From NCBI RefSeq assembly GCF_000803645.1, contig NZ_CP009122.1, positions 1 to 64,000 on the forward strand: DNA of 64,000 nt, read 5' to 3'. This document shows, one piece after another, positions 1-64,000 of the stretch. The notes below the pieces were generated by a model. It saw nothing but the letters and a program-made list of their open reading frames with translations, made no database searches and was not told where the DNA came from. Source of the DNA: Sphingopyxis fribergensis (GTDB taxonomy: Bacteria; Pseudomonadota; Alphaproteobacteria; Sphingomonadales; Sphingomonadaceae). Each line of letters begins with the position of its first letter. Position 1 is the stretch's first letter. The translations under genes and the position numbers were made by a program.

Positions 1-1362
1 GTGAGCGGTGATGCCGCAACGCTCTGGCCGCGCGTGGCCGAAGGGCTGCGCCGCGACCTCGGCGTGCGTACCTTCGACCATTGGCTAAAGCCCGTGCGCT
101 TTGCCGATTATTGCACGCTGTCGGGCGTGGTGACGTTAGAGACCGTCAGCCGCTTTTCCGCGAACTGGATCAACGAACGTTTCGGCGACCGCCTCGAACT
201 CGCATGGCGGCAGCAGTTGCCTGACGTGCGCGGCGTCACGGTGCGCGGCGGCGCAGCCGCCGACGATCGTGCGTCGGTTCTGGCTGCTGCCCCGCTGCCG
301 GCCTTCGACACGCCGCCGGCGCGTGCCGCCAATCCCGCGCTGCTCAATTTCGATCCGCGCCTGTCGTTCGACCGCTTCGTCGTCGCGCGCAGCAACATCC
401 TCGCCGCCAATGCCGCGCGCCGCATGGCGATGGTCGAGGCGCCGCAGTTCAATCCGCTCTATCTCTGCTCGGGCACCGGACAGGGCAAGACGCACCTGCT
501 CCAGGCGATGGCGCAGGCCTATGCCGCCGAGCACCCGACCGCGAACATCATCCTGATGTCGGCGGAAAAATTCATGCTCGAATTCGTCGGCGCGATGCGC
601 GGCGGAGACATGATGGCGTTCAAGGCGCGGCTGCGCGCCGCCGACCTGCTGCTGCTAGACGATCTTCAGTTCGTGATCGGCAAGAATTCGACGCAGGAGG
701 AATTGCTCCACACGATCGACGATCTGATGACCGCGGGCAAGCGCCTCGTCGTCACCGCCGACCGCCCACCCGCGATGCTCGACGGGGTCGAGGCGCGGCT
801 GCTGTCGCGCCTGTCGGGAGGCCTCGTCGCCGATATCGAGGCGCCCGAAAATGATCTGCGCGAACGTATCATCCGCCAGCGCCTCACCGCGATGCCGATG
901 GTCGACGTGCCCGACAATGTCGTCGCCTATCTGGTCAAACATTTCACGCGCAACATCCGCGAGCTCGAGGGCGCGCTCAACAAGCTGCTCGCTTACGCCG
1001 CGCTCACCGGCACGACGGTCGATATCGCGCTGGCCGAAGACCGGCTCGCCGAAAATGTCCGCACCGCGCGGCCGCGTATCACGATCGACGAGATCCAACG
1101 CGCGGTCTGCGCGCACTACCGGCTCGACAAGTCCGAAATGTCCTCGAAGCGCCGCGTGCGCGCGATCGCCCGCCCGCGCCAGGTCGCGATGTATCTCGCC
1201 AAGGAACTCACGCCGCGCTCGTATCCCGAGATCGGGCGGCGGTTCGGCGGGCGCGATCATTCGACGGTGATCCACGCGGTGCGCACGGTCGAGACGCTGC
1301 GCGTCAACGACAGCGAACTCGATGCCGAAATCGCAGCGATCCGGCGCAGCCTCAACGGCTGA
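1..1362 (+). CDS. dnaA: Chromosomal replication initiator protein DnaA
   Basis: AAA+ initiator that binds DnaA boxes and melts oriC. The protein has 453 residues, the usual size. Domain I is at the N-terminus, and the Walker A motif GTGQGKT is at about 158-164, where many DnaA proteins have GxxGLGKT. Walker B, LLLLDD, is at 216-221. The C-terminal signature GRDHSTVIHA of the DNA-binding domain is near 416-425. The start is GTG at base 1 and the upstream region is outside the window, so the ribosome binding site cannot be judged. The gene converges on a lipoprotein gene, with a bidirectional terminator between them. Identity is certain; the start is very likely because the window appears to begin exactly on it. 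Confidence 0.97.
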   Translation: MSGDAATLWPRVAEGLRRDLGVRTFDHWLKPVRFADYCTLSGVVTLETVSRFSANWINERFGDRLELAWRQQLPDVRGVTVRGGAAADDRASVLAAAPLPAFDTPPARAANPALLNFDPRLSFDRFVVARSNILAANAARRMAMVEAPQFNPLYLCSGTGQGKTHLLQAMAQAYAAEHPTANIILMSAEKFMLEFVGAMRGGDMMAFKARLRAADLLLLDDLQFVIGKNSTQEELLHTIDDLMTAGKRLVVTADRPPAMLDGVEARLLSRLSGGLVADIEAPENDLRERIIRQRLTAMPMVDVPDNVVAYLVKHFTRNIRELEGALNKLLAYAALTGTTVDIALAEDRLAENVRTARPRITIDEIQRAVCAHYRLDKSEMSSKRRVRAIARPRQVAMYLAKELTPRSYPEIGRRFGGRDHSTVIHAVRTVETLRVNDSELDAEIAAIRRSLNG

Positions 1363-1401
1363 TCCACAGACGGTCCACAGGTTATGCCGGACTTATCCCC
1401 G
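1360..1401. promoter_or_regulatory. Cluster of DnaA-box-like 9-mers after dnaA
   Basis: Three sequences resembling the DnaA box TTATCCACA lie within 42 bases. TGATCCACA at 1360-1368 (8 of 9) overlaps the dnaA stop codon, CGGTCCACA is at about 1371-1379 (6 of 9), and TTATCCCCG is at 1393-1401 (7 of 9). Whether DnaA binds here is inference; no AT-rich unwinding element is visible in the window beside them. Confidence 0.35.
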
Positions 1402-1415
1402 GCACTATCCTCAAC

Positions 1416-1453
1416 AAAAAGGCCCGCCCTTCGAATGAAAGGCGGGCCTTTTG
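1416..1453. terminator. Bidirectional intrinsic terminator between dnaA and the DUF4136 gene
   Basis: The stem AAAAGGCCCGCC / GGCGGGCCTTTT has a short loop. It has A residues on the left and T residues on the right, so it can terminate transcription from both sides. It sits between two convergent genes. Confidence 0.85.
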
Positions 1454-1471
1454 CTTTGGCTTGGTGGTGGC

Positions 1472-2164
1472 TCAGCCCTTTTCGGGCGGCGCCACCGTAA
1501 TCCGCACCCGCTCGCCCGAATTTCCGGGGAAGCCGGTGAACATCGCCTCGACCAGGTTCGGGACGATCGCCTGGAGGTTGTTGTCGCGCGACTGCGCCTC
1601 GGCATGGCCTTCGAACAGGCGCGAGCCATCGGCCGATCGGCTGATCTGGAGGTCGAGTCCGCTGGTGTAGACGGTGTAGCTGCTGACGTCGTTATAACCG
1701 CCGCCAAAGCCGCCCCAAAGGAACGGGTCACGATAACCATAGACATAGCGGCGTCCGCCGCGCCCCGACACGATAACCGGGCGATAAAAGCCGCGGCCAT
1801 AATAGCCGCCATAGCCGCCGTACCACGGGTCGCCAAAGCCGGGGCTCGACACGACGCGTTCGCGGCCCTTGTCGACGCCATAGTCCATGCGCACGACGAG
1901 GTCGGCGCGCTCGCCGCTCGCTGCCTGGCGATAGCCGTAACGCGTCAGCTCGCCCGCGACGATATTCGCATATTGGCCGAACTCGATCCCGCCTTGCAGC
2001 GCGGGGTTGCTCGCCTCGACGACGAAGCTCTGGCCCTGCGGCGCGGGAAGCTGCGACTGAAAGCGCGCGACATCGGCCTTGAACGGCGTCGCGCAGCCCG
2101 CGAGCGCCAGCGCCGCGCCGGTCATGGCGGCCAGTCCCAGTCGCCGGAAATTGATCTTGCTCAT
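1472..2164 (-). CDS. DUF4136 lipoprotein
   Basis: Predicted outer-membrane or periplasmic lipoprotein of 230 residues. The N-terminus has two arginines, a hydrophobic stretch and a lipobox LAGC with Cys24 as the lipidation site. The C-terminal half contains a Gly/Tyr-rich segment and the pattern of DUF4136 proteins, whose function is unknown. A start ten codons upstream is possible, but the ATG at 2164 gives a proper signal peptide and has CGGAG about 8 bases upstream. It is transcribed towards dnaA and ends at the shared terminator. Confidence 0.85.
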   Translation of the reverse strand: MSKINFRRLGLAAMTGAALALAGCATPFKADVARFQSQLPAPQGQSFVVEASNPALQGGIEFGQYANIVAGELTRYGYRQAASGERADLVVRMDYGVDKGRERVVSSPGFGDPWYGGYGGYYGRGFYRPVIVSGRGGRRYVYGYRDPFLWGGFGGGYNDVSSYTVYTSGLDLQISRSADGSRLFEGHAEAQSRDNNLQAIVPNLVEAMFTGFPGNSGERVRITVAPPEKG

Positions 2165-2329
2165 CGTCTTGGCTCCGTGATTCGGGCAGCGCAAACCGCG
2201 CTTTCATACCATAGACTATACCGACGCGACTTAACCTTGGTTGAACCCGTTTCGTCGCACGGTCGTTCCATCCCCTCAATATGGGGAGGCGGACGCGCTT
2301 AACAAGATTTTTCGCACTAAGATGAAGGT

Positions 2330-3328
2330 TTAACGGCACAGCCCCAGCGCGGCATAGGCGGCGTCGAGCGTCGGCCGCGCCAGCGCCGCTGCGCGCGCCG
2401 CACCCGCCTCGAGCGCGGCGTCGATCGCCGCCGGATCGGCCTTGAGCTCGGTCAGGCGGGTCGCGATCGGGCGCAGCGTTTCGACGAGCAGCTCGCCGAG
2501 CGCGGGCTTGAACGCGCCAAAGCCTTGTCCGGCAAAGCGGGCAAGCACCTGGTCGACGCTTTCGTCGGCCATCGCGGCATAGATCGACACGAGATTCTTC
2601 GCCTCCGCGCGCCCGTCGAGCCCCGCCGCCTCCGACGGCAAGGGTTCGGCGTCGGTCTTCGCCTTGCGGATCTTTGCCATGATCGTGTCGGCATCGTCGA
2701 CCAGGTTGATGCGGCTCGCATCGCTCGGGTCCGATTTCGACATCTTCGCCGACCCGTCGCGCAGGCTCATGATCCGCGCCGCGGCCGCCGGGATCGTCGG
2801 TTCGGGCAGGGTGAAGGTCTCCGTCGCGGTATCGAGGTTGAACTTGGCCGCGATATCGCGCGCAAGCTCCAGATGTTGTTTCTGGTCGTCGCCGACGGGG
2901 ACGTGCGTAGTCTGGTAGAGCAGCACGTCGGCCGCCTGCAGCACGGGATAGGCAAAGAGGCCGACGCTCGCGCCCTCGCGGTTCTTGCCCGACTTTTCCT
3001 TGAACTGCGTCATGCGGTTCAGCCAGCCGATACGCGCGGTGCAGAACAGCAGCCACGCCAGCTCGGCGTGCGCGGGGACGCGCGCCTGGTTGAACAATAT
3101 CGCCTTGTCGGTGTCGATCCCCGCCGCCATCAGCGCCGCCGCCATCTCGCGCGTGTTCGCGGTCAGCTCGGCGGGGTCGTTATAGACGGTGATCGCGTGG
3201 AGGTCGGCGAGGAAATAGAGCTTTTCGCCGTCCATCTCGTCCTGCATCCGCACCCAGTTGCGGATCGCGCCCAGATAATTGCCGAGATGCAAGTTTCCGG
3301 TGGGCTGAATGCCCGATAGCGTCCGCAT
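2330..3328 (-). CDS. trpS: Tryptophanyl-tRNA synthetase
   Basis: Class I aminoacyl-tRNA synthetase that charges tRNA-Trp. It has 332 residues, typical of bacterial TrpRS. The HIGH-like motif GNLHLGN is at 11-17 and KMSKS is at 195-199. The start ATG at 3328 is chosen because the family begins [11 protein letters not shown]; a 51-codon upstream extension runs into murJ and is not family-like. It lies 19 bases after murJ and is probably co-transcribed with it and secB. Confidence 0.96.
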
Positions 3329-3347
3329 GATCGATATCCTGTCAGAG

Positions 3348-4919
3348 TTAGCGCCGGCGCAGCTGGCCGATGGTGTCGCGATTGACCACGCCGAACAGAA
3401 AGGCGCAACCAAAGAATATGATCGCGCCCAGCGCGACGATCGCGCCCAGCGCGATGACGCGGTCGAGCGCCCCGCCGACAAAGGCGTCGCCCGCGAGCGG
3501 GATCGCGAAATGGAGCGCCGCCGCCATCGCCGCCGCCGCGAGGATGATGCGCGCGACCCGCCCCGCGACCTGCCCGGTCAGGCGGAACAGGCCGCTGCGG
3601 TGCAATATCGCATAGAGCATTGCGGCATTGCACCACGCCGCGATCGACCCCGCGAGCGCCAGCCCGACGATGCCGAGCGGGGGGATCAGCGCGAAGTTCA
3701 GGCCGATATTGATCAGCAGCGAAATCGCCGCGGTCCAGACCGGGGTGCGCGTGTCCTTGCGCGCAAAGAAATTGGGCACCAGCACCTTGACCAGCACATA
3801 GGCGGGCAGGCCGACGACAAGGCCGCCGACGACGGCGCCGGTCGCCAGCCCGTCAGCCGCGCTATAGTGGCCGCCGACATAGAAGGCGCTGGTGATCGCG
3901 GGTCCGGCGATGAACAGCGCCACCGCCGCCGGGACGGTCAGCAGCATCGCGAGTTCGACGGCATTGCTTTGTAGGCGAAAGGCGCCGTCCTTGTCGCCCT
4001 GCGCGACGAAGCGCGATAGCGCAGGCAGGATTGCAGTGCCGAGCGCGATCCCGATGATGCCCAGCGGCAACTGGTTGAGGCGGTCGGCCATCGCCAGATA
4101 GGTAATGCTCTTGTCGGGCAGCATCGCGATGAAGAACAGGTCGACGAAGCGGCTGATCTGATAGACCCCGGCGCCGAACACCGCGGGCAGGATCAGCACC
4201 CCCATTTCGCGCACATCCTGGGTCAGGCGCGGGCGGTGCAGCGTGGGCCGGAACCCCGAACGCCGCACCCAGAAAAACAGCCAGGCAAGCTGAAACAGCC
4301 CCGCGAGCGAGACCGAAATCGCAAGGTAGAGGCCGGTCGCCGCCTTCGCCGCGTCGCTGCCGTCGCCCGTGAACAGGCCCAGCAACAGCGCGCCAATCAG
4401 GCAGATATTGAGCAGGATCGGCGCAGCGGCGGCGGCGGCGAAGCGCGACAGGCTGTTCAAAATGGCCGCGAACAGCGTCGCGACGCTCATGAAGGCGAGG
4501 TAGGGAAAGGCGATCCGCGCCATCGCGACCGCCAGGTCGAATTTCGCGCCGTCGGCCTGCAGCGCGTCGCTTGCGAACAGGCCCATCACCCACGGCATGA
4601 CGATCAGCAGCACACCCGAAAAGGCGATCAGGATCGGGATCAGCACCGCGAGCACGGCATCGGCGAAGGCGCGCGCCTCGCCATGGTCGCCTTCCTTCGT
4701 CATCCGCTGGTTGAACAGCGGAACGAAGGCGGCGGCGAAGGCCCCCTCGGCAAACAGGCGGCGGAAGATATTCGGAAGCTGGAAGGCGAGCTGCCACGCA
4801 TCGGCCACGCCGCCCGCGCCGAGGATGCGGCTGAGCAGCATGTCGCGGGCGAATCCGAAGATGCGGCTGACCATCGTCAGCCCGCCGATGGTCCCGACAT
4901 TTTTGAGCAGGCTGCTCAT
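3348..4919 (-). CDS. murJ: Lipid II flippase MurJ (MviN)
   Basis: Integral membrane flippase of the MATE/MVF superfamily that moves lipid II across the inner membrane for peptidoglycan synthesis. It has 523 residues with about 14 hydrophobic segments. The N-terminal block, including the SRIFGFARD segment, is characteristic of MurJ. The ATG at 4919 gives the normal family start; the upstream extension would read into a palindromic repeat. The order secB-murJ-trpS on one strand is suggestive of an operon, although a repeat separates secB from murJ. Confidence 0.95.
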
Positions 4920-4950
4920 GGGGCGAGTATGCACGGAATAAAAGCACCGT

Positions 4951-5030
4951 GTCCCCGCGAAGGCGGGGACCCATCTCCGGTCGGCGCCAATATGAACCGG
5001 CCGGAGATGGACCCCCGCCTTCGCGGGGGC
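4951..5030. repeat. REP-like inverted repeat (family with GCGAAGGCGGGG core)
   Basis: Two arms of about 32 bases (4951-4982 and 4999-5030) are near-perfect reverse complements. Each arm contains its own small hairpin of the type CCCCGCGAAGGCGGGG. The element fills the secB-murJ gap and could act as a processing or attenuating structure in that operon. Such dispersed palindromes are common in sphingomonad genomes, from general knowledge. Confidence 0.8.
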
Positions 5031-5069
5031 ACACACCTTACCGAAGGCGTTTTAGTGGAAATGGACGGC

Positions 5070-5588
5070 CTAAGCCTGGCCGACGGGCGTCACGTCGCCA
5101 GCCTGCTCGGCTTCGACCTGCTGGACCTGCTGCATGAACAGGCCGTGAAAATCGATCGGCTCGAGGAGCAGCGGCGGGAAACCGCCGTCGCGGACGGCAT
5201 CGGCGACGACGCGGCGCGCGAAGGGGAACAGGATGCGCGGCGCTTCGGCGAGGAAGAAGGGCTGGAGCTGGTCGTCGGGGACGTTGCGCACCCCGAACAG
5301 GCCGGCATATTTGAGGTCGATCACGAAGCTGGTGCCCTGATCGGTCTTCGACGTGACGTCGATCTTCAGCGACACTTCGTACAGATTGTCGCCGACGCTG
5401 TCGGCGGCAATGTTGAACTGCACATCGACCTGCGGTGCGTCCTGCCACTGGTAAACGGCTGGCGCGTTCGGATTTTCGAACGACAGATCCTTCACATATT
5501 GCGAAATCAGGCCGATTGCCGGACTCGTGTCTTCGCCATTGGGCTGTAGGGCGGGATTGTGGATGTCGGCGCTGGTCTCGTCAGCCAT
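5070..5588 (-). CDS. secB: Protein-export chaperone SecB
   Basis: Tetrameric cytosolic chaperone that keeps preproteins unfolded and delivers them to SecA. It has 172 residues, with the alphaproteobacterial SecB core from about 27 to 155, including SQYVKDLSFENPNAP and EAPRILFPFARR. The C-terminal tail is acidic and Gln-rich. The start at ATG 5588 matches the family length; the long upstream extension has no SecB similarity. It is divergent from the Tim44-like gene across a 252-base promoter region. Confidence 0.95.
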   Translation of the reverse strand: MADETSADIHNPALQPNGEDTSPAIGLISQYVKDLSFENPNAPAVYQWQDAPQVDVQFNIAADSVGDNLYEVSLKIDVTSKTDQGTSFVIDLKYAGLFGVRNVPDDQLQPFFLAEAPRILFPFARRVVADAVRDGGFPPLLLEPIDFHGLFMQQVQQVEAEQAGDVTPVGQA

Positions 5589-5840
5589 GATGAAGCAACT
5601 TTCACTGAAAAGATGGAAACAATATCCGCATCCGCAGACCGTGTCGGGACCGCGGCGGACGGTTGCCGCGGCGCTTAGCAGCGCCCGGCAGCGAGCACAA
5701 TGGGCGCCCGGTGCCGCGATATGGTTACGGGCGAATCGTTGACCCGCCGCGCGCCAGCCGCCATGGTCATTTGAAACCGGGGCGCACATCGCCTATGTAT
5801 CGACCAATATGTTTCTATTGCCCGCATTGGACTTTTGCCC

Positions 5841-6506
5841 GTGACCGCTTTTTCCATCGTCCTGCTCGCCATGATTGCCGCCTTCCTCGGCATGCGGCTC
5901 TACTCGGTGCTCGGCAAGCGCACGGGGCACGAGCAGGAGCCCGTGCTGCCGCGCGAGCGCACGGCCGCGTCGTCGCCGGTTCGCCTCGACGAGGGCGATG
6001 GCGCGCAAACCACGGCGACGGCACCCGCCGACACCTCGGGCCTCGTCTATGAGCCTGCGGCCGAGGCCGGGCTCCGCCAGCTGCTGGCCTCCGACCGCAA
6101 TTTCGACGCCGGCCGCTTCATGGAAGGCGCCGAAGCCGCGTATCGCATGATCCTTGAAGCCTATTGGAAGGGCGATCGCGACACGCTGCGCGATCTGTGC
6201 GACGACGACAGCTACCAGGCCTTTGTCGATGCGATCGAGGCGCGCGAGAGCCGCGGCGAAACGCTCGACAACCGCCTGATGGTCGTCGAATCTGCCAAGA
6301 TCACGGCGGTCGAACTGAACCGCAGCGAGGCGCGTGTCACCGTCCGCTACCGGGCCGATATCAGCGCGGTGACGCGCGATGCCGACGGCAAGCTGATCGC
6401 CGGGTCGATGAGCGATGCGACGCAGACCGACGATCTGTGGACCTTCCGCCGCCAGATCGGCAGCAACGACCCCAATTGGGTGCTCGACGAAGCCGAATCG
6501 GCCTGA
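5841..6506 (+). CDS. Tim44/TimA-family putative adaptor protein
   Basis: Protein of about 221 residues with one N-terminal transmembrane helix (FSIVLLAMIAAFLG). The Tim44-like C-terminal domain lies at roughly 75-215, and the domain fold is known from mitochondrial Tim44 and ribosomal mL45. Bacterial relatives are thought to act at the inner membrane, but their exact role is unclear. Its place divergent from secB fits protein export. The start is uncertain: GTG at 5841, which has a weak GGA upstream, or TTG at 5835. It is followed 4 bases later by mltA, so the two are likely co-transcribed. Confidence 0.85.
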   Translation: MTAFSIVLLAMIAAFLGMRLYSVLGKRTGHEQEPVLPRERTAASSPVRLDEGDGAQTTATAPADTSGLVYEPAAEAGLRQLLASDRNFDAGRFMEGAEAAYRMILEAYWKGDRDTLRDLCDDDSYQAFVDAIEARESRGETLDNRLMVVESAKITAVELNRSEARVTVRYRADISAVTRDADGKLIAGSMSDATQTDDLWTFRRQIGSNDPNWVLDEAESA

Positions 6507-6510
6507 CCCC

Positions 6511-7833
6511 ATGATCCTGACGGTGGGGGCGCCCCGCGCGCGCGCTTTCGGATTCGCGCTGCTTGCCGCCCTGCCGTTGCTTTCGGGTTGCGCGTCTGTG
6601 ATCCCCGAGGCCGATAGCCGCCCTACCACCGTCGCTCCTGCGCCATCGCGTCCGGCCGGTACGCCGCGCCCCTACACCCCGCGCCCGTCCGAAGGCAGCA
6701 GCGCCGCCGCGCAGCCTATTCCCGCAACCGCGCGCGCGCCGCTGCCCGCGGCGCCCGTCCCGACCGATGCAACGACCGCCGCCGCCAGCGGTGTTGTCGC
6801 GGGCCCCGACTTCGCAACGCTCGGCGTGACCGCGCAGCAGGCGACGGCCGCGCTCGCCGCCTTCCGGATCAGTTGCCCGTCGGTCCAGCGCCGCACCGAC
6901 ACCAGCGGTCTGACCCAAGGCGCCGACTGGACCGAAAGCTGCACCGCGGCGAAAGACTGGAAGGACGGCGACGCCGCCGCCTTCTTCACCCGCTATTTCG
7001 GCACGGTGCAGGTCGGCGCGGGCACCGCCTTCGTCACCGGCTATTACGAACCCGAAATCGCCGGCTCGCGCACGAAGCAGCCGGGCTATGACGTCCCCAT
7101 CTATCGCCGCCCGGCCGACCTGATCGACGTCGACCTCGGCCAGTTCTCTGAGGATCTGAAAGGCCGCAAGCTTCGCGGCCGCGTCGATGGCAGCAATTTC
7201 GTCCCCTATTACGACCGCACGGCGATCGAGAGCGGGGCGCTCGACGGGCGCGGGCTCGAAATCGCTTACGCCGCCGACGCCGCCGAATTCTTCTTCCTGC
7301 AAATTCAGGGCTCGGGGCGCCTTCGCCTGCCCGACGGCGGCATCATCCGCATCGGCTACGACACGCAAAACGGCCGCGGCTATGTCGGCATCGGCAAGCT
7401 GCTGCTCGATCGCGGCGAATTGCAGCGTGGGCAGGCATCGATGCAGGGTATCCTCGATTATCTGCGCGCCGACCCCGCGCGCGGCACCGCGGTGATGAAC
7501 GAGAACCCCAGCTGGGTCTTCTTCCGCGAACTGACCGGCCCCGGCCCGCTCGGCGCCCTCGGCGTCCCCGTCACCGGCCGCGCGAGCGTTGCCGCCGACC
7601 CCAAATATGTGCCGCTCGGCGCGCCCATATTCCTCTCGCTCGACCGCGCCGAACCCAATGGGCTGTGGGTGGCGCAGGATACCGGCGGCGCCATCAAGGG
7701 CGCGAACCGCTTCGACAGCTTCTGGGGCGCGGGCGACGAGGCGCGCGCGATCGCGGGCGGCATGGCGGGACGCGGTCCGGCGCTGCTGCTGCTCCCTCGC
7801 GCCAGCATCGCGCGGCTGATCCCGGCGCATTGA
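6511..7833 (+). CDS. mltA: Membrane-bound lytic murein transglycosylase A
   Basis: Lytic transglycosylase that cleaves peptidoglycan with formation of 1,6-anhydro-MurNAc. It has 440 residues. The lipobox LSGC in the first 30 residues predicts an outer-membrane lipoprotein. A Pro/Ala-rich linker precedes the MltA barrel domain, and the C-terminal 3D domain carries the invariant aspartates (AQDTGGAIKG, NRFDSFWG). The ATG at 6511 is chosen because it starts the signal peptide. It is followed one base later by the Smr gene. Confidence 0.93.
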   Translation: MILTVGAPRARAFGFALLAALPLLSGCASVIPEADSRPTTVAPAPSRPAGTPRPYTPRPSEGSSAAAQPIPATARAPLPAAPVPTDATTAAASGVVAGPDFATLGVTAQQATAALAAFRISCPSVQRRTDTSGLTQGADWTESCTAAKDWKDGDAAAFFTRYFGTVQVGAGTAFVTGYYEPEIAGSRTKQPGYDVPIYRRPADLIDVDLGQFSEDLKGRKLRGRVDGSNFVPYYDRTAIESGALDGRGLEIAYAADAAEFFFLQIQGSGRLRLPDGGIIRIGYDTQNGRGYVGIGKLLLDRGELQRGQASMQGILDYLRADPARGTAVMNENPSWVFFRELTGPGPLGALGVPVTGRASVAADPKYVPLGAPIFLSLDRAEPNGLWVAQDTGGAIKGANRFDSFWGAGDEARAIAGGMAGRGPALLLLPRASIARLIPAH

Positions 7834-7834
7834 C

Positions 7835-8410
7835 GTGCCGCGGCGCCTCGCTCCCGAGGAAAGCGCGCTGTGGAAAAAGGTCGCAGCGACGGTAAAGCCG
7901 CTCGCCAAGGCAAAAGCGCCGCTCGCGCCCGTCGCCCCACCGACCGTCAGCACCCCGAAGCCGACGCCGCGCAGCACCGCGGCCCCCGCCGCCGCGCCGC
8001 GGCCCACGACTAAACTTCCGCCGCCGCGCCGTACCCACCAGGCGGCAACACTCGACGGCCATTGGGATCGGCGCCTGCGCAAGGGGCTCGTCCGCCCCGA
8101 CATGAGCATCGACCTGCACGGGCATACGCTCGCCTCGGCGCAGGCCCTGCTCGACGAGGCGATCGGACGCGGGCTGCTGCGCGGCGCGCGCGTGCTGCTG
8201 GTGGTCGCCGGACGCCTCCGCCCCGGCGCCGACCGCCTGCCACAGATGCACGGCGACCCGCGCCCGCGCGGCGCGATCCGCGCCTCGCTACCCGACTGGC
8301 TCGCTTATTCGCCTTATGCCGACCAGATCGTCGCGCTCCGCCCTGCGCACATCAGCCACGGCGGGGCAGGGGCGGTCTATGTCATCTTGCGTCGATCCCG
8401 CGAGGATTAA
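7835..8410 (+). CDS. Smr/MutS2 domain protein
   Basis: Protein of 191 residues with a Pro/Ala-rich basic N-terminal half and an Smr domain from about 88 onward. The hallmark IDLHGH is at 92-97 and a second glycine loop HISHGGAGA lies near the end. Smr domains are known as DNA or RNA nicking endonucleases, and the target of this stand-alone type is not established. The GTG start at 7835 is one base after the mltA stop, which implies translational coupling. The gene overlaps the convergent dapE by 4 bases. Confidence 0.9.
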   Translation: MPRRLAPEESALWKKVAATVKPLAKAKAPLAPVAPPTVSTPKPTPRSTAAPAAAPRPTTKLPPPRRTHQAATLDGHWDRRLRKGLVRPDMSIDLHGHTLASAQALLDEAIGRGLLRGARVLLVVAGRLRPGADRLPQMHGDPRPRGAIRASLPDWLAYSPYADQIVALRPAHISHGGAGAVYVILRRSRED

Positions 8411-9540
8411 AGAAAAGCACGCATCAATATGCCGCGATAGATCGCCGTCAGTCTGTGCAGATCCTCGACTGCGACCGCCTCATCGAGCTTGTGCATCGTC
8501 GCATTGGTCAGCCCGAATTCGACCACCGGGCAGAGCGCGTGCAGGAAGCGTGCGTCCGACGTGCCGCCGGTCGTCGACATGTCGGGCACGATATCGGTTT
8601 CGGCATGGATCGCCTCGGCAACGAGCTCCGACAGGTCGCCCGGCGGGGTCAGGAAGGCTTCGCCCGAAATCTTGCCCAATATTTTTGCATTCGGTTCGAC
8701 GTCGTGCGCGATACGCTCGATCATCGCGACGAGGTCGGCGCCCTTGTGCTGGTCGTTGAAGCGGATCGACAGCCGCGCGCGGGCGGAAGCGGGGATGACG
8801 TTGGTCGCGCCATTGCCGACGTCCACGTCGGTGAATTCGATGTTTGACGGCTGGAACCAGTCGTTGCCCTCGTCGAGCGCCACCGCGTCGATCGCCGCCA
8901 TGATCCGTACCAGCTTGGGGATCGGATTGTCGGCAAGGTGGGGGTAGGCGACATGGCCCTGCGTTCCCGGCACGTCGATCCAGATATTGACCGACCCGCG
9001 CCGCCCGATCTTCACCATATCGCCGAGCCGGTTCACCGAGGTTGGCTCGCCGACGACGATCATGTCGGGCTTCATCCCGCGCGCGTCCATATGCTCCATC
9101 AGCGCGCGGGTGCCGAAGATCGCGGGGCCTTCCTCGTCGCCCGTGATGATCAGGCTGATCGTCCCTGCTTCGGCAGGCGTTGCGGCCGCCGCAGCGACGA
9201 ACGCCGCAATCGAACCCTTCATGTCGACCGCCCCGCGTCCATAGAGCAAATCGCCGCGTACCTCGGGAGCAAAGGCGTCGCCCGTCCAGCCCACACCCGG
9301 CGGCACGACGTCAAGGTGGCCGGCAAAACCGAAATGCTTGCGATTCTTGCCCGTCCGCACCGCGAGCAGATTTTCGACCGGCCCGTCGGGCTCGACCCCG
9401 TCGATGAAGCGCTCGACGGTAAAGCCGAGCGGGGTCAGCGCCGCCTCGAGCGCGTCGAACACGGCGCCCATCGCGGGGGTGACGCTTGGCGCGGCGATCA
9501 GCGCCTTGGCGAGTTCGAGGGGGTCGACATGCTGGGTCAT
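8407..9540 (-). CDS. dapE: Succinyl-diaminopimelate desuccinylase
   Basis: M20-family metallohydrolase of lysine and meso-diaminopimelate biosynthesis, which removes succinate from N-succinyl-LL-DAP. It has 377 residues. Metal ligands and catalytic residues are visible: H75 in FAGHLDVVPPG, D106 in GRGAVDMKGS, and the Glu pair in TGDEEGPA at 136-137. The gene stands alone, convergent with the Smr gene and divergent from a cupin gene. Confidence 0.95.
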   Translation of the reverse strand: MTQHVDPLELAKALIAAPSVTPAMGAVFDALEAALTPLGFTVERFIDGVEPDGPVENLLAVRTGKNRKHFGFAGHLDVVPPGVGWTGDAFAPEVRGDLLYGRGAVDMKGSIAAFVAAAAATPAEAGTISLIITGDEEGPAIFGTRALMEHMDARGMKPDMIVVGEPTSVNRLGDMVKIGRRGSVNIWIDVPGTQGHVAYPHLADNPIPKLVRIMAAIDAVALDEGNDWFQPSNIEFTDVDVGNGATNVIPASARARLSIRFNDQHKGADLVAMIERIAHDVEPNAKILGKISGEAFLTPPGDLSELVAEAIHAETDIVPDMSTTGGTSDARFLHALCPVVEFGLTNATMHKLDEAVAVEDLHRLTAIYRGILMRAFL

Positions 9541-9636
9541 GCCGCTCCCTTACGCTCTCGCTGCCGTCCAAGTCGAGGCTTTGCATCGCGTCGTCGTTGT
9601 GCGAAACAAAGAAAGAACAAATTCACGAGGACTGCC

Positions 9637-10104
9637 ATGCCCAAACTCGATCTCGACACGATCCCGCAAACCAACATGACGGGCTATCCCGCGCCCTATG
9701 ACGCGCCGGTGCAGGGCCGCTGGTATCGCCGCCTCGCACCCGCCTCAGGCCTCAGCGATTTTGCCGCGAGCCATGTGGTGCTGAAACCCGGCGCCTGGTC
9801 GTCGCAGCGCCACTGGCACGATGGCGAGGACGAGATGCTGGTGATGATTTCGGGCGAGGCGGTGCTGATCGAAGACGATGGCCGCTGGCCGATGCGGCCG
9901 GGCGACATCGCGGTGTGGCCGAAGGGCAGCGCCAACGGCCACCATCTCGTCAACGAATCGGACGCCGACTGCGTCTTCGTCGCGCTGGGCGGCGGCAAGA
10001 AGTACGACACCGGCGGCGGGTATTCGGACATCGACATGCTCTTCACGCCCGACGGTTATTTCCACAAGGATGGCACGCCCTATCCGACGAGCCGCATTCC
10101 CTAA
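9637..10104 (+). CDS. Cupin domain protein
   Basis: Small single-domain cupin of 155 residues. The metal-binding motif 1 is visible as HWHDGEDEMLVMISGE, and motif 2 around PGDIAVWPKGSANGHH gives the last histidines. Related proteins are often annotated as shikimate-type or transcriptional cupins, but no substrate can be assigned. The ATG at 9637 follows ACGAGG at a good distance. It overlaps the convergent secreted protein gene by 4 bases. Confidence 0.85.
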   Translation: MPKLDLDTIPQTNMTGYPAPYDAPVQGRWYRRLAPASGLSDFAASHVVLKPGAWSSQRHWHDGEDEMLVMISGEAVLIEDDGRWPMRPGDIAVWPKGSANGHHLVNESDADCVFVALGGGKKYDTGGGYSDIDMLFTPDGYFHKDGTPYPTSRIP

Positions 10105-10745
10105 AGAATCCGGAAGCTCAGCAGCGTGAACCGGGCGGGTGCGGTCGCATAGACGCCGTGGCCGCGCGCGCTCGGCGATCCGAAGACCAGCCCGATACGG
10201 TCGATATCGGCGAGTGCCGCTTCGATCGCGCCCGGCTTCAACGCGGCGGTTCGACCGAAAACGGAAATCCAGTTCGGGTCGTCGAGCGGAACGCTGATCT
10301 CATGCTCGCCCAGAGCGATTTCGCGAACCGTGGCGGCGGGGGCGTACCAGCGAAAATCTTCGTAGCGGCCCTTCGCGCTCCAATTGTCGCCGCGGCGCTG
10401 GAAATAGAGCGACACGGTGGCGGGAACATGGGGGCTTTCCTGCGGCACGAAGCGCGTGCCGGTCCGGCCGTCGACGCGGTAGCGCACGACGATGCGCGAC
10501 CCGGGTGCGATCGGCCCAGGGCGGAAGGTGACATAATGGACGTGGCCGGCGGCGGCGCTGCCGACGGGAAAGTCGAATTGCCAGCCAGTGCGCGTCGGCT
10601 GCGGGCGCAGTGGCATGCCTTGCGAATAATTCTTGCCGCGGATGATCGGGCCGATCTCCCAGTTCGCGGCATTCTGCCCCGCGGCTGGCGCGGCGCCCGC
10701 GAGCAGCGTGAGGGCGGTCAAGGCGGCGATCACGCGTTTCTGCAT
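10101..10745 (-). CDS. Secreted hypothetical protein
   Basis: Protein of 214 residues with a clear Sec signal peptide (hydrophobic segment ending AAPAAGQ). The mature part is rich in beta-type sequence, with an aromatic-rich core (WEIGPIIRGKNYSQGMPLRP) that might be a jelly-roll carbohydrate-binding-like fold; that is inference. No catalytic motif is recognised. ATG 10745 is preferred over GTG 10751 because AAGGCG lies 7 bases upstream. Confidence 0.7.
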   Translation of the reverse strand: MQKRVIAALTALTLLAGAAPAAGQNAANWEIGPIIRGKNYSQGMPLRPQPTRTGWQFDFPVGSAAAGHVHYVTFRPGPIAPGSRIVVRYRVDGRTGTRFVPQESPHVPATVSLYFQRRGDNWSAKGRYEDFRWYAPAATVREIALGEHEISVPLDDPNWISVFGRTAALKPGAIEAALADIDRIGLVFGSPSARGHGVYATAPARFTLLSFRIL

Positions 10746-10815
10746 TGCCACGCCTTAACCCATTCAGGTGGCTGCGTCGTGAACAAGCGGTTCAGCGCGG
10801 CGACAATCCGCCGGT

Positions 10816-11487
10816 TCACTCGGTGACCGGCCCCTCGAACTTCTCGATGATCCAGTCCTCGGCCTGCGCGCCGCCGATCCATTCCTGCATACATGGGTGG
10901 CTGATCACCGCCTGCGCATAGGCGGCGGCAAAGCGCGGCAGCGGAATCGAGTAGGTGACGAAGCGCGTCACGACGGGTGCGAACATGATGTCCGCCGCCG
11001 ACCAGCTGCCGAACAGATAATCGCCGTCGCCGCCGAAGCGCGCGCGCGCCTCGGCCCAGATCTGGAAGATACGGACGATATCAGCCTGCACTTCGGGCAG
11101 CAGCTCGGCGGGGGGATAGATGCGCCGGATGTTCATGCTGTGGTTGCGGCGAAGCGCGGCAAAGCTCGAGTGCATTTCGGCCGCCATCGACCGCGCCATC
11201 GCTCGCGCCGCCATATCCTCGGGCCAGAAATGCTTGGTGCCGCCGGTCTTTTCGTTGAGATAGTCGATAATCGCCAGGCTGTCCCACACGACGATATCCT
11301 CGCCGTCCCACAGGATCGGCACCTTGCCCCCCGACGGCGCGAATTCGTCGCCCTCGCGGCGGTTCGACCAATCCTCGTCATAGAGGGGTACGGTGACCTC
11401 CTCGAACGGCAGGCCGCTATGTTTGACCGCGAGCCAGCCGCGCAGGCTCCAGCTTGAGTATGCCTTGTTGCCGAGGAAGAGTTTCAT
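10816..11487 (-). CDS. Glutathione S-transferase family protein
   Basis: Protein of 223 residues with an N-terminal thioredoxin-like GST domain (SSWSLRGWLAVKHSGLPFEE, then GKVPILWDGE and the SLAIIDYLNEK helix) and an all-helical C-terminal domain. The serine-rich start of helix 1 could supply the GSH-activating Ser. Substrate unknown. The start ATG 11487 has AAGGAGA upstream. A large palindromic repeat lies directly upstream of it. Confidence 0.9.
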   Translation of the reverse strand: MKLFLGNKAYSSWSLRGWLAVKHSGLPFEEVTVPLYDEDWSNRREGDEFAPSGGKVPILWDGEDIVVWDSLAIIDYLNEKTGGTKHFWPEDMAARAMARSMAAEMHSSFAALRRNHSMNIRRIYPPAELLPEVQADIVRIFQIWAEARARFGGDGDYLFGSWSAADIMFAPVVTRFVTYSIPLPRFAAAYAQAVISHPCMQEWIGGAQAEDWIIEKFEGPVTE

Positions 11488-11502
11488 GGGGTCTCCTTTG
11501 AT

Positions 11503-11725
11503 CCCTCTCCCCTTGCGGGGGCGACGGGCCGTTCGTGCTCCCGGCACGAACTTGGATTGCTGGGGGCAATCCAACCCGTCACCGGTTGCGCAGACTTGGC
11601 AGCTTCCTGCCTAGTCGTAGCTGGGAGAGGGGGTGTCAACGGTTGCGTAAGCACGCACCCCTCTCCAGGTTCCGGTAGCGGACACGTCCGCAACCTTCAC
11701 CATCCTCTCCCGCAAGGGGAGAGGA
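11503..11725. repeat. Composite palindromic repeat (CTCTCCCC...GGGGAGAG family)
   Basis: Outer arms near 11503-11522 and 11704-11725 are reverse complements (CCTCTCCCC / GGGGAGAGG). Inside are further perfect hairpins, GTTCGTGC...GCACGAAC and TTGGATTGC...GCAATCCAA. This nested structure looks like a non-coding mobile palindrome. No ORF is credible inside. Confidence 0.75.
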
Positions 11726-11734
11726 GAAAGTGAC

Positions 11735-12400
11735 TCAAATCTCCACCGCCTCCAGCACCGCGGTGCGCAGTTCGGCGATGCCCATGCCCTTTTCGCTGCT
11801 TGTCACGATCACTTGCGGATGCGCGGCGGGATGCTTGCGGGCTTCGGCTTCGGTCGCGGCGTGCACCGCCTCGAGTTCGGTCGCCTTGATCTTGTCGGCC
11901 TTGGTCAGGACGATGCGATAGCTGACCGCCGCGGTGTCGAGCATTTCGATGAATTCGCGGTCGACGTCCTTGATCCCGTGGCGGCTGTCGATCAGCACCA
12001 GCGTGCGTTTCAGCACCGCGCGGCCACGCAGATAATCGTTGATCAGGTATCGCCATTTCTTGACGACATCCTTCGGCGCCTTGGCAAAACCGTACCCCGG
12101 CATATCGACGAGCCGGAAGATCAGCGGTTCGCCGACGTCGAAATAATTGAGTTCCTGCGTCCGCCCCGGCGTCACCGACGTGCGCGCCAGATTGCCCCGG
12201 TTCGTCAGCGCGTTGAGCAGCGACGATTTGCCGACATTCGACCGCCCGGCAAAGGCAATCTCGGGCATGCTGGGCGCCGGCAGATGTTCGAGCGCCGGCG
12301 CCGATTTCAGGAAATTGATCGGTCCTGAAAACATCTTGCGCGCGCGCTCGGCCCGTTCGGGATCGGCGCCGGGTTCGAGATCGGGATCGATTTCGCTCAC
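11735..12400 (-). CDS. engB: Ribosome biogenesis GTPase EngB/YihA
   Basis: TrmE-Era-like GTPase needed for 50S ribosomal subunit assembly. It has 221 residues. G1 GRSNVGKS is at 52-59, G3 DMPG is at 99-102, and G4 is TKAD. The GTG start at 12400 overlaps the yidC stop as GTGA, which fits the conserved N-terminus ending in ARKMFSG; an ATG at the M of MFSG would cut this off. It is the last gene of the rpmH-rnpA-yidD-yidC-engB cluster. Confidence 0.93.
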   Translation of the reverse strand: MSEIDPDLEPGADPERAERARKMFSGPINFLKSAPALEHLPAPSMPEIAFAGRSNVGKSSLLNALTNRGNLARTSVTPGRTQELNYFDVGEPLIFRLVDMPGYGFAKAPKDVVKKWRYLINDYLRGRAVLKRTLVLIDSRHGIKDVDREFIEMLDTAAVSYRIVLTKADKIKATELEAVHAATEAEARKHPAAHPQVIVTSSEKGMGIAELRTAVLEAVEI

Positions 12401-14142
12401 TTTGCCGGTGCCGCCTTCAGTTGCGGGAATTTGCGGTACATCCACTGCTGCTGCGCGATCGACAGCAAATTGTTGGTGATCCAGTAAAGCAGCAGGCCCG
12501 CGGCGAACGGCGCCATGATGAACATGAACAGCCATGGCATGATCTTGAACACCTGTTGCTGCACGGGATCGGTTGCCTGCGGGTTCAAACGGAACTGCAG
12601 GAACATCGTGATGCCGAGGATCACCGCCAGGATGCCGATCGACAGGATCGACGGCGGGGTGAAGGGCAGCAGGCCGAACAGGTTCAGAATGTGCAGCGGA
12701 TCGGGCGCCGACAGATCCTTGATCCACAGGATGAACGGCTGGTGCCGCATTTCGATCGTCAGCATCAGCACCTTGTACAAGGCATAGAAGATCGGGATCT
12801 GGATCACGATCGGCAGACAGCCGGCAAGCGGGTTGATCTTCTCGTCCTTATAGAGCTTCATCAGCTCCTGCTGCATCTTGGGCTTGTCGTCCTTATGCCG
12901 TTCCTGCAGCGCTTTCATCTTGGGCTGGACGAGGCGCATCTGCGCCATCGATCCGAACTGGCGCTGCGCGATCGGGAACATCAGCGCGCGGATGATCAGG
13001 GTCAGCACCATGATCGCGACGCCGAAATTGCCGACCTGCTTGAACAGCCAGTCGAGCAGCTTGAAGATCGGAACTTCGAAGAATTCGAACCAGCCCCAGT
13101 CGATCGCGTTCGACAGGCGCGTGATGCCCTGATCGTCCTGATAGCGCGAAAGCGTGCTGACTTCCTTGGCGCCCGCAAAGACGCGGCTGGTCGTCGTGAC
13201 CTGCTTGCCCGGCGCAACCTCGACAAGGTCGCGCGCAAAGGCGGCGCGATAGGCGCCGCCCGGCAGCGAATTGAACGCGGCCGACACTTTTTCGCCCTTC
13301 GCCGGGATCACCGCGGCGAGCCAATATTTGTCGGTGAAACCCAGCCAGCCGGCCGAGGTGTAGGCGACGGTGTTGTTCGCGGCCTCTTCGAGTTCGTCAT
13401 AATTGGTGAAGTTCGATTTGCCGTCGAGATAGCCGGTGGGGCCGACGTGGATCGTCCAGCTGTCCTGCTCATGCGGGTCGGTCGGCTTGCCGGTGCGGTC
13501 GATATAGGTGCCGCTGCGTACTGCAACGGGCGCGGTGCCGGTGTTGGCGATCGTCTGCTTCGCGGTGATCAGATAATCGTCGTCGATGCTATATTCGATG
13601 CGGAAGGTCTGGCCGGCGCCGTTCGCCCAGCTCAGCGTAACCGGCGTCGCCGGGGTCAATTTGGTCCCGCTCGCGGTCCACAACGTGGTCGGGCCCGGAA
13701 CGACGATACCCTGCGCCGACCAGCCGATGCTCGCAAAATAGGCGGCCTTGGTGCCGGCGGGCGCGAACAGGCGAACCGGCGGCGAATCCTTCTTGATCGT
13801 CTGGCGATATTTGCTGAGCGTGATGTCGTCGACGCGCGCGCCAACAAGGTTGATCGATCCCTTGATTGCGGGGGTGTCGATCGGAATGCGGTTGCCGTCG
13901 CCAAGCACGGCCTCGATCGGACGGATCGCCTGCGCTGTGGCAGGTGCGGGCACGCCGGGAGCGGGCAGCGCGGCGGGCTGGCCGGGCGTTGCGGCGGGCG
14001 CTGCGCCTTCGGGCCCTGCGACCGTTCGGGTCACATCGGGCTTGTCGGGCGTGGGAAAGAATTTCTCGGAGACGAAATTCCAGCCGATCAGGATGGCCAC
14101 CGACAGTAAAATTGCCGCGATCATGTTACGCTTGTCGTCCAC
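12397..14142 (-). CDS. yidC: Membrane protein insertase YidC
   Basis: YidC/Oxa1/Alb3 insertase that inserts and folds inner-membrane proteins with or without SecYEG. It has 581 residues. There is an N-terminal membrane anchor (MIAAILLSVAILIGWNF), a large periplasmic beta domain (about 60-340) and a C-terminal five-helix insertase core (about 350-560). The conserved segment LPIVIQIPIFYALYKVL is present. Start is GTG. It overlaps engB by 4 bases. Confidence 0.96.
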   Translation of the reverse strand: MDDKRNMIAAILLSVAILIGWNFVSEKFFPTPDKPDVTRTVAGPEGAAPAATPGQPAALPAPGVPAPATAQAIRPIEAVLGDGNRIPIDTPAIKGSINLVGARVDDITLSKYRQTIKKDSPPVRLFAPAGTKAAYFASIGWSAQGIVVPGPTTLWTASGTKLTPATPVTLSWANGAGQTFRIEYSIDDDYLITAKQTIANTGTAPVAVRSGTYIDRTGKPTDPHEQDSWTIHVGPTGYLDGKSNFTNYDELEEAANNTVAYTSAGWLGFTDKYWLAAVIPAKGEKVSAAFNSLPGGAYRAAFARDLVEVAPGKQVTTTSRVFAGAKEVSTLSRYQDDQGITRLSNAIDWGWFEFFEVPIFKLLDWLFKQVGNFGVAIMVLTLIIRALMFPIAQRQFGSMAQMRLVQPKMKALQERHKDDKPKMQQELMKLYKDEKINPLAGCLPIVIQIPIFYALYKVLMLTIEMRHQPFILWIKDLSAPDPLHILNLFGLLPFTPPSILSIGILAVILGITMFLQFRLNPQATDPVQQQVFKIMPWLFMFIMAPFAAGLLLYWITNNLLSIAQQQWMYRKFPQLKAAPAK

Positions 14143-14187
14143 GCTCTTCGGTCTCTCTTCGTCTCTAAAAATGTCGGGGAATGCCGT

Positions 14188-14400
14188 TCAGGGAACGGGG
14201 TCGTGGCCGTGGCCGCCCCAAGGATGGCAGCGCAATAGCCGCTTTGTCGCCAGCCAGCCACCCTTGATCGCACCATGGCGCTGGAGCGCGGTGATGGCAT
14301 AGGCGCTGCACGACGGCGAATAACGGCAGGTGGGCGGAAGGATGCGCGACGGGCCGATCTGCCAGCCGCGCGCGATCAGGATGAGCAGTTTTGCGATCAC
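14188..14400 (-). CDS. yidD: Membrane protein insertion efficiency factor YidD
   Basis: Small membrane-associated protein of 70 residues that assists YidC-dependent insertion. The family core is visible: [13 protein letters not shown], then [13 protein letters not shown] and [14 protein letters not shown]. The GTG start at 14400 gives the standard length; an overlapping 90-residue frame on the same strand is a shadow. It lies between rnpA and yidC, the conserved position. Confidence 0.92.
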
Positions 14401-14467
14401 GCGAAAAGCCAGGAAAACCGAGTAACTTCACGCGCAACTAACGTTTTGGGCGTGGACTCGAAGCCTT

Positions 14468-14540
14468 CGTCACCCCGGACTTGATCCGGGGTCCAAGCGG
14501 CACCGGTGGTGATGGACCCCGGATCAAGTCCGGGGTGACG
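14468..14540. repeat. Perfect 27-bp inverted repeat (GTCACCCCGGA family)
   Basis: Arms 14468-14494 and 14514-14540 are exact reverse complements. Each arm also contains a short internal palindrome (CCCCGGAcTTGATCCGGGG). It sits in the rnpA-yidD gap. A diverged copy is found at 33206-33299. Confidence 0.85.
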
Positions 14541-14557
14541 ATCGAGGGGGGCGACCC

Positions 14558-14905
14558 TCATTGCGCCAATTTCTTCGCGGCGCGCTTCAGCGCCGAATCG
14601 AGATGCTCGCCGAGTTCGGCAAAGACGATGTCGTTGCCGCCCGGGCGGCCGATCAGCACATGGTCGGCGCCGACGATTCCCGATTCGGGCAAGGCGGCGC
14701 GGCACAGCTCGCGCAGCCGGCGCTTCATCCGGTTGCGGGTGACGGCGTTGCCGACCTTCTTGCTGACGGTATAGCCAATGCCCAGCGCATCGTCGCCGTC
14801 GCCGCGCTGGCGGACGAGCAGGACAAAGCCGGGCATGGGAAAGCGAAGACCGCGGTTCGCGGCCAGAAATTCGCTGCGTTTTGAAAGCGTTCGCACCAGT
14901 TTCAC
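14558..14905 (-). CDS. rnpA: Ribonuclease P protein component
   Basis: Protein subunit of RNase P, which matures tRNA 5' ends with the catalytic RNA. It has about 115 residues. The family signature is clear: GYTVSKKVGNAVTRNRMKRRLREL in two blocks. Start choice is uncertain between GTG 14905 and GTG 14896; neither has a strong ribosome binding site, so coupling to rpmH 20 bases upstream is likely. The open frame continues upstream through rpmH, but that part is a shadow. Confidence 0.9.
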   Translation of the reverse strand: MKLVRTLSKRSEFLAANRGLRFPMPGFVLLVRQRGDGDDALGIGYTVSKKVGNAVTRNRMKRRLRELCRAALPESGIVGADHVLIGRPGGNDIVFAELGEHLDSALKRAAKKLAQ

Positions 14906-14925
14906 TGGCGCAGAAGCGTCAGCGA

Positions 14926-15060
14926 TCAGGCCGACAGCTTCTTGCGGCCCTGGGCGCGGCGGTTGGCGAGAATCTTGCGGCCGCCAACCGTCGCCTTGCG
15001 GGCGCGGAAACCGTGGCGACGGGCGCGTACGAGGTTGCTCGGTTGAAAGGTACGCTTCAT
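14926..15060 (-). CDS. rpmH: 50S ribosomal protein L34
   Basis: Ribosomal protein of 44 residues, [18 protein letters not shown] then the conserved [20 protein letters not shown] tail. The sequence is a full-length match to bacterial L34. Start ATG 15060, stop TGA at 14926. It heads the rpmH-rnpA-yidD-yidC-engB cluster, so the promoter should lie in the 101 bases between it and the upstream membrane protein gene. Confidence 0.97.
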
Positions 15061-15161
15061 CGCGGTTGTCCCTAATTCTCGTCAAAAGCTCTAACAGAAA
15101 AGGGCCGCCAAACGTGGGCGGCCACTGATGGAGGCGCGGATAAGCGAGAGTCGGCGCAAAG

Positions 15162-15512
15162 TCAATCGCCATTGGCGCGGTTTTCCGTTGTCTTGCCGTG
15201 GAAAGCCGCCTTTTTGATCGAGTCCAGCGCCGCGCGCTCGCGTTTCCGCGCTGCGCTCGCGCGCCGCATCACCCGGTCGGTCCACGCGGCGTAGCGCGGA
15301 TGGCGCCATTTGAAGCGGACATAGATACGCTTCGCCCACGCGCTGTTCTGCAGGCACAGCATCAGCCCGAGCGGGAACAGGATGATGAAGCCGGGGCCGG
15401 GCAAGATGCCGACGATCGGCGAGAGCGCCATCATCACGACGCCGAGGATGAACAGCGCGAGGCGGACCTGCGCGGTCGACCGCAATCGCTGATAGAGGCT
15501 GCGTTTCGCCAT
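15162..15512 (-). CDS. PGPGW-type small membrane protein
   Basis: Protein of 116 residues with two close transmembrane helices separated by the turn LPGPGF (about residues 19-60), the pattern of the putative transmembrane PGPGW family; here the last residue is Phe. The C-terminal half is basic and likely cytosolic (RRASAARKRER). Function unknown. It is upstream of rpmH on the same strand. Confidence 0.75.
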   Translation of the reverse strand: MAKRSLYQRLRSTAQVRLALFILGVVMMALSPIVGILPGPGFIILFPLGLMLCLQNSAWAKRIYVRFKWRHPRYAAWTDRVMRRASAARKRERAALDSIKKAAFHGKTTENRANGD

Positions 15513-15576
15513 GCGGGCGATGTGGGGATGCGGCGGCGTGTTGCAAGGGTAAAGCAGCGCCCAAAGCGACGCCGCG

Positions 15577-16368
15577 TCAGTTGAGCGTGACGAAGCGTGC
15601 CATGTCGTCGCGCGTCAGATAGCGGACGTCGTCGAACGGGGTGCTGTTGGTGAGCGCGTAAAAGGCGCGCGCCTTGGCGTCGTTCAGCCCCATTTCGCGG
15701 TAGTAACCGAGATATTCGGCATGGACCGGATCGTTCGCGGGATAGTCGTTCGCCTCGCGGCCATATTCGTCGGCCCAGCTGTGGACGCCGAATTCGGCAT
15801 CGGGTGCGGCGCGGCGGGTGACGCCCGCAAGCCACAGCTCGACCGCGCCCGAACGGATCGAGCCGCCCGCCGGAACCACCGTCTCCATCCCCGCGCGGCG
15901 GATCGCGCGCGCGAGAATCAGATTCGCTTCCTCGTCGAGGCTGCCGGGGCAGTCGGTCATCTCGAGCCGCTTGAGCCCCGGAAAGGCCGCGAGCATCGCG
16001 GCGAACTGGCGCGGCGTCGACGAGGTGACGTCGCCGGCCATGCGGACGGTGGTACCGTCGATCACCGAAAAGGGGCCATATGTTGCTCTGGCACGGCCCA
16101 GTGTCGCGAGCGTAGGGGCGGGGGCATAGCGGCGGGTCGCCGCGAAATCGGCATCCTCGGCGAGCGCCTCATCATCGAGCAGCGCGGCGTCTTCGTCGAT
16201 ATATTCGGCCCCATCGTCGTCGCTTCCGGCGTCGTCATAGGTCCAGGTGATCGTCGTCGTGGTGACCGTCACGACCTGCTGCGCCTGCGCCTGCGCCGGC
16301 GCGAACGCCAGCACCGCCGCGAAAGCGGCGACGATGAGCGTGCGGATGAAGGCCGACGGCGAAACCAT
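15577..16368 (-). CDS. Periplasmic ClpP/crotonase-like protein (COG3904-like)
   Basis: Secreted protein of 263 residues. A Sec signal peptide (AAFAAVLAFAPAQAQAQ) is followed by an acidic linker (about 40-75). The C-terminal domain has the layout of ClpP-fold periplasmic proteins: PGSLDEEANLILARAIR, then VVPAGGSIRSGAVELWLAG, then FGVHSW. By alignment in mind with COG3904, the usual CASAC is replaced by IRSGA, keeping the Ser position, and His of GVHSW could pair with it. Protease activity is inference. Confidence 0.6.
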   Translation of the reverse strand: MVSPSAFIRTLIVAAFAAVLAFAPAQAQAQQVVTVTTTTITWTYDDAGSDDDGAEYIDEDAALLDDEALAEDADFAATRRYAPAPTLATLGRARATYGPFSVIDGTTVRMAGDVTSSTPRQFAAMLAAFPGLKRLEMTDCPGSLDEEANLILARAIRRAGMETVVPAGGSIRSGAVELWLAGVTRRAAPDAEFGVHSWADEYGREANDYPANDPVHAEYLGYYREMGLNDAKARAFYALTNSTPFDDVRYLTRDDMARFVTLN

Positions 16369-16453
16369 GCGTCCGCCTTCGCGCGGGCGCGCCTATCAAA
16401 TGGCGAACAGGCAGCGTCAGCGCCGCGTTAACCCCGATATGGGACGGCCTTCG

Positions 16454-17107
16454 TCAATCGCGGTCGGGGGCACCGAGCGGGAAATAGGGGCGGTACGGCC
16501 GCGCCTCCTCGACGCAACGCGACACCGTCGGGTGCGCGAGCAGCCGCGCGCGATAGGCGCGCAGATTCTCATATGCCTCGGGAATTTGATACACCCAGTC
16601 GGCATAGAAAAGCGACGGCGCCGCGGCACAATCGGCCAGCGTGAATCCATAAGGCGTCGCCCAGCCGCCGCCCGCGAGCTCTTTGTCGAGCCAGGCATAG
16701 ATGATATCGAGCCGCGCATGCGTCTGTTCGACGATGATCGGCAGGTGGTTTTCGGGCCCGCGGAGCGCGTCGTTCACCACCTCCTGCATCCGGTTCATCA
16801 CATGATGGTCGAAGATGCGGTCGAACAGCCGGACTTTCAGCGCCGCGTCGAAATCCAGCGGGATCATCCGCGGTTCGGGCGCCAGATGGTCGAGATACTC
16901 GATGATGATCGATGTTTCGAACCAAGGCACGCCATCGTGGACGAGCAAAGGGAACTGCCCGACCGGCCAATACGCCTTCAACTCGGGCATATGGTCCGGA
17001 AAAGCCGGATCGACCGAGCGATAATCGAATTCGATCCCCTTCTCATAGAGTGCGATCAGCACTTTCCATGTGTAGGACGAAAAGGGGTGGCCATAAAAAA
17101 TCAGCAT
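16454..17107 (-). CDS. Glutathione S-transferase family protein
   Basis: Protein of 217 residues with an N-terminal thioredoxin-like domain (HPFSSYTWKVLIALYEKGIEF, VGQFPLLVHDG, ETSIIIEYLDHL) and an alpha-helical C-terminal domain. The residue after Pro in HPFSSYTW fits a Ser-type catalytic position. The ATG at 17107 overlaps the last base of the upstream membrane protein gene's stop (TGATG on the coding strand), so translation is coupled. Last gene of the TetR-headed cluster. Confidence 0.88.
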   Translation of the reverse strand: MLIFYGHPFSSYTWKVLIALYEKGIEFDYRSVDPAFPDHMPELKAYWPVGQFPLLVHDGVPWFETSIIIEYLDHLAPEPRMIPLDFDAALKVRLFDRIFDHHVMNRMQEVVNDALRGPENHLPIIVEQTHARLDIIYAWLDKELAGGGWATPYGFTLADCAAAPSLFYADWVYQIPEAYENLRAYRARLLAHPTVSRCVEEARPYRPYFPLGAPDRD

Positions 17108-17562
17108 CAATTGCGATCCTTGCGCGTCAGCCAGGCGAGCGGCCAGCCGACGAAGACTATGTGCGGAAAGAGCGCGATCGCGCCCTTGGTGAGGTCGGTC
17201 GGCGGAAAGGGCAATCCGAAGCGCAGCGGCAACACGATCCCGTTCATGATGACATAGAGCAGCAGCCCGTAGAGCGTGCCCGTCAGCCACCACGGCCATT
17301 CGGTCAGCGCGCTCCAGCGCCGCGCGACAAAGAACCACGTCGCGACCATCGCGCCCATGATCGCATAATGCGTCGCCAGCCCCGCGATATCGCCGCCGAT
17401 TCCCCAGCCGCGCGCGGCGTCGCCGAATGGTCCGCTGGCAACGGCATGCAGCATCGAGGAGACGGTGCCCCCTTGCAGCAGACTCGACACCGCCGCATAG
17501 ACGATGTCGAGCGTACCGCAGAGCAGCCATGCAAACAGGACCCGCTTCCCCCGCTGAGCCAT
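17107..17562 (-). CDS. Four-helix membrane protein, unknown
   Basis: Protein of 151 residues with about four predicted transmembrane helices (VLFAWLLCGTLDIVYAAV; ATHYAIMGAMVATWFFVA; WWLTGTLYGLLLYVIMNGIVL; LFPHIVFVGWPLAWL). The pattern DIVYAA...GG...L..VASG...G resembles small uncharacterised membrane proteins of the YagU/DUF1440 kind, but I am not sure. One base separates it from the upstream VOC gene and it overlaps the downstream GST start. Confidence 0.7.
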   Translation of the reverse strand: MAQRGKRVLFAWLLCGTLDIVYAAVSSLLQGGTVSSMLHAVASGPFGDAARGWGIGGDIAGLATHYAIMGAMVATWFFVARRWSALTEWPWWLTGTLYGLLLYVIMNGIVLPLRFGLPFPPTDLTKGAIALFPHIVFVGWPLAWLTRKDRN

Positions 17563-17563
17563 T

Positions 17564-18049
17564 TTACCCTCCCTTGATCGCCGCCTCGATCTTCGCGACG
17601 TCGATTTTCTTCATCGACATCATCGCCTCGAACGCGCGCTTGGCGGCCGCCTTGTCGTCGCTCGTCATCACGTCGGTCAAGACGCGCGGGGTGATCTGCC
17701 ACGAGATGCCCCATTTATCCTTGCACCAGCCGCACATGCTTTCCGCGCCGCCGTTGCCGACGATCGCGTTCCACAGCCGGTCGGTTTCCTCCTGCGTGTC
17801 GGTGTGGACCTGGAAGGAAAAGGCCTCGCTATGCTTGAAGGCGGCGCCGCCGTTGAGCCCGATGCACGGGAAGCCGAGCACGGTGAAGTCGACGGTCAGC
17901 ACAGCGTCTTCCTTGCTGCTCGGATTGTCGGCGGGGGCGCGGTGGACCTTTCCGACCTTGCTGTCGGGGAAGGTCGCGGCATAGAAAGTGGCGGCCTCTT
18001 CGGCGTCGTCATTGTACCAGAGGCACAGCGTTGCGGGCTGCTTGGACAT
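17564..18049 (-). CDS. VOC family protein (PhnB/3-demethylubiquinone methyltransferase-like)
   Basis: Protein of 161 residues of the PhnB-like branch of the vicinal oxygen chelate superfamily (LCLWYNDDAEEAATFYAATF; FTVLGFPCIGLNGG; CGWCKDKWGISWQI). Despite frequent annotation, no methyltransferase motif is present. Two adjacent ATG codons exist; the second (18049) gives better spacing to AGGAGA. Part of the same-strand cluster behind the TetR gene. Confidence 0.85.
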   Translation of the reverse strand: MSKQPATLCLWYNDDAEEAATFYAATFPDSKVGKVHRAPADNPSSKEDAVLTVDFTVLGFPCIGLNGGAAFKHSEAFSFQVHTDTQEETDRLWNAIVGNGGAESMCGWCKDKWGISWQITPRVLTDVMTSDDKAAAKRAFEAMMSMKKIDVAKIEAAIKGG

Positions 18050-18072
18050 CATCTCTCTCCTGGGGTTGAGGG

Positions 18073-18861
18073 TTATTTTTTCGGGCCGACGAAGCCGACC
18101 GGCGCACCCTGCGGGTCGATCGCGTTCATCGCATATTCGCCGCCGGGGATTTCCATCGGTTCGTTGGTGATCGTGCCGCCGTTGGCCTTCACCGCGTCGC
18201 GCGCGCGGTCGATGTCGTCGACGCCGATGTAGTAATTCCACGCCGACACCGGATAGCCTTCCATGAGCGGCATCACCGCCCCCAGCCCGACGTCGCCGCG
18301 CTGGATAAAGCGATAGGAACCGAGTTCGCCCATCGGCATCTCGCCCTCCTGGCTCCAGCCGAAATGCTTTTTATAGAAAGCGACGGCGCCGTCGGGATCG
18401 CTCGTCGCTAGCTCGTTCCAGCGGACATGCTGCGGCTCGGTCACCGAAAAGACGTCGCTCTCGCCACCACCCTCGGGCGGGAGCGGGTCCATGATATAGA
18501 AGGGCGCCCCCTGCGGGTCAGTGACCATCGCGATGCGCCCGACAGGCAGATCTATCGCGGGCATCTGCACCGCGCCGCCGTCGGCGGTGATCGCATCGAC
18601 CGCCTTGTCGACGTCGGAGACGTGCAGATAGCCGAGCCAGACGGGCCTCGCGCCGCCCGCGATCATCTCTGCGTTGAGCGCCAGCACGCCGCCGGCATGG
18701 CCGCCGTCGCTGCGCCCGATCATGCGGTAATCGACGCCGCCCGCGGACTGTTCGCCGGTGTCTGCGATCGTCCAGCCCACCACTGCGCCGTAAAAGGCCG
18801 CGGCGCCCGCCGGGTCGCCCGTCATCAGTTCGTACCAGATGAAATTCGAAGCTTCGGCCAT
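18073..18861 (-). CDS. Two-domain VOC (glyoxalase/bleomycin-resistance) protein
   Basis: Protein of 262 residues made of two tandem VOC modules (about 5-125 and 137-260). Each begins with a WxE/WNE(L)-type strand and a GxxxFYxxxxGW segment (NFIWYELMTGDPAGAAAFY; VRWNELATSDPDGAVAFY). Such proteins bind a divalent metal and act on or sequester electrophiles; the substrate is unknown. ATG 18861 has a GGAGAGAG ribosome site. Confidence 0.88.
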   Translation of the reverse strand: MAEASNFIWYELMTGDPAGAAAFYGAVVGWTIADTGEQSAGGVDYRMIGRSDGGHAGGVLALNAEMIAGGARPVWLGYLHVSDVDKAVDAITADGGAVQMPAIDLPVGRIAMVTDPQGAPFYIMDPLPPEGGGESDVFSVTEPQHVRWNELATSDPDGAVAFYKKHFGWSQEGEMPMGELGSYRFIQRGDVGLGAVMPLMEGYPVSAWNYYIGVDDIDRARDAVKANGGTITNEPMEIPGGEYAMNAIDPQGAPVGFVGPKK

Positions 18862-18883
18862 CGTCTCTCTCCTCATTTCGGTG

Positions 18884-19609
18884 TCAATAGGTCAAGCTGG
18901 GGAACCAGTCGCCGCGTCCCTCGGGCGTCATGTCGAGCAGCCCCCACAAAGGATCGACCAGGTCGCCCGCGCGGTGGTGCTGGCCGCGGTCTTCGGGGGC
19001 ATAGGCCATCTCGTTCGCCCAGACGTGGCGGACGCGCTCGTCGTCCTTGCGAAACACGTTGAAGATCGTCTCGTCCCAATTCTCGCCCGGCTTCATGCCG
19101 TGCTGGGTGCGCTTGGCGTCGCTCAGTTTCGACGTGTCGCCGAAATAATCGGCCGAATAACGGCCGTCGACGTCGGACAGGAAGGCGATGTGCGGCCAGC
19201 GCCGGTCTTTCGCCCACGCCTCGAGCCGCGCGATCGGCGACTTGGCGACGATATAGAGCGGCGCGCGCTGCCCGACGTGCCGCGCGCTGCCGTCGATCGC
19301 GTCGAGCATGTGCGTGCAGCCGTTGCACGGCTTGTCGCGTTCGGGGCCGAACATGAAGCTTTGCAGGATGATGCTCGGGTTGTCGCCGAACAGCGCGGAC
19401 AGCGTCACCCGCTCGGGCCGCTGAAAGGCCCCGATCCGTTCGAAGCTGTAATCCTCGGGCACCGCGCCGCCGGGGGGCAGCGCGCGGCGCTTCGCCGCGA
19501 CCGCCTCAATCTGGCGGCGCAGCGCAATCTCGGCGTTCAGCAGTTCGATCCGCGCACTGCGATATTCGGGGCTTTCGTTCGGGAAAGACAGATGTTCGAT
19601 AGTTGTCAC
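18884..19609 (-). CDS. DUF899 thioredoxin-fold protein
   Basis: Protein of 241 residues of the DUF899 family, whose members have a thioredoxin-like fold. A CNGCTHML segment near residue 94 provides a CxxC pair, and the C-terminal part has the family feature of an aromatic-rich ending with WFPSL. The role is unknown, possibly a thiol oxidoreductase. Start GTG 19609 overlaps the upstream gene's stop as GTGA, so the two are translationally coupled. Confidence 0.85.
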   Translation of the reverse strand: MTTIEHLSFPNESPEYRSARIELLNAEIALRRQIEAVAAKRRALPPGGAVPEDYSFERIGAFQRPERVTLSALFGDNPSIILQSFMFGPERDKPCNGCTHMLDAIDGSARHVGQRAPLYIVAKSPIARLEAWAKDRRWPHIAFLSDVDGRYSADYFGDTSKLSDAKRTQHGMKPGENWDETIFNVFRKDDERVRHVWANEMAYAPEDRGQHHRAGDLVDPLWGLLDMTPEGRGDWFPSLTY

Positions 19610-20157
19610 CGCGCAAACCCTCTCGTCGCCTCAATCGGCGGGGCGCGAAAGCCCATCGCCGCCCACGCTTTCAGCAGCCGCCACAGGAATTTGCCCGACG
19701 GCGTCCGGTAATTGGGGATGTCGTCGGGCAATTCGACGCCCTCGGGCCGGTCGCCCACGATCGTTCGCATCTCGGCTGCCGGCCGCTCTTCTGCGGCGAT
19801 GCGGTCCGAATAGACGCTCAGCCAATGGCCCTTGGTGAATTCGAGCGCGATCGGCGCGTTGCAGCAGCGCGCAACGAAGCGCCGCGTCGGCGAATCGGGC
19901 GTCAGCCGATGCTCCGCGAGCAGGTCCGATCCCGACAGCCAGGTCAGGCGATCCTTGCGGACGAGCACATAAGGTGTGCCGCCATCGGCGCCGACCACCG
20001 CCGGCGCGCCGGGAAGCGCCTCGAACGCGTGCCCCGCCGCCTGGCAGCTGTTACAATAACAGGTCGCCGCGACGATTGGTTTGCCGACGAGTTCGAGGCT
20101 CACCGCGCCGCAGCGGCAGGAGGCGGTTCGGTGTTCGGGTTTTTGTATATCGGCCAT
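19606..20157 (-). CDS. Gfa/DUF6151-like zinc-binding protein
   Basis: Protein of 183 residues with the zinc ligands of a glutathione-dependent formaldehyde-activating (Gfa)-like fold: CRCG near residue 15, CYCNSCQ near 34 and CC near 94. The overall pattern fits DUF6151-type proteins. A direct role in formaldehyde chemistry is inference from the fold. ATG 20157 is preceded by GGGAAGAG. It overlaps the DUF899 gene by 4 bases. Confidence 0.75.
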   Translation of the reverse strand: MADIQKPEHRTASCRCGAVSLELVGKPIVAATCYCNSCQAAGHAFEALPGAPAVVGADGGTPYVLVRKDRLTWLSGSDLLAEHRLTPDSPTRRFVARCCNAPIALEFTKGHWLSVYSDRIAAEERPAAEMRTIVGDRPEGVELPDDIPNYRTPSGKFLWRLLKAWAAMGFRAPPIEATRGFAR

Positions 20158-20173
20158 CGGTTCTCTTCCCTCT

Positions 20174-20308
20174 GATCCTCCCTGTCGCGAAGCGATGGGG
20201 AGGGGGACCATCCGAAGGATGGTGGAGGGGCGGCGACGTGGCGCCATCGCCCCTCCGTCAGCGGCTGCGCCGCTGCCACTTCCCCATGCCTGCGGCACAG
20301 GGAGGATC
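20174..20308. repeat. Nested palindromic repeat
   Basis: Outer arms GATCCTCCCTGT (20174-20185) and ACAGGGAGGATC (20297-20308) are perfect reverse complements. Inner hairpins include ACCATCCgaAGGATGGT and AGGGGCG...CGCCCCT. It lies between the DUF1428 and Gfa-like genes, inside the same-strand cluster, and may split it into two transcripts or add a processing site. Confidence 0.8.
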
Positions 20309-20315
20309 TGGAGCG

Positions 20316-21035
20316 TTACGCCTCGACGATCGGCGCGAAGCCGCCGTAGATCATGCGCTTGCCGTCGAACGGGTTGGTCTCGGGATCATGCTTCATCCGC
20401 TCGTCGGTCATCATCTTTTCCCAGCCTGCGGTGCGCGTTTCCTTGTCGGGCCATTCGACCCAGCTGTATACGACGCTTTCGCCGTCCTTCTTGTGCGCGG
20501 CGCGGGCATAGTCGGTCAGCTTGCCGTCGGGGACATCGTCGGCCCATGCCTCGACAACGCGCGTTGCGCCATAATCGCGGAACACTTCGGACGCCTTCTG
20601 CGCCAGCGCGCGATAGGCTTCCTTGTTGCCGTCGGGAACAGGCACGACATAGCCGTCGACATATCCGGTTGCGCCGTCGGCCCGGTCGTCGACGATCGAA
20701 TCGAAGCCGCCGATGATCATCCGCTTGCCGTCGAACGGCATCTCGCCGCCCATGCTTGCCATGCGCGGATCGCTCATCATCTTTTCATTCGCGGCGTCGC
20801 GCGCCTGCTTGTCGGGATATTCGAACCAGCTGAACACGACGGTCTCGTCGGGCTTGGCCTGCACCGCGCCCTTCAGGTCATTGACCTTGCCGTCGGGAAC
20901 ATCGTCGCCCCAGCATTCGACCATGCGCGCGACGCCAAATTCCTTGAACAGCGGCGCGGCATCGGCGGCGTGCTTGCGATAGGCTTCCTTATTGGCGGTC
21001 GGCACCGCGACCACAAATCCTTCTACATAGGTCAT
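20316..21035 (-). CDS. Tandem DUF1428 protein
   Basis: Protein of 239 residues consisting of two copies of the DUF1428 domain (about 1-118 and 122-239), a small dimeric alpha/beta-barrel family. Each copy begins YVxGxVVxVPxxNKEAYR and ends FDGKRMIxGGF. Most DUF1428 proteins contain one copy (about 115-120 residues), so this is an internal duplication that may form a pseudo-dimer. Function unknown. Good AAGGAGAG ribosome site. Confidence 0.88.
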   Translation of the reverse strand: MTYVEGFVVAVPTANKEAYRKHAADAAPLFKEFGVARMVECWGDDVPDGKVNDLKGAVQAKPDETVVFSWFEYPDKQARDAANEKMMSDPRMASMGGEMPFDGKRMIIGGFDSIVDDRADGATGYVDGYVVPVPDGNKEAYRALAQKASEVFRDYGATRVVEAWADDVPDGKLTDYARAAHKKDGESVVYSWVEWPDKETRTAGWEKMMTDERMKHDPETNPFDGKRMIYGGFAPIVEA

Positions 21036-21066
21036 CTTGTCTCTCCTTGGGGGGTGGGAGGGGTTT

Positions 21067-21741
21067 TCAGGCGGCGGGCGGTCCCGCGTCTTCGCTGAAG
21101 GCGTTTAGCTGCGCGTCCATCGCGCGCTGGAAGGCGGGGCGCGCGAGGCAGCGATCCAGATAGGCCTGCAAGCGCGGCTGCTCGGCGATCAGCCCCGCCT
21201 CGACGGCCTCGCGCAGCACCGTCGCCATCGCGATGTCGGCAACGCTGAACTCGCCGGTCAGATAGGGTTTATCGCCAATCGCGTCGTTCAGGCGGCCGAG
21301 CCGCCCCTGGATGAACTCGATCAGGCTCGGGCGGCGCAGCTTCGCCCATTCCTCGTCGGCCGCGAAAAGATCGACATTGCCCAGCTCGAACAGCATCGGC
21401 TCGACGCTGTTATAAGCGGCGAACAGCCAGGCGAGTGTGTTGGCGCGCGCCTGCGCGTCGCGGGGCATCAACCGCGCGTCCTTCTCGGCAAGGTGCAGCA
21501 GGATCGCGCCGCTTTCGAACAGGCGGATGCCGCCGTCATTGAGCACCGGCACCTGACCCCAGGGCTGGAACAGGAAATGATCGGCGGGGCGGTTGATCGC
21601 GCTGATCAGATGTTCGGCATAGTCGAGGCCGATTTCCTCGCACGCCCAGCGCGGCCGCAGGTCGCGGACATAGCCGCGGGCGAAATCGGGGACCCAGTCG
21701 AAGGCGGTGACTTCAATCTGGCTGTTGGGGTTCACGGGCAT
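21067..21741 (-). CDS. Glutathione S-transferase family protein
   Basis: Protein of 224 residues with an N-terminal GST domain (WACEEIGLDYAEHLI; WGQVPVLNDGG; RLFESGAILLHLAEK) and a C-terminal helical domain (FSVADIAMATVLRE). The VPVL cis-Pro and the ES pair that bind GSH are present. It has a longer N-terminal strand than usual. Three bases separate it from the upstream DUF4287 gene. Confidence 0.88.
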   Translation of the reverse strand: MPVNPNSQIEVTAFDWVPDFARGYVRDLRPRWACEEIGLDYAEHLISAINRPADHFLFQPWGQVPVLNDGGIRLFESGAILLHLAEKDARLMPRDAQARANTLAWLFAAYNSVEPMLFELGNVDLFAADEEWAKLRRPSLIEFIQGRLGRLNDAIGDKPYLTGEFSVADIAMATVLREAVEAGLIAEQPRLQAYLDRCLARPAFQRAMDAQLNAFSEDAGPPAA

Positions 21742-21744
21742 GAT

Positions 21745-21963
21745 CTAGCTCCTCTTCCCTTTGATATAGGCGACGATCGACATCGCGTGGCCGTGGCCCA
21801 GGTCGAAGTCGCGCTTCAGCCAGTCGACGATCGCGGTGGCCTTGACGCCCGGGGCGAGGCCGCTCCCGTCGGCAAGCCCCTTGTCGATCGCGGCGGCCTT
21901 CAATTGCTCGGCCGATTGGCCGGTCTTGGTTTCGACATTGTCGAGATAGGCTTGGAAACTCAT
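21745..21963 (-). CDS. DUF4287 small protein
   Basis: Protein of 72 residues, MSFQAYLDNVETKTGQS then a C-terminal WLKRDFDLGHGHAMSIVAYIKG segment, the DUF4287 pattern. Function unknown; often next to stress or detoxification genes. ATG 21963 has GGAGAG upstream, but the larger open frame on the same strand does not encode a recognisable protein before it. Start is therefore well supported. Confidence 0.82.
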   Translation of the reverse strand: MSFQAYLDNVETKTGQSAEQLKAAAIDKGLADGSGLAPGVKATAIVDWLKRDFDLGHGHAMSIVAYIKGKRS

Positions 21964-21979
21964 CAACTCTCTCCCGTCG

Positions 21980-22025
21980 GGAGGGGAGCGGCAGCCGGTG
22001 CAAGGGTGGCTATCCGCTCCCCTCC
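21980..22025. repeat. 12-bp stem-loop between VOC and DUF4287 genes
   Basis: GGAGGGGAGCGG (21980-21991) pairs perfectly with CCGCTCCCCTCC (22014-22025) over a 22-base loop. There is no T-run on the minus strand, so it is more likely a mRNA-processing or attenuating hairpin, or a short member of the palindrome families, than a simple terminator. Confidence 0.6.
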
Positions 22026-22034
22026 GCGGTCCGG

Positions 22035-22469
22035 TCAGGCCGCCGCTTCGGCGGGCTCGCCGGCGGGAATCGCGGCGGGGTCCATCCACATCACTTCCCA
22101 GATATGACCGTCGGGATCCTCGAAGCTGCGGCCGTACATGAAGCCAAAATCCTGCGTCGGGGTCGGGTCGGCCTTGCCGCCCGCCTTGACCGCCTTGTCG
22201 ACCTGTTCGTCGACCGCCTCGCGGCTGTCGGCCGACACGCAAAGCAGGACCTGCGCGGCGCTGTGCGCGTCGGGGATCGCTTTCGACGTGAAGGTCGCCC
22301 ATTTTTCATGGGTCAGCAGCATGACGTGGATCGAACCCTCTTCGACCACCATGCACGCGGCGGTGTCGTCGGTGAAGGCGGGGTTGTTCGCCGCGCCGAC
22401 CGCTTCGTAAAAGGCTTTCGATTTCGCAAGGTCGGTGACTGGCAGGTTCACGAAAATCATCTGGGGCAT
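22035..22469 (-). CDS. VOC family (glyoxalase-like) protein
   Basis: Single-domain VOC protein of 144 residues with MIFVNLPVTDLAKSKAFYEAVG at the start and FEDPDGHIWEVMWMD near the end, the lactoylglutathione lyase/bleomycin-type pattern. It lies 72 bases downstream of the TetR gene and is the first enzyme gene of the cluster. The ATG 22469 has GGAGAGAGAG upstream. Confidence 0.88.
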   Translation of the reverse strand: MPQMIFVNLPVTDLAKSKAFYEAVGAANNPAFTDDTAACMVVEEGSIHVMLLTHEKWATFTSKAIPDAHSAAQVLLCVSADSREAVDEQVDKAVKAGGKADPTPTQDFGFMYGRSFEDPDGHIWEVMWMDPAAIPAGEPAEAAA

Positions 22470-22541
22470 CGTCTCTCTCTCCTTGGGGTGGTAATTATTG
22501 ACGTCAGCGTGCGCGGGGCGCCGTGGCAATTACGCGCCGCG

Positions 22542-23243
22542 TCATGGCGCACCCCCGCTGCCGAACAGCATCCGGACATAACGCTTCAAATGGGTGACGG
22601 TGCCGCGCGCAATCGCCGGATCGTTCGTCGTTTTCGCCAGGACGAAGGCGCCCTGCAGCACCGACTGGACATGCTGGGCCAGGCCGATCGCGGTGACATC
22701 TTCGGGCACGCCGTACATGTCCATCGCGGCCTGGATGTCGGGTGCGAGCGCCTGGCAATAGGCGTTGATGCTCGCCTCGCACGCCTCACGGATGCGGTCG
22801 TTCGTCGAATAGGCTTCCTGCACCATCGTGCCGACGAAGCAGGTGTAATCCTCGGTGGGCCCGTCGAGCATCGACAGGCGGAAATCGATATGGCCGAGCA
22901 GCCGGTCGAGCGGGTCTTCGAGGCGCACATGCGGCGCGAGTTCGAACATCGGCCGCGCGCGCTCGGTCCAGCCTTCGGCCGCCGCGATCGCCAGCTCTTC
23001 CTTCGACGCGAAATGATGGAAGAAGGCGCCCTTGGTCACCCCCGCCGCCGCGCAAATCTGGTCGACCGTCGTCGCCGAATAACCCTGCTTGCGCACCGTG
23101 GCATGCGCCGCGGCGATCAGCTTGGCGCGCGCGCTGCCACGCGGCGCGCGCTGGCCCGGGGTGCCGCCGCCCACCAGGGGGACGGTGCGGGCGGCGGCTG
23201 CGGGAGTCGCGGGGGAGGTTGGGGGCGTCTGATTCGTCGTCAT
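22542..23243 (-). CDS. TetR/AcrR family transcriptional regulator
   Basis: Repressor-type protein of 233 residues. A Pro/Ala-rich N-terminal tail (1-35) precedes the TetR DNA-binding domain at about 36-85, with the HTH ATTVDQICAAAGVTKGAFFHHFASKEEL. The C-terminal domain should bind a small ligand. An imperfect 22-bp palindrome lies just upstream of the ATG, which suggests autoregulation and control of the downstream run of VOC, GST and DUF genes. The ligand is unknown; an electrophile is a guess from the neighbours. Confidence 0.92.
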   Translation of the reverse strand: MTTNQTPPTSPATPAAAARTVPLVGGGTPGQRAPRGSARAKLIAAAHATVRKQGYSATTVDQICAAAGVTKGAFFHHFASKEELAIAAAEGWTERARPMFELAPHVRLEDPLDRLLGHIDFRLSMLDGPTEDYTCFVGTMVQEAYSTNDRIREACEASINAYCQALAPDIQAAMDMYGVPEDVTAIGLAQHVQSVLQGAFVLAKTTNDPAIARGTVTHLKRYVRMLFGSGGAP

Positions 23244-23251
23244 AAGAACTC

Positions 23252-23273
23252 ACATACCGACTGGTTGGTATGT
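23252..23273. promoter_or_regulatory. Probable TetR operator
   Basis: Palindrome ACATACC...GGTATGT of 22 bases with inner matches AC...GT, 8 bases upstream of the tetR start codon. Arm length and spacing are typical of TetR-family operators. It lies between tetR and the divergent comM, so it could affect both. Confidence 0.75.
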
Positions 23274-23405
23274 TGTCAAATCCGCAATCGGAGGTGCGCT
23301 GCGTGACACTTTCGCTAACTTCCGAAAAAGACTCGACCTTCCCGCCACTTCGCCTAAAGAGGTGTCGGAACAAAGGGGGCACATCGGTGCTGTTCCGGGG
23401 GGAAT

Positions 23406-24914
23406 ATGGTCGCGATCGTTTCAACCACGGCCTATCTCGGCATCGACGCGCGCGGGGTCGAGGTACAGTGCCAGATCACGCCCGGCGTGCCGCGCTTCGT
23501 CGTCGTCGGCCTGCCCGACAAGGCGGTGGGCGAAAGCCGCGAGCGCGTCCGCGCGGCGATCGCCGCGATCGGCCTGTCGCTCCCGCCCAAGGTCATCACC
23601 GTCAACCTGTCGCCAGCCGACCTGCCCAAGGAAGGCTCGCACTACGACCTGCCGATCGCGCTCGCGCTGCTCGGCGCGATGGGGGTGATCGATGCCGAAA
23701 CGCTCGCTTCTTACGTCGTCGTCGGCGAACTCGGGCTCGATGGTCGCGTCGCCGCCTCGCCCGGCGTGCTGCTTGCGGCAATCCACGCGGGCAGCACCGA
23801 GCGCGGGCTGATCTGCCCCGCCGCGCAAGGGCCCGAAGCGGCGTGGGCGGGCAATGTCGAGGTGATCGGCGCCCCCGACCTCCTTTCGCTGCTCAACCAT
23901 TTCAAGGGCCATGCGCTGCTCGCGCCGCCGGTGCCGGGCGCGGTCGACGATCCCGTTCGCGTGGCCGACCTGCGGCAGGTCAAGGGGCAGGAAACGGCGA
24001 AGCGCGCGCTCGAAATCGCCGCGGCGGGCGCGCACAACCTGATGATGTCGGGGCCGCCGGGGGCGGGCAAGTCGCTGATGGCGGCGTGCATGCCGGGCAT
24101 CCTGCCCGACCTGACCCCCGCCGAAGCGCTCGAAGTGTCGATGATCGCGTCGGTCGCGGGAACGCTCGAGGGCGGTCGCCTTGTCCGCGCCCGACCGTTT
24201 CGCAGCCCCCATCATTCGGCATCGATGCCCGCGCTCGTCGGCGGCGGGCTGCGGGTGCGGCCGGGCGAGGTCAGCCTGGCGCACCTCGGCGTGCTCTTCC
24301 TCGACGAGCTTCCCGAATTCCAGCGCGGCGTGCTCGATTCGCTGCGCCAGCCGCTCGAAACGGGCGAGGTCAGCGTTGCGCGCGCCAATGCGCATGTCAC
24401 CTTTCCGGCGCGGGTGCAGCTCGTCGCGGCGATGAACCCGTGCCGCTGCGGCCACCTGGGCGACCCCGCGCTCGCGTGCAGCCGCGCGCCGCGCTGCGCC
24501 GCCGACTATCAGGCGAAGCTCTCGGGGCCGCTGCTCGACCGCATCGACCTGCATGTCGAGGTGCAGGCGGTGAGCGCCGCCGACCTCGTCCTGCCGCCGC
24601 CCGCCGAGGGCAGCGCCGATGTCGCGGCGCGCGTCGCGGCGGCGCGTGGGGTGCAGACCGCGCGCTATGCGGCGCACAAGGCGCGGACCAACGCCGAAAT
24701 CGACGGCGACCTGCTCGAAGCGGTTGCGACGCCCAACGAAGCCGGGCGCAAGCTGCTCGCGCAGGCGGCGGAGGCGATGCGGCTGTCGGCGCGGGGATAT
24801 ACGCGGATATTGCGGGTCGCCCGGACGATCGCCGACCTTGCCGGCGCGGCGGACGTCGGGCGCATCCATATCGCCGAGGCCCTCAGCTATCGCCGGCAGG
24901 CGCCGAGGAACTGA
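23406..24914 (+). CDS. comM: ComM/YifB Mg-chelatase-like AAA+ ATPase
   Basis: Hexameric AAA+ helicase-like protein; in naturally competent bacteria ComM promotes branch migration during transformation. It has 502 residues. The N-terminal ChlI-like domain begins MVAIVSTTAYLG, Walker A GPPGAGKS is near 216, and Walker B VLFLDELPEF is near 300. A Cys cluster CRCG...C...C near 345-363 resembles a zinc finger and is family-typical. It is divergent from tetR. The stop TGA overlaps the following ATG (TGATG). Confidence 0.93.
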   Translation: MVAIVSTTAYLGIDARGVEVQCQITPGVPRFVVVGLPDKAVGESRERVRAAIAAIGLSLPPKVITVNLSPADLPKEGSHYDLPIALALLGAMGVIDAETLASYVVVGELGLDGRVAASPGVLLAAIHAGSTERGLICPAAQGPEAAWAGNVEVIGAPDLLSLLNHFKGHALLAPPVPGAVDDPVRVADLRQVKGQETAKRALEIAAAGAHNLMMSGPPGAGKSLMAACMPGILPDLTPAEALEVSMIASVAGTLEGGRLVRARPFRSPHHSASMPALVGGGLRVRPGEVSLAHLGVLFLDELPEFQRGVLDSLRQPLETGEVSVARANAHVTFPARVQLVAAMNPCRCGHLGDPALACSRAPRCAADYQAKLSGPLLDRIDLHVEVQAVSAADLVLPPPAEGSADVAARVAAARGVQTARYAAHKARTNAEIDGDLLEAVATPNEAGRKLLAQAAEAMRLSARGYTRILRVARTIADLAGAADVGRIHIAEALSYRRQAPRN

Positions 24915-25221
24915 TGGCGGCGGAGCAGGTCATCCGGTTCGACGCGACGATCATCGAGTGGCGCGGCCCCGCGCCCTTTCTGTTCGCCGCGATTCCCGAC
25001 GAACTGGTCGCCGAGATCCGCTATGCGGCGCTTTCGGCAAGCTATGGCTGGGCGTCGTACCCGTTGTGGCGACGGTGGGGCGGACCGAATTCAAGACCTC
25101 GCTTTTCCCGCGCGGCGGCACCTACCTGCTGCCGATCAAGGTCGCGGTGCAGCGTGCCGAGGGGGTCGGTGTCGGCGATCGGATCGACGTCGGCATGCGG
25201 ATCGGGCGCGCCGGGCGGTGA
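24914..25221 (+). pseudogene. DUF1905 protein gene with a one-base frameshift
   Basis: ATG 24914 overlaps the comM stop. The first frame encodes the N-terminal half of a DUF1905 beta-barrel protein up to SYGW; the rest (VPVVATVGRTEFKTSLFP, then YLLPIKVAVQRAEG and VGDRIDVGM) is in another frame. The shift is at the GGG of 25050-25052, where one more G would give GWG-VVPV, the family sequence, and one 102-residue protein. It may be a real mutation, a programmed shift or an assembly error. Confidence 0.8.
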
Positions 25222-25282
25222 AACCGGACGGTCTTTCGCCCTGCGTATACATTTTCTAAGAGTTTGATGCGATAGGCGGGAT

Positions 25283-27031
25283 ATGAGCGGGACAGGAGAC
25301 ATTCTGGGGCAGCTGTGCAGCCGGCTTGGCCTTGCGCTTCTGGCGCTCGTCCTGTGGGCGGTTCCGGCGGCGGCCGCGACGCTCGATATCGATCGCGACC
25401 TGTGTCACGCCACCAGCGGCGCGGACCTGCCCGACGCGCGCGGACCGACGCTCCGCTTTGCATGCAGCGGGACGCCCACCGGCTATCAACAGGGCAGCCT
25501 CTGGCTGCGCGCCCCGCTCGACGGGCCGGGCGCCCAGCGCGGCGACGTCGCGCTGATGGTCCATCATTCGCGCTTCGACCGGCTCGCGGTCGCTTTTTCC
25601 TATGCCGACGGCGCGACGCGCTGGCAGCAGGTGCGCGCGGGCGATTATGGGCCGCATTGGCGGGCCGGCGGTCAAATCCTGTTCGAGGCCCCCGATCGCG
25701 ACGTGGCGCTGACCGCGGTCACGATGCGCTTTGACGGCCTTTCGGGCCACCAGTTCGTCCGCGCGCGCATCCTTTCGACCGGCGAGGCGGGGATGCAATC
25801 CTCGGGCATGGCGGCGGCGGTCGGTGCGGCGCTGACGCTGCTGCTGATCAGCTGTATCTACAGCCTGTCGCTCGCCTTTGCGGTGCGCCGCCAATATCTG
25901 GCGTGGCAAGCCGCCTGGTCGGGCACGATGCTGCTGTGGGGCGGGCTCTGGTCGCAAGTCCACCTCGCTTTGCTGCCCGGCATGGCGGGGACGGTTTCGG
26001 CGCAGATCTGCACCTTTTTGGCTTGCCTGGCCATCGCGCTTGCCACGGTCAGCGCGGTGACCGCGATCGATCGCGGCACGGTGCCGGCGCGGCTCAGGGC
26101 CACGGCGCTTGTCCTTGGCCTCGCGGTCGGGCTGGCGGGCATACCGCTCGCGCTGATCCGCGGCGGCAGCCTCAGCATGCTCGCCGACATTCTCGGCCTG
26201 GTCGTTATCGTCGACCTGCTGGTCGTCACCGTCTGCCTCGGTTGGGCCTGGCGACGCGGTTCTGTCGAAGCGCGCGATTTCCTGGCGGCGTGGGGGCTGC
26301 CGATGGCGATGTTGGCGTTTATTCATGTCGTCGATGTCGAAAACGGCTTCTGGGGCGGCGGATCCCAGCTTCTGGTATTCGTCGCGGCGACGTGGCAGGC
26401 GCTATGGCTGGCCGCGGCGGCGACGCGTCGGCTGGCGCACCTCAGGATCGAGCGCGATCATGCGCTGAGCGCCGAGGCGCAGGCGCAGGCGCTCGCGCGG
26501 CGCGACCCGCTCACCGGCTTACCCAACCGGCGCGGCTTCGTCGAAAGCGTGACGCCGCTCCTCGAACGCGCGCGCGCCGATAGCCTGCCGGCCGCCCTGC
26601 TGCTCGTCGACATCGACCGCTTCAAGTCGATCAACGATATTTACGGCCATGATGTCGGCGACATGGTGCTGTGCGGCATCGCGCGCCGGATCGAGCGGTG
26701 GGAGGGGCCGATGTGCACCGTCGCACGGCTCGGCGGCGAGGAGTTCGGGTTGCTGACGATCGGGATGGAAGGGATCATCCTCGGCCGCTTCGCCGAAAGC
26801 ATCCGGCGCGGGATCGCCGGCTGCGACCATAGCGACGCGATCGGCGACAGGCTGGTCACCGCTAGCGTCGGGGTCGCCGAGGTTCGCCCGGCGTGCGACT
26901 TCCAGCAGCTCTACCGGCTTGCCGACGAGGCGCTCTATGATGCGAAGCGCGGTGGACGCAACAAGGTGGTCGTCCAGCGGCATTATGACATGCCGGGCCG
27001 AACGTCCCGCGAGGTCGCGATATCGAATTGA
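25283..27031 (+). CDS. Diguanylate cyclase with 7TM sensor region
   Basis: Membrane GGDEF protein of 582 residues. A signal sequence and periplasmic beta domain (about 30-170) are followed by about seven transmembrane helices (175-370), the 7TMR-DISM2-like layout, then a short coil and the GGDEF domain (about 405-565). The active-site motif is GGEEF, which is competent in known cyclases (two GTP to c-di-GMP), with DPLTGLPNRR and DIDRFKSINDIYGH present. No RxxD inhibitory site is seen five residues before GGEEF. Stands alone. Confidence 0.92.
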   Translation: MSGTGDILGQLCSRLGLALLALVLWAVPAAAATLDIDRDLCHATSGADLPDARGPTLRFACSGTPTGYQQGSLWLRAPLDGPGAQRGDVALMVHHSRFDRLAVAFSYADGATRWQQVRAGDYGPHWRAGGQILFEAPDRDVALTAVTMRFDGLSGHQFVRARILSTGEAGMQSSGMAAAVGAALTLLLISCIYSLSLAFAVRRQYLAWQAAWSGTMLLWGGLWSQVHLALLPGMAGTVSAQICTFLACLAIALATVSAVTAIDRGTVPARLRATALVLGLAVGLAGIPLALIRGGSLSMLADILGLVVIVDLLVVTVCLGWAWRRGSVEARDFLAAWGLPMAMLAFIHVVDVENGFWGGGSQLLVFVAATWQALWLAAAATRRLAHLRIERDHALSAEAQAQALARRDPLTGLPNRRGFVESVTPLLERARADSLPAALLLVDIDRFKSINDIYGHDVGDMVLCGIARRIERWEGPMCTVARLGGEEFGLLTIGMEGIILGRFAESIRRGIAGCDHSDAIGDRLVTASVGVAEVRPACDFQQLYRLADEALYDAKRGGRNKVVVQRHYDMPGRTSREVAISN

Positions 27032-27066
27032 GGGCCGCCCGGACGCGGCCCTGGACAGAACTGGCT

Positions 27067-27516
27067 TTAGTTCGAGACGACTTCGAGCGGCGGCGGCGCT
27101 TTTGCCGCCGCACCGTGGCGGCGATGGCTCAGCTTGCCTTCGACCTTGCCGCCATTTTCGATCGTGATGGTCTCGTAAACGACATCGCCGGTGATCCGCG
27201 CGGTGGCGTGGACGATCAGCGTCTTGGCCTCGATCGACCCGTCGAGCAGGCCTGCGATCTTCGCCGTCTCGGCGACGACCGCGCCCTTGATCTCGCTCGC
27301 CTCGCCCTGGACAAGATTGGCGCATTTCAGGTCGCCGTCGATCTTGCCGTCGACGTGCAGGTCGACGCTGGCGGCAACATTGCCGGTGACAACGACGTCC
27401 GATCCCAGGATCGAAAAGGTCGTGTGACGCGCGCCGGTCGCCATCTTAGCGGGCACCGCGGACGGCAGCGACGGAACCGACTCGCTGCCTTGCGTCGTCT
27501 TTGACTTCGAGAACAT
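27067..27516 (-). CDS. Bactofilin
   Basis: Polymer-forming cytoskeletal protein of 149 residues. An unstructured N-terminal tail beginning MFSKSK is followed by the beta-helix DUF583 core at about 35-125 with repeats like VTGNVAASVDLHVDGKIDGD. Bactofilins form filaments and often recruit peptidoglycan enzymes. The start ATG 27516 has GGAGG and overlaps the M23 gene by 71 bases; a later ATG at 27444 has no ribosome site. The overlap makes translational coupling with the M23 peptidase likely. Confidence 0.92.
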   Translation of the reverse strand: MFSKSKTTQGSESVPSLPSAVPAKMATGARHTTFSILGSDVVVTGNVAASVDLHVDGKIDGDLKCANLVQGEASEIKGAVVAETAKIAGLLDGSIEAKTLIVHATARITGDVVYETITIENGGKVEGKLSHRRHGAAAKAPPPLEVVSN

Positions 27517-28702
27517 CGGCTTTGGCCTCCAGGAAGCGGCGCGGATTGACCGCGACGCCGTTCAAACGGACTTCGAAATGCAGATGGCTGCCGGTCGAAC
27601 GGCCGGTCGAGCCCATTTTGGCGATCTGCTCGCCGGCAGCGACCTGCGCGCCAACCTTGGACGTAAAGCCCGACAAGTGGGCGTAGCGGGTCAATATGCC
27701 CTGGCCGTGATCGACCTCGACGACATTGCCGTAACCCGATTTCTGCCCGACAAAGACGACGCGCCCGGGCGCGGCGGCGAGGATCGGGCTGCCCATCGGA
27801 CCGGGGAAGTCGAGCCCCGAGTGCATCGCGCCGGCGCCGGTGAACGGGTCGCTGCGATAGCCGTAGCTCGACGACAGCATCAGCACATTGGCGGGCTGGC
27901 CCGACGGGATCGCGACGAGCGTGCGTTCGAGCACTTCCATGCGAAACAGCGCGCTTTCGAGCGCCGCGAACGACTTGCCGAGCGAACTCGCGCGGCCCTT
28001 GCCGCCGCGATAGGGGATGAACGGACCACCACGGCCGGTCGCTGCGTTGCGAACGAGCGCGGCGGGGTTCATACCGAGCTTGGCCACGGCGCCTTCGGCC
28101 TTAGCCGCACGTTCGTTGACTGCGGTGAGCAGGCGATTGGCGAAATTTTCCTGACGCGCTTCGAGGTGGGCGAGGATTTGCGCTTCGGGCGGCAGATTCG
28201 GGTCGATCAGCGCGCCAGTTTCAAGCCGGCCAGTTTCAAGCCGGCCAGTTTCAAGCCGGGAGGTCTTGAGCGGTGCCTGTTCGGCGACCGGCGCCGCGCC
28301 GTCGCTATGGGCTTCGGGCGTCACGGCGGCGGGCTCGACGCCGAAGTGAACCTTCGACCATTCTTCGAGCTGTTCCTGACGGTCTTCGAGGTCGGCGGCG
28401 GTTTCGGCGACATTGTCGCGATATTTGGCGATCCGCGCTTCGGACGCGGCGGCGGCGGCTTGCTGCTGTGCGACTGCAGCGCGCTCACCCGAGGTGAGCA
28501 GCTGGTTGACGAGCACCGCCAGCGTGGCGCCGGCCCATGCGAGCAGCACGATGCCGGCGATCAGCGCGACGCGCTTTTGCCAGACAGCACTGACACGCAC
28601 GAAACGAACATGTCCGTGCGTGCGGACAAAGATTTCATGGTCTTGAAACAGCGCAGAAAATCGCTGGCGCAGATTGCGCAGACCCGTTGATTTCGATAAC
28701 AA
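27446..28702 (-). CDS. M23 family metallopeptidase (LytM domain)
   Basis: Peptidoglycan hydrolase-type protein of 418 residues. It has one transmembrane helix at about 44-66, then a coiled-coil region (75-118), a linker with three near-identical pentapeptides RLETG (150-163), and an M23 domain at about 275-385. Zinc ligands are visible: H294 and D298 in HSGLDF and H375 in HLHFE, with H342 nearby. It is the upstream partner of bactofilin. The TTG start at 28702 is a guess; no other start fits better. Confidence 0.9.
   Translation of the reverse strand: MLSKSTGLRNLRQRFSALFQDHEIFVRTHGHVRFVRVSAVWQKRVALIAGIVLLAWAGATLAVLVNQLLTSGERAAVAQQQAAAAASEARIAKYRDNVAETAADLEDRQEQLEEWSKVHFGVEPAAVTPEAHSDGAAPVAEQAPLKTSRLETGRLETGRLETGALIDPNLPPEAQILAHLEARQENFANRLLTAVNERAAKAEGAVAKLGMNPAALVRNAATGRGGPFIPYRGGKGRASSLGKSFAALESALFRMEVLERTLVAIPSGQPANVLMLSSSYGYRSDPFTGAGAMHSGLDFPGPMGSPILAAAPGRVVFVGQKSGYGNVVEVDHGQGILTRYAHLSGFTSKVGAQVAAGEQIAKMGSTGRSTGSHLHFEVRLNGVAVNPRRFLEAKADVLEVKDDARQRVGSVAAVRGAR
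28216..28260 (-). repeat. 15-bp tandem repeat inside the M23 gene
   Basis: Three copies of the 15-base unit CAGTTTCAAGCCGGC (last base differs in the third) lie in frame and encode RLETG three times in the linker between coil and peptidase. It is a candidate for copy-number variation. Confidence 0.85.
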
Positions 28703-28851
28703 GTGGCGACCCCATCTTGTGTTTTATTGGAGCCCTCCGCCCCGATTGATGCGCGCTGTATCAGGCCGGTTACCGTGGCGCGAATCTTTGGAGCGCGACT
28801 CGGGGTGAATCGAAACCAACATGCGGTGAACGGTGTCAAACCCTAGAAATA

Positions 28852-28866
28852 CTGCCATTTTGGCAG
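28852..28866. promoter_or_regulatory. 15-bp palindrome upstream of the ICMT-like gene
   Basis: CTGCCA-TTT-TGGCAG is a perfect 6-bp-arm palindrome in the 240-base divergent region between the M23 and ICMT-like genes. It could be an operator; nothing else supports it. Confidence 0.3.
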
Positions 28867-28942
28867 GAAAACGCCAGCGAATCGGTGAATGTGATTGACG
28901 GGTTGCTTACCCTTTTGCGGTAACGCTAAGCGGGTGAATATT

Positions 28943-30340
28943 ATGGCCAAATCCGCTCCATCCGACACGCTCGAATCGGTAAGCACCCCTGCCGCGCCGG
29001 TCGGCATTCGCCCGCGTTCGGCGGTCAGCGCCGGGGTTGGCATCGTCGGGCTTGCCGGTTTGGTAAGCTATTTGCTGATCGCGCGCTTCGCGCCCGACAT
29101 CGCGGCGTTCCTGGGGCTGGACTGGGCGAAGCGGGGCGTAATGAACGGCCCCAATTCGGCGATCGCCAGCGTGCTCGCCTGCGGTCTGCCGATGGTGCTG
29201 TGGTCGGTCTTTGTCGACAAGGTGCACCGCAATCCGTCGACCGGGATCGACTGGGCGCAGCGGCGTCCGTGGCGCGAAACGCTCGATATCAGCCTGACCA
29301 AGCTTGCCGGAATGTGGGCGACGTGGGGGCTGATCGCGCTGATTTATGCGACGATGCGCTATTATTGGGAGGGCAATTACGCCTTCTCGATGAACCTGCT
29401 CGAGACGGTCGCGCCGTGGCTGCTGCTCGTCTCCGTGCCTTACATGCTGTGGCTCGACCGCCGCATGATCGAACCCCGCGACGGCTGCTGGCAATTCGGG
29501 CGCTGGCTGATCGCGCCGGGTCAACCCGTCGATGCGCGAGCGATCGGGCATCATTTGCGCGCCTGGGCGGTGAAGGGCTTTTTCACCGCCTTCATGCTGT
29601 CGATCGTGCCCGGGAATTTTTCGGCGCTGGTGACGGTGCCGATGAACGAAGTGCTCGCCAACCCCTATATGACGGGCCTGTGGGCGATCAATTTCCTCTA
29701 TCTGATCGACGTCCATATCGCGACGGTCGGCTATATCCTGACGCTGAAGCCGCTCGACGCGCATATCCGCACCGCCAACCCCTATGGCATGGCGTGGGTC
29801 GCGGCGCTGGTCTGTTACCCCCCCTTCATCCTGATGAACGGCGGCCCGCTCGATTATCAGGTCAATGGCTCCGACTGGGGTTATTGGCTTCAGGGGCATC
29901 CAGGCCTGCTGATCGTCTGGGGCATCGTGCTGGGGCTGCTCACCGCAGTCTACAGCTGGGCGACGATGGCGTTCGGCATCCGCTTTTCGAACCTGACCCA
30001 TCGCGGCATCATCACGCACGGGCCCTATGCGTTCACGCGCCACCCCGCCTATATTTCAAAGAATATGACGTGGTGGATCGGATCGCTTCCCTTCCTCGTT
30101 ACCGCGGGCGGCTGGGTCGAAGGGGCGCGCAATGTCGTGCTGCTCGGACTGGTCAGCTGCGTCTATTACTGGCGGGCAAAGACCGAGGAGAAGCATCTCC
30201 TCGCTGACCCTGCCTATGTCGCCTATTGGAACTGGGCTCAGGCGCACGCAGTGGTGCCGCGCCTGTTCGCCCGGATAACCGGCCGTTCGCGCCCGCTCAT
30301 CCGGCTTGAGCCCGACGAACGGGTCGGACCGGTGGCTTAG
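28943..30340 (+). CDS. Isoprenylcysteine methyltransferase-like membrane protein
   Basis: Polytopic membrane protein of 465 residues with about ten helices. The C-terminal part holds the ICMT/PEMT-type motif FSNLTHRGIITHGPYAFTRHPAYISKNMTWW, which in the family binds S-adenosylmethionine. The substrate is not known; bacterial members act on lipids or small thiols. The upstream 16 codons are not needed: ATG 28943 begins a normal N-terminus. It ends 12 bases from a convergent small secreted-protein gene. Confidence 0.8.
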   Translation: MAKSAPSDTLESVSTPAAPVGIRPRSAVSAGVGIVGLAGLVSYLLIARFAPDIAAFLGLDWAKRGVMNGPNSAIASVLACGLPMVLWSVFVDKVHRNPSTGIDWAQRRPWRETLDISLTKLAGMWATWGLIALIYATMRYYWEGNYAFSMNLLETVAPWLLLVSVPYMLWLDRRMIEPRDGCWQFGRWLIAPGQPVDARAIGHHLRAWAVKGFFTAFMLSIVPGNFSALVTVPMNEVLANPYMTGLWAINFLYLIDVHIATVGYILTLKPLDAHIRTANPYGMAWVAALVCYPPFILMNGGPLDYQVNGSDWGYWLQGHPGLLIVWGIVLGLLTAVYSWATMAFGIRFSNLTHRGIITHGPYAFTRHPAYISKNMTWWIGSLPFLVTAGGWVEGARNVVLLGLVSCVYYWRAKTEEKHLLADPAYVAYWNWAQAHAVVPRLFARITGRSRPLIRLEPDERVGPVA

Positions 30341-30352
30341 CTTTCGCTCGCG

Positions 30353-30667
30353 CTAGTTTGTAACGCCTTGGTCGGCAGCGGCCTCGGCGGCGCGACGTGC
30401 CTGTAGTTTGGCGTGCGCCTGATTGATCGCGCGCCATGCCTGTTCGCAGCTTTGCTTGTCCGAAGGCCGATCGCTGGCGCAAAGCCGATTGAGCCGCGCG
30501 AGAACGGCCTTGGGGCTGTTGTCGCGGCCTGCGGGAAAGGCCCGGACCTGTTCGCCCATGGCGTTGGCGCCGATAGTGGCGGCCGAATTGATATCGATGC
30601 CCTGCGCCGCCGCCGCGGTGGGAAACAGGGCAAGCGCGGCCAGGATGGCGGTCAAACGGATCATCAT
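30353..30667 (-). CDS. Small secreted hypothetical protein
   Basis: Protein of about 104 residues with a strong Sec signal peptide (LTAILAALALFPTAAAAQG). The mature part has two cysteines (LCASDRPSDKQSCEQAW) that could form a disulfide, and an Ala/Gln-rich helical C-terminus. Two ATG codons are adjacent (30667 and 30664), with GGGAG upstream. No family recognised. Confidence 0.65.
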   Translation of the reverse strand: MMIRLTAILAALALFPTAAAAQGIDINSAATIGANAMGEQVRAFPAGRDNSPKAVLARLNRLCASDRPSDKQSCEQAWRAINQAHAKLQARRAAEAAADQGVTN

Positions 30668-30729
30668 CGACTCCCGCATCGTTGAGTTGCATGTCGATGA
30701 TAACATGGAAATCATTGGGAACGAAGCCT

Positions 30730-30760
30730 GATCCGCGCGGAGCATAGCCCCGCGCGGATC
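30730..30760 (-). terminator. Stem-loop after the TonB-dependent receptor gene
   Basis: GATCCGCGCGG (30730-30740) and CCGCGCGGATC (30750-30760) form a perfect 11-bp stem just behind the receptor stop. No T-run follows on the minus strand, so this may stabilise the 3' end or be Rho-linked rather than an intrinsic terminator. Confidence 0.55.
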
Positions 30761-30769
30761 GGAGCTTGG

Positions 30770-33031
30770 TCAGAATTTGAAGCCCGCTTCGACGCCCCAG
30801 ATGCGGGGTTCGTTGACGTAGCTGGTCAGATTGTTGAAATCGATGCCGCCGGTTGGCGAGGCGTCGTTGGTGATGTTGCGGCCGAAGGCTGCGATGTCGA
30901 AGCGATCGGTGCGATAGCCGACGCGCACGCCGCCCTCGATCAGCTTGTCGTCCGAAAATTCGACCGAGCGATAGAGGAAGAACTGCACCTTCGAGCGGTA
31001 ATACCAGTCGGTGAAGGCATAGATGGCGCCGTCGCCGACGGGGATTTCATAACCCGCGGTCCAGTTGAGCGTCCATTTCGGCGATTGCGGCAGCTGGTTG
31101 CCGTCGATCGAGAAGATGTTGGTGCTGCCGGGGCGAACCGGATCGACCACCGTGCACCGCGGCAATGCGCCGCAGCCCGCGACAAAGGCGTTGGCATCGT
31201 CGATCTCTGCCACGTTCCACGCGCCGCCGATCGAGAAGGTCAGGCCCTTTGCCGGTGCCGCCTGCAGTTCGGCCTCGATACCATGACCCTTGGCGTCGAC
31301 GTTGAGCAGACTCGCGGCATTCGACGTTCCGCCCACGGCGGTGAGCTGAAGATCCTTGGTGTCGAAGAAATAGCCGGTCAGGTTGAAGCGGACGCGGTTG
31401 TCGAGGAAGTTGGTCTTGATCCCCGCTTCATAGGACATCGTCTCTTCCTGATCGGCGGTCGAGATAGTGCGCGAGAAGGTCAGGCGGCCCTGAACCGACG
31501 GTGCGCGATAGCCGCGTGCGACGCGGGCATAAAGCGTCACTGCGTCCGAAGCCTCATAGGTCGCGCTGGCGTCCCACGTCAGCAGCTTGCCCTTGACCTT
31601 GGCAGCCTGCGGCGGGACCGGGGTGTTCGGGTTAACGACGAAATCGGGGCGCGTCTCAACCGGGCGCGACGCGACGAAATCGCGCGTGTCGTGGTTGTAG
31701 CGCGCGCCGGCCTGCAGCTTGAAGCCATTGTCGAATTCATAATTGACCGAACCGAAGAGGCCGTAGGCTTCGCTGTCCTGACGCTGGATCGCGATCGCCG
31801 ACGGGATGGCGTCGGTCGGGGTGCCGAATTCGAAGCTCGAAATGTCGAGCTTTTCGTCGAAGTAGAAGGCGCCGAACTGATAGCCGAGTCCGCCGCTGTT
31901 GTTCGAAGCGATGCGGATTTCCTGCGTGAACTGGTCGAGGCTCGGAACATTGTCCTGGCTCTGCGCCGAGAACTGTATGAAGCCGGGCCCGCTGACGGGC
32001 GCGAACTGGTTGCCGAAGCCGCCGTCGATGTCGCCGCGGCTGCGGAAATTGCCGTTCCAATAGGAGGTGATCGAATAAGCGGTCACGGGACCGAAATCAT
32101 ATTCGAGGTTCAGTCCGGCATTATAGGTGTTGAGCTTCTGGAAATTGAGCCCGTCCTGATAGACCTTGTCGCGCTCGAATTCGGTGCCCGCGCCGCCGAG
32201 GCCGACGAGATGATTGCTGCCCGGAAGCTGCGTGTTGGCGCGGAAGATGATCGCCGAGCCGTCATAGATGCGGACCTGCCCGGTCACGCGGCCGGTGAAC
32301 GGGCCATTTTCATATTGCAGCTGAAGCCGCGCGGCGATGTCGTCATAGCCGCCAAGGTCGTTCTTTTTGGTCGTTGCGATATTGTCGACCCAATTGTCGC
32401 GGTGCTGGAACAGCGTCGACAGGCGGACCGAGAAGCCATTGTCGTCGGCGGCGCCCGCCGCGACTTCGACCTGGGTGGTGCCATAGCGGCCATAGCTGGC
32501 GCGGGCGTAGCCGCCGGTCTTGCCGGGCTTGACGGTGTCGAACTTGACGATGCCCGCGGGAGTGTTGCGGCCGAACAAAGTGCCCTGCGGCCCGCGCAAT
32601 ACTTCGACGCGGTCGAGGTCGAAGATCGGGAAACCTTTCAGGATCGGGTTTTCGAGGACGACGTCGTCATAGACGACGCTGACCGGCTGCGACGCGTTGA
32701 GGTCGAAATCGGTGTTGCCGAGCCCGCGGATATAAAAGCGCGGGAAGGTGCGGCCGAACGAGCTTTCGATGTTCAGACTGGGAACGCGGCCCGCGAGCAC
32801 GCGCACGTCGGAACCGGTCGAGGTGATCGCACCCAGCGTATCGCCCGACAGCACCGAAACGGCAACGGGCACGTCCTGCAGGCTTTCCTCGCGGCGCTGC
32901 GCGGTGACGACAATGTCGCCGAGGCCCGAGTCCTCGGCGGCGGCGGGCGCCTCCTGTGCGGCGGCGGGGGCCGCCCAGCCCGCGGCGGCGAGGGCAAAGG
33001 CTATAGCGGTAGCGGAAGGAAAGTGGCGCAT
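30770..33031 (-). CDS. TonB-dependent outer-membrane receptor
   Basis: Receptor of 753 residues with a signal peptide (ending APAAAQ), a TonB-box-like region near GLGDIVVTAQRREE, a plug domain (VPVAVSVLSG to RVEVLRGPQGTLFGRNTPAG) and a 22-strand barrel ending in an aromatic residue. The ligand cannot be read from sequence; the order of plug motifs is of the broad sphingomonad TBDT type. ATG 33031 has AGGAAG at 8 bases. No transporter partner is nearby. Confidence 0.92.
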   Translation of the reverse strand: MRHFPSATAIAFALAAAGWAAPAAAQEAPAAAEDSGLGDIVVTAQRREESLQDVPVAVSVLSGDTLGAITSTGSDVRVLAGRVPSLNIESSFGRTFPRFYIRGLGNTDFDLNASQPVSVVYDDVVLENPILKGFPIFDLDRVEVLRGPQGTLFGRNTPAGIVKFDTVKPGKTGGYARASYGRYGTTQVEVAAGAADDNGFSVRLSTLFQHRDNWVDNIATTKKNDLGGYDDIAARLQLQYENGPFTGRVTGQVRIYDGSAIIFRANTQLPGSNHLVGLGGAGTEFERDKVYQDGLNFQKLNTYNAGLNLEYDFGPVTAYSITSYWNGNFRSRGDIDGGFGNQFAPVSGPGFIQFSAQSQDNVPSLDQFTQEIRIASNNSGGLGYQFGAFYFDEKLDISSFEFGTPTDAIPSAIAIQRQDSEAYGLFGSVNYEFDNGFKLQAGARYNHDTRDFVASRPVETRPDFVVNPNTPVPPQAAKVKGKLLTWDASATYEASDAVTLYARVARGYRAPSVQGRLTFSRTISTADQEETMSYEAGIKTNFLDNRVRFNLTGYFFDTKDLQLTAVGGTSNAASLLNVDAKGHGIEAELQAAPAKGLTFSIGGAWNVAEIDDANAFVAGCGALPRCTVVDPVRPGSTNIFSIDGNQLPQSPKWTLNWTAGYEIPVGDGAIYAFTDWYYRSKVQFFLYRSVEFSDDKLIEGGVRVGYRTDRFDIAAFGRNITNDASPTGGIDFNNLTSYVNEPRIWGVEAGFKF

Positions 33032-33349
33032 GGGCAAGCTTCCTGAAACAGAGTTGACGATGGGAGAGTGGAAAAACCAGTTTCCCGTTGCCGCTGGGCG
33101 CGGGCGTGGTCAATTGCCGAAGCCGTCGCGGCTGACTTTCATGTCAGCAGTGTTGCGCAATTGCTGCACTTTTTGGGCGCCTGGAGCTGCCCACATCACA
33201 ACCCATCGTCACCCCGGACGTGATCCGGGGTCCACGACGGCGAGCACCATCTTCCTAGCTATTGGCGCTATGGATCCCGGATCACGTCCGGGATGACGAA
33301 GGGAGGCGAGACGTCTGCAAGCTTTTAACACGCTCTAACGGCAAGGTTT
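33032..33349. other. Intergenic region before the TonB receptor
   Basis: About 318 bases without a credible gene. Nearest the receptor it holds the ribosome site and presumably the promoter, a palindromic TTGCGCAA within GCAGTG...CACTGC-type bases near 33155-33165, and from 33206 a repeat. No terminator with a T-run is seen behind gshA. Confidence 0.5.
33206..33299. repeat. Diverged inverted repeat (GTCACCCCGGA family)
   Basis: Arm 33206-33234 and its imperfect reverse complement 33271-33299 belong to the same family as the 14468-14540 repeat; core CCCCGGAcgTGATCCGGGG on the left and GATCCCGGATCACGTCCGGG on the right. Mismatches show it is older or partly decayed. Confidence 0.75.
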
Positions 33350-34723
33350 TTAGAAGCTTAGTTCGTCGTAAATCTTTGACAGGTCGCCGCCCCACGGGCC
33401 TTCGTAGCGGTCGAGCAGGTCGTGCGCGGGGGATTTGCCGCTCTTGGCGATCCGGCGGAGCGGTTCGAGGAAGCCGACCTCGTTGTCGCCCATCGAATTG
33501 ACCTCGCGGCGTGCGGCGAGGCCCGCGGCGGCAATGTCGAGGACGCGGTGCGCGAGCTGGCCGACGGTGCCGCCGCCGGGGGCGGGGGCGTCGAGCCCTT
33601 CGCTGGGCACTGCGTCGCGGAGCGCCTGTTGCTCCTCGATGCTCCAGTTCTTGACGAGATCCCAGGCGGCGTCGAGCGCCCCCTGGTCGTAGAGCAGCCC
33701 GACCCACAAGGCCGGGAGCGCGCAGATGCGGTTCCACGGGCCGCCGTCGGCGCCGCGCATTTCGAGGAAGCTCTTGAGCCGCACTTCGGGGAAGGCGGTC
33801 GAGAGATGGTCGTTCCAGTCGGAAAGGCGCGGTTTTTCGCCGGGGAGCGCGGGCAGCTCGCCCTTCAGGAAATCGCGGAAGCTCTGCCCCGCGGCGTCGA
33901 TATATTTGCCGTCGCGAAAGACGAAATACATCGGCACGTCGAGCATGTAATCGACATAGCGTTCATAGCCGAAGCCATCCTCGAACACGAAGGGCAGCAT
34001 GCCGGTGCGCGCGGGATCGGTGTCGGTCCAGATATGGCTGCGGTACGACATAAAGCCGTTGGGCTTGCCCTCGGTGAAGGGCGACGCCGCGAAGAGCGCG
34101 GTCGCAAGCGGCTGAAGCGCCAGCGACACGCGGAATTTCTGCACCATGTCGGCCTCGCTCGCATAGTCGAGGTTGGTCTGGATCGTGCAGGTACGCAGCA
34201 TCATGTCGAGCCCCATGGTGCCGACGCGCGGCATATGGTCTAGCATGATCTTGTAGCGGCCCTTTGGCATGATCGGCAGCTCGGCGCGCGTCTTGTCGGG
34301 CCACATGCCCAGCCCGAGGAAACCGAGGCCGAGTTCGGCGCCGACTTCCTTCACCTGTTTCAGATGGCGGCCGGTTTCGGCGCACGTCTGGTGGAGGTTT
34401 TCGAGCGGCGCGCCCGACAATTCGAGTTGCCCAGCAGGCTCGAGGCTGACCGCGCCGTCGCTGCCCGACAGCGCGATGACCTTTCCGCCCTCGATCACCG
34501 GTTCCCAGCCGAAGCGGGTGAGCGCCATGAGCAGGTCGTGGATGCCGTCGGGCTCGTCATAGGAGGGCGCGCGGTGGTCAGCAGTGCGATAGACGAATTT
34601 TTCGTGCTCGGTGCCGATGCGCCAGCGATCCTTGGGCTTTTCGCCCTTGATCATGGGGGCCGCGAGCTGGTCGCGGCTTTCGACGATGGGATCGTTGCTG
34701 TCCGAGGCGGTGCGCGTGCTCAT
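33350..34723 (-). CDS. gshA: Glutamate-cysteine ligase (class II, plant-like)
   Basis: First enzyme of glutathione synthesis: ATP-dependent joining of glutamate and cysteine. It has 457 residues, with the plant/alphaproteobacterial GCS2 pattern (RIGTEHEKFVY; GSDGAVSLEPAGQLELSGAP; PKGRYKIMLDHMPRVG; MRTCT-like segment MLRTCTIQTNLDY). Its product supplies glutathione for the several GST genes in this window. No gshB is nearby. Confidence 0.95.
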   Translation of the reverse strand: MSTRTASDSNDPIVESRDQLAAPMIKGEKPKDRWRIGTEHEKFVYRTADHRAPSYDEPDGIHDLLMALTRFGWEPVIEGGKVIALSGSDGAVSLEPAGQLELSGAPLENLHQTCAETGRHLKQVKEVGAELGLGFLGLGMWPDKTRAELPIMPKGRYKIMLDHMPRVGTMGLDMMLRTCTIQTNLDYASEADMVQKFRVSLALQPLATALFAASPFTEGKPNGFMSYRSHIWTDTDPARTGMLPFVFEDGFGYERYVDYMLDVPMYFVFRDGKYIDAAGQSFRDFLKGELPALPGEKPRLSDWNDHLSTAFPEVRLKSFLEMRGADGGPWNRICALPALWVGLLYDQGALDAAWDLVKNWSIEEQQALRDAVPSEGLDAPAPGGGTVGQLAHRVLDIAAAGLAARREVNSMGDNEVGFLEPLRRIAKSGKSPAHDLLDRYEGPWGGDLSKIYDELSF

Positions 34724-34867
34724 ATCGCGCCATTATACGGTTCGGTACAGAATGCAATCGACTGTTGAAACCGCACTATTTTACCAGCGTGCGGAGATTG
34801 ATCGTGAAGCTCGACCCGGCGATGATAAGCCGCGCGTCGAGGCGCGCGAGGCGGCGAGGCCGTTCCA

Positions 34868-36868
34868 TCAGTTAAGGGTCACATCGAAAGCAACAGCCAT
34901 CGTGCTCGCGGGCAGCATGGTCGATGTCGTTGCCGAGACGGTCGTCCCGGTGATCGACGCGCCGAACGGATCATTCTCGTCGACGCCGCTGGCATTGTCG
35001 TCCTCGACCGTCGTCGCGCCGGCGCAGGTCGTGCCGCTGCGCAGCGAGCCGGAGATGAAGGTCGTGGTCGCGGGTAGCGCGTCGCCGATATTGATACCCG
35101 TTGCGGTGCCGCTGCCATTGTTGGTGACGAGGATGCAGTAGCGCATCGTCGCGCCCGGTATCGCCTTGGGATCGGTCGTACCATTGGTGGGGTCGCCGAC
35201 GACGCTGCTGGTCTTGGCGATGGTGAGGTTCGCGGTCGGACGGCAGAAGGTGACGTCGTGGATCGCGGCGCCCTGTTGTCCGGGGTCGGCGGGGGCGAGG
35301 CTGTGGCTGCCATAGGTGATGACGATCGTGTCAACGGGCGCGGAGAAGGTCACGACGACATTGCCATTGGCGCTGCCGTCCGCCGAGGTCGCGTCGCCAT
35401 AGGCGCTGTTGCCGATGACATAATTGCTGATCCCGTTGGTCAGGGTCGGGGTCACCGGCGCGCCGTTGAAGCTGCCCGTCACGGTCAGGCGGTCCGCGAA
35501 TTGCCCCGCGGCATAGTCGATGTCGAAGACGCGAAATTGAACGCCGGGAACCGCGGTCGGCAGCGTGATCGTCGAGGTGATCGCGCCCGCCTGGCTGATG
35601 AAATCGGCAATCTGGAAGATCGAATATTGCGCCGGGGCGAGCCCGCCGGTGACGACATTCTGGCGCGTCGGCGACTGGCCGCCATAGGTGGCATTGTTCA
35701 GAAAGGCGCCACCGCTGATGCCGATATTGAAATTCATCGTGCCGATCGCAGTCAGCGCATAGCTGCCGCTGGTCGTCCCGGCCGCCCAGCTGACGCTGTC
35801 CCAGTCGTGGAGCGTGGTACCGACGGGGCAGACGAGCGTCGGCGGCGTTCCCGCAGTCCGCGTGCCCGACACGGTGAAGGTCGCGCTGTCGTAGTCGTCC
35901 TCCCCTGCCGCGCCGTTGCCGGGGGTCGAATCGAAGTCGAAGGCCGACGACGCGCTGACCTCGGCCATATTGGTCACGCTCGCGCCCGCCGTCGCGGTGA
36001 CGGTGCCGCTGATCGTCAACGTTCGCGTCGTTCCCGCCGGGATGCTGCCAACGGTCCAGACGCCGGTCGCGCTGTTGTAGCTGCCGAACCCCGACGCGCC
36101 GGTGAAGGCGAAGCCGGCGGGCAGCGTGTCTTGTACCGTCACCCCGGTCGCGGTCAGCGCCGAGCCGCTCGCGTTGGTCACGCTCAATATATAGTTGATG
36201 CTGGCGCCCGACGCGGGCGATGCGTTGCTGACCGACTTGGTCAGTGACAGGTCGGCCGACGGCGCGATCGGCACCGTCGTGAGCGTCAGGTCGGTGCGCG
36301 TGAAGGTTCCGCTGTCGCCGTTCAGCGAGTCGCAGATGGTCAGCTGCCATGTCCCCGCCGACCCCTGTCCGTTGAAGCTGGCAAGCGAGCCCTCGGGACG
36401 AAAATTGCGCTGATAGGGCGGGGCGGCGGCGGTGTTGTCGTTCGCGCTGTGCGTCGTGATGCTGGCCGCCGCGCTGTCGTCGAACAGGACATTCAGATTG
36501 TTGGCCGAGGTGCCGACATTGGTGATCAGATCGACCACGGTGCCCTCCGGCGAAACCAAAGTCGCGCGGATGTCGCCGCGATAGCTGTGCGCGAACTGGA
36601 CGCCGATGTTCACATCGGTGACCTGCGCATTCGCCGCGACGGTAAAGCTCCGCACCAGCGGGCTGGCGCACGTCGTCGCGGTTTCGCTGATCGTGCCGGT
36701 GGTGGTGTTGCTGTAGCTGGTGGTCGTCTGTGCGGCGGCGGGATTGCTGGCAAGCATCAACGCCAGCCAGACGAGCGTCAAAACGGCTCGTACAAACTGC
36801 GCACACTGGCCCCCACGCCAGCAATATCGGCTCTGGTCCTGCCGTTGCATCGGGCTGCTATGGCGCAT
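34868..36868 (-). CDS. Secreted P-domain/DUF11 protein
   Basis: Large secreted protein of 666 residues with a late signal segment (VRAVLTLVWLALMLASNPAAAQ, about 26-47), so the true start might be a little further in. A proprotein convertase P-domain lies at about 60-190 (FDDSA and WQLTICDSLNGDSG features), a DUF11 repeat at about 200-315 (DLSLTKSVSNASPASGASINY), a middle beta region, and a last DUF11-type domain (NLTIAKTSS) to the end. Likely exposed at the cell surface. No protease domain is present, so a structural or adhesive role is inferred. Confidence 0.8.
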   Translation of the reverse strand: MRHSSPMQRQDQSRYCWRGGQCAQFVRAVLTLVWLALMLASNPAAAQTTTSYSNTTTGTISETATTCASPLVRSFTVAANAQVTDVNIGVQFAHSYRGDIRATLVSPEGTVVDLITNVGTSANNLNVLFDDSAAASITTHSANDNTAAAPPYQRNFRPEGSLASFNGQGSAGTWQLTICDSLNGDSGTFTRTDLTLTTVPIAPSADLSLTKSVSNASPASGASINYILSVTNASGSALTATGVTVQDTLPAGFAFTGASGFGSYNSATGVWTVGSIPAGTTRTLTISGTVTATAGASVTNMAEVSASSAFDFDSTPGNGAAGEDDYDSATFTVSGTRTAGTPPTLVCPVGTTLHDWDSVSWAAGTTSGSYALTAIGTMNFNIGISGGAFLNNATYGGQSPTRQNVVTGGLAPAQYSIFQIADFISQAGAITSTITLPTAVPGVQFRVFDIDYAAGQFADRLTVTGSFNGAPVTPTLTNGISNYVIGNSAYGDATSADGSANGNVVVTFSAPVDTIVITYGSHSLAPADPGQQGAAIHDVTFCRPTANLTIAKTSSVVGDPTNGTTDPKAIPGATMRYCILVTNNGSGTATGINIGDALPATTTFISGSLRSGTTCAGATTVEDDNASGVDENDPFGASITGTTVSATTSTMLPASTMAVAFDVTLN

Positions 36869-36979
36869 GCATAGCTAATATCCGGTTAAAATCGGTGACT
36901 TGGCGGCAATTCTGTTCAAGGGCGGGACAGAATAGAGGTTGGCTCCCCTCCTCTGTGTGCCGTAGGCATGGGGAAGATC

Positions 36980-37726
36980 TTAAAGATCGGACCAGTCGCC
37001 ATGCTGCGCCATCCACACGCCGATCGCGGCGATGGCGGCGGTTTCGGCGCGCAGGATGCGCGGGCCGAGCGTGATGCGGCGGACGGCGGCGTGGGCGATC
37101 AGCATGTCGCGCTCGCGGTCGGTGAAGCCGCCTTCGGGCCCGGTCAGGATCGCGGCGGGCGCGAGCGCTTCGACCCTGGCGAGCGGAAGGCCGCCCGCCT
37201 CGTCGGCGAACAGCAGCGCGCGGTCCGCCGGCCAGTTCTTCAGGAGTTGGGGCAGTTTGACGGGCTCGGCGAGGGTCGGCAGCGCGGTGCGTCCGCATTG
37301 CTCGCACGCTTCGACGATCTGCGCCTCGAGCCGCTCGTGCTTGACGCGCTCGACGATCGTGCGTTCGGTGATGACCGGCTGCAGGCGGGCGACGCCGAGT
37401 TCGGTGGCCTTTTCGATGATCCAGTCGAGCCGGGCCTTCTTGACCGGCGCGAAGCACAGCCAGAGGTCGGGGACCGGTTCGATCATCTTGGTCTGGCGTT
37501 CGATGCGCAAGGTCAGCGACCGCTTCGCCGCGTCGGCGACGACCGCCAGCCATTCGCCGCTGATATTGTCGAACAGCAGGATCGGATCGCCTGCCTTCAT
37601 CCGCATCACGTTGAGCAGATAATGCGCGGCGGCGCCGTCGATTATCGGGGCGGCATCGGGCCCCAGTGGCAGGTCGACGAACAGGCGGGGCGTGCTGGCG
37701 GGCGGCCAGGCGGGCGTTGCGGGCAT
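36980..37726 (-). CDS. rsmE: 16S rRNA m3U1498 methyltransferase RsmE
   Basis: SPOUT-class enzyme of 248 residues that methylates U1498 of 16S rRNA. The knot motifs ILTGPEGGFTDRE and LGPRILRAETAAIA are present, with an N-terminal PUA-like domain (SGEWLAVV) before it. The ATG 37726 begins the conserved RLFVDLPL part after a short tail; a longer start at 37765 is less likely. It follows tadG-like on the same strand after a large hairpin. Confidence 0.93.
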   Translation of the reverse strand: MPATPAWPPASTPRLFVDLPLGPDAAPIIDGAAAHYLLNVMRMKAGDPILLFDNISGEWLAVVADAAKRSLTLRIERQTKMIEPVPDLWLCFAPVKKARLDWIIEKATELGVARLQPVITERTIVERVKHERLEAQIVEACEQCGRTALPTLAEPVKLPQLLKNWPADRALLFADEAGGLPLARVEALAPAAILTGPEGGFTDRERDMLIAHAAVRRITLGPRILRAETAAIAAIGVWMAQHGDWSDL

Positions 37727-37766
37727 GCCGCGCCGATAGCAGACGGCGCTATCTTGTGCACGCATT

Positions 37767-37820
37767 GCCTGTTCGGTGCACCTTCGATCACGACCGTGAC
37801 CGAAGAGACAGTGAACAGGC
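37767..37820 (-). terminator. Stacked hairpin behind the TadG-like gene
   Basis: GCCTGTTC (37767-37774) pairs with GAACAGGC (37813-37820), and inside it CTTCG pairs with CGAAG and TCAC with GTGA. The long three-tiered stem lies between the TadG-like stop and rsmE and could separate their expression. Confidence 0.5.
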
Positions 37821-37829
37821 TCTGCAATA

Positions 37830-39686
37830 TTATTGAACCAATCGGGCGGTCTGGAGCGCTGTGGAGAATAGCTGCTGAAGGGCCGTGGTGATATTGCCAT
37901 TGGACGTCACGGTCTGGACCAGCGGCACGCCGTTCGTGCCGACCGATGCGCAGCTCTTCAGCGCGTCCAGGACTTGGTCGGTGGTCCGGCCGGGGAGAGC
38001 GGGCAGGAACGGGGCGACGTTCGTCTGCGACCAACTGTCGCCGACAAGCGATTCCGGCAGATATTGCGTATAGAGGATCGCGATCTTAATACCCTTCGCC
38101 TTGATGGCCGTACATTTGGCGTTTTCCTGGTTGGCGCCGCTCCGCATCGGCCCGAAATAGCGGCCACTCCCGTTCGGCTGGTCGAGCATGCCGTCGGTGA
38201 TGAGGAACAGTATCTTCTGGGGCACCGCGCCAGGCGCACCCGTGCCCGCGTTGGGAATGATGCTGTTCATCTGCGTGAGCATGCCGGCCACGTCGGTAGC
38301 CTTGTCATCATTGCCATTGCCTTTGGTCGGCTCCGAATTCTTCCACCAGTAATCATCGGCCGGGAATATGGAGGCTGCCGAAAAGCCGCTGCCGTATGAG
38401 GCGACGTTCGTCAGGGTGTTAAGCTGTCTGACGGGCGAAGTGCCGCCCGGTCGTGTCCAGTCGAACGAAAACATCTGCGCGCGGTAGGTGACCTGATATT
38501 GGGTCGCCTGGTTGGTCGCGAACGGGATCAACTGCGTTGCCGCCGAAACGACGTCGTCCTTGCGCAGGACAATTTTCGAGGGGCTGTTATAGATCAGTCC
38601 GTAGTTGTGAGTCAGCCAATAGCCATCGGCCCAATATCCGGTGTCATGCACGGTGGTGTCAGTCACCACGGTTCCTTGGGCACTCGTCGTTTTGTCTACC
38701 GTTCCATTGGCCTTGTACGTGGTCGTGTAGGTTGTCGGCGTAGAGGTCACGACCTTGTTGATCGTAACCGGACCGGTCGTGCTGTCGGTGATCGTATATT
38801 TGATAGCCGTCACGGTGTCAGTGCGCTTATCGACGCGCTTATCGCCGTTCTTTCCGTTCGATGTCGTTGTCCCGGTAGCCGTCGATGACGAGTGCATGGT
38901 GGTCCCCGTGCTATCGAAGAGCTCGACGGGCGAAGAGGTTTTGTAGCGGTACCAGACATTCTGTTTGCCGGAACCCGCGGTATAATATCCGGTCGAGAGC
39001 AGCACGTCGCGGGCGCTTTGGTCCCTGATGTAGATGCCGTCGCTTTTGGGCATCATCGCATGACAGGCAAAGGCGCAGCCGTTCGGCTTCGAGGTCGATT
39101 TGCTCGCGTTAACAATCTTGGTGATGCCGTCCGAAGTCGCCGGAAGCAGCATCGAAGGCGAATTGTCCATTGCGAGGTAGAAATCGACGTTGGGCGGCTG
39201 CGCCGCGCTGGCGGTGGCCCTGCCGCTCACGGTCAGCGTGTCGACCCCCAGAACCCCGCCGAACATGTTGATCGACTTGGCGGAATAGCTCACGGTCGCC
39301 TTGCGCAGATAACCCACGGCGCCGCTGCCCCCCGAGCCGGAGCCTCCTTCGGTAACGACGGGGGTTACAACCAGATCCTCGTAGCCCGTCTCCAGCGAAG
39401 CTTGCGCATTGAACATGCTGGTCGCGGCAGTTCTTGATACGCCGTTCGATTGAAGGATCATCGAGGGCGCGACAGCCGCCAGCGCGGCAGCATCGGCCGC
39501 GGCGTTGAGCTTTGTCTGGAGGCTCATGGCGCGCGCATAGTCGACCCCGAAGCCGAGTATGAAGGTCAGCGGGATGATCGCAAACCCCATGATCATGTAC
39601 ACCCCGCCCTTCTGATCGGCTTTCAGCCGAGAAAGGAACGGACCCCGTGGGGCGGCAGAGCTGCGCTGAGGAAATATTTTGGTCAT
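37830..39686 (-). CDS. TadG-like pilus-assembly protein with vWA domain
   Basis: Protein of 618 residues with an N-terminal TadE/TadG helix (YMIMGFAIIPLTFILGFGVDYARA, about 30-53) and a large extracellular part. A von Willebrand factor A-like domain contains the MIDAS-type DNSPS of LAMDNSPSM near residue 178. The middle is rich in Thr/Ser repeats, and the end has KILFLITDGM. Such proteins assist Flp-type pili or surface display. ATG 39686 has AGGTGGA. Third gene of a tadE-tadE-tadG set, without tadABC nearby. Confidence 0.82.
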   Translation of the reverse strand: MTKIFPQRSSAAPRGPFLSRLKADQKGGVYMIMGFAIIPLTFILGFGVDYARAMSLQTKLNAAADAAALAAVAPSMILQSNGVSRTAATSMFNAQASLETGYEDLVVTPVVTEGGSGSGGSGAVGYLRKATVSYSAKSINMFGGVLGVDTLTVSGRATASAAQPPNVDFYLAMDNSPSMLLPATSDGITKIVNASKSTSKPNGCAFACHAMMPKSDGIYIRDQSARDVLLSTGYYTAGSGKQNVWYRYKTSSPVELFDSTGTTMHSSSTATGTTTSNGKNGDKRVDKRTDTVTAIKYTITDSTTGPVTINKVVTSTPTTYTTTYKANGTVDKTTSAQGTVVTDTTVHDTGYWADGYWLTHNYGLIYNSPSKIVLRKDDVVSAATQLIPFATNQATQYQVTYRAQMFSFDWTRPGGTSPVRQLNTLTNVASYGSGFSAASIFPADDYWWKNSEPTKGNGNDDKATDVAGMLTQMNSIIPNAGTGAPGAVPQKILFLITDGMLDQPNGSGRYFGPMRSGANQENAKCTAIKAKGIKIAILYTQYLPESLVGDSWSQTNVAPFLPALPGRTTDQVLDALKSCASVGTNGVPLVQTVTSNGNITTALQQLFSTALQTARLVQ

Positions 39687-39697
39687 AATATATCCAC

Positions 39698-40393
39698 CTA
39701 GTAGAGCCGAGGAACCATATAGATCGTCTCGGTCATCGTTGTGCTTGTCATCGGGAGATAGCTGAGGAAGGGCGCGTAATCGTAGGTGATCGTGCCCATG
39801 AACAGCCAACCGCCCGAGGTGCCGACCTGGGTCTTTGTGCTGGTGCCCGGAGCAAGGTTTTCGCACACGTTCGAGGCGTCGGGCGAAACCGGGATCATCG
39901 TAGGGCTGACCATGTTGGCGGGAATCGGAACGATGTTAGTGCTTGACTGCGCGGCGTTCGTGGGGAGCGTGCCAGCCGTATGGCTCGAGACGGTCGGCGT
40001 CACGACACTACCATTGACATTTTGCGTCTGGGCCTGGGTCCAGACAACGTAGGCATGGGTGGCATCGCAGACCCGGAGCAGCGAAATCTGCTCGACCGCT
40101 TCGTCGAGCTTATAGGGCGACAGGACCACCGCACTGGCGCTCATGTGCGATTTCGCATTGGCGCTGCTTGGGTCATTGTAAATGATCGTCGGGGACATGG
40201 TCCGGCTGACGAGGTCGACCAGCGAACGCGTCGCGACGGTCACCTTGCGGCTGGCGCTGACCCGATCAGACAAATAGACGCCGCCCGTGTACATGAGCAC
40301 GAGCACCGGCAGGGCGAACGCGAATTCCACGATCACCGCGCCGCGCGTGTTCCGGGTGAGGCGCCTCAGCATGCGGGCTGCGATGTGGGACAT
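39698..40393 (-). CDS. TadE-like protein (second)
   Basis: Protein of 231 residues. The single N-terminal helix AVIVEFAFALPVLVLMYTGGVYL is preceded by a short basic tail (RRLTRNTRG) with the conserved Glu at position +5 of the TadE pattern. The remainder is a variable secreted domain with a few cysteines. The start ATG 40393 lies inside the preceding gene (28-base overlap) with GGAGGAC upstream, so translation is coupled. Confidence 0.8.
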   Translation of the reverse strand: MSHIAARMLRRLTRNTRGAVIVEFAFALPVLVLMYTGGVYLSDRVSASRKVTVATRSLVDLVSRTMSPTIIYNDPSSANAKSHMSASAVVLSPYKLDEAVEQISLLRVCDATHAYVVWTQAQTQNVNGSVVTPTVSSHTAGTLPTNAAQSSTNIVPIPANMVSPTMIPVSPDASNVCENLAPGTSTKTQVGTSGGWLFMGTITYDYAPFLSYLPMTSTTMTETIYMVPRLY

Positions 40394-41037
40394 GAATAGT
40401 CCTCCGTCGTGAACACCGAGGTGGCCACCAGCTTGCGATTGGCGTTGGGTTCGTCGATCAGGTTCAGGCCCAGCGGCCCCTTTCCGGTCGGCCACAGGTA
40501 GATCAGCTGCAGGACGATGATGCGGTTCTTGCCGCTGCCGCCCGACTGGTAATTATAGCCCGTGCCGGTTGAGACCAAAATGCCGTTGCTGTCATAGGTG
40601 AACGTCGGCGCACCGGTGTTGGTCACGTTGTAGCTGGTTGCGACACTCACATTCACCGTGAGCCGCGAGCATGTCAGCAAGGGCGGCAGCAGCGCGGGCG
40701 TGCTGACGGTTTCGCCGGCGGGATTGGTGCCCGAAAGGCCGTTGCAGATGGCAGTCTTGAAATCGCTCGCCGACAGGCCGACGGTCCCGTTGGGCGCCCG
40801 CGTCGTTTGCGCGAATCCGGTCAGCATCAGGCGTCCAGCGCCCTCGGCCGTCGTCTCCAGCATCTGCTGTGCGAGATAGATCAACATCGTATACATGATC
40901 GCCAGCAGGAGCGCGATGAAGGCCGGTCCCACGATGGCGAACTCCATGGCCGCCGTGCCCGCACGGTTCTTCCACAGATTCTTACCGAACGGACCAACGG
41001 CCCTCCGGGCGCGAATCCTGTTGCGCAAAATTGCCAT
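40366..41037 (-). CDS. TadE-like protein (first)
   Basis: Protein of 223 residues with basic tail, helix AAMEFAIVGPAFIALLLAIMYTMLIYL and conserved Glu at the pseudopilin-like position; the C-terminal part is secreted with cysteine pairs near the end (CPTSQPAC). First gene of the tadE-tadE-tadG set; ATG 41037 follows AGGGGGA. The upstream 337 bases should carry the promoter. Confidence 0.8.
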   Translation of the reverse strand: MAILRNRIRARRAVGPFGKNLWKNRAGTAAMEFAIVGPAFIALLLAIMYTMLIYLAQQMLETTAEGAGRLMLTGFAQTTRAPNGTVGLSASDFKTAICNGLSGTNPAGETVSTPALLPPLLTCSRLTVNVSVATSYNVTNTGAPTFTYDSNGILVSTGTGYNYQSGGSGKNRIIVLQLIYLWPTGKGPLGLNLIDEPNANRKLVATSVFTTEDYSCPTSQPAC

Positions 41038-41374
41038 GTGGGTCCCCCTTTGTGGCTGTTTTCCACGAACAGGGTTCAAAATTGGTAAATGTCCGGATTT
41101 CGGCGCCCTGCAGCCGCCCATCGCGGAGATGATTTCGTGCCCAAATGGGACAGCTCTGGGGTCAGGCCATTGATTTCGGGCGTGACTATGCGGCCGTCTC
41201 GCTGCGAGAAATCTGGCGGATCGGTGAATGTTCGGGCCGAGGGAGGAGTAAATGGCGCGTCTTTCGCCCTGTCGCTTCGCCTGTTCGAGCGGCCGCGGCA
41301 TCGGGCGATCCGCCCCCTTGAAAATCCAAACAGCCATTTATCGCGCGCGCCGCGCCTGCTATCGCCCGCGCCAG
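41038..41374. other. Divergent region between the tadE-like gene and ubiA
   Basis: A 337-base stretch. It should hold the promoters of both genes. A strong ribosome-like GGAGGAG at about 41243-41249 is followed by ATG 41252 in the ubiA frame, so ubiA may start there instead of 41375. I see no other credible gene. Confidence 0.5.
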
Positions 41375-42283
41375 ATGACGGCCACCCATCCTCCCGATAG
41401 CCAGCTGCACGGATTCGTGGCGTTGCTGCCATCTGCTGCGCGCCCCTATGCGCTGCTCGCGCGGTTCGACCGGCCGATCGGCTGGTGGCTGCTTTACTGG
41501 CCGTGCGCCTGGGCGCTCGCGCTCGGCGGCGGCGCCGTCAGCCATTGGCCGCTGTTTCCGTGGCTGCTGATCGGGGCGATCGCGATGCGCGGCGCGGGCT
41601 GCGTCTATAACGATATCGTCGATCGCGACCTTGACGCAAAGGTCGCGCGGACGGCGTCGCGTCCGGTCGCGAGCGGAGCGGTGTCGGTGCGCAATGCGCT
41701 GTTGTGGACTTTGCTGCTGTCGCTCGTCGGTCTGCTCGTATTGCTCCAGCTGCCGCGCCCGGCGCAGATCGTCGCGCTCGGCAGCCTGATCCTCGTCGCC
41801 GGCTATCCGTTCATGAAGCGCATCACCTGGTGGCCGCAGGCGTGGCTGGGGCTGGTGTTCAGTTGGGGCGCGCTCGTCGCGTGGGTCGCGGTGGGCGGCC
41901 CGGCCGGGCCCGCGCTGCCGTTGCTCTACGCCGGCTGCATCGCATGGGTGATCGGGTACGACACCATCTATGCGTTGCAGGATATCGAGGACGATATGCT
42001 GATCGGCGTGAAGTCGAGCGCGCGCGCGATGGGGCGCCATGTGAAGGGCGGCGTCGCGCTATGCTACGCCTTAGCGCTCGGATGCTGGGGCGGCGCGCTG
42101 TGGGCGGTGCGGCCCGATCCGCTGGTGCTGATCGCGCTGTTGCCCGCGGCATTGCACCTGACCGGGCAGGTGGTGACGCTCGACCCGGCGAACGGCGAGG
42201 ATGCGCTCGCAAAGTTTCGCAGCAACCGCTTTGCCGGCCTGCTGATATTCGCGGCGATGCTCGTGGTCGGGACCGCGCCCTAG
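41375..42283 (+). CDS. ubiA: 4-hydroxybenzoate polyprenyltransferase UbiA
   Basis: Membrane prenyltransferase of ubiquinone synthesis that joins a polyprenyl chain to 4-hydroxybenzoate. It has 302 residues, about eight helices, with the two Asp-rich Mg motifs NDIVDRDLDAKVART and YALQDIEDD. The start 41375 matches family length (HGFVALLPS just after) but has no clear ribosome site; GGAGGAG-ATG at 41252 would add 41 residues. It ends next to the smc stop, convergent. Confidence 0.93.
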   Translation: MTATHPPDSQLHGFVALLPSAARPYALLARFDRPIGWWLLYWPCAWALALGGGAVSHWPLFPWLLIGAIAMRGAGCVYNDIVDRDLDAKVARTASRPVASGAVSVRNALLWTLLLSLVGLLVLLQLPRPAQIVALGSLILVAGYPFMKRITWWPQAWLGLVFSWGALVAWVAVGGPAGPALPLLYAGCIAWVIGYDTIYALQDIEDDMLIGVKSSARAMGRHVKGGVALCYALALGCWGGALWAVRPDPLVLIALLPAALHLTGQVVTLDPANGEDALAKFRSNRFAGLLIFAAMLVVGTAP

Positions 42284-45200
42284 CTATTCGGCGGCCAGCA
42301 TTTCCTCGGCGCCCCCGAGATCGACAGATACGAGGCGCGACACGCCGCGCTCGATCATCGTCACCCCGAACAATCGGTGCATGCGCGCCATCGTCACCGC
42401 GTTGTGGGTGACGATCAGGTAGCGCGTGTTGGTCTCGCGCGCCATGCGGTCGAGCAGGTCGCAGAAACGTTCGATATTCGCGTCGTCGAGCGGCGCATCG
42501 ACTTCGTCGAGGACGCAGATCGGCGCGGGGTTGGTGAGGAAGAGGCCGAAGATCAGCGCCACCGCGGTCAGCGCCTGTTCGCCGCCCGACAGCAGGGTGA
42601 GTGTGCCGAGGCGTTTGCCTGGCGGCTGCGCCATGATTTCGAGCCCGGCCTCGAGCGGATCGTCCGAATCGACGAGCTCGAGATGCGCCTGTCCGCCGTT
42701 GAACAGCGTCGTGAACAGCCGCTGAAAATGGGTGTTCACCGCCTCGAACGCGGCGAGCAGCCGCACGCGGCCCTCGCGGTTGAGGTTGCCGATCGAGCCG
42801 CGGAGGCGGTGGACGGCCTGCGTCAATTCCTCGATCTCGGCGGCGTTCTTTTCGCGCTCGGCGTCGAGTTCGGCAAGTTCGTCGGCGGCGACGAGGTTCA
42901 CCGGGCCCAGCCGCTCGCGGTCGGCGACCAGCCGGTCGTGCTGCGCCGATTCGGCGTTGGCATCGCTTACCGTGTCGCTTTCGAACCCGGCCTTTTGCGG
43001 GAGCAGCGGCGGCGGGCATTCGAAGCGTTCGCCCGACAGCCGCCCCATCTCGATGCGGCGGAGCTCGGCATTTTCGGAGCGGGCGATCGCGCCGGCGCGG
43101 GTTTCGCGCGCGGCGGCGACGCGTTCGCGGATCGCGTTCAGCGCACTTTCAGCCTCGCGCAGCGCGGCTTCGGCGGCGCGTTCCTGCGCTTCGGCGGCGG
43201 CGACCTTTTCGCGCAGCTCGGCCTGTTGCGCCTCGGCGGCGGCGCGTTGTTCGGCGAGCTTCGCCGGAACGTCGGAGAGCTTGGCCGCTTCGGCCGCGAG
43301 CGCATCGGCGCGCTTGTCCATCTCGGTCACACGGCGCGCCGCCTCGCCGGCACGCGCCTTCCAGCTCTTGATCTCGGCGCTGACCACCGCCTGCCGCTCG
43401 CTGAGCGCGGCGAGCGTCCGTTCGTGCGCGGCGAGGGCGTCGCGTGCGCTGTTCGCGTCGGCGCGCGCCCGTTCGGCGGCCTGCTCCTCGGCATCGAGCG
43501 CGGCGCGCGCGATGCTGTCGTCGGGGAGCGCGGCGAGCGCGGCCTCGTGCACCGCGAGCGCGTCGGCGGCCTCTTTCGCGGCTTCGGCGATCTCGCCAAG
43601 GCGGCGGTCGAACAGCGCGGCGGCGTCGCGGTGGCGGTCGAGCGCCGCCTGTGCCTGATCGGCGGCGCGCAGCGCGGTGCGGCGCGCCTCGTCCGCCTGC
43701 GCGACGCTTTTGCGGGCGGTCGCGGCGGCGTCGGTCAGCTGGGTTGCCCTGGCGGCGGCGGCGTCGCGGCGGTCGCGCAGTTCCTGAACCCCGAGTTCGA
43801 CCCCGGGACGCTGCGCCGCGAGCGCGTCGAGGCGGTTCCGGCGTTGCAGTCGTTCGGTCGCGGTCGCGCCGTCGCCGCGCGTGACGAAGCCGTCCCAGCG
43901 GCGCATCACGCCGTCCAATGTGACGAGGCGTTGGCCGACCGCGAGCGGCTGCCCGACGTCGGAATCGGCCACCGCGACCTGTGCGAGACGTCGTGCGAGT
44001 GCGGCAGGCGCCTTGACGAATTCGGCGAGCGAGCGGGCGTCGGCGGGCAAGGCAGGATCGCCCTTCGCCGCGTCGGCGCCGCTCCAGCTGCGCGCCGCAC
44101 CCTTGTCGGTCCCCGCGTCGAGATCGTCGCCAAGCGCGGCGGCGAGCGCGGCTTCATAACCCGGAGCAACGCGGAGTTGATCGAGAATACGGCTTTCGTC
44201 GCGGCGCCCGGCGGCAAGCGCGCGCTCGAGAGTCGATGCCTCGCCTTCGAGCGCCGCCAGCGCGGCGCGGGCTTCGGCGAGGCCCTTTTCGATGCCGGTG
44301 AGCTCGGCGGCGACCCCTTCGCGATCGGCCTCGGCGTCGTGGAGCGCGGTTTCGGCCGTGCCGATGGCGGTTTCGGCGGCTTCGGCGGTCTTTACGCTTT
44401 CGGCGTGCTTCGCGGTCAGTGCGTTGCTGTCGCCGAGTGCGGCGATTTCGGCATCGACGCGGGCCTTGTCGCCCGCAACGCGGCGTACGGCGGCTTCGGC
44501 GCTGTCGCGCGCCGATACCGCGATGCGCCGGTCGGCGGCTTCGCTCGCGGCCTTGGCACGCGCCTGCGCCAGCGCGACTTCGGCATCGCGGAGGCGCGCC
44601 TGCGCGGCGAGATTGGCGTCGGCGAGCGCGGTCTTGCCCGCGTCGTGGCCGGCGATGTCTTGCGCCAGCGTCCTGGTTTCGGCGTCGAGCGCGGTGAGCG
44701 CGGCATGCGCTTCGCGCGCGAGTTCGCCTTCGTGCGCGCGATCGTCGGCGATGCGCCGTTGCTGCATTGCGAGATCTTCGAGCCGCTGGAGCGCCGCGCG
44801 TTCCTCGCCCTGCAACCGGACCTGCGTTGCGGTCGCCTCGGCCAGCGCGTCGCGCTGCGCCTGTGCATCGCTGCGCGCGGCGGCGACGCGCGTCGCGACC
44901 TCGGTCTGCGCTTTCGATATGGTTTCGAGCTCGTCCTGCGCGGTCTTCACAGCGGCTTCGGCGGCGTCGGCGTCGCGGCGCGCCTGATCGGCGGCGGCGG
45001 CGGCATCGCGCCAGCGCGCGTAGATCAGCCGCCCTTCGGCGATGCGGATATCGTCGCTGAGTTTCTTGTATTTCTCCGCCGCGCGCGCCTGCCGGCGCAG
45101 CGCATTGGCGCGCACCTCCATGTCGGCGACGATTTCGGAGAGGCGCGTGAGGTTGGTTTCGGTCGCGCGCAGTTTCTGCTCGGCATCCTTGCGGCGGACG

Positions 45201-45727
45201 TGCAGCCCCGCGATGCCGGCGGCTTCTTCGAGCATCGCGCGGCGGTCGGTCGGTTTGGCCGCGATGACATTGGCGATCTTGCCCTGGCTGACGAGCGCGG
45301 GGCTGTGCGCGCCGGTCGCGGCGTCGGCAAAGATCAGCGCGACGTCCTTCGCACGCACGTCGCGGCCGTTGGCGCGATAGGCGCTGCCCGCGCCGCGCTC
45401 GATGCGGCGGATGACCTCCAGATCGTCGCCGTCGGCGGCATCGGACAGGCCGGCGACGAGCGCGCCTTCGGTGTCGCAATGGAGCGCAACCTCGGCAAAG
45501 TCGCGCGCGGGGCGCGACGAGGTGCCGGCGAAGATGACATCCTCCATCCCGCCGCCGCGCATCGATTTGGCGCTGGATTCGCCCATCACCCAGCGGATCG
45601 CTTCGAGCAGGTTCGACTTGCCGCAGCCGTTCGGGCCGACGACGCCGGTCAGCCCGGGTTCGATGCGGAGTTCAGTGGGTTCGACGAAGGATTTGAAACC
45701 GGTCAGGCGCAGCCGTTTTATCTGCAC
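42284..45727 (-). CDS. smc: Chromosome segregation protein SMC
   Basis: Condensin ATPase of 1147 residues. N-terminal Walker A GPNGCGKS is at 31-38, followed by two long coiled-coil arms with a hinge (about 500-660). The C-terminal signature LSGGEQALTAVALIF and Walker B VLDEVDAPLDD are near 1045-1085. It compacts newly replicated DNA with ScpA/ScpB. Start is GTG. It is the last of dciA, dsbA, dsbA, smc on this strand. The opposite strand is open for 1152 codons but that frame is a shadow. Confidence 0.97.
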   Translation of the reverse strand: MQIKRLRLTGFKSFVEPTELRIEPGLTGVVGPNGCGKSNLLEAIRWVMGESSAKSMRGGGMEDVIFAGTSSRPARDFAEVALHCDTEGALVAGLSDAADGDDLEVIRRIERGAGSAYRANGRDVRAKDVALIFADAATGAHSPALVSQGKIANVIAAKPTDRRAMLEEAAGIAGLHVRRKDAEQKLRATETNLTRLSEIVADMEVRANALRRQARAAEKYKKLSDDIRIAEGRLIYARWRDAAAAADQARRDADAAEAAVKTAQDELETISKAQTEVATRVAAARSDAQAQRDALAEATATQVRLQGEERAALQRLEDLAMQQRRIADDRAHEGELAREAHAALTALDAETRTLAQDIAGHDAGKTALADANLAAQARLRDAEVALAQARAKAASEAADRRIAVSARDSAEAAVRRVAGDKARVDAEIAALGDSNALTAKHAESVKTAEAAETAIGTAETALHDAEADREGVAAELTGIEKGLAEARAALAALEGEASTLERALAAGRRDESRILDQLRVAPGYEAALAAALGDDLDAGTDKGAARSWSGADAAKGDPALPADARSLAEFVKAPAALARRLAQVAVADSDVGQPLAVGQRLVTLDGVMRRWDGFVTRGDGATATERLQRRNRLDALAAQRPGVELGVQELRDRRDAAAARATQLTDAAATARKSVAQADEARRTALRAADQAQAALDRHRDAAALFDRRLGEIAEAAKEAADALAVHEAALAALPDDSIARAALDAEEQAAERARADANSARDALAAHERTLAALSERQAVVSAEIKSWKARAGEAARRVTEMDKRADALAAEAAKLSDVPAKLAEQRAAAEAQQAELREKVAAAEAQERAAEAALREAESALNAIRERVAAARETRAGAIARSENAELRRIEMGRLSGERFECPPPLLPQKAGFESDTVSDANAESAQHDRLVADRERLGPVNLVAADELAELDAEREKNAAEIEELTQAVHRLRGSIGNLNREGRVRLLAAFEAVNTHFQRLFTTLFNGGQAHLELVDSDDPLEAGLEIMAQPPGKRLGTLTLLSGGEQALTAVALIFGLFLTNPAPICVLDEVDAPLDDANIERFCDLLDRMARETNTRYLIVTHNAVTMARMHRLFGVTMIERGVSRLVSVDLGGAEEMLAAE

Positions 45728-45838
45728 GGGGGCGCCCCGTGCAGCTCATCGAATCGGAGCTGGTGCAACCTTGTCGTCACAAATCCCCCATGCAGCCGTC
45801 ATGCCGCGCGGCGGGGGGAGTCGCAAGACTTCTAATTT

Positions 45839-45866
45839 CGTCGCCCCCGCGGGGGCGGGGGCGACG
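45839..45866. repeat. GC-only hairpin between dsbA and smc
   Basis: CGTCGCCCCCGC (45839-45850) and GCGGGGGCGACG (45855-45866) are perfect 12-bp arms with a GGGG loop. On the minus strand AAATTAG follows, which gives weak support for a terminator behind dsbA. Confidence 0.6.
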
Positions 45867-45886
45867 GCTGTTTCTACAAAGAGGCT

Positions 45887-46627
45887 TTAACGCGCGCCCA
45901 TCGTGCGCAGGCGGTCGCGGAGCGGACCCCAGCCGTTGATTCCTTCGGCAACCTGGCCGTTGATCACGAACGACGGTGTGCTGTTGATCTGATGTTGCTC
46001 GACCGCGTTGTTGGTGCCCTTTTCAATCGCCTCGACATTTTCGACCTTGCTGAGGCACGCCTGGATCGTCGCGGCGGGGACGCCGCGCTGCTGATAGAAT
46101 TGATCGATGCCCCAACCCTTGGCGAGCGCGACGAAGCGCTGTGCGGGGGGCAGCTTCATCGCGTCCTCGATCCCCGGCTGCGGCTTCGACGCGCCTGCGA
46201 TGAAGGCTTCATGCTCGAGGAAGGTTGCATCGGCGAGCGGGAAGAAGCGGTCGGGGCCGGTGCATTTGACGATAGCGCCCGAAATCGCGTCGACCGGATG
46301 AAGCATGAACGGCGTCAGCTTGTACGACACGCGGCCGGTGTCGACGAAATCGCGCTTCAGCTCTTCGTGCGAATCCTTGGCGAACTGCGCGCAATGACCG
46401 CAGGTAAAGGCGCCATATTCTTCGAGTTTGATCGGTGCGTCGGGGTTGCCCATCACGACGCCGTCGCCGTCGACGCGCACGACCTGCGACCAGCTCTTGC
46501 CGGCGGGGGGTGCGACCTTGGCGACCACGGACTGTTCCTTGGAGGGATCGGTCGCGCCGTCGCCACAACCGGCGAGCGCGAGCGCGCCAAGCGAGGACAA
46601 TAGGGCGATACGAAGCGATGCGGTCAT
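45887..46627 (-). CDS. DsbA-family thioredoxin lipoprotein
   Basis: Thiol-disulfide protein of 246 residues, exported as a lipoprotein (LALAGC, Cys21). The DsbA fold has the active-site CGHC at 76-79 after EYGAFT, a helical insertion (about 110-190), and the cis-Pro segment NSTPSFVING. Likely oxidises or refolds envelope proteins. ATG 46627 begins the signal. It lies next to a second DsbA homologue, 37 bases upstream. Confidence 0.9.
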   Translation of the reverse strand: MTASLRIALLSSLGALALAGCGDGATDPSKEQSVVAKVAPPAGKSWSQVVRVDGDGVVMGNPDAPIKLEEYGAFTCGHCAQFAKDSHEELKRDFVDTGRVSYKLTPFMLHPVDAISGAIVKCTGPDRFFPLADATFLEHEAFIAGASKPQPGIEDAMKLPPAQRFVALAKGWGIDQFYQQRGVPAATIQACLSKVENVEAIEKGTNNAVEQHQINSTPSFVINGQVAEGINGWGPLRDRLRTMGAR

Positions 46628-46664
46628 GTTTTTCTTTCTCCACGAAAACGGGAATGCGGGGCTT

Positions 46665-47381
46665 TTACGAGGCCTTGAGCGCAAGGTCGAGTTTCGATTT
46701 GAGCGCGGGCCAGGCGGTGACTTCGGCGTTGCGGCCGTTGACGAAGAAGCTTGGCGTGCCTTCGACATTGTCGGCATTAAGGCCAATGTTGGTCATGCCG
46801 GTGAGCTCCGCCTGTGCGACCTCGCTGTCGAGCGCGGCGTCGATCTGCGCCTGCGAATAGCCACGCGCGCGCATCAGCGCGGTGAGGCCCGTGCCGGCGG
46901 CGATCTTGCGCGCGCGCTCGCCGGTGGTGCCCTCGAACCAGTTTTTTTTCTGCGACTCGGTCGCCTTCTGGATCTTGGCGATCATCGCGGGGAAATTGTT
47001 GAAGAGCGCCTGATGATTGCCCGCGAAGGCCCCAGGGCCGCCGCAGCGTGCGAGCAGCGCGGCGGTCATGTCGACCGGGTCGCGGACGAGGTTGCGATAT
47101 TCGAACAATATGAGCCCGCGGTCGACATATTGCGTCTTCAGCGGCAGCGTCCCCGCTTTCGCGAAATCGGCGCAGACGTGACAGGTGTAGCTGAAATATT
47201 CGACGACTCGAACCTTGGCGGCCGGATTGCCGACGAGGAAGGCGCCGATAGGCGTCGTTGTGACGGTCTGCGACCAGAGCGTGGGTTTCGCTGGCGTCGC
47301 GGCGATCAGACCGAGCGCGGCGCCCGAAAGCGCCAGCATCGCCGCGCGGCGATCGAGAAGCGGTTCGTCAAAAGCGGACAT
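46665..47381 (-). CDS. DsbA-family thiol-disulfide protein
   Basis: Protein of 238 residues with a twin-Arg-like start (DRRAAMLALSGAALGLIAA), the DsbA fold and active-site CHVC at 67-70 after YFSYT. The cis-Pro loop is VEGTPSFFVNG. A dsbA pair with different CxxC residues (CGHC and CHVC) could differ in redox potential. Between dciA and the lipoprotein DsbA on the same strand. Confidence 0.9.
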   Translation of the reverse strand: MSAFDEPLLDRRAAMLALSGAALGLIAATPAKPTLWSQTVTTTPIGAFLVGNPAAKVRVVEYFSYTCHVCADFAKAGTLPLKTQYVDRGLILFEYRNLVRDPVDMTAALLARCGGPGAFAGNHQALFNNFPAMIAKIQKATESQKKNWFEGTTGERARKIAAGTGLTALMRARGYSQAQIDAALDSEVAQAELTGMTNIGLNADNVEGTPSFFVNGRNAEVTAWPALKSKLDLALKAS

Positions 47382-47398
47382 CGTCGGCCGTCTTTCCT

Positions 47399-47971
47399 TT
47401 AGCTTATGCGAGGCAGTTTGGGCGCCGCCGCCAGTCCCGCGGCCATGCGTTCGAGCACGGTGCGCAGTTCCGGGTCGCCGATGTCGCGCAGGCTGTCCCC
47501 CAGTTCGGCGGGTACGGGTTTCAGCATTGCCGGTGGCTGAACGGGCGGCGCGGGGGTGACCTGGCCGTGCGTCATGCGGACCTGCGCAACGGCGGCATAA
47601 CCGAAGAAGCGGTTGACCGCGGCGATGATGTCGGGCGCGACATGTTGCAACATCGGTGCGTGCGCACCGCTGATCGTCAGGTGTAGCGTGCCCCCCGCTT
47701 TCTGGCCCGCCGGAAAACGGATCATCGCGGGCTGGGTGACGTCGGCGAGGCGGTCGCCGACGATCTCGCGCCAGCGGCTGACCACCGAACTTTGCACAAA
47801 ACCGAATTTGCGAAAGGCGGCGCGGCCGATTTCGGGGACGAGGTCGGACACCATGCGCGCTTCGCCGCCGCGTGGGCGTTCATAGGGGCGCACCGGCGGC
47901 TTGGTGCTCTTGGCCCCGCTCTTCGCCTTCGCCTTTTTGGCCGGCTTATCCTCTCCCGCGTCTTTCGTCAT
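47399..47971 (-). CDS. dciA: DciA (DUF721) helicase-loading protein
   Basis: DciA helps load replicative helicase DnaB in bacteria without DnaC. It has about 190 residues. A basic tail (KPAKKAKAKSGAKSTKPP) leads to the DUF721/KH-like domain (VSDLVPEIGRAAFRKFGF; SRWREIVGDRLADVTQP; LHLTISGAHAPMLQH), and the end is proline-rich. Start is uncertain (47971 or 47983). It is divergent from mutY with only 14 bases between the outermost starts. Confidence 0.85.
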   Translation of the reverse strand: MTKDAGEDKPAKKAKAKSGAKSTKPPVRPYERPRGGEARMVSDLVPEIGRAAFRKFGFVQSSVVSRWREIVGDRLADVTQPAMIRFPAGQKAGGTLHLTISGAHAPMLQHVAPDIIAAVNRFFGYAAVAQVRMTHGQVTPAPPVQPPAMLKPVPAELGDSLRDIGDPELRTVLERMAAGLAAAPKLPRIS

Positions 47972-47997
47972 GGCGGGTGCCATGCCATAGGCGGGGG

Positions 47998-49035
47998 GTG
48001 AGCGTCCAGACTTCCGACATCGTTGGCGACTTCGCGGGGCGGCTGCTCGACTGGTACGACCAGTCGGCGCGGGTGCTGCCGTGGCGGATCGCGCCGAACA
48101 GTGGCGGCGACCCCGATCCCTATCGCGTCTGGCTGGCCGAGGTCATGTTGCAGCAGACGACCGTCGCTGCGGTCGCGGGCTATTTCGCGCGCTTTACCGA
48201 GCGTTGGCCGACGGTTGCCGATCTGGCGGCGGCGGGCGATGCCGATGTCATGGCGGCGTGGGCGGGGCTTGGCTATTATGCCCGCGCGCGCAATCTGCTC
48301 GCCTGCGCGCGCGTGGTTATGCGCGACCATGGTGGGCGCTTTCCCGATAGCGAAGCGGGGCTGCGCGCGCTGCCCGGGATCGGCGATTATACCGCGGCGT
48401 CGGTCGCGGCGATTGCCTTTGGCCGCGCGGCGGTGGTCATTGACGCGAATGTCGAGCGCGTGATCGCGCGCCACCGGCTGATCGAGACACCGCTGCCGAT
48501 GGCGAAGCGCGAGATTCGTGCCGCTTTGGCGCTGCTGGTGCCGGGCGATCGACCGGGCGATTTCGCTCAGGCGCTGATGGACCTTGGTGCGACGGTCTGC
48601 ACGCCGCGTGGACCGGCGTGCGCAATCTGTCCGTTGATGGCGGACTGCCGCGCGCGCGGCCGGGCGGATATCGAGCGCTTGCCGGTCAAGCCGCCGAAGA
48701 AGGCGAAGCCGCATCGCCACGGGCTTGCGCACTGGATCGAGCAGGACGGGCAGCTGTGGCTCGTCCGTCGCCCCGACAAGGGCATGCTCGGCGGGATGCG
48801 TGCGCTGCCCGGCGGCGAATGGGGCGAGGTGCCATCCGAGTCGGGAATTGTCAGCGTCGATCATGGTTTTACCCATTTCGACCTGACGCTGACCTTGGTT
48901 CGGCGCGCGGCTCCCCACGAAGGCCCCGATGCCGCAGCGGAAGGCCTATGGTGGCCGATCGCAGACCTTGACGCGGCGGGGCTGCCGACGCTCTATCGCA
49001 AACTGACCGACAAGATGCTGGAGAGAGACGCATGA
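47998..49035 (+). CDS. mutY: A/G-specific adenine glycosylase MutY
   Basis: Removes adenine mispaired with 8-oxoguanine. It has 345 residues. The catalytic Glu of LAEVMLQQT is at 48, the HhH LPGIGDYTA is near 124, and the catalytic Asp is in VIDANVERV. The [4Fe-4S] ligands C-x6-C-x2-C-x5-C are CTPRGPACAICPLMADC. The C-terminal NUDT1-like domain recognises 8-oxoG. GTG 47998 is the start. The ATGA at its end overlaps the next gene. Confidence 0.94.
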   Translation: MSVQTSDIVGDFAGRLLDWYDQSARVLPWRIAPNSGGDPDPYRVWLAEVMLQQTTVAAVAGYFARFTERWPTVADLAAAGDADVMAAWAGLGYYARARNLLACARVVMRDHGGRFPDSEAGLRALPGIGDYTAASVAAIAFGRAAVVIDANVERVIARHRLIETPLPMAKREIRAALALLVPGDRPGDFAQALMDLGATVCTPRGPACAICPLMADCRARGRADIERLPVKPPKKAKPHRHGLAHWIEQDGQLWLVRRPDKGMLGGMRALPGGEWGEVPSESGIVSVDHGFTHFDLTLTLVRRAAPHEGPDAAAEGLWWPIADLDAAGLPTLYRKLTDKMLERDA

Positions 49036-50318
49036 ACATGATGGTGTCGCGCCGCGCGCTGATGGGTGGAATGGCGCTGGCTGGTGCGGGGGCGTTGCTG
49101 CCGCGCGCCGCGCTCGCGTGGAAGGTCGACGGCGCCGCGCTCTATCCCGCGACCGATGCGTTCATCAAAGGTTTCGTCGACCGCCGCGAACTCGCGGGCA
49201 CGCTCGCCGCGATCGGCAAGGGACAGGAGGCACCGCTATTTTTCGGCGCCGGGGTGCAGTCGAACGATTCTGCGACGCCGGTCGGCCCCGACACGCTGTG
49301 GCGCCTCTATTCGATGACCAAGCCGGTCACGGGCATCGCCGCGATGCTGCTGATCGAAGACGGCAAAATGAAGCTCGACCAGCCGATCGCCGACTTCCTG
49401 CCCGCCTTTGCGAATATGAAGGTGCAGAATGTGCCCGACGGTTCGATCACCGACGTGCGGCCCGCGAAAGGCCCGATCACGGTGCGCCAGCTGCTCACCC
49501 ACACCGCGGGGCTCGGATATAACATCATCCAGAAGGGGCCGATCAAAAAGGCCTATGACGACAATGGCATCGCCGGCGGGCAGGCGAGCCGCCTGCCGAT
49601 ACCGGGTTTTGCGCCGGTGACGCCCGCGCCGAGCCTCGCCGTGATGGCCGACCGGCTCGCGGCGTTACCGCTCGTCTATGAACCCGGCACCAAATGGAGC
49701 TATTCGATCAGTCTCGACCTGATGGGACGGTTGATCGAGGTCGTGTCGGGGCAGCCGTTCGATGCGTTCCTGAAGGCGCGGCTGTTCGATCCGCTCGGCA
49801 TGACGAGCACCGGTTTCATGGTCGCCGCGAAGGATGTGCCGCGCTTCACCAGCAATTATGCGCCGTTCGGCGGCGCGCTGATCCCCTTCGATCCCGCGGC
49901 GAGTTCGATCTATCTCGACCGGCCGCCCTATCCCATGGGCGGCGGCGGACTGGTGTCGAGCGCGCGCGATTACGACCGATTCCTCGCGATGCTGCTGGGC
50001 GAGGGCGAAACGGGCGGCGTGCGCGTAATGAAGCGTGAAACCGCGCGGCTCGCGATGTCGAACCTGCTCGCCGACAGCGTCGACCGCAAAGGGACCTTCA
50101 TCGATGGGCAGGGCTTTGGCGCCGGCGGCCGCGTGTCATTGCCGACCTCGCCGGGCGGCGAGGGGATTTTCGGCTGGGCGGGCGCCGCAGGGACGATCGG
50201 CTTCGTCCACCGCGGGCTCGGCTATCGCGTCGGTGGCTATACGCAGATCATGCCGCCCGACGCGGTGCCGTTCCAGGGCAAGTTCGGCGAGACCTTCTTC
50301 AAGGATGTGACCGGCTGA
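49032..50318 (+). CDS. Serine hydrolase of the beta-lactamase/DD-peptidase family
   Basis: Exported protein of 428 residues with signal peptide (MALAGAGALLPRAALAW). The class C/esterase motif 1 SMTK (SxxK, about 94-97) is clear. Motif 2 is YSI rather than YxN (KWSYSISLDLMG), and the last box has GWAGAAGT. Roles vary: esterase, amidase or DD-carboxypeptidase. ATGA overlap with mutY and TGATG overlap with nudC link three genes into one operon. Confidence 0.86.
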   Translation: MNMMVSRRALMGGMALAGAGALLPRAALAWKVDGAALYPATDAFIKGFVDRRELAGTLAAIGKGQEAPLFFGAGVQSNDSATPVGPDTLWRLYSMTKPVTGIAAMLLIEDGKMKLDQPIADFLPAFANMKVQNVPDGSITDVRPAKGPITVRQLLTHTAGLGYNIIQKGPIKKAYDDNGIAGGQASRLPIPGFAPVTPAPSLAVMADRLAALPLVYEPGTKWSYSISLDLMGRLIEVVSGQPFDAFLKARLFDPLGMTSTGFMVAAKDVPRFTSNYAPFGGALIPFDPAASSIYLDRPPYPMGGGGLVSSARDYDRFLAMLLGEGETGGVRVMKRETARLAMSNLLADSVDRKGTFIDGQGFGAGGRVSLPTSPGGEGIFGWAGAAGTIGFVHRGLGYRVGGYTQIMPPDAVPFQGKFGETFFKDVTG

Positions 50319-51190
50319 TGCCCTTGCCGCTCGGCTTTACGGGGGCGTGGCTCGACCGTGCCGATCAGCTGCGGACGAATGCCGAGGCGTTTGCCATTGC
50401 GGCGACCGATCCGCGGGCGCGCTGCCTTGTGCTCGACGGCATCGATTTTGTTCCGAGCGAGGGCGGTGGGTTGCTCTGGGAGCCGCTCGACCCCGCCGAC
50501 GACCGTGCGCTGATGCTGCTCGGGATCGACGATGACGGAATCCCGCATTTCGTGCGCGAGGCTCCGGCCGGCGTGCGGATCGATGCGCGGTCGCGGACGG
50601 TGATGCGGTTGCTGCCCTTGCTCTCAGGCGAGGATGCGGCGCTCTATGGCGGTGCGCGCAGCCTCGTCGACTGGCACGCGCGCCACCGTTTCTGCGCGGT
50701 CTGCGGATCGTCGACCGATCTGTTTCGCGGCGGATGGGGGCGGCGCTGCGGCAGCTGCAACGCCGAACATTTCCCGCGCGTCGATCCCGTCGTGATCATG
50801 CTCGCCGAATGCGATGGGCGCGTGCTCGTCGGGCGGCAGGGCGGTTTTCCGCCGGGATTTTTCTCGGCGCTCGCGGGCTTCGTCGAGCCGGGTGAATCAC
50901 TGGAGGAAGCGGTTGCGCGCGAATTGTTCGAAGAGGCGGGCATTCGCGTTTCAGATGTTTCCTATGTGGCGAGCCAGCCCTGGCCCTTTCCTTCGTCCTT
51001 GATGATCGGGTGCCGCGCGGTCGCCAAGGACCCCCTGCTGACGCTCGACACGACCGAGATCGAGGCGGCGATGTGGGTCGACAAGGCCGAGGTGCGCGCT
51101 GCGCTGGCGGGCGACATGGGCGCGCCGTTCATGGCGCCGCCGCCGCTGGCGATCGCGCGCTATCTGCTGGAGGACTGGGTGGGTCGGTAG
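50318..51190 (+). CDS. nudC: NAD(+) diphosphatase NudC (Nudix)
   Basis: Nudix hydrolase of 290 residues that splits NAD or NADH and removes NAD caps from RNA. The zinc ribbon CxxC...CxxC is CAVCG / CGSCN, the Nudix box is GFVEPGESLEEAVARELFEEAG, and the NudC-specific SQPWPFPSS follows. It is translationally coupled to the serine hydrolase gene (TGATG). Confidence 0.94.
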   Translation: MPLPLGFTGAWLDRADQLRTNAEAFAIAATDPRARCLVLDGIDFVPSEGGGLLWEPLDPADDRALMLLGIDDDGIPHFVREAPAGVRIDARSRTVMRLLPLLSGEDAALYGGARSLVDWHARHRFCAVCGSSTDLFRGGWGRRCGSCNAEHFPRVDPVVIMLAECDGRVLVGRQGGFPPGFFSALAGFVEPGESLEEAVARELFEEAGIRVSDVSYVASQPWPFPSSLMIGCRAVAKDPLLTLDTTEIEAAMWVDKAEVRAALAGDMGAPFMAPPPLAIARYLLEDWVGR

Positions 51191-51231
51191 GGCGAGGTCG
51201 ATAACGGCTTTGGGGTGGGGAGCGGACGTAG

Positions 51232-51350
51232 CCCTCTCCCCTTCAGGGGAGAGGGTTGGGAGAGGGGGCGGAAGCAGCTCAAGCCCCTCTCAACTGCGGC
51301 TAGCCGGTGAAACCGGCAAGCCTTCTTATCTCTCCCCTGAAGGGGAGAGA
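51232..51350. repeat. Composite palindrome (CTCTCCCC family)
   Basis: Hairpins at both ends (51232-51255 and about 51329-51350, CTCTCCCCTtcAGGGGAGAG type) with an inner GCCGGTgaaACCGGC hairpin near 51303-51316. Same family as 11503-11725. The convergent nudC and popZ genes stop on either side of it, where it could terminate both. Confidence 0.75.
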
Positions 51351-51404
51351 GCAAGTCCTTCAACGGCAACTATCGGTCGAAACCGGGCGTGTAGATCGCG
51401 AGGC

Positions 51405-51830
51405 TTAGAATTTCTTGCCGGTGATCCGGCTGATTTCCTTGGCCACCATCGCCTCGACCAGCGCGGGCAGGTTGGCGTCGAGCCATTGCTTGAGCATCGG
51501 ACGCAGCGCGTCGAGGACGACATCCTCCATCGTGCGGCCGCCTACGGCCGGCGCGGCGACGGTCGCCGCGGCGACGGCGGGCGCGACGGCGGCGGTCAGC
51601 GCCTCGAGCGACTGGCGCGCGGCATCGGCGCTCGCTTCGGAGACAAGCTCTTCGGTTACGGGCGCGGCTTCGGGCACCACGTCTTCCTCTTCGTCCTGAA
51701 GGTCGAGAATATCGTCATTTTCGGCAAACCGCGCTTCGCGAACACTGCCGGGCGCCTCGTCACGAGCGATTACGCGCCGAATCGACGACAAGATATCTTC
51801 CATCGAAGGTTCCCGCGACATATCGCCCAT
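51405..51830 (-). CDS. popZ: PopZ-like polar organizing protein (DUF2497)
   Basis: Protein of 141 residues with the bipartite PopZ layout: a short conserved N-terminal helix (SREPSMEDILSSIRRVIA), an acidic Pro/Ala linker (about 35-95) and the C-terminal oligomerisation helices TMEDVVLDALRPMLKQWL and NLPALVEAMVAKEISRITG. PopZ anchors chromosome origins at the cell pole. Transcribed behind tolC; usually valS follows, but here nudC is convergent. Confidence 0.88.
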   Translation of the reverse strand: MGDMSREPSMEDILSSIRRVIARDEAPGSVREARFAENDDILDLQDEEEDVVPEAAPVTEELVSEASADAARQSLEALTAAVAPAVAAATVAAPAVGGRTMEDVVLDALRPMLKQWLDANLPALVEAMVAKEISRITGKKF

Positions 51831-51855
51831 AACCCAACCCCCTAAACCATCGCGA

Positions 51856-51870
51856 TTACCGGATGGTTAA
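51856..51870. promoter_or_regulatory. CtrA-like site upstream of popZ
   Basis: TTAC-N7-TTAA on the plus strand (TTAA-N7-GTAA on the coding strand), one mismatch from the CtrA box TTAA-N7-TTAA, 26 bases upstream of the popZ start. The site may join cell-cycle control; weak because one match in a GC-rich genome is not strong. Confidence 0.3.
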
Positions 51871-51908
51871 CCGTCTTCTTACCGATCTGAGGCGCGTTTT
51901 GCCAAGCT

Positions 51909-53402
51909 TTATTGTGGCGTCAGCGAGGGCGGGCCGACGGGAACGGTGGCGGTTGCCGCGGGGACGGCGCGGGTGTCGGTCGCGACCTGCTGCGGCGCCG
52001 GATCGTCTGCCCAATCCCAGAGCTCGCCTTTCACGCGCCGGTAATTGACTTCGGGATCATAGAGCGCGCCACCTTCGATGCCGAGATCGCGGGCTTCGGC
52101 CTTGCCCATTGCGGCGAGGACCGAGAAGGCAGCGACATAGGAGTTGCGCTGCGCCGAGACGAGCTGGACCTGCGTGTTCAGATATTCCTGTTCGGCGTTC
52201 AAAATGTCGAGGATCGACCGCGTGCCGACGCTGTTTTCGGCGCGTACACCCTCCAGCGATAGCGCATTGGCGCTCACCGCCTGCTGCGTCGCGGCGATGA
52301 TTCGTTCGTTCGCCTGCCACGCGGCATAGGCGCCGCGCGTCTGCGCGATCACGCCGCGTTCGGTTTCGATATATTGTTCGATCGCCTGGCTACCGCGCGA
52401 CTGCGCCTGCCGCACCTGGGCCGAGCGGCGGCCGCCGGTGAAGATCGGCAGCGTCACCGAGACGCCTGCGGCGGCGGCCGAGGTTTCCTGCGTCACGCCG
52501 ACGCCGGTGACGCCGCTGTTCAGCGAGCCGAGGTAATTATTATAATTTCCGCTGAGCGTCGCGGACAGTTTCGGTGCGCGTGCCGCCTTTGCGGCGCCGA
52601 TATCGGCCTTCGACGCGTTGACCAACTGATTCGCCGCTTCGATGTCGGGATTGCTGGTCAGTGCGATCGCCACCGCTTCCTCGGCATTCGCGGGAAGGTT
52701 CGGGAGCGTCGGGGGCGCCTGCAAGTCGGTCGGCGCGTCGCCGACAAGCCGGATATAGGATTCGCGGCTGCCAATCAGGTTCGCCTCGGCGTTGCGCAGG
52801 TCGCCTTCGGCGAGCGCGAGCCGCGCCTCCGACTGCGCGACGTCGGTGCGCGTCAGGTCGCCGATCTCGAAGCGGTCGCTGGTCGCCTGCAAATTGGTGC
52901 GCAGGACCGAGACATTCTTCTGATTGAGCTGGACGATCGCCTGATCGCGAATGACGTCCATATAGGCGCCGACGGTCTGCGAAAATATGCTCGCTTCGGT
53001 CGCGCGAAGGTCGGCTTGCCCGGCCTCGACGCGAAATTTGGCGGCGCGCACGGCGTTGCGGACCGCGCCGCCCTGATAGATCGGCACCGACAATTGGCCC
53101 GACCCGGTGACCGAGCGCATCGGCGAGTTGAAGCTGTTGCCTGGGGTGATGATATTTTCTTCATAATCGGCGCGGGTGTTGACCTCGGGCAGCCCGAAGC
53201 TTTTCTGAATCGGCACATTTTCGTCATTCGCGCGCTGTCCCGCGCGCGCGCCGGTCAGCGTCGGGTTGTTTTCATAGGCCTTGGCCAGCGCACCCTGCAA
53301 TGTTTCGGCCTGCACCGCCGCGGGCAGCATCAGCGCTCCGACCGCGAGGCCGGCGAGCCAGCGGGACCGGCGAAGGGACTGTTTCTTGTTGTTATCGTTC
53401 AT
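51909..53402 (-). CDS. tolC: TolC-family outer-membrane protein
   Basis: Outer-membrane channel of type I secretion and RND efflux, 497 residues. Signal peptide (VGALMLPAAVQA), two related OMF repeats (about 25-230 and 240-445), and conserved LPIFTGG and GTRSILDILNAEQE segments. A C-terminal Pro-rich tail is present. It lies 36 bases behind the pcm-like gene and before popZ, a conserved order in sphingomonads from general knowledge. Confidence 0.93.
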   Translation of the reverse strand: MNDNNKKQSLRRSRWLAGLAVGALMLPAAVQAETLQGALAKAYENNPTLTGARAGQRANDENVPIQKSFGLPEVNTRADYEENIITPGNSFNSPMRSVTGSGQLSVPIYQGGAVRNAVRAAKFRVEAGQADLRATEASIFSQTVGAYMDVIRDQAIVQLNQKNVSVLRTNLQATSDRFEIGDLTRTDVAQSEARLALAEGDLRNAEANLIGSRESYIRLVGDAPTDLQAPPTLPNLPANAEEAVAIALTSNPDIEAANQLVNASKADIGAAKAARAPKLSATLSGNYNNYLGSLNSGVTGVGVTQETSAAAAGVSVTLPIFTGGRRSAQVRQAQSRGSQAIEQYIETERGVIAQTRGAYAAWQANERIIAATQQAVSANALSLEGVRAENSVGTRSILDILNAEQEYLNTQVQLVSAQRNSYVAAFSVLAAMGKAEARDLGIEGGALYDPEVNYRRVKGELWDWADDPAPQQVATDTRAVPAATATVPVGPPSLTPQ

Positions 53403-53438
53403 AAAGTTGTCAGCCCCGAAACAAGGAAGGAAGTGGCC

Positions 53439-54101
53439 TTAAAACTTGAACCCCGCCGGTGCGGCAAAGCCCGGCAAGGGTGCGACGTCCATGTCGGCAA
53501 AGCTGCGCAGCGCAACCGCGCCCCCGGCCTTCACGCCCTCGGCGAGCCGCGTCACCGCTCCCTCGCGCCGCGCCGCGACCAGTCGGCCGCCGTCGGCGAG
53601 TTGCGCGACGAGCGCGTCGGGCAAAGTTTCGATCGCGCCCTCGATGATGATGCGGTCGAACGGCGCGGCGCCCGGTGCCCCGGCGGCCAGCGGGCCCGCG
53701 ACCCAGTGGATATTGTCATGGACGGTCGCGCTCTTGGCGGTAGCCATCAGTTCGTCTTGTTCCTCGACGGCATGGACCTCGGCGCCGAGCCGAGCGAGCA
53801 GTCCGGCGGTATAGCCCGTCGCGCTGCCGACCAGCAGTACGCGTTGGCCGGGGCGGATCGCCGCGGCGACGAGCATGCGGCCGGTGACCAGCGGCGCGTT
53901 CAATACGCGGCCATGTCCCAGCGCGATCGCGCGGTCCATATAGGCGACACTGGCGAGCGTAGCGGGCACATGCGCCTCGCGCGGTGCCGCGGCCATCGCG
54001 CCGATGACCGCGGGGTCGATGACGTCGTTGGTCCTGAGCTGGCTGTCGATCATGACAGAACGCATCTCTGCCGCCGTGATTTCGCTAAACTTCGTCGCCA
54101 T
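53439..54101 (-). CDS. Protein-L-isoaspartate O-methyltransferase-like protein
   Basis: S-adenosylmethionine-dependent protein of 220 residues of the PCMT family. It begins with a conserved helix (MRSVMIDSQLRTNDVIDPAV) and has AHVP and MDRAIALG near the substrate loop; the SAM loop is VLLVGSATGYTAGLLA. Many alphaproteobacterial members differ at the active site, so repair activity is not certain. First of the pcm-tolC-popZ run. Confidence 0.88.
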   Translation of the reverse strand: MATKFSEITAAEMRSVMIDSQLRTNDVIDPAVIGAMAAAPREAHVPATLASVAYMDRAIALGHGRVLNAPLVTGRMLVAAAIRPGQRVLLVGSATGYTAGLLARLGAEVHAVEEQDELMATAKSATVHDNIHWVAGPLAAGAPGAAPFDRIIIEGAIETLPDALVAQLADGGRLVAARREGAVTRLAEGVKAGGAVALRSFADMDVAPLPGFAAPAGFKF

Positions 54102-54285
54102 CAGCCTTTTCCAATTCCCTGGAATATGAACCTTTGCGGGGCAGCTTTAGCCGAAGCGATGCTGTATTGCAATAGTAATACAGCCCCGCAGCCGCATTGT
54201 CGCCGCGCATAGCTGCCAATGGGGATGGCGCCAACCCTCATCGCGCGCCGCCCGGCGCGTCAGCCGGGATGCCTTGGGCGAATCC

Positions 54286-54314
54286 TTGACAAGCCAGCCA
54301 AAGCCCCTCACTAG
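54286..54314 (+). promoter_or_regulatory. Probable promoter of tRNA-Cys
   Basis: TTGACA (54286-54291), 17 bases, then CACTAG (54309-54314), about 50 bases before the tRNA. The -35 is perfect and the -10 is poor. Confidence 0.45.
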
Positions 54315-54367
54315 CGGCGCCGTCCAACACCCGGCCCATCCCCCAAGGATGCGGCATTTCGGCATGA

Positions 54368-54441
54368 GGCCCGATGGCGGAGTGGTGACGCAGCGGATTG
54401 CAAATCCGTGCACGCCGGTTCGATTCCGGCTCGGGCCTCCA
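54368..54441 (+). tRNA. tRNA-Cys (GCA)
   Basis: 74 bases with acceptor stem GGCCCGA / TCGGGCC, anticodon loop TTGCAAA with GCA, T-arm GCCGGTTCGATTCCGGC and encoded CCA. Its 3' end is the probable attachment site of the integrated element that begins immediately behind it. Confidence 0.95.
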
Positions 54442-54604
54442 ATAACCGGTCGGCAGATGGTTGCTGATGGTTGAAAAACTCGCGGATTTCTGCTAGTTAT
54501 GAGGCACTCACTGATTGTCGGTGATGGTCTCTGATTGTCCGTAATTGCGGCCGTTGGGGGCCTTTTTCGGGGCAGGAGAGGCCCCCATTAGCGCGAGGCC
54601 CCCA
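54442..54604 (+). promoter_or_regulatory. attL/integrase leader with repeats and hairpins
   Basis: Between the tRNA and integrase lie two copies of CTGATTGTCsGT (54511 and 54531, spaced 20 bases, two helical turns), candidate arm or regulatory sites. TTGGGGGCC (54554-54562) pairs with GGCCCCCAA (54597-54605), which includes the A of the start codon, so the integrase start could be buried in a hairpin. AGGAG at 54574 is far from the ATG. Confidence 0.5.
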
Positions 54605-55921
54605 ATGGCGCTGACAGATGCTGCAATCCGAACCGCCAAGCCTAGAGAAAAGTCATACAAGGTTGCAGATTCGAAGGGCCTGTACCTCCAAATCAATCCC
54701 GGTGGCAGCAAGCTTTGGCGGTTGAAGTATCGTATCAACGGCGTAGAGCGGAAACTGGCACTAGGCGCTTATCCCGAAATCAGTTTGGCCGAGGCTCGCG
54801 AGGCGCGCGACGCTGCGCGCAAGCAAGTGGCGCATTCGATCGACCCGAATTTCGCAAAACGGGAAGCGCGAATTGAAGCGAGCGTGCGCGCTCGCAACAG
54901 CTTCGCGCATGTCGCCGACGATCTCATTCAGAAGAAGACCCGCGAAGGTTTGGCCGCGCCGACACTGAAGAAAATGCACTGGTTCGTGAAGCTGTTGGGT
55001 CCTGAATTCGGCAGACGCCCAATCGCCGACATCACTCCGCATGAAATCTTGCACGAACTTCGCAAGCATGAACGGCGAGGTCGGCTTGAAACCGCTAATC
55101 TTCTAAGGTCATTCGTCAGTCGGGTTTTCCGATATGCGGTCGCGACCGCGCGCGCGGATCGCGATCCTGCGCAACTGTTGATCGGGGCGCTGACGATCCC
55201 GAAGGTGAAGCATTTTTCGGCGATCACCGATCCAGTGGTATTTGGCGGACTGTTGCGCGCAATCGATGATTATCAAGGTGACCCAGCTGTAATGGCGGCG
55301 TTAAAACTTACGCCCCATCTGTTCCAGCGTCCCGGTGAAATGCGCCAGATGGAGTGGAGCGAGATCAATTTCGACAAGGCGGTCTGGACGATCCCGGAAG
55401 GCAAGATGAAGATGCGCCAGCCCCACGCCGTACCGCTTTCGCGGCAGGCGCTCGCGATCCTTGCCGACATGCGAATTTTGTCGGGTTCAGGCCAATATGT
55501 CTTTCCGTCGGTCCGCACCCGGTCGCGACCCATCAGCGACAATACGTTGAACGCCTCGCTGCGGCGCATGGGATATCCCAAGGATCAAATGACGGCGCAT
55601 GGTTTTCGCACATCGGCATCGTCGCTCCTCAACGAATCGGGATATTGGAATCCCGACGCGATCGAGCGCGCCCTCGCCCACGCGGTCGGCGGCACCATTC
55701 GCCGCATCTATAATCAGTCAGCCTATTGGGCCGAACGTGTCGAGATGGCTCAGTGGTGGAGCGATTATCTCGACGATCTGCGTGAAGGAGGAAACCGATG
55801 CCCGTCGCCGAGACCCCACCCTCGACCGGGATATGGAATCGGACGGGCGACGCCCATAGGAGTCTCTCGCGGATTGCCGCTCGCCTCCTATTCGCCAAGG
55901 ACAAGGAGGAGCTGGGGCTAG
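54605..55921 (+). CDS. int: P4-type tyrosine recombinase integrase
   Basis: Integrase of 438 residues with an N-terminal DUF4102 domain (begins MALTDAAIRTAKPREK), a SAM-like core-binding domain (about 95-185) and the catalytic domain. All catalytic residues are visible: R242 in QRPGEM, K269, H332 and R335 in HGFR, H359 and Y369 in RRIYNQ. It directs insertion of the element at tRNA-Cys. The last 40 residues overlap the next gene by 124 bases. Confidence 0.94.
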   Translation: MALTDAAIRTAKPREKSYKVADSKGLYLQINPGGSKLWRLKYRINGVERKLALGAYPEISLAEAREARDAARKQVAHSIDPNFAKREARIEASVRARNSFAHVADDLIQKKTREGLAAPTLKKMHWFVKLLGPEFGRRPIADITPHEILHELRKHERRGRLETANLLRSFVSRVFRYAVATARADRDPAQLLIGALTIPKVKHFSAITDPVVFGGLLRAIDDYQGDPAVMAALKLTPHLFQRPGEMRQMEWSEINFDKAVWTIPEGKMKMRQPHAVPLSRQALAILADMRILSGSGQYVFPSVRTRSRPISDNTLNASLRRMGYPKDQMTAHGFRTSASSLLNESGYWNPDAIERALAHAVGGTIRRIYNQSAYWAERVEMAQWWSDYLDDLREGGNRCPSPRPHPRPGYGIGRATPIGVSRGLPLASYSPRTRRSWG

Positions 55922-56709
55922 AAGAGATCGATCGCATAGCGGTTGCGATCGAGCGCGCGGTTCGGCGTCGGTTTCTGATCGCGGCGACGCTGTTCCTCCT
56001 CTGCATTCTGCTATCGCTGTTCGTCATCGCCGCGTGGGCCGCAGCGGCTTTGGACGGACAGGACAGCGGCCAGGCGCTTGTCATCGCTGCCAGTCTTTTG
56101 CTCATGATGGCGGCGTGTATCGCCGTGGGGTGGCGCCACTTTCAATATGGCTTGGGGATCGCAGAAAGGAAGCGAACGCCCGTTTATGGAAACAGCCGTC
56201 GTTCGACCGTCGAAACGCTCGAGAAACTCTTCGACTATCTCGGCCGCCGGACGGGGCCATCGACCTATTACTACGACCGAAAAGGCAACAGGCGCCCGGT
56301 TCATCGCCGCCATTTTTACGGACGATTGAGAGGCCTGCTCCTGTCGGAAATCGCCAGTGACCGGGCGATCGTTCTTCCGCCGCATGGTTTCTGGTTCACT
56401 GCCCAGATCTACATCGACGCCGAACCGGAAGACATTATCCGTGCGCTCAAAGTCAGGCCCAGCAGCGGAGGTCGCCCGAAGGAATTTGATTATGAGGCGA
56501 TGCTGTTGGCCTTGATCGAGCACCCGGCGCTGCGCACGATCGATCCGGATGAATATGGCGCCGAAACCGAGGTCATGAACCTCATCAGGAATCGTTGCGA
56601 ACCGAGCGACGACCATGACAACGACATTCCCGTTCCCGAAAGCACCCGGTTGCGGGCATTTGCCAAGGAAATTGCCGCTTCGATAAAAATAAATCGTGGC
56701 GCGCGCTAG
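55798..56709 (+). CDS. Two-helix membrane protein of unknown function in the element
   Basis: Protein of 303 residues with two transmembrane helices close together (FLIAATLFLLCILLSLFVIAAWAA; ALVIAASLLLMMAACIAVG, about 60-112). The long cytosolic C-terminal part (about 125-303) has YYYDRKGNRRPVHRRHF and a Tyr/Arg-rich part that I cannot place. ATG 55798 has AAGGAGGAAACCG, an excellent ribosome site, inside the integrase reading frame. Base use is lower in GC than the chromosome. Confidence 0.75.
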   Translation: MPVAETPPSTGIWNRTGDAHRSLSRIAARLLFAKDKEELGLEEIDRIAVAIERAVRRRFLIAATLFLLCILLSLFVIAAWAAAALDGQDSGQALVIAASLLLMMAACIAVGWRHFQYGLGIAERKRTPVYGNSRRSTVETLEKLFDYLGRRTGPSTYYYDRKGNRRPVHRRHFYGRLRGLLLSEIASDRAIVLPPHGFWFTAQIYIDAEPEDIIRALKVRPSSGGRPKEFDYEAMLLALIEHPALRTIDPDEYGAETEVMNLIRNRCEPSDDHDNDIPVPESTRLRAFAKEIAASIKINRGAR

Positions 56710-56886
56710 GCGGGAAGGTTTCGGAGATACCGAAAACTCCCGGAAAAGTGCCATTTTCCCTTGCAAGCAATTAGCGACATTTACGGCCGCCCGCGGATTT
56801 CTGCGACCTTCAGGTTCCCGCACGACCCATGTGCAGTCCTGTGCAATTTGAGCTGTCTTCCACCATCAATCGCCACGGAGACGCTC

Positions 56887-57054
56887 ATGGAACCCCTAGT
56901 CCTTTCGATCAACGAAACCGCGAAGGTTCTCGGTATCGGCCGGTCCTCGGTTTATGCCCTGATCAAGTCGGGATCGCTCGACGCGATAAGGATCGGGACG
57001 CGAACCTTGCTGACCACAGAGTCGATCCGGCGCTTGACTCAATCAGCCAATTGA
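56887..57054 (+). CDS. Excisionase/AlpA-type HTH protein
   Basis: 55-residue protein with the MerR/Xis-like winged helix: SINETAKVLGIGRSSVYALIKSG then AIRIGTRTLLTTESIRRL. Probably the excisionase or regulator of the integrase. ATG 56887 has CGGAGA nearby. No larger start is justified. Confidence 0.85.
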   Translation: MEPLVLSINETAKVLGIGRSSVYALIKSGSLDAIRIGTRTLLTTESIRRLTQSAN

Positions 57055-57622
57055 TCGGCGCGATCGCTCGACTTGCGGTGATGAATAAGCAGCATTCGCG
57101 CGCAGCGCCGATGCGGGCAGGACATCTACGTCGGTCTTATGGTGAGCGCGGCCTCAAATGAGCGCGCACCGGCGGCGGCAGGCGCCGCCAGAGGTCGCGC
57201 GTTGGCACGGTTGGCCGCGCAGCGCTCTTGTCTCGCTTCTTGGCGCCGCGGGCGCGCGGCCCTTGCGGCGGGGACGCAGCGCGCGGCGCTGCTCCGGACG
57301 CGGCGCTGCCACGTCCGACCCACCACCGGCCCGCGCACACCGCGGCACCGGCGGCTGCGACAAGGGCGCGTCTGTTCTCCAATGATGACGCCGCGCTGAT
57401 CGCGCGCCGGCGCTGTGCTTGGGCCGGCCACGGACAGCGTGGCAGTCGGCGCACGGCTGTGGGACCGCTCGGCCGGCGCGCAAGCCGTCGCTGCGCGTCG
57501 GCTCCTCCATTGCATTCCGGCCCTGCGGGTGCGCGCCGTCCTTTGGCGCGGTCCCGTCGCCTTTCCTCGCCGCCCGCCCCGCCGTCCGGGGCCGCGTGTG
57601 GTGGAAGGAAAGGAGAAAGATC
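57055..57622. other. GC-rich region before the ParB-like gene
   Basis: 568 bases without a credible gene; the open frames there are GC shadows. The first part has several GC-rich inverted sequences (GGCGGCGGCAGGCGCCGCC near 57166). From 57465 it holds leader copy A. Confidence 0.5.
57465..57622 (+). promoter_or_regulatory. Conserved leader copy A (before the ParB-like gene)
   Basis: CCGCTCGGCCGG (57467) then CTCCTCC (57502) and CCCTGCGGGTGCGCGC (57521), then GCCGCCCGCCCCGCC and AAAGGAG before ATG 57623. Blocks occur in the same order and spacing in copies B and C. The transcript start is unknown. Confidence 0.55.
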
Positions 57623-59416
57623 ATGAAGCTTGATTTTATCGATGTGGATCATCTGTCGATTGCGACGACCAATATGCGCGGGAAGGGCAAGGACCCCGAT
57701 GTGTCCGACCTGCTCCCCAGCGTTCGCGCGCGCGGGGTGCTGGTGCCGCTGCTCGTTAGGCCCAACTGTTCCGAAGGCCATTATGAGATCGTTGCGGGAC
57801 GTCGGCGTTTTACCGCCGTGAGCGTCGTGGCGCGCGAGGGCGGCGCGGTGAAGCCGATCCCCTGCGCGATCCTCGACGAGGGCGACGATGCCGATGCGCT
57901 CGAAGCGTCGATGCTGGAAAATCTTGCGCGGGTCCGGCCCGACGAGGTCAGCCAGTGGGAAGCGTTCGTCGCGCTGGTCAAATCGGGGCGCAGCGTCGAC
58001 GAGGTGGCGGATACGTTCGGGTTCGAGGCGTCCGCGGTGAAGCGCATCCTTGCGCTCGGCAATCTCTTGCCGCGCATCCGCACTCTCTATCGGCGCGGCG
58101 AGATCGATGCGGGCACGGTGCGACACCTGACCCTTGCCTCGAAAAGCCAGCAGAAGGCATGGCTGGCGCTGTTCGACGACGAGAGTGCCTATTGCCCGAC
58201 CGGCCATCAGCTCAAGGCGTGGCTGTTCGGCGGCAACGCCATCGCGGTGAAACACGCGCTGTTCGATGTTGCCGAGGCGAAGCTCGCCATCGTCTCGGAC
58301 CTGTTCGGCGAAGACAGCTATTTTGCCGACAGCGATGCTTTCTGGACCGCGCAGTTGGAGGCCATCGAAGCGCGCAAGGCCGCGTATCTCGACGCGGGAT
58401 GGCCCGATGTCGTTATCATGGAACGCGGAGACTGGTTCCAGTCGTGGGGTTATGTCCATGCGAACAAGCGCAAGGGCGGTCGCATTTATGTCGAGGTTCG
58501 CGATAGCGGCGAGGTCAGCTTCCACGAAGGCTATGTGTCCACCAAGGAGGCGAAGCGGCTTTCGGGCGGTGGCGGCAGCGATGATGAGAACACGCACGCA
58601 ACGAAGCCCGCGCGCCCCGAAGTGTCGGGTCCGCTCAATGCCTATATCGACCTGCACCGTCATGCGGCGGTGCGCGCCGATCTGGCCAGCCACGGCGGCG
58701 TCGCGCTGCGGGCGATGCTTGCGCATGTCATCGCGGGCGCCGACCTGTGGCGGGTTGATATCGAAAGCCAGCGCGCGCCGAAGGAAGCGATTGCCGAGAG
58801 CGTCGAGACTTGTCCCGCCGAAACGGCTTTCGACATCAAACGCCGTGCCGTGCTGGCGGTGCTGGGATTCGATGAGGACACCCCGACTGTCACGGGAAGG
58901 CCGCTTCACCGGCCCCCTTTTGCGCCCTTGTTCCAGCGGCTGCTCGAACTCCCCGATCCGGTGGTCCTGGAGATCGTGGCGATCGTCATGGGCGAGACCT
59001 TGGCGGCGGGCAGCGAGGCGGTCGAGATGATCGGCCTTCATCTGGGCACCGACATGCGCCAGCACTGGCAAGCCGACGCGGCCTTCTTCGACCAGCTTCG
59101 CGACCGCGAAGTGCTGCTCGCCATCACCAGCGAGGTCGCGGGCGCCGAGGTGGCGGCCGCGAACGCCGGTGAAAAGGCAAAGGCGCTGAAGGCGATCATC
59201 GCCGATTGCCTTGCGGGCGCGAACGGTCGCGCCAAGGCCGAGCCGTGGGTGCCGAAGTGGATGGCGTTCCCGCCGACCGCCTACACGTCGCGCGGCGGCG
59301 TCGGCAGCGTGAAGGCGGCGGCGCGCGTGGCGTTCGATCTTTCGGCTCCCGCCGATGCCAATCCGGTCGAGCGGGGCGGTGCGCCCGACGGCAACGAGAC
59401 GTTGCTTGCAGCGTAA
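57623..59416 (+). CDS. Large ParB-like protein of the element
   Basis: 597 residues. The ParB N-terminal nuclease/CTPase-like domain is at about 1-120, with VAGRRRFTAVSV (GERRxRA-type box) and ENLARVRPDEVSQWEAF, followed by the HTH domain (SVDEVADTFGFEASAVKRILALGNL). The large C-terminal part (about 210-597) is not chromosomal ParB-like and may bind DNA or partner proteins. A ParA is not in the window. Its leader matches copies B and C. Ribosome site AAAGGAG. Confidence 0.87.
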   Translation: MKLDFIDVDHLSIATTNMRGKGKDPDVSDLLPSVRARGVLVPLLVRPNCSEGHYEIVAGRRRFTAVSVVAREGGAVKPIPCAILDEGDDADALEASMLENLARVRPDEVSQWEAFVALVKSGRSVDEVADTFGFEASAVKRILALGNLLPRIRTLYRRGEIDAGTVRHLTLASKSQQKAWLALFDDESAYCPTGHQLKAWLFGGNAIAVKHALFDVAEAKLAIVSDLFGEDSYFADSDAFWTAQLEAIEARKAAYLDAGWPDVVIMERGDWFQSWGYVHANKRKGGRIYVEVRDSGEVSFHEGYVSTKEAKRLSGGGGSDDENTHATKPARPEVSGPLNAYIDLHRHAAVRADLASHGGVALRAMLAHVIAGADLWRVDIESQRAPKEAIAESVETCPAETAFDIKRRAVLAVLGFDEDTPTVTGRPLHRPPFAPLFQRLLELPDPVVLEIVAIVMGETLAAGSEAVEMIGLHLGTDMRQHWQADAAFFDQLRDREVLLAITSEVAGAEVAAANAGEKAKALKAIIADCLAGANGRAKAEPWVPKWMAFPPTAYTSRGGVGSVKAAARVAFDLSAPADANPVERGGAPDGNETLLAA

Positions 59417-59420
59417 AGGC

Positions 59421-59456
59421 AGGGCGGGCGGCTTCGGTCGCCCGCCCATTTTTTGC
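59421..59456 (+). terminator. Intrinsic terminator of the ParB-like gene
   Basis: GGGCGGGCG (59422-59430) pairs with CGCCCGCCC (59439-59447) over an eight-base loop, followed by ATTTTTTG. It lies 5 bases after the stop. Confidence 0.9.
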
Positions 59457-60024
59457 GGCCCCAAAATGACGCCCCGGCCTTGCCGGCCGGCGCGGGGTCA
59501 TTCGTTTCGGGCGCGCCGCCGCCGCAAGCGGCAACGGCGCGCGAAGATTTGAAAAATGGAGAATCTGGGGCGGTGCGAATTTTTCCCCTCCCACCGCCCC
59601 GACGATCATCGCGTTGATGATGCATCGCCCTGCCACCGGCAACTGGAACCGTGGTCGCATACGCCCGGCTGCGCTGGCAGGTGCGGTCATTTTTAGTCCA
59701 GCGGACTGGTTTGAATAGCCGGAATCTGCTCGTCTGCCGGATTGCTCCAAATCGCGACAAGCGGGTCTCAACATCCTTACGCATGCCCGGCGCCAGCCGG
59801 TCGCAACATCATATTCTCGTCCTATGCGGGAAGGGCGGCGTTGTCGCTTGTCCCGTTCGTGGCTGATCGATTGGGTCGTTGCGCGACGGCAGTCTTTAAT
59901 CGCTTCAATCTCTCATATTTCGATAATTGACCGTCCCGCCCGATCGATAGCCGATCGTCTCCAGCGCAGCAGAACCATCCCGGCGACGGGCGAGATGACC
60001 TGTCCCGGCGCGGTGCCCCGCGAA
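59457..60024. other. Non-coding region with hairpins after the ParB-like gene
   Basis: About 570 bases with no credible gene. Hairpins: TGACgCCCCG...CGGGGTCA at 59467-59500, GCGCGCCG/CGGCGCGC at 59511-59542, GGGGCGGTG/CACCGCCCC at 59567-59600. A less GC-rich stretch is at about 59893-59931. Possible oriV, ncRNA or partition-site region. Confidence 0.4.
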
Positions 60025-60107
60025 AGTGCGGCGGCGCGATTATTTCCCCGCGTGCTGCGCACGCTCCTCGCGGGCCGCTTCGCTTCAAATAATCGCGCCG
60101 CCGCACT
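60025..60107. repeat. Perfect 21-bp inverted repeat with nested stems
   Basis: Arms 60025-60045 and 60087-60107 are exact reverse complements (AGTGCGGCGGCGCGATTATTT). In the 41-base loop, CCCGCG (60047-60052) pairs with CGCGGG (60069-60074), and GTGC-TGC-GCAC lies within. It ends directly before leader copy C. Confidence 0.85.
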
Positions 60108-60215
60108 CCTCCGCTCACGCTGTGGCCCTTCGGGTTCGCGCGGCGCCTTATGCGCCGGCCCCTGGTCCGCCCATGCCGCAGGGATGGTCCCACGGCACAG
60201 TGAAGGAGACGACCA
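60103..60215 (+). promoter_or_regulatory. Conserved leader copy C (before the DUF736 gene)
   Basis: CTCCTCC (60106) then GGCCCTTCGGGTTCGCGC (60124), GCGCC...GGCGC-like hairpins, and GAAGGAG before ATG 60216. Its blocks match copy A at the same distances. It adjoins the 21-bp inverted repeat. Confidence 0.55.
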
Positions 60216-60539
60216 ATGGCAGCTATCGGCTTTGTGAACGGCACCATCGAAAAAGGCTTCGTGGGCCAGCTCAAGACCCTCTCGATCCGCGCCGCGATCG
60301 AGATACGCCCCAACCGCTCGAAGAACGGCGATATCCAGCCCGACTACCGGGTCTATTCCGAAGGCGTCGAGATCGGTGCCGGCTGGGTCCGCATCGGCGA
60401 AGCTTCGGGCAAGCCTTTCGTGTCGCTGACGCTGGCGGCCCCCGAGTTCGGGCCGCGCCGCATCTACGCCAACCTCGGCCGCGCCGCCGGCCAGGACAGC
60501 GAAGATGCCTATGCGATCATCTGGAACCCCGACAACTGA
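60216..60539 (+). CDS. DUF736 protein
   Basis: Protein of 107 residues, MAAIGFVNGTIEKGFVGQLKTL onward with RPNRSKNGDIQPDYRVYS, GAGWVRIGE and YVSLTLAAPEFG-like blocks, the DUF736 pattern found on alphaproteobacterial plasmids and conjugative elements. Function unknown. Excellent GAAGGAG ribosome site. It is followed by its own terminator, so it is a single transcription unit. Confidence 0.9.
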   Translation: MAAIGFVNGTIEKGFVGQLKTLSIRAAIEIRPNRSKNGDIQPDYRVYSEGVEIGAGWVRIGEASGKPFVSLTLAAPEFGPRRIYANLGRAAGQDSEDAYAIIWNPDN

Positions 60540-60550
60540 GCCGGGCTTCC

Positions 60551-60583
60551 GCCCCGCGCCGCGGTCTGCGGCGCGGGGCTTTG
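60551..60583 (+). terminator. Intrinsic terminator of the DUF736 gene
   Basis: GCCCCGCGCCGC (60551-60562) pairs with GCGGCGCGGGGC (60568-60579), a 12-bp stem with a five-base loop, then TTTGCTG. Confidence 0.8.
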
Positions 60584-60594
60584 CTGTGCGCTGT

Positions 60595-60834
60595 TCAGAC
60601 AGGGCCGCCGCCGGGCTTATTGTCGCGATCGAGGTCGGCGACGGTAAAGGTCATCGGGTTGCGCAGCCAGACATTGACCTCGCCGACACGCCAGCCGCAG
60701 CAGCGCGTCGCGATCTTGTGCTGTGGCGGGAACGTCCCGGCGGCGATCTTGCGATAGAGGGTCGCGCGGCTGAGGCCGGTCAGATCGAGCACTTCATTGA
60801 GCCGCATGAGGCGGAGGGGGGATTGGAATGCCAT
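60595..60834 (-). CDS. AlpA-family HTH regulator
   Basis: 79-residue protein: LRLMRLNEVLDLTGLSRATLYRKIAAGTFPP then a WRVGEVNVWL segment, the AlpA/MerR-like winged helix used by satellites and integrative elements. Start ATG 60834. It lies on the opposite strand, convergent with DUF736. Its target is unknown. Confidence 0.85.
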   Translation of the reverse strand: MAFQSPLRLMRLNEVLDLTGLSRATLYRKIAAGTFPPQHKIATRCCGWRVGEVNVWLRNPMTFTVADLDRDNKPGGGPV

Positions 60835-61227
60835 GCTGTTCTACTCCATCTGGTGAACGAATTTGCGTCGACACGAGATAAAGAAAGCATGACGGGCGTT
60901 GCCGTCAACACCGCAGAAAACCGTCATTTACGGCATAGTGCACTGGCGTAGGGCCGTGGGTATCCGCCGGTATCCATGGGGACTTCCTGGGAGTTGTGGC
61001 GTAGGCTGAAATTTTCTGTCTCATCAGGTCTCGCCGGCAGTTGTCCCCCGCCCGATGAGGCCGTCGAGGACGGCCGCGTCCGCAAATGACGCGCCGTAAA
61101 CGGCGCGGCGTCTATCCGATTCGCGTGAGATGAGCGCGCCGGTGGCGCGCAAGCGGTCGCCGCTCTCGCGGCGGCGGAGTTTGTCCCGGCGCGGCGGGGG
61201 CGGAGGTGGGCGTCACTCGCCTTTAGC
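60835..61227. other. Non-coding region between alpA and leader B
   Basis: 393 bases with the alpA promoter on one side and, from about 61020, palindromes: CTCATC...GATGAG (61022-61058), GACGCGCCG-taaa-CGGCGCGgCGTC (61088-61112) and others. No credible gene. A TTTGTCCCGGCGCGG at about 61180 also occurs as CTGTCCCGGCGCGG just before the 21-bp repeat of copy C. Confidence 0.45.
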
Positions 61228-61386
61228 CCCGCCCGGCCGGGCCGCAACCCGCGTGCCGCGGGTTCTCCACTTCGTTGCGATCCTGCGGATGCCGCCCGAC
61301 CGATGATGCGGGTCTGCCGGCTCCTTCCTGCCGCCCACCCCGCCCCCCTCCGGGCCGGGGTGCGGTGGCTGGAAGGAGACCGAAGG
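61228..61386 (+). promoter_or_regulatory. Conserved leader copy B (before the sigma-region-4 gene)
   Basis: CCGCCCGGCCGG (61229), TTCTCCACTTCG (61263), CCTGCGGATGCCGCC (61282), CTGCCGCCCACCCCGCC and GGAAGGAG before ATG 61387. The first 23 bases differ from copy A at only four places. Confidence 0.55.
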
Positions 61387-61635
61387 ATGATGGACCGTAA
61401 ATCGCGCGAGCAGCGGCTGCAACTCTGGCGAGCCGAGCGGGCCGTTGACCGCTTGCCCCGCATGACCCGCAAGGTCTTTCTCGCGATCCGCGTCGAGGAG
61501 CTGAGCTATTCCGAGATTGCCGCCCGGTTCGGCATCAGCATCGCCGATGTCGAGGCGCATTTTGCGGTGGCCTTGCGCATCCTCAAGAAAGTCATGGATG
61601 AAAAAGATCCATGGTGGTGGCGATTCCGGCGGTGA
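61387..61635 (+). CDS. Sigma-70 region-4-only DNA-binding protein
   Basis: 82-residue protein that consists of a region-4.2-like HTH (LSYSEIAARFGISIADVEAHFAVALRIL) and a short basic N-terminus. Region 2 is absent, so it cannot be a complete sigma factor. GAAGGAG ribosome site. Together with leaders A-C it could regulate the element; inference. Confidence 0.82.
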   Translation: MMDRKSREQRLQLWRAERAVDRLPRMTRKVFLAIRVEELSYSEIAARFGISIADVEAHFAVALRILKKVMDEKDPWWWRFRR

Positions 61636-61696
61636 TGACCGCTCGCGAGCCGGATGGCGCTTGCCATCCGGCCGATGCAATTACAGGATGATAAGG

Positions 61697-62626
61697 ATGC
61701 GAACCGACCTCGATCATCTCCCGACCAACAAGCAACGCGAACTCGAGCGCGTAAAGCAGATCATCTTCGAGGAGTTCGCCGACAGCATCGCGCTCGCGAC
61801 GATGAGCTGGAAGAAGGAGGGCCGGATCGACAAGATCATCCTTTACGGCAGCTACGCGCGCGGCGGCTGGGTCGATGAGCCGCATACGGCGAAGGGCTAT
61901 CGGTCGGACTTCGATCTGCTGATCATCGTCAGCGACAAGCGCCTCACCGACAAGGTCGAATTTTGGCCGAAGATCGAGGACCGTCTCAATCGCGAGCTGT
62001 TGATCGACAAGACGCTCCACACGCCCGTCAACCTCATTATCCATACCATGTCCGAAGTGAACGACGGTCTCGCGCACGGGCGCTATTTCTTCATGGACAT
62101 CGCGAAGGACGGCATCGCGCTTTACGAGTTCGACAACAAGGAATTGCACAAGCCCAAGCCGAAGACACCCGATCAGGCGCTCGACATGGCGCAGGAATAT
62201 CTTGACAGCTTTTTTCCAGCGGCGATGCAATCTTTTGAGGGCGCACATTTCCACATTGGCAAGGGATACGTGAAGAAGGCAGCGTTCGACCTGCACCAGA
62301 CGACGGAGCAACTTTACCATTGCGTCCTATTGGTCTGCACTTTCTACACCCCGCATGTTCATAATCTGGCGTTCCTTCGCACCCAGGCCGAACGCCTCGA
62401 CATGCGTCTCGTCGATGTCTGGCCGCGCGAATTGAAGTCGGATCGCAGGCATTTCGAGAAGCTCAAGGAAGCCTATGTGAAGGCGCGCTACTCGAAGCAT
62501 TACCGCATCACCGAGGAGGAATTGCGCTGGCTCGGCGAACGCGTCGAAGAACTCGGTCGGGTCGTGCATGCCATTTGTTCGGAGCGAATTGCCCAGCTTA
62601 AAGCCGCTACGCAGGCTGGTCGCTGA
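61697..62626 (+). CDS. Nucleotidyltransferase-HEPN fusion protein
   Basis: Protein of 309 residues. The N-terminal half is a minimal nucleotidyltransferase (GSYARG at 51-56, acid pair DFD at 71-73). The C-terminal half (about 170-300) is a HEPN domain (KKAAFDLHQTTEQLYHCVLL and ARYSKHY). In the classical MNT/HEPN toxin-antitoxin the two are separate; here they are fused and no canonical R-x4-6-H is clear. ATG 61697 has AGGA at about 8 bases; ATG 61688 is the alternative. A tightly linked CxxC protein follows. Confidence 0.85.
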   Translation: MRTDLDHLPTNKQRELERVKQIIFEEFADSIALATMSWKKEGRIDKIILYGSYARGGWVDEPHTAKGYRSDFDLLIIVSDKRLTDKVEFWPKIEDRLNRELLIDKTLHTPVNLIIHTMSEVNDGLAHGRYFFMDIAKDGIALYEFDNKELHKPKPKTPDQALDMAQEYLDSFFPAAMQSFEGAHFHIGKGYVKKAAFDLHQTTEQLYHCVLLVCTFYTPHVHNLAFLRTQAERLDMRLVDVWPRELKSDRRHFEKLKEAYVKARYSKHYRITEEELRWLGERVEELGRVVHAICSERIAQLKAATQAGR

Positions 62627-62641
62627 TTCGTGCCTCAACGC

Positions 62642-62854
62642 ATGACAATCGCTGGGCAAATCGAGGCGCTGATCCAGCGCCTCGAAGGCGTGGCGATCTG
62701 TGATGATTGTATCACCGATCGCCTAAATCTGTCGGTGCGCTCGCAGGCCAATGTCGTGACGCGCGGCCTTGGAGGCGCAGGCGGCTACGCCCGCGAGAAG
62801 CAGCCCTGCGGACTTTGCAGTTCGGTCAAGGTCTCGACGTCACATCATCGCTGA
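62642..62854 (+). CDS. Small zinc-ribbon-like protein downstream of the NT-HEPN gene
   Basis: Protein of 70 residues with two CxxC pairs (CDDC near 20-23 and CGLC near 56-59). The context suggests a zinc-binding partner of the nucleotidyltransferase-HEPN protein. GTG at 62630 would start only three bases after the previous stop, and ATG 62642 is the alternative chosen. Overlaps the convergent traD by 29 bases. Confidence 0.7.
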   Translation: MTIAGQIEALIQRLEGVAICDDCITDRLNLSVRSQANVVTRGLGGAGGYAREKQPCGLCSSVKVSTSHHR

Positions 62855-63056
62855 CGCCATCGGCGAACGCGCGTTTGCCGCGACGACGCCATAACATCAA
62901 TCGCTGCTCGCGGCCTTCGCCGCGCAGCGTCGCAGCGGCTTCGACGAGTAGGCCCAGAATGACGGCGCGATCGTCGCCGGTGAGCTCGACCAGATCAGCC
63001 TTTGCAACGAGGCCGCCAAGCTCGATCAACTGGCGCGTGCGTTCGCGGCGCTTCAC
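62826..63056 (-). CDS. traD: Conjugal transfer protein TraD (small)
   Basis: 76-residue protein (from GTG 63056) with KRRERTRQLIELGGLV and LMLWRRRGKRAF, the small TraD found beside TraC and TraA on Ti-type conjugative systems. The upstream frame is open but has no ATG; the start is uncertain. TraD follows traC on the same strand. Confidence 0.72.
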   Translation of the reverse strand: MKRRERTRQLIELGGLVAKADLVELTGDDRAVILGLLVEAAATLRGEGREQRLMLWRRRGKRAFADGVSDDVTSRP

Positions 63057-63072
63057 CTGCCATGCCCGCGTG

Positions 63073-63396
63073 TCATGCCGCGCCCGCTTCGCCTGAAGGC
63101 GATTGCGGGCTTGTATTGACCGCCGAAGCGCCGCGCGCGTTCCGGCCAGCGCCTTTGCGAATGCAGGCGCCGTCCCCGCGAAAGAACGCCGCGCCGCTCT
63201 TGCTCCACGCCTCCTTCCGCGCCGCGTCTGCGCCGACAACATCGAGCAGTGCACCCGCAAGCTGTTCGATCGACAAGGCATCCGCGCCTGTTGCTATCAC
63301 AAGCTCACCGAGCTGACCTTGCTTCTTCATCTTGAGCGCCTTGGCCTTGTCGGTCAGCGCCTGAAGTTCGGCGTCGAAATCTCTCGGTTTGCGCAT
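63073..63396 (-). CDS. traC: Conjugal transfer protein TraC
   Basis: 107-residue relaxosome-type protein. MRKPRDFDAELQALTDKAKALK is the family start, then QLGELVIATGADALSIEQLAGALL. In Ti-type transfer systems it assists the relaxase at oriT. ATG 63396 has AAGGACAG. Its tail ends as TraD begins. Confidence 0.88.
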   Translation of the reverse strand: MRKPRDFDAELQALTDKAKALKMKKQGQLGELVIATGADALSIEQLAGALLDVVGADAARKEAWSKSGAAFFRGDGACIRKGAGRNARGASAVNTSPQSPSGEAGAA

Positions 63397-63511
63397 CGTC
63401 TGTCCTTCCATTTGTGAGGGTCGGACGAACCAGCTATGCCGAGTCTCACGCGTGCACAAGCTGCTGAAATCTCCCGAGACTTTGTGATCCCGAGCGCGAT
63501 GAAATCGTGTG

Positions 63512-63539
63512 AGGGCGCGCTTATACGTCGTGCCGACGT
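63512..63539. other. oriT: Probable origin of transfer (oriT)
   Basis: AGGGCGCGCTTA (63512-63523) differs by one base from the MobQ-type nic region of RSF1010 (AGGGCGCACTTA, from memory of that plasmid). Directly after it is a perfect inverted repeat ACGTCG-TGC-CGACGT (63525-63539), the same layout as RSF1010. It lies between divergent traC and traA, where Ti-type systems keep oriT. The cleavage site itself is inferred. Confidence 0.75.
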
Positions 63540-63568
63540 GCTCGTTTTGCTGTAAATGGTACGCCGCT

Positions 63569-64000
63569 ATGGCGATCTACCATTTCTCGGCAAAAGTCAT
63601 TTCGCGCGCGGTCGGCAGCAGCGCGGTGGCCGCCGCCGCCTATCGCTCCGCCGATCGCCTCCACGACGAGCGGCTCGGCCGTGCCCACGACTTCTCGAAC
63701 AAGGCCGGCGTCGTCCACAGCGAAGTGCTGCTGCCCGAAGGCGCGCCCGAGGAGTGGCGCGACCGCGAAAAACTCTGGAATGATGTCGAGGCGGCGGAGA
63801 TTCGCAAGGATGCGCAGCTCGCGCGCGAAATCGAGTTCGCGATCCCGCGCGAGATGACCGAGAAACAAGGCATCGAGCTTGCCCGCGACTTCGTGCAAAG
63901 CGAGTTCGTCGACCGCGGCATGATCGCCGATCTCAATGTCCATTGGGACATCGGCGCCGACGGACTGGCACGGCCACACGCCCACGTCATGCTGACCATG
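63569..64000 (+). CDS. traA: TraA/MobA-type conjugative relaxase (N-terminal part)
   Basis: The first 144 codons are present and the gene runs out of the window. MAIYHFSAKVISRAVGSSAVAAAAYR is the MobA/MobL motif with the catalytic Tyr, and HAHVMLTM at about 137-144 is the HxH metal motif. In Ti plasmids TraA nicks oriT and has a helicase C-terminus, not visible here. ATG 63569 is not preceded by a strong ribosome site. Confidence 0.9.
   Translation, partial: MAIYHFSAKVISRAVGSSAVAAAAYRSADRLHDERLGRAHDFSNKAGVVHSEVLLPEGAPEEWRDREKLWNDVEAAEIRKDAQLAREIEFAIPREMTEKQGIELARDFVQSEFVDRGMIADLNVHWDIGADGLARPHAHVMLTM

Follow-up and report, generated by a model that had tools for sequence, protein, structure and literature searches.

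Related folded leaders before three genes of a Sphingopyxis fribergensis conjugative element, candidate promoters on single-stranded DNA

The window analysed here, a stretch of 64,000 nucleotides of Sphingopyxis fribergensis (contig NZ_CP009122.1), ends in part of a conjugative element, in which genes for a ParB-like protein, a DUF736 protein and a sigma-70 region 4 protein stand immediately behind leaders A, B and C, respectively, followed by a TraD gene, a candidate oriT and the start of a relaxase gene (Table 1). The sequence-only reading had described three related GC-rich leaders before separate genes, with the blocks CTCC(T)CC, CCTkCGGrT, a GC-rich hairpin and GGAAGGAG in common order; this block order is present. 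No R1 match (see below) was found in front of the AlpA-like gene, which lies on the minus strand between leaders B and C.

Table 1. Features of the element in the window.
Feature	Coordinates	Strand	Evidence
Leader A core: outer stem, variable hairpin, TCCTCC, small hairpin, CCCTGCGGG hairpin	57463..57556	+	R1 and R2 matches
Leader A terminal hairpin, 3′ arm with Shine-Dalgarno AAGGAG	57560..57615	+	Fold, RNAalifold
ParB-like gene, 597 aa, ATG 57623	57623..59416	+	PF02195 ParB_N 1.3e-11
Leader B, whole element	59957..60210	+	Minus-strand DNA fold; block conserved from about -242 in relatives
Leader B core per R1	60004..60163	+	E 1.1e-29
Leader B P1 stem, 20 bp	60026..60045 (5′ arm), 60087..60106 (3′ arm)	+	
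DUF736 gene, 107 aa, ATG 60216	60216..60539	+	PF05284 3.8e-24
AlpA-like gene (excision-factor type)	60595..60834	-	PF05930 1.1e-14
Leader C core	61227..61317	+	R1 match E 1.1e-4
Leader C terminal hairpin CTCCTTCC...GGAAGGAG, hides Shine-Dalgarno	61321..61378	+	Fold
Sigma-70 region 4 gene, 82 aa, ATG 61387	61387..61635	+	PF08281 1.7e-11
TraD	62826..63281	-	PF06412 7.3e-20
Candidate oriT: inverted repeat and TAAGCGCGCCCT (63512-63523)	63506..63540	-	Between divergent traC/traD and traA
TraA relaxase, gene start, continues past window	63569..64000	+	NCBIfam TraA_Ti 2.1e-272, MobQ 3.8e-72, measured on the L136 gene

The relatedness of the leaders was borne out by the covariance model R1, trained on 22 DUF736 leaders only (leader B and 21 from other loci), which ranked B, A and C first to third in the 64 kb (E 1.1e-29, 1.8e-5 and 1.1e-4; fourth match 0.4); B itself belongs to the training rows, A and C lie outside them. 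Comparison with shuffled sequences singled out one pair: the local alignment of A and C scored 83, a value that 1000 dinucleotide shuffles did not approach (highest score 45), but the simple pairwise alignments of A with B and of B with C were not significant, their scores being reached in 51 and 84 of 1000 shuffles. A second model, R2, which has leader A in its training set, matches it with an E-value of 1.8e-11. Near-identical counterparts of leader A occur at ParB loci of the Sphingopyxis clade; leader C has an 89% copy on the minus strand at G000:C1:2526640-2526779 and a 70% copy immediately 5′ of a ParB paralogue at 2118363. Covariation was found as well, 23 of 31 base pairs in alignment A1 showing double changes, and the leaders are conserved upstream of homologous genes; upstream of DUF736 conservation extends over about 240 bases and is lower beyond, and upstream of ParB it reaches past the leader core. 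Leaders A, B and C belong to one structured family and represent a shared regulatory element. Chance or GC composition was rejected on the score of A and C against shuffles, the covariation and the R1 ranking, and plain inverted repeats were rejected as the conserved junction, start-codon distance and gene context exceed what they would account for.

Leader B closes on itself, GTCTCC (59957-59962) pairing with GGAGAC (60205-60210), which contains the Shine-Dalgarno sequence; its minus-strand DNA fold has an energy of -86.4 kcal/mol (z -5.3). The RNA fold of leader C has a z-score of -5.0, and the single-strand DNA fold of leader A is unexceptional (z -1.5). An Rfam search of the whole window at gathering thresholds returned only a tRNA, and in a search of 57000-62000 that admitted E up to 5, all four matches stayed far from their gathering scores; these searches identified no known RNA family for the leaders. 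A scan of the duplex at 57100-61700 for sigma-70-type promoters on both strands, with a model other than the alphaproteobacterial consensus, yielded no sites, and inspection of the folds by eye for -35 and -10 boxes gave nothing convincing.

Of the 385 genomes of the class, 34 contain R1 matches, and multi-leader clusters also occur elsewhere. Among the 161 ORFs called behind leaders, 62 encode DUF736, 45 ArdC-type and 23 ParB-like proteins; one of 166 matches, L070:9136-9191, which is cut off at the locus end, did not enter this count. The ParB-locus search covered 79 of 80 loci (L098 left out), and the DUF736 leader set of 60 is without L095, which has a masked stretch, and without matches starting after residue 6. 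One leader precedes ArdA (PF07275, 9.8e-42) and another a YAcAr/SLOG protein. The gene starts 47-75 bases past the core in 41 of the 47 rows with a recognised gene. In ParB-oriented loci, one of 151 matches is reversed (L055), and one genome has an opposite-strand leader inside a cluster (G547:C6:228996). The assignment of leader C to the sigma-region-4 gene holds for the window itself, but relatives have ardC behind leader C and the sigma gene after ardC; comparison of the junction with four relatives places the sigma gene where they have ardC, and since ardC is missing in the window, its leader C abuts the sigma-region-4 gene.

Thirteen of 32 stretches examined hold TraA, RlxS or an rdfS-traF-transglycosylase block, and in all 13 the leaders point at it, so that their genes would be transcribed from the strand that comes in. 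Seven TraG-like stretches lack a relaxase, the leaders pointing toward TraG in L186, L187 and L190, away from it in L184, L185 and L201, and both ways in L183; TraG is no marker of oriT. An oriT-like block was found on the matching strand in three of three elements. The candidate oriT of the window has one mismatch to what we take to be the MOBQ oriT motif, whose nick position is likewise our assumption; its 35 bases recur identically in two other elements of this genome, and TraA is of the MobQ/Ti type. With up to two mismatches, that motif has three matches in the window against 3.8 expected by chance, so that the motif alone is no evidence for an oriT; a MOBQ nick sequence in print was not found in the literature searched. 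The transferred strand is presumably the minus strand here, given the presumed nick and strand of the oriT. The arrangement suggests that the leaders lie in the leading region and that the genes downstream would be templated by the transferred strand.

Where an element is palindromic, the folding strand can be sought simply from the asymmetry of mismatches in its stems. The 61 rows of long-type (DUF736-like) leaders contain 67 A-C and 16 G-U mismatches, the eight other types together giving 64; as events on a tree, changes from Watson-Crick pairs to A-C and to G-U amount to 39.6 and 12.1; another 62 rows, taken from different genomes and plasmids, gave 36.5 and 14.0. Isolated mismatches in 201 distinct sequences of all types include 205 A-C and 82 G-U. 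Counted by cluster (average linkage), A-C exceeds G-U in 41 of 79 clusters and the reverse holds in 10 (sign test, p 1.5e-5), other cluster sets giving 29:8 of 54 (p 7.5e-4) and 18:1 of 26 (p 7.6e-5); single linkage is uninformative because it joined 164 of 209 sequences (raw counts: A-C 46, G-U 18, other 139). When only the P1 stem is counted and penalties are equal (n=70), the numbers are 35 A-C, 18 G-U and 103 in the other eight types, and for the outer stems (n=114/118) 241, 143 and 591, which puts G-U at the mismatch baseline. Model-aligned pairs of lower-scoring rows gave 26 A-C and 13 G-U. The outer stems of short-type (ParB/ArdC) leaders are symmetric, with 25 A-C and 27 G-U (n=73/96).

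SRP RNA, taken as control in 28 of 30 loci, behaves in the opposite way to the long type (G-U 31, A-C 1); it was used instead of tRNA, which was uninformative (14 distinct sequences; acceptor stems with G-U 2, A-C 3). The known Frpo copies, a small control of only 11, gave A-C 21 and G-U 16. Deamination of cytosines in the transferred strand was rejected as the source of the A-C excess, as unpaired columns have, per base, no excess of G>A: 48.0 per 1658 G cells in one set, with C>T 83.9 per 2728 C cells, and 71.1 per 1195 in the other, with 175.2 per 2111. An A-C mismatch on the gene strand is a G-T wobble on the transferred strand, so the long type points to folding of the transferred strand; the counts suggest that long-type leaders fold in the transferred single DNA strand.

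A single family, covariation, gene context, orientation and the strand-biased mismatches of the long type are supported by computation. The leaders are candidate single-stranded-DNA promoters, which would work in the manner of Frpo and are unrelated to it in sequence, a reading that has, in our estimate, close to an even chance of being right; folding in the cell and promoter activity are what we infer. The strand that is transferred, presumably the minus strand in this case, would enter the recipient single-stranded, whereupon each leader copy would fold, the fold of leader B ending about five bases before the start codon, and RNA polymerase would use the double-stranded-looking fold as a start site. 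ArdC, an antirestriction gene lost here, the ParB-like gene and DUF736 might thus be expressed before second-strand synthesis, and the extra hairpin of A and C, hiding the Shine-Dalgarno sequence, could silence read-through mRNA in the donor.

In the enterobacterial plasmids F and ColIb-P9, genes are reported to be expressed early from the single-stranded DNA as it enters, ardA being named as a leading gene of the latter and F having several copies, Frpo1 and Frpo2, before different genes (PMC9849209). The leaders resemble Frpo1/Frpo2 of F and ssi of ColIb-P9 in being non-coding and present in several copies before different leading-region genes, and probably in having a stable stem-loop on the first-entering strand, which would serve as template (PMC9849209, PMC11541004). 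Antirestriction and large ParB-like genes are nearby in both cases, one of each lying within the leading region on the map of F. Unlike Frpo and ssi, the leaders are GC-rich, have a branched fold with no -35 and -10 boxes seen, and reside in alphaproteobacterial ICEs and plasmids; a search of five F-type leading-region stretches with R2 revealed no similarity to known Frpo/ssi (best E 1.6 and 2.9).

A structured 5′ untranslated RNA is a less probable reading, which we consider unlikely while giving it some weight. Transcription would start upstream of the leader and the mRNA fold would control translation, mainly by hiding the Shine-Dalgarno sequence, perhaps with a ligand, sRNA or protein, or merely to prevent read-through mRNA from being translated as long as the element is integrated. 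By their mismatches, the hairpins at the ends of A and C resemble RNA (G-U 22 and A-C 3 in 24 relatives of A; G-U 25 and A-C 4 in 15 relatives of C), and these strong hairpins with conserved G-U pairs hold the Shine-Dalgarno sequence, as does the distal pairing in B; the TCCTCC beside the variable hairpin could also pair with it, and the short-type outer stems have no DNA-strand bias. Like Rfam-type cis-regulatory leaders, the present ones have covarying helices directly 5′ of the Shine-Dalgarno sequence and start codon; unlike them, they match no Rfam family, and the long-type mismatches fit the opposite strand. The excess of G-U over A-C on the mRNA strand expected of a cis-regulatory RNA was not seen in the long type, where A-C is enriched and G-U does not rise above other mismatches, the reverse of SRP RNA; nor was a sigma-70-type promoter seen, and conservation falls off upstream of the DUF736 element. 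The earlier proposal of a shared RNA regulator is retained as to a structured shared element; as a plain RNA it is disfavoured for the long type and possible for the terminal hairpins of A and C.

Rather improbable, in our view, is that the hairpins of the transferred strand have no promoter role and are single-strand initiation or landing sites, serving for priming of complementary-strand synthesis (ssi/sso) or for binding of a primase, SSB, ArdC or the ParB-like protein. Strand-biased folding and placement in the leading region would fit these equally well, and Frpo, by the title of a 1997 work of Masai and Arai, is said to give both transcription and primer RNA. Priming alone, however, needs no fixed spacing to a gene such as that recorded above. 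The sso of rolling-circle plasmids and of ICEBs1 (PMC4595007) resembles the leaders, as read here, in that the DNA of one strand folds within a conjugative element; the leaders differ in occurring in several copies, each just 5′ of a gene. A double-stranded operator or cruciform for autoregulation, bound by the AlpA-like, sigma-region-4, DUF736 or ParB-like protein, is highly improbable: the element does hold HTH and sigma-region-4 genes, and extrusion is conceivable for perfect inverted repeats as long as P1 of B, but such a site would use both strands alike, unlike the A-C excess observed, and the stems keep pairing while their sequence changes; the earlier suggestion of a promoter class read by the HTH proteins of the element found no specific support, the strand asymmetry being unexpected of a double-stranded site.

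The candidate promoters may represent a widespread new family, unrelated to Frpo and without sigma-70 boxes, in alphaproteobacterial conjugative elements including relatives of rhizobial symbiosis islands, which would switch on ArdC, ArdA, ParB-like and DUF736 genes within minutes of transfer; this broader claim is tentative, and we rate it as somewhat short of evenly balanced. Among the matches listed for DUF736, ICEMlSym and Frpo/leading-region literature, which mostly exclude subscription papers, no title concerned such elements in Alphaproteobacteria. If true, one covariance model would locate leading regions and predict the direction of transfer in many ICEs and plasmids, and it would single out genes that act early and whose function is unknown (DUF736, YAcAr/SLOG); the reading would also raise the question of how RNA polymerase starts on a GC-rich hairpin without the usual -10 box.

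Related leaders (A, B and C) precede the three genes listed in the table, as the sequence-only reading had claimed in pointing to related GC-rich leaders before three unrelated genes. The covariance model R1, trained only on the 22 DUF736 leaders of alignment A1, with A and C outside the training set, ranked B (E = 1.1e-29), A (1.8e-5) and C (1.1e-4) as its top three matches in the 64 kb, the next match having E = 0.4; since A and C were found by a model from which they were absent, they belong to the same family as the DUF736 leaders. Pairwise alignment against shuffled sequences bore out the relationship for A and C, with a local alignment score of 83 versus a maximum of 45 among 1000 dinucleotide shuffles, but not for A–B and B–C, whose scores were reached by 51 and 84 of 1000 shuffles, respectively; the kinship of B with A and C is not visible by simple sequence comparison.

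Genes of the window located behind the leaders
Gene	Position	Leader
ParB-like	57623-59416	A
DUF736	60216-60539	B
Sigma region 4	61387-61635	C

Both covariation and conservation upstream of homologous genes are present. In the alignment A1 of 22 DUF736 leaders, from which the 31 base pairs considered were themselves picked, pairing was held in 90.3% of cells, both sides had changed in 23 of the pairs, and the covariation score was 0.494, compared with at most 0.086 when the partners were slid. The same signature was found in 60 of 60 DUF736 leaders of the window and the ParB-like loci (the best 80 of 94 loci encoding the ParB-like protein; L095 and matches beginning after residue 6 were set aside), from Sphingopyxis to Mesorhizobium, Croceicoccus and Asticcacaulis. 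Comparison of 600 bases upstream of DUF736 indicated an identity of 0.88–0.93 between −240 and the ATG, dropping beyond −240 to 0.32–0.66 in 21 Sphingopyxis-type and 0.58–0.80 in 28 Mesorhizobium-type sequences; upstream of ParB, high identity reaches further in parts (0.86–0.89 to −300, 0.92 at −480).

The shared core comprises, in order, an outer stem, GAA or CAA, a variable hairpin, TCCTCC, a small hairpin, where CTTCG is replaced by TTGCA and similar sequences (read by eye), a CCCTGCGGG-type hairpin and a closing arm. The variable hairpin of B is a 20-bp stem (60026–60045 paired with 60087–60106) whose inner part, CCCCG...CTCCTCGCG, is conserved; relatives retain the stem with different sequences. 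The DUF736 leaders possess an extra outermost stem, from GTCTCC to the Shine–Dalgarno GGAGAC, so the entire leader closes on itself; in A and C, the Shine–Dalgarno lies inside a separate terminal hairpin.

The window, 12 stretches of its own genome and 79 of the 80 ParB loci contained 166 leader matches, and 150 of the 151 matches in ParB-oriented loci lay on the ParB strand. Behind 165 matches, 161 ORFs were called, including 62 DUF736, 45 ArdC-type and 23 ParB-like; the remaining 31 form small groups, some of them plainly wrong ORF calls. The order leader C, ardC, sigma region 4 occurs in L046, L053, L056 and L061, and the L046 gene was identified as ArdC (ArdcN 3.1e-41, MPTase-PolyVal 7.6e-52); in the window, ardC is absent and leader C adjoins the sigma region 4 gene (61317–61387; compare L046:9677–10567). 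In further loci, the core was 47–75 bases from the start codon in 41 of 47 rows with a recognised gene. One ArdA antirestriction gene (PF07275, 9.8e-42), in a genome of the same class, has a leader 58 bases upstream (L179:1501–1632, minus strand), and another leader precedes a YAcAr/SLOG protein (PF10686, 2.1e-31; Pfam on one example, L191). Leaders also stand before proteins of about 310 aa (L191:489, L193:12144, L194:8349, L196:9306 and others); those other than L191 resemble its YAcAr SLOG-domain protein by eye, and these are possibly early-acting genes. The window's genome carries DUF736 genes at 11 places, and three leaders of the same score (40.8 bits), length and G+C (G000:C1:2520312, minus; 4204731 and 4768059, plus) each precede a 289-aa ArdC-like gene in three elements, with a second leader coming next in each. 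Every ICESym-type element in the comparison of PMC8627217 carries DUF736.

R1 matched 34 of 385 alphaproteobacterial genomes at E 0.001; in a phylum sample it matched 45 of 398 genomes at E 1e-4, and five of these lie outside the class. The window's own genome is counted in both figures, and the stricter filters used here may have passed over weak matches. The leaders are patchily distributed among genomes and vary in copy number, as expected of mobile elements. Among the titles listed in literature searches of a collection with few subscription papers, none dealt with such elements in Alphaproteobacteria.

A tRNA gene (54368–54438) followed by a tyrosine integrase (54587–55921) probably marks the element's left attachment site. 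Between the sigma region 4 gene and traD lies a nucleotidyltransferase and HEPN-domain gene (61697–62626); plasmid pSA2 (L207) has a gene with the same annotation. The adjoining relaxase gene, divergent from traC/traD, encodes a Ti-type MobQ TraA; on such elements traA and traC are described as divergent, with oriT between them on the Ti plasmid (PMC8627217), and Ti relaxases are placed in MOBQ2 (PMC6856555). The gap between traC/traD and traA contains a candidate oriT, a block of 35 bases that includes an inverted repeat and TAAGCGCGCCCT (63512–63523, minus strand); two further elements of this genome carry the identical 35 bases between their copies of these genes. TAAGCGCGCCCT is one mismatch from the MOBQ motif; the motif alone is no rarer than chance in the window. 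In all three elements the block is so oriented that the leader genes would be templated by the incoming strand. Leaders point towards TraA, RlxS or an rdfS-traF-transglycosylase block in all 13 stretches holding one; the other 19 of 32 had no match to these. In ICEMlSym, rdfS is described upstream of oriT and rlxS (PMC11963761). In seven stretches with a TraG-like match and no relaxase, the leaders point towards TraG in three (L186, L187, L190), away in three (L184, L185, L201), and one is mixed (L183); TraG is not a marker of oriT. The same-strand rule is broken in a contig of another genome (G547:C6), where one of four leaders within 7 kb (225388–232073) lies on the opposite strand.

A folded mRNA would tolerate G-U in its stems and not A-C; where the fold is in the opposite DNA strand, an A-C on the gene strand corresponds to a G-T wobble there. 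The 64 best rows of alignment A2 (61 distinct, DUF736-type, hereafter long-type) contained 67 A-C and 16 G-U stem mismatches, with 64 of the eight other types together; the remaining 78 distinct rows had 26, 13 and 45. Tree parsimony for the long-type set gave 39.6 events from Watson–Crick to A-C and 12.1 to G-U, with 17.1 and 1.3 back, respectively; a separate set of 62 rows, taken from other genomes and from plasmids and preceding various genes, gave 36.5 and 14.0, with 8.5 and 3.9 back. When all mismatches were penalised alike and only isolated ones counted, 201 distinct sequences of all types yielded 205 A-C, 82 G-U and 544 others. A-C exceeded G-U in 41 of 79 clusters versus 10 with the reverse (sign p 1.5e-5), and groupings into 54 and 26 clusters gave 29 versus 8 (p 7.5e-4) and 18 versus 1 (p 7.6e-5). 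SRP RNA of the same class, aligned with equal penalties (28 of 30 fetched loci), had 31 G-U and one A-C. A mutational cause of the A-C excess is disfavoured, because unpaired columns lack a G>A excess per base.

The reading as a folded promoter strand has two main rivals: each leader could be a plain RNA leader, or a site on the same strand for priming or for binding a protein. Against the DNA-strand reading, the outer stem of the short-type (ParB, ArdC) leaders shows 25 A-C and 27 G-U (73 of 96 parsed), and the terminal hairpins contain 22 G-U and 3 A-C for A (24 related sequences) and 25 and 4 for C (15), although these are close relatives with few independent events; the terminal-hairpin counts fit an RNA hairpin hiding the Shine–Dalgarno. 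Folded as minus-strand DNA, B (z −5.3) and C (z −4.3) are unusual and A (z −1.5) is not, and no sigma-70-type promoter was found in 57100–61700. Eleven Frpo copies from five plasmids had 21 A-C and 16 G-U, being too few and too alike for a positive control.

Frpo1 and Frpo2 of plasmid F are described as stem-loops on the incoming strand that drive early expression of the leading genes (PMC9849209, PMC11541004). The F leading region holds an antirestriction gene, ssb, a ParB-like gene and psiB, and the leaders resemble Frpo in the genes they accompany (antirestriction, large ParB-like), in their place and direction and in the number of copies; in the strand of folding the resemblance holds for the long type only. 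Unlike these features, sequence is not shared: R2, a second model of the leaders, had no match in any of five F-type stretches (best E 1.6), so the leaders are outside the Frpo sequence family. We therefore propose Frpo-like working rather than membership. By this analogy, there is a roughly even chance that the leaders, on the incoming single strand, would act as promoters; possibly the scheme is mixed, where the DNA fold would serve early expression and the RNA hairpin would keep the genes silent in the donor.
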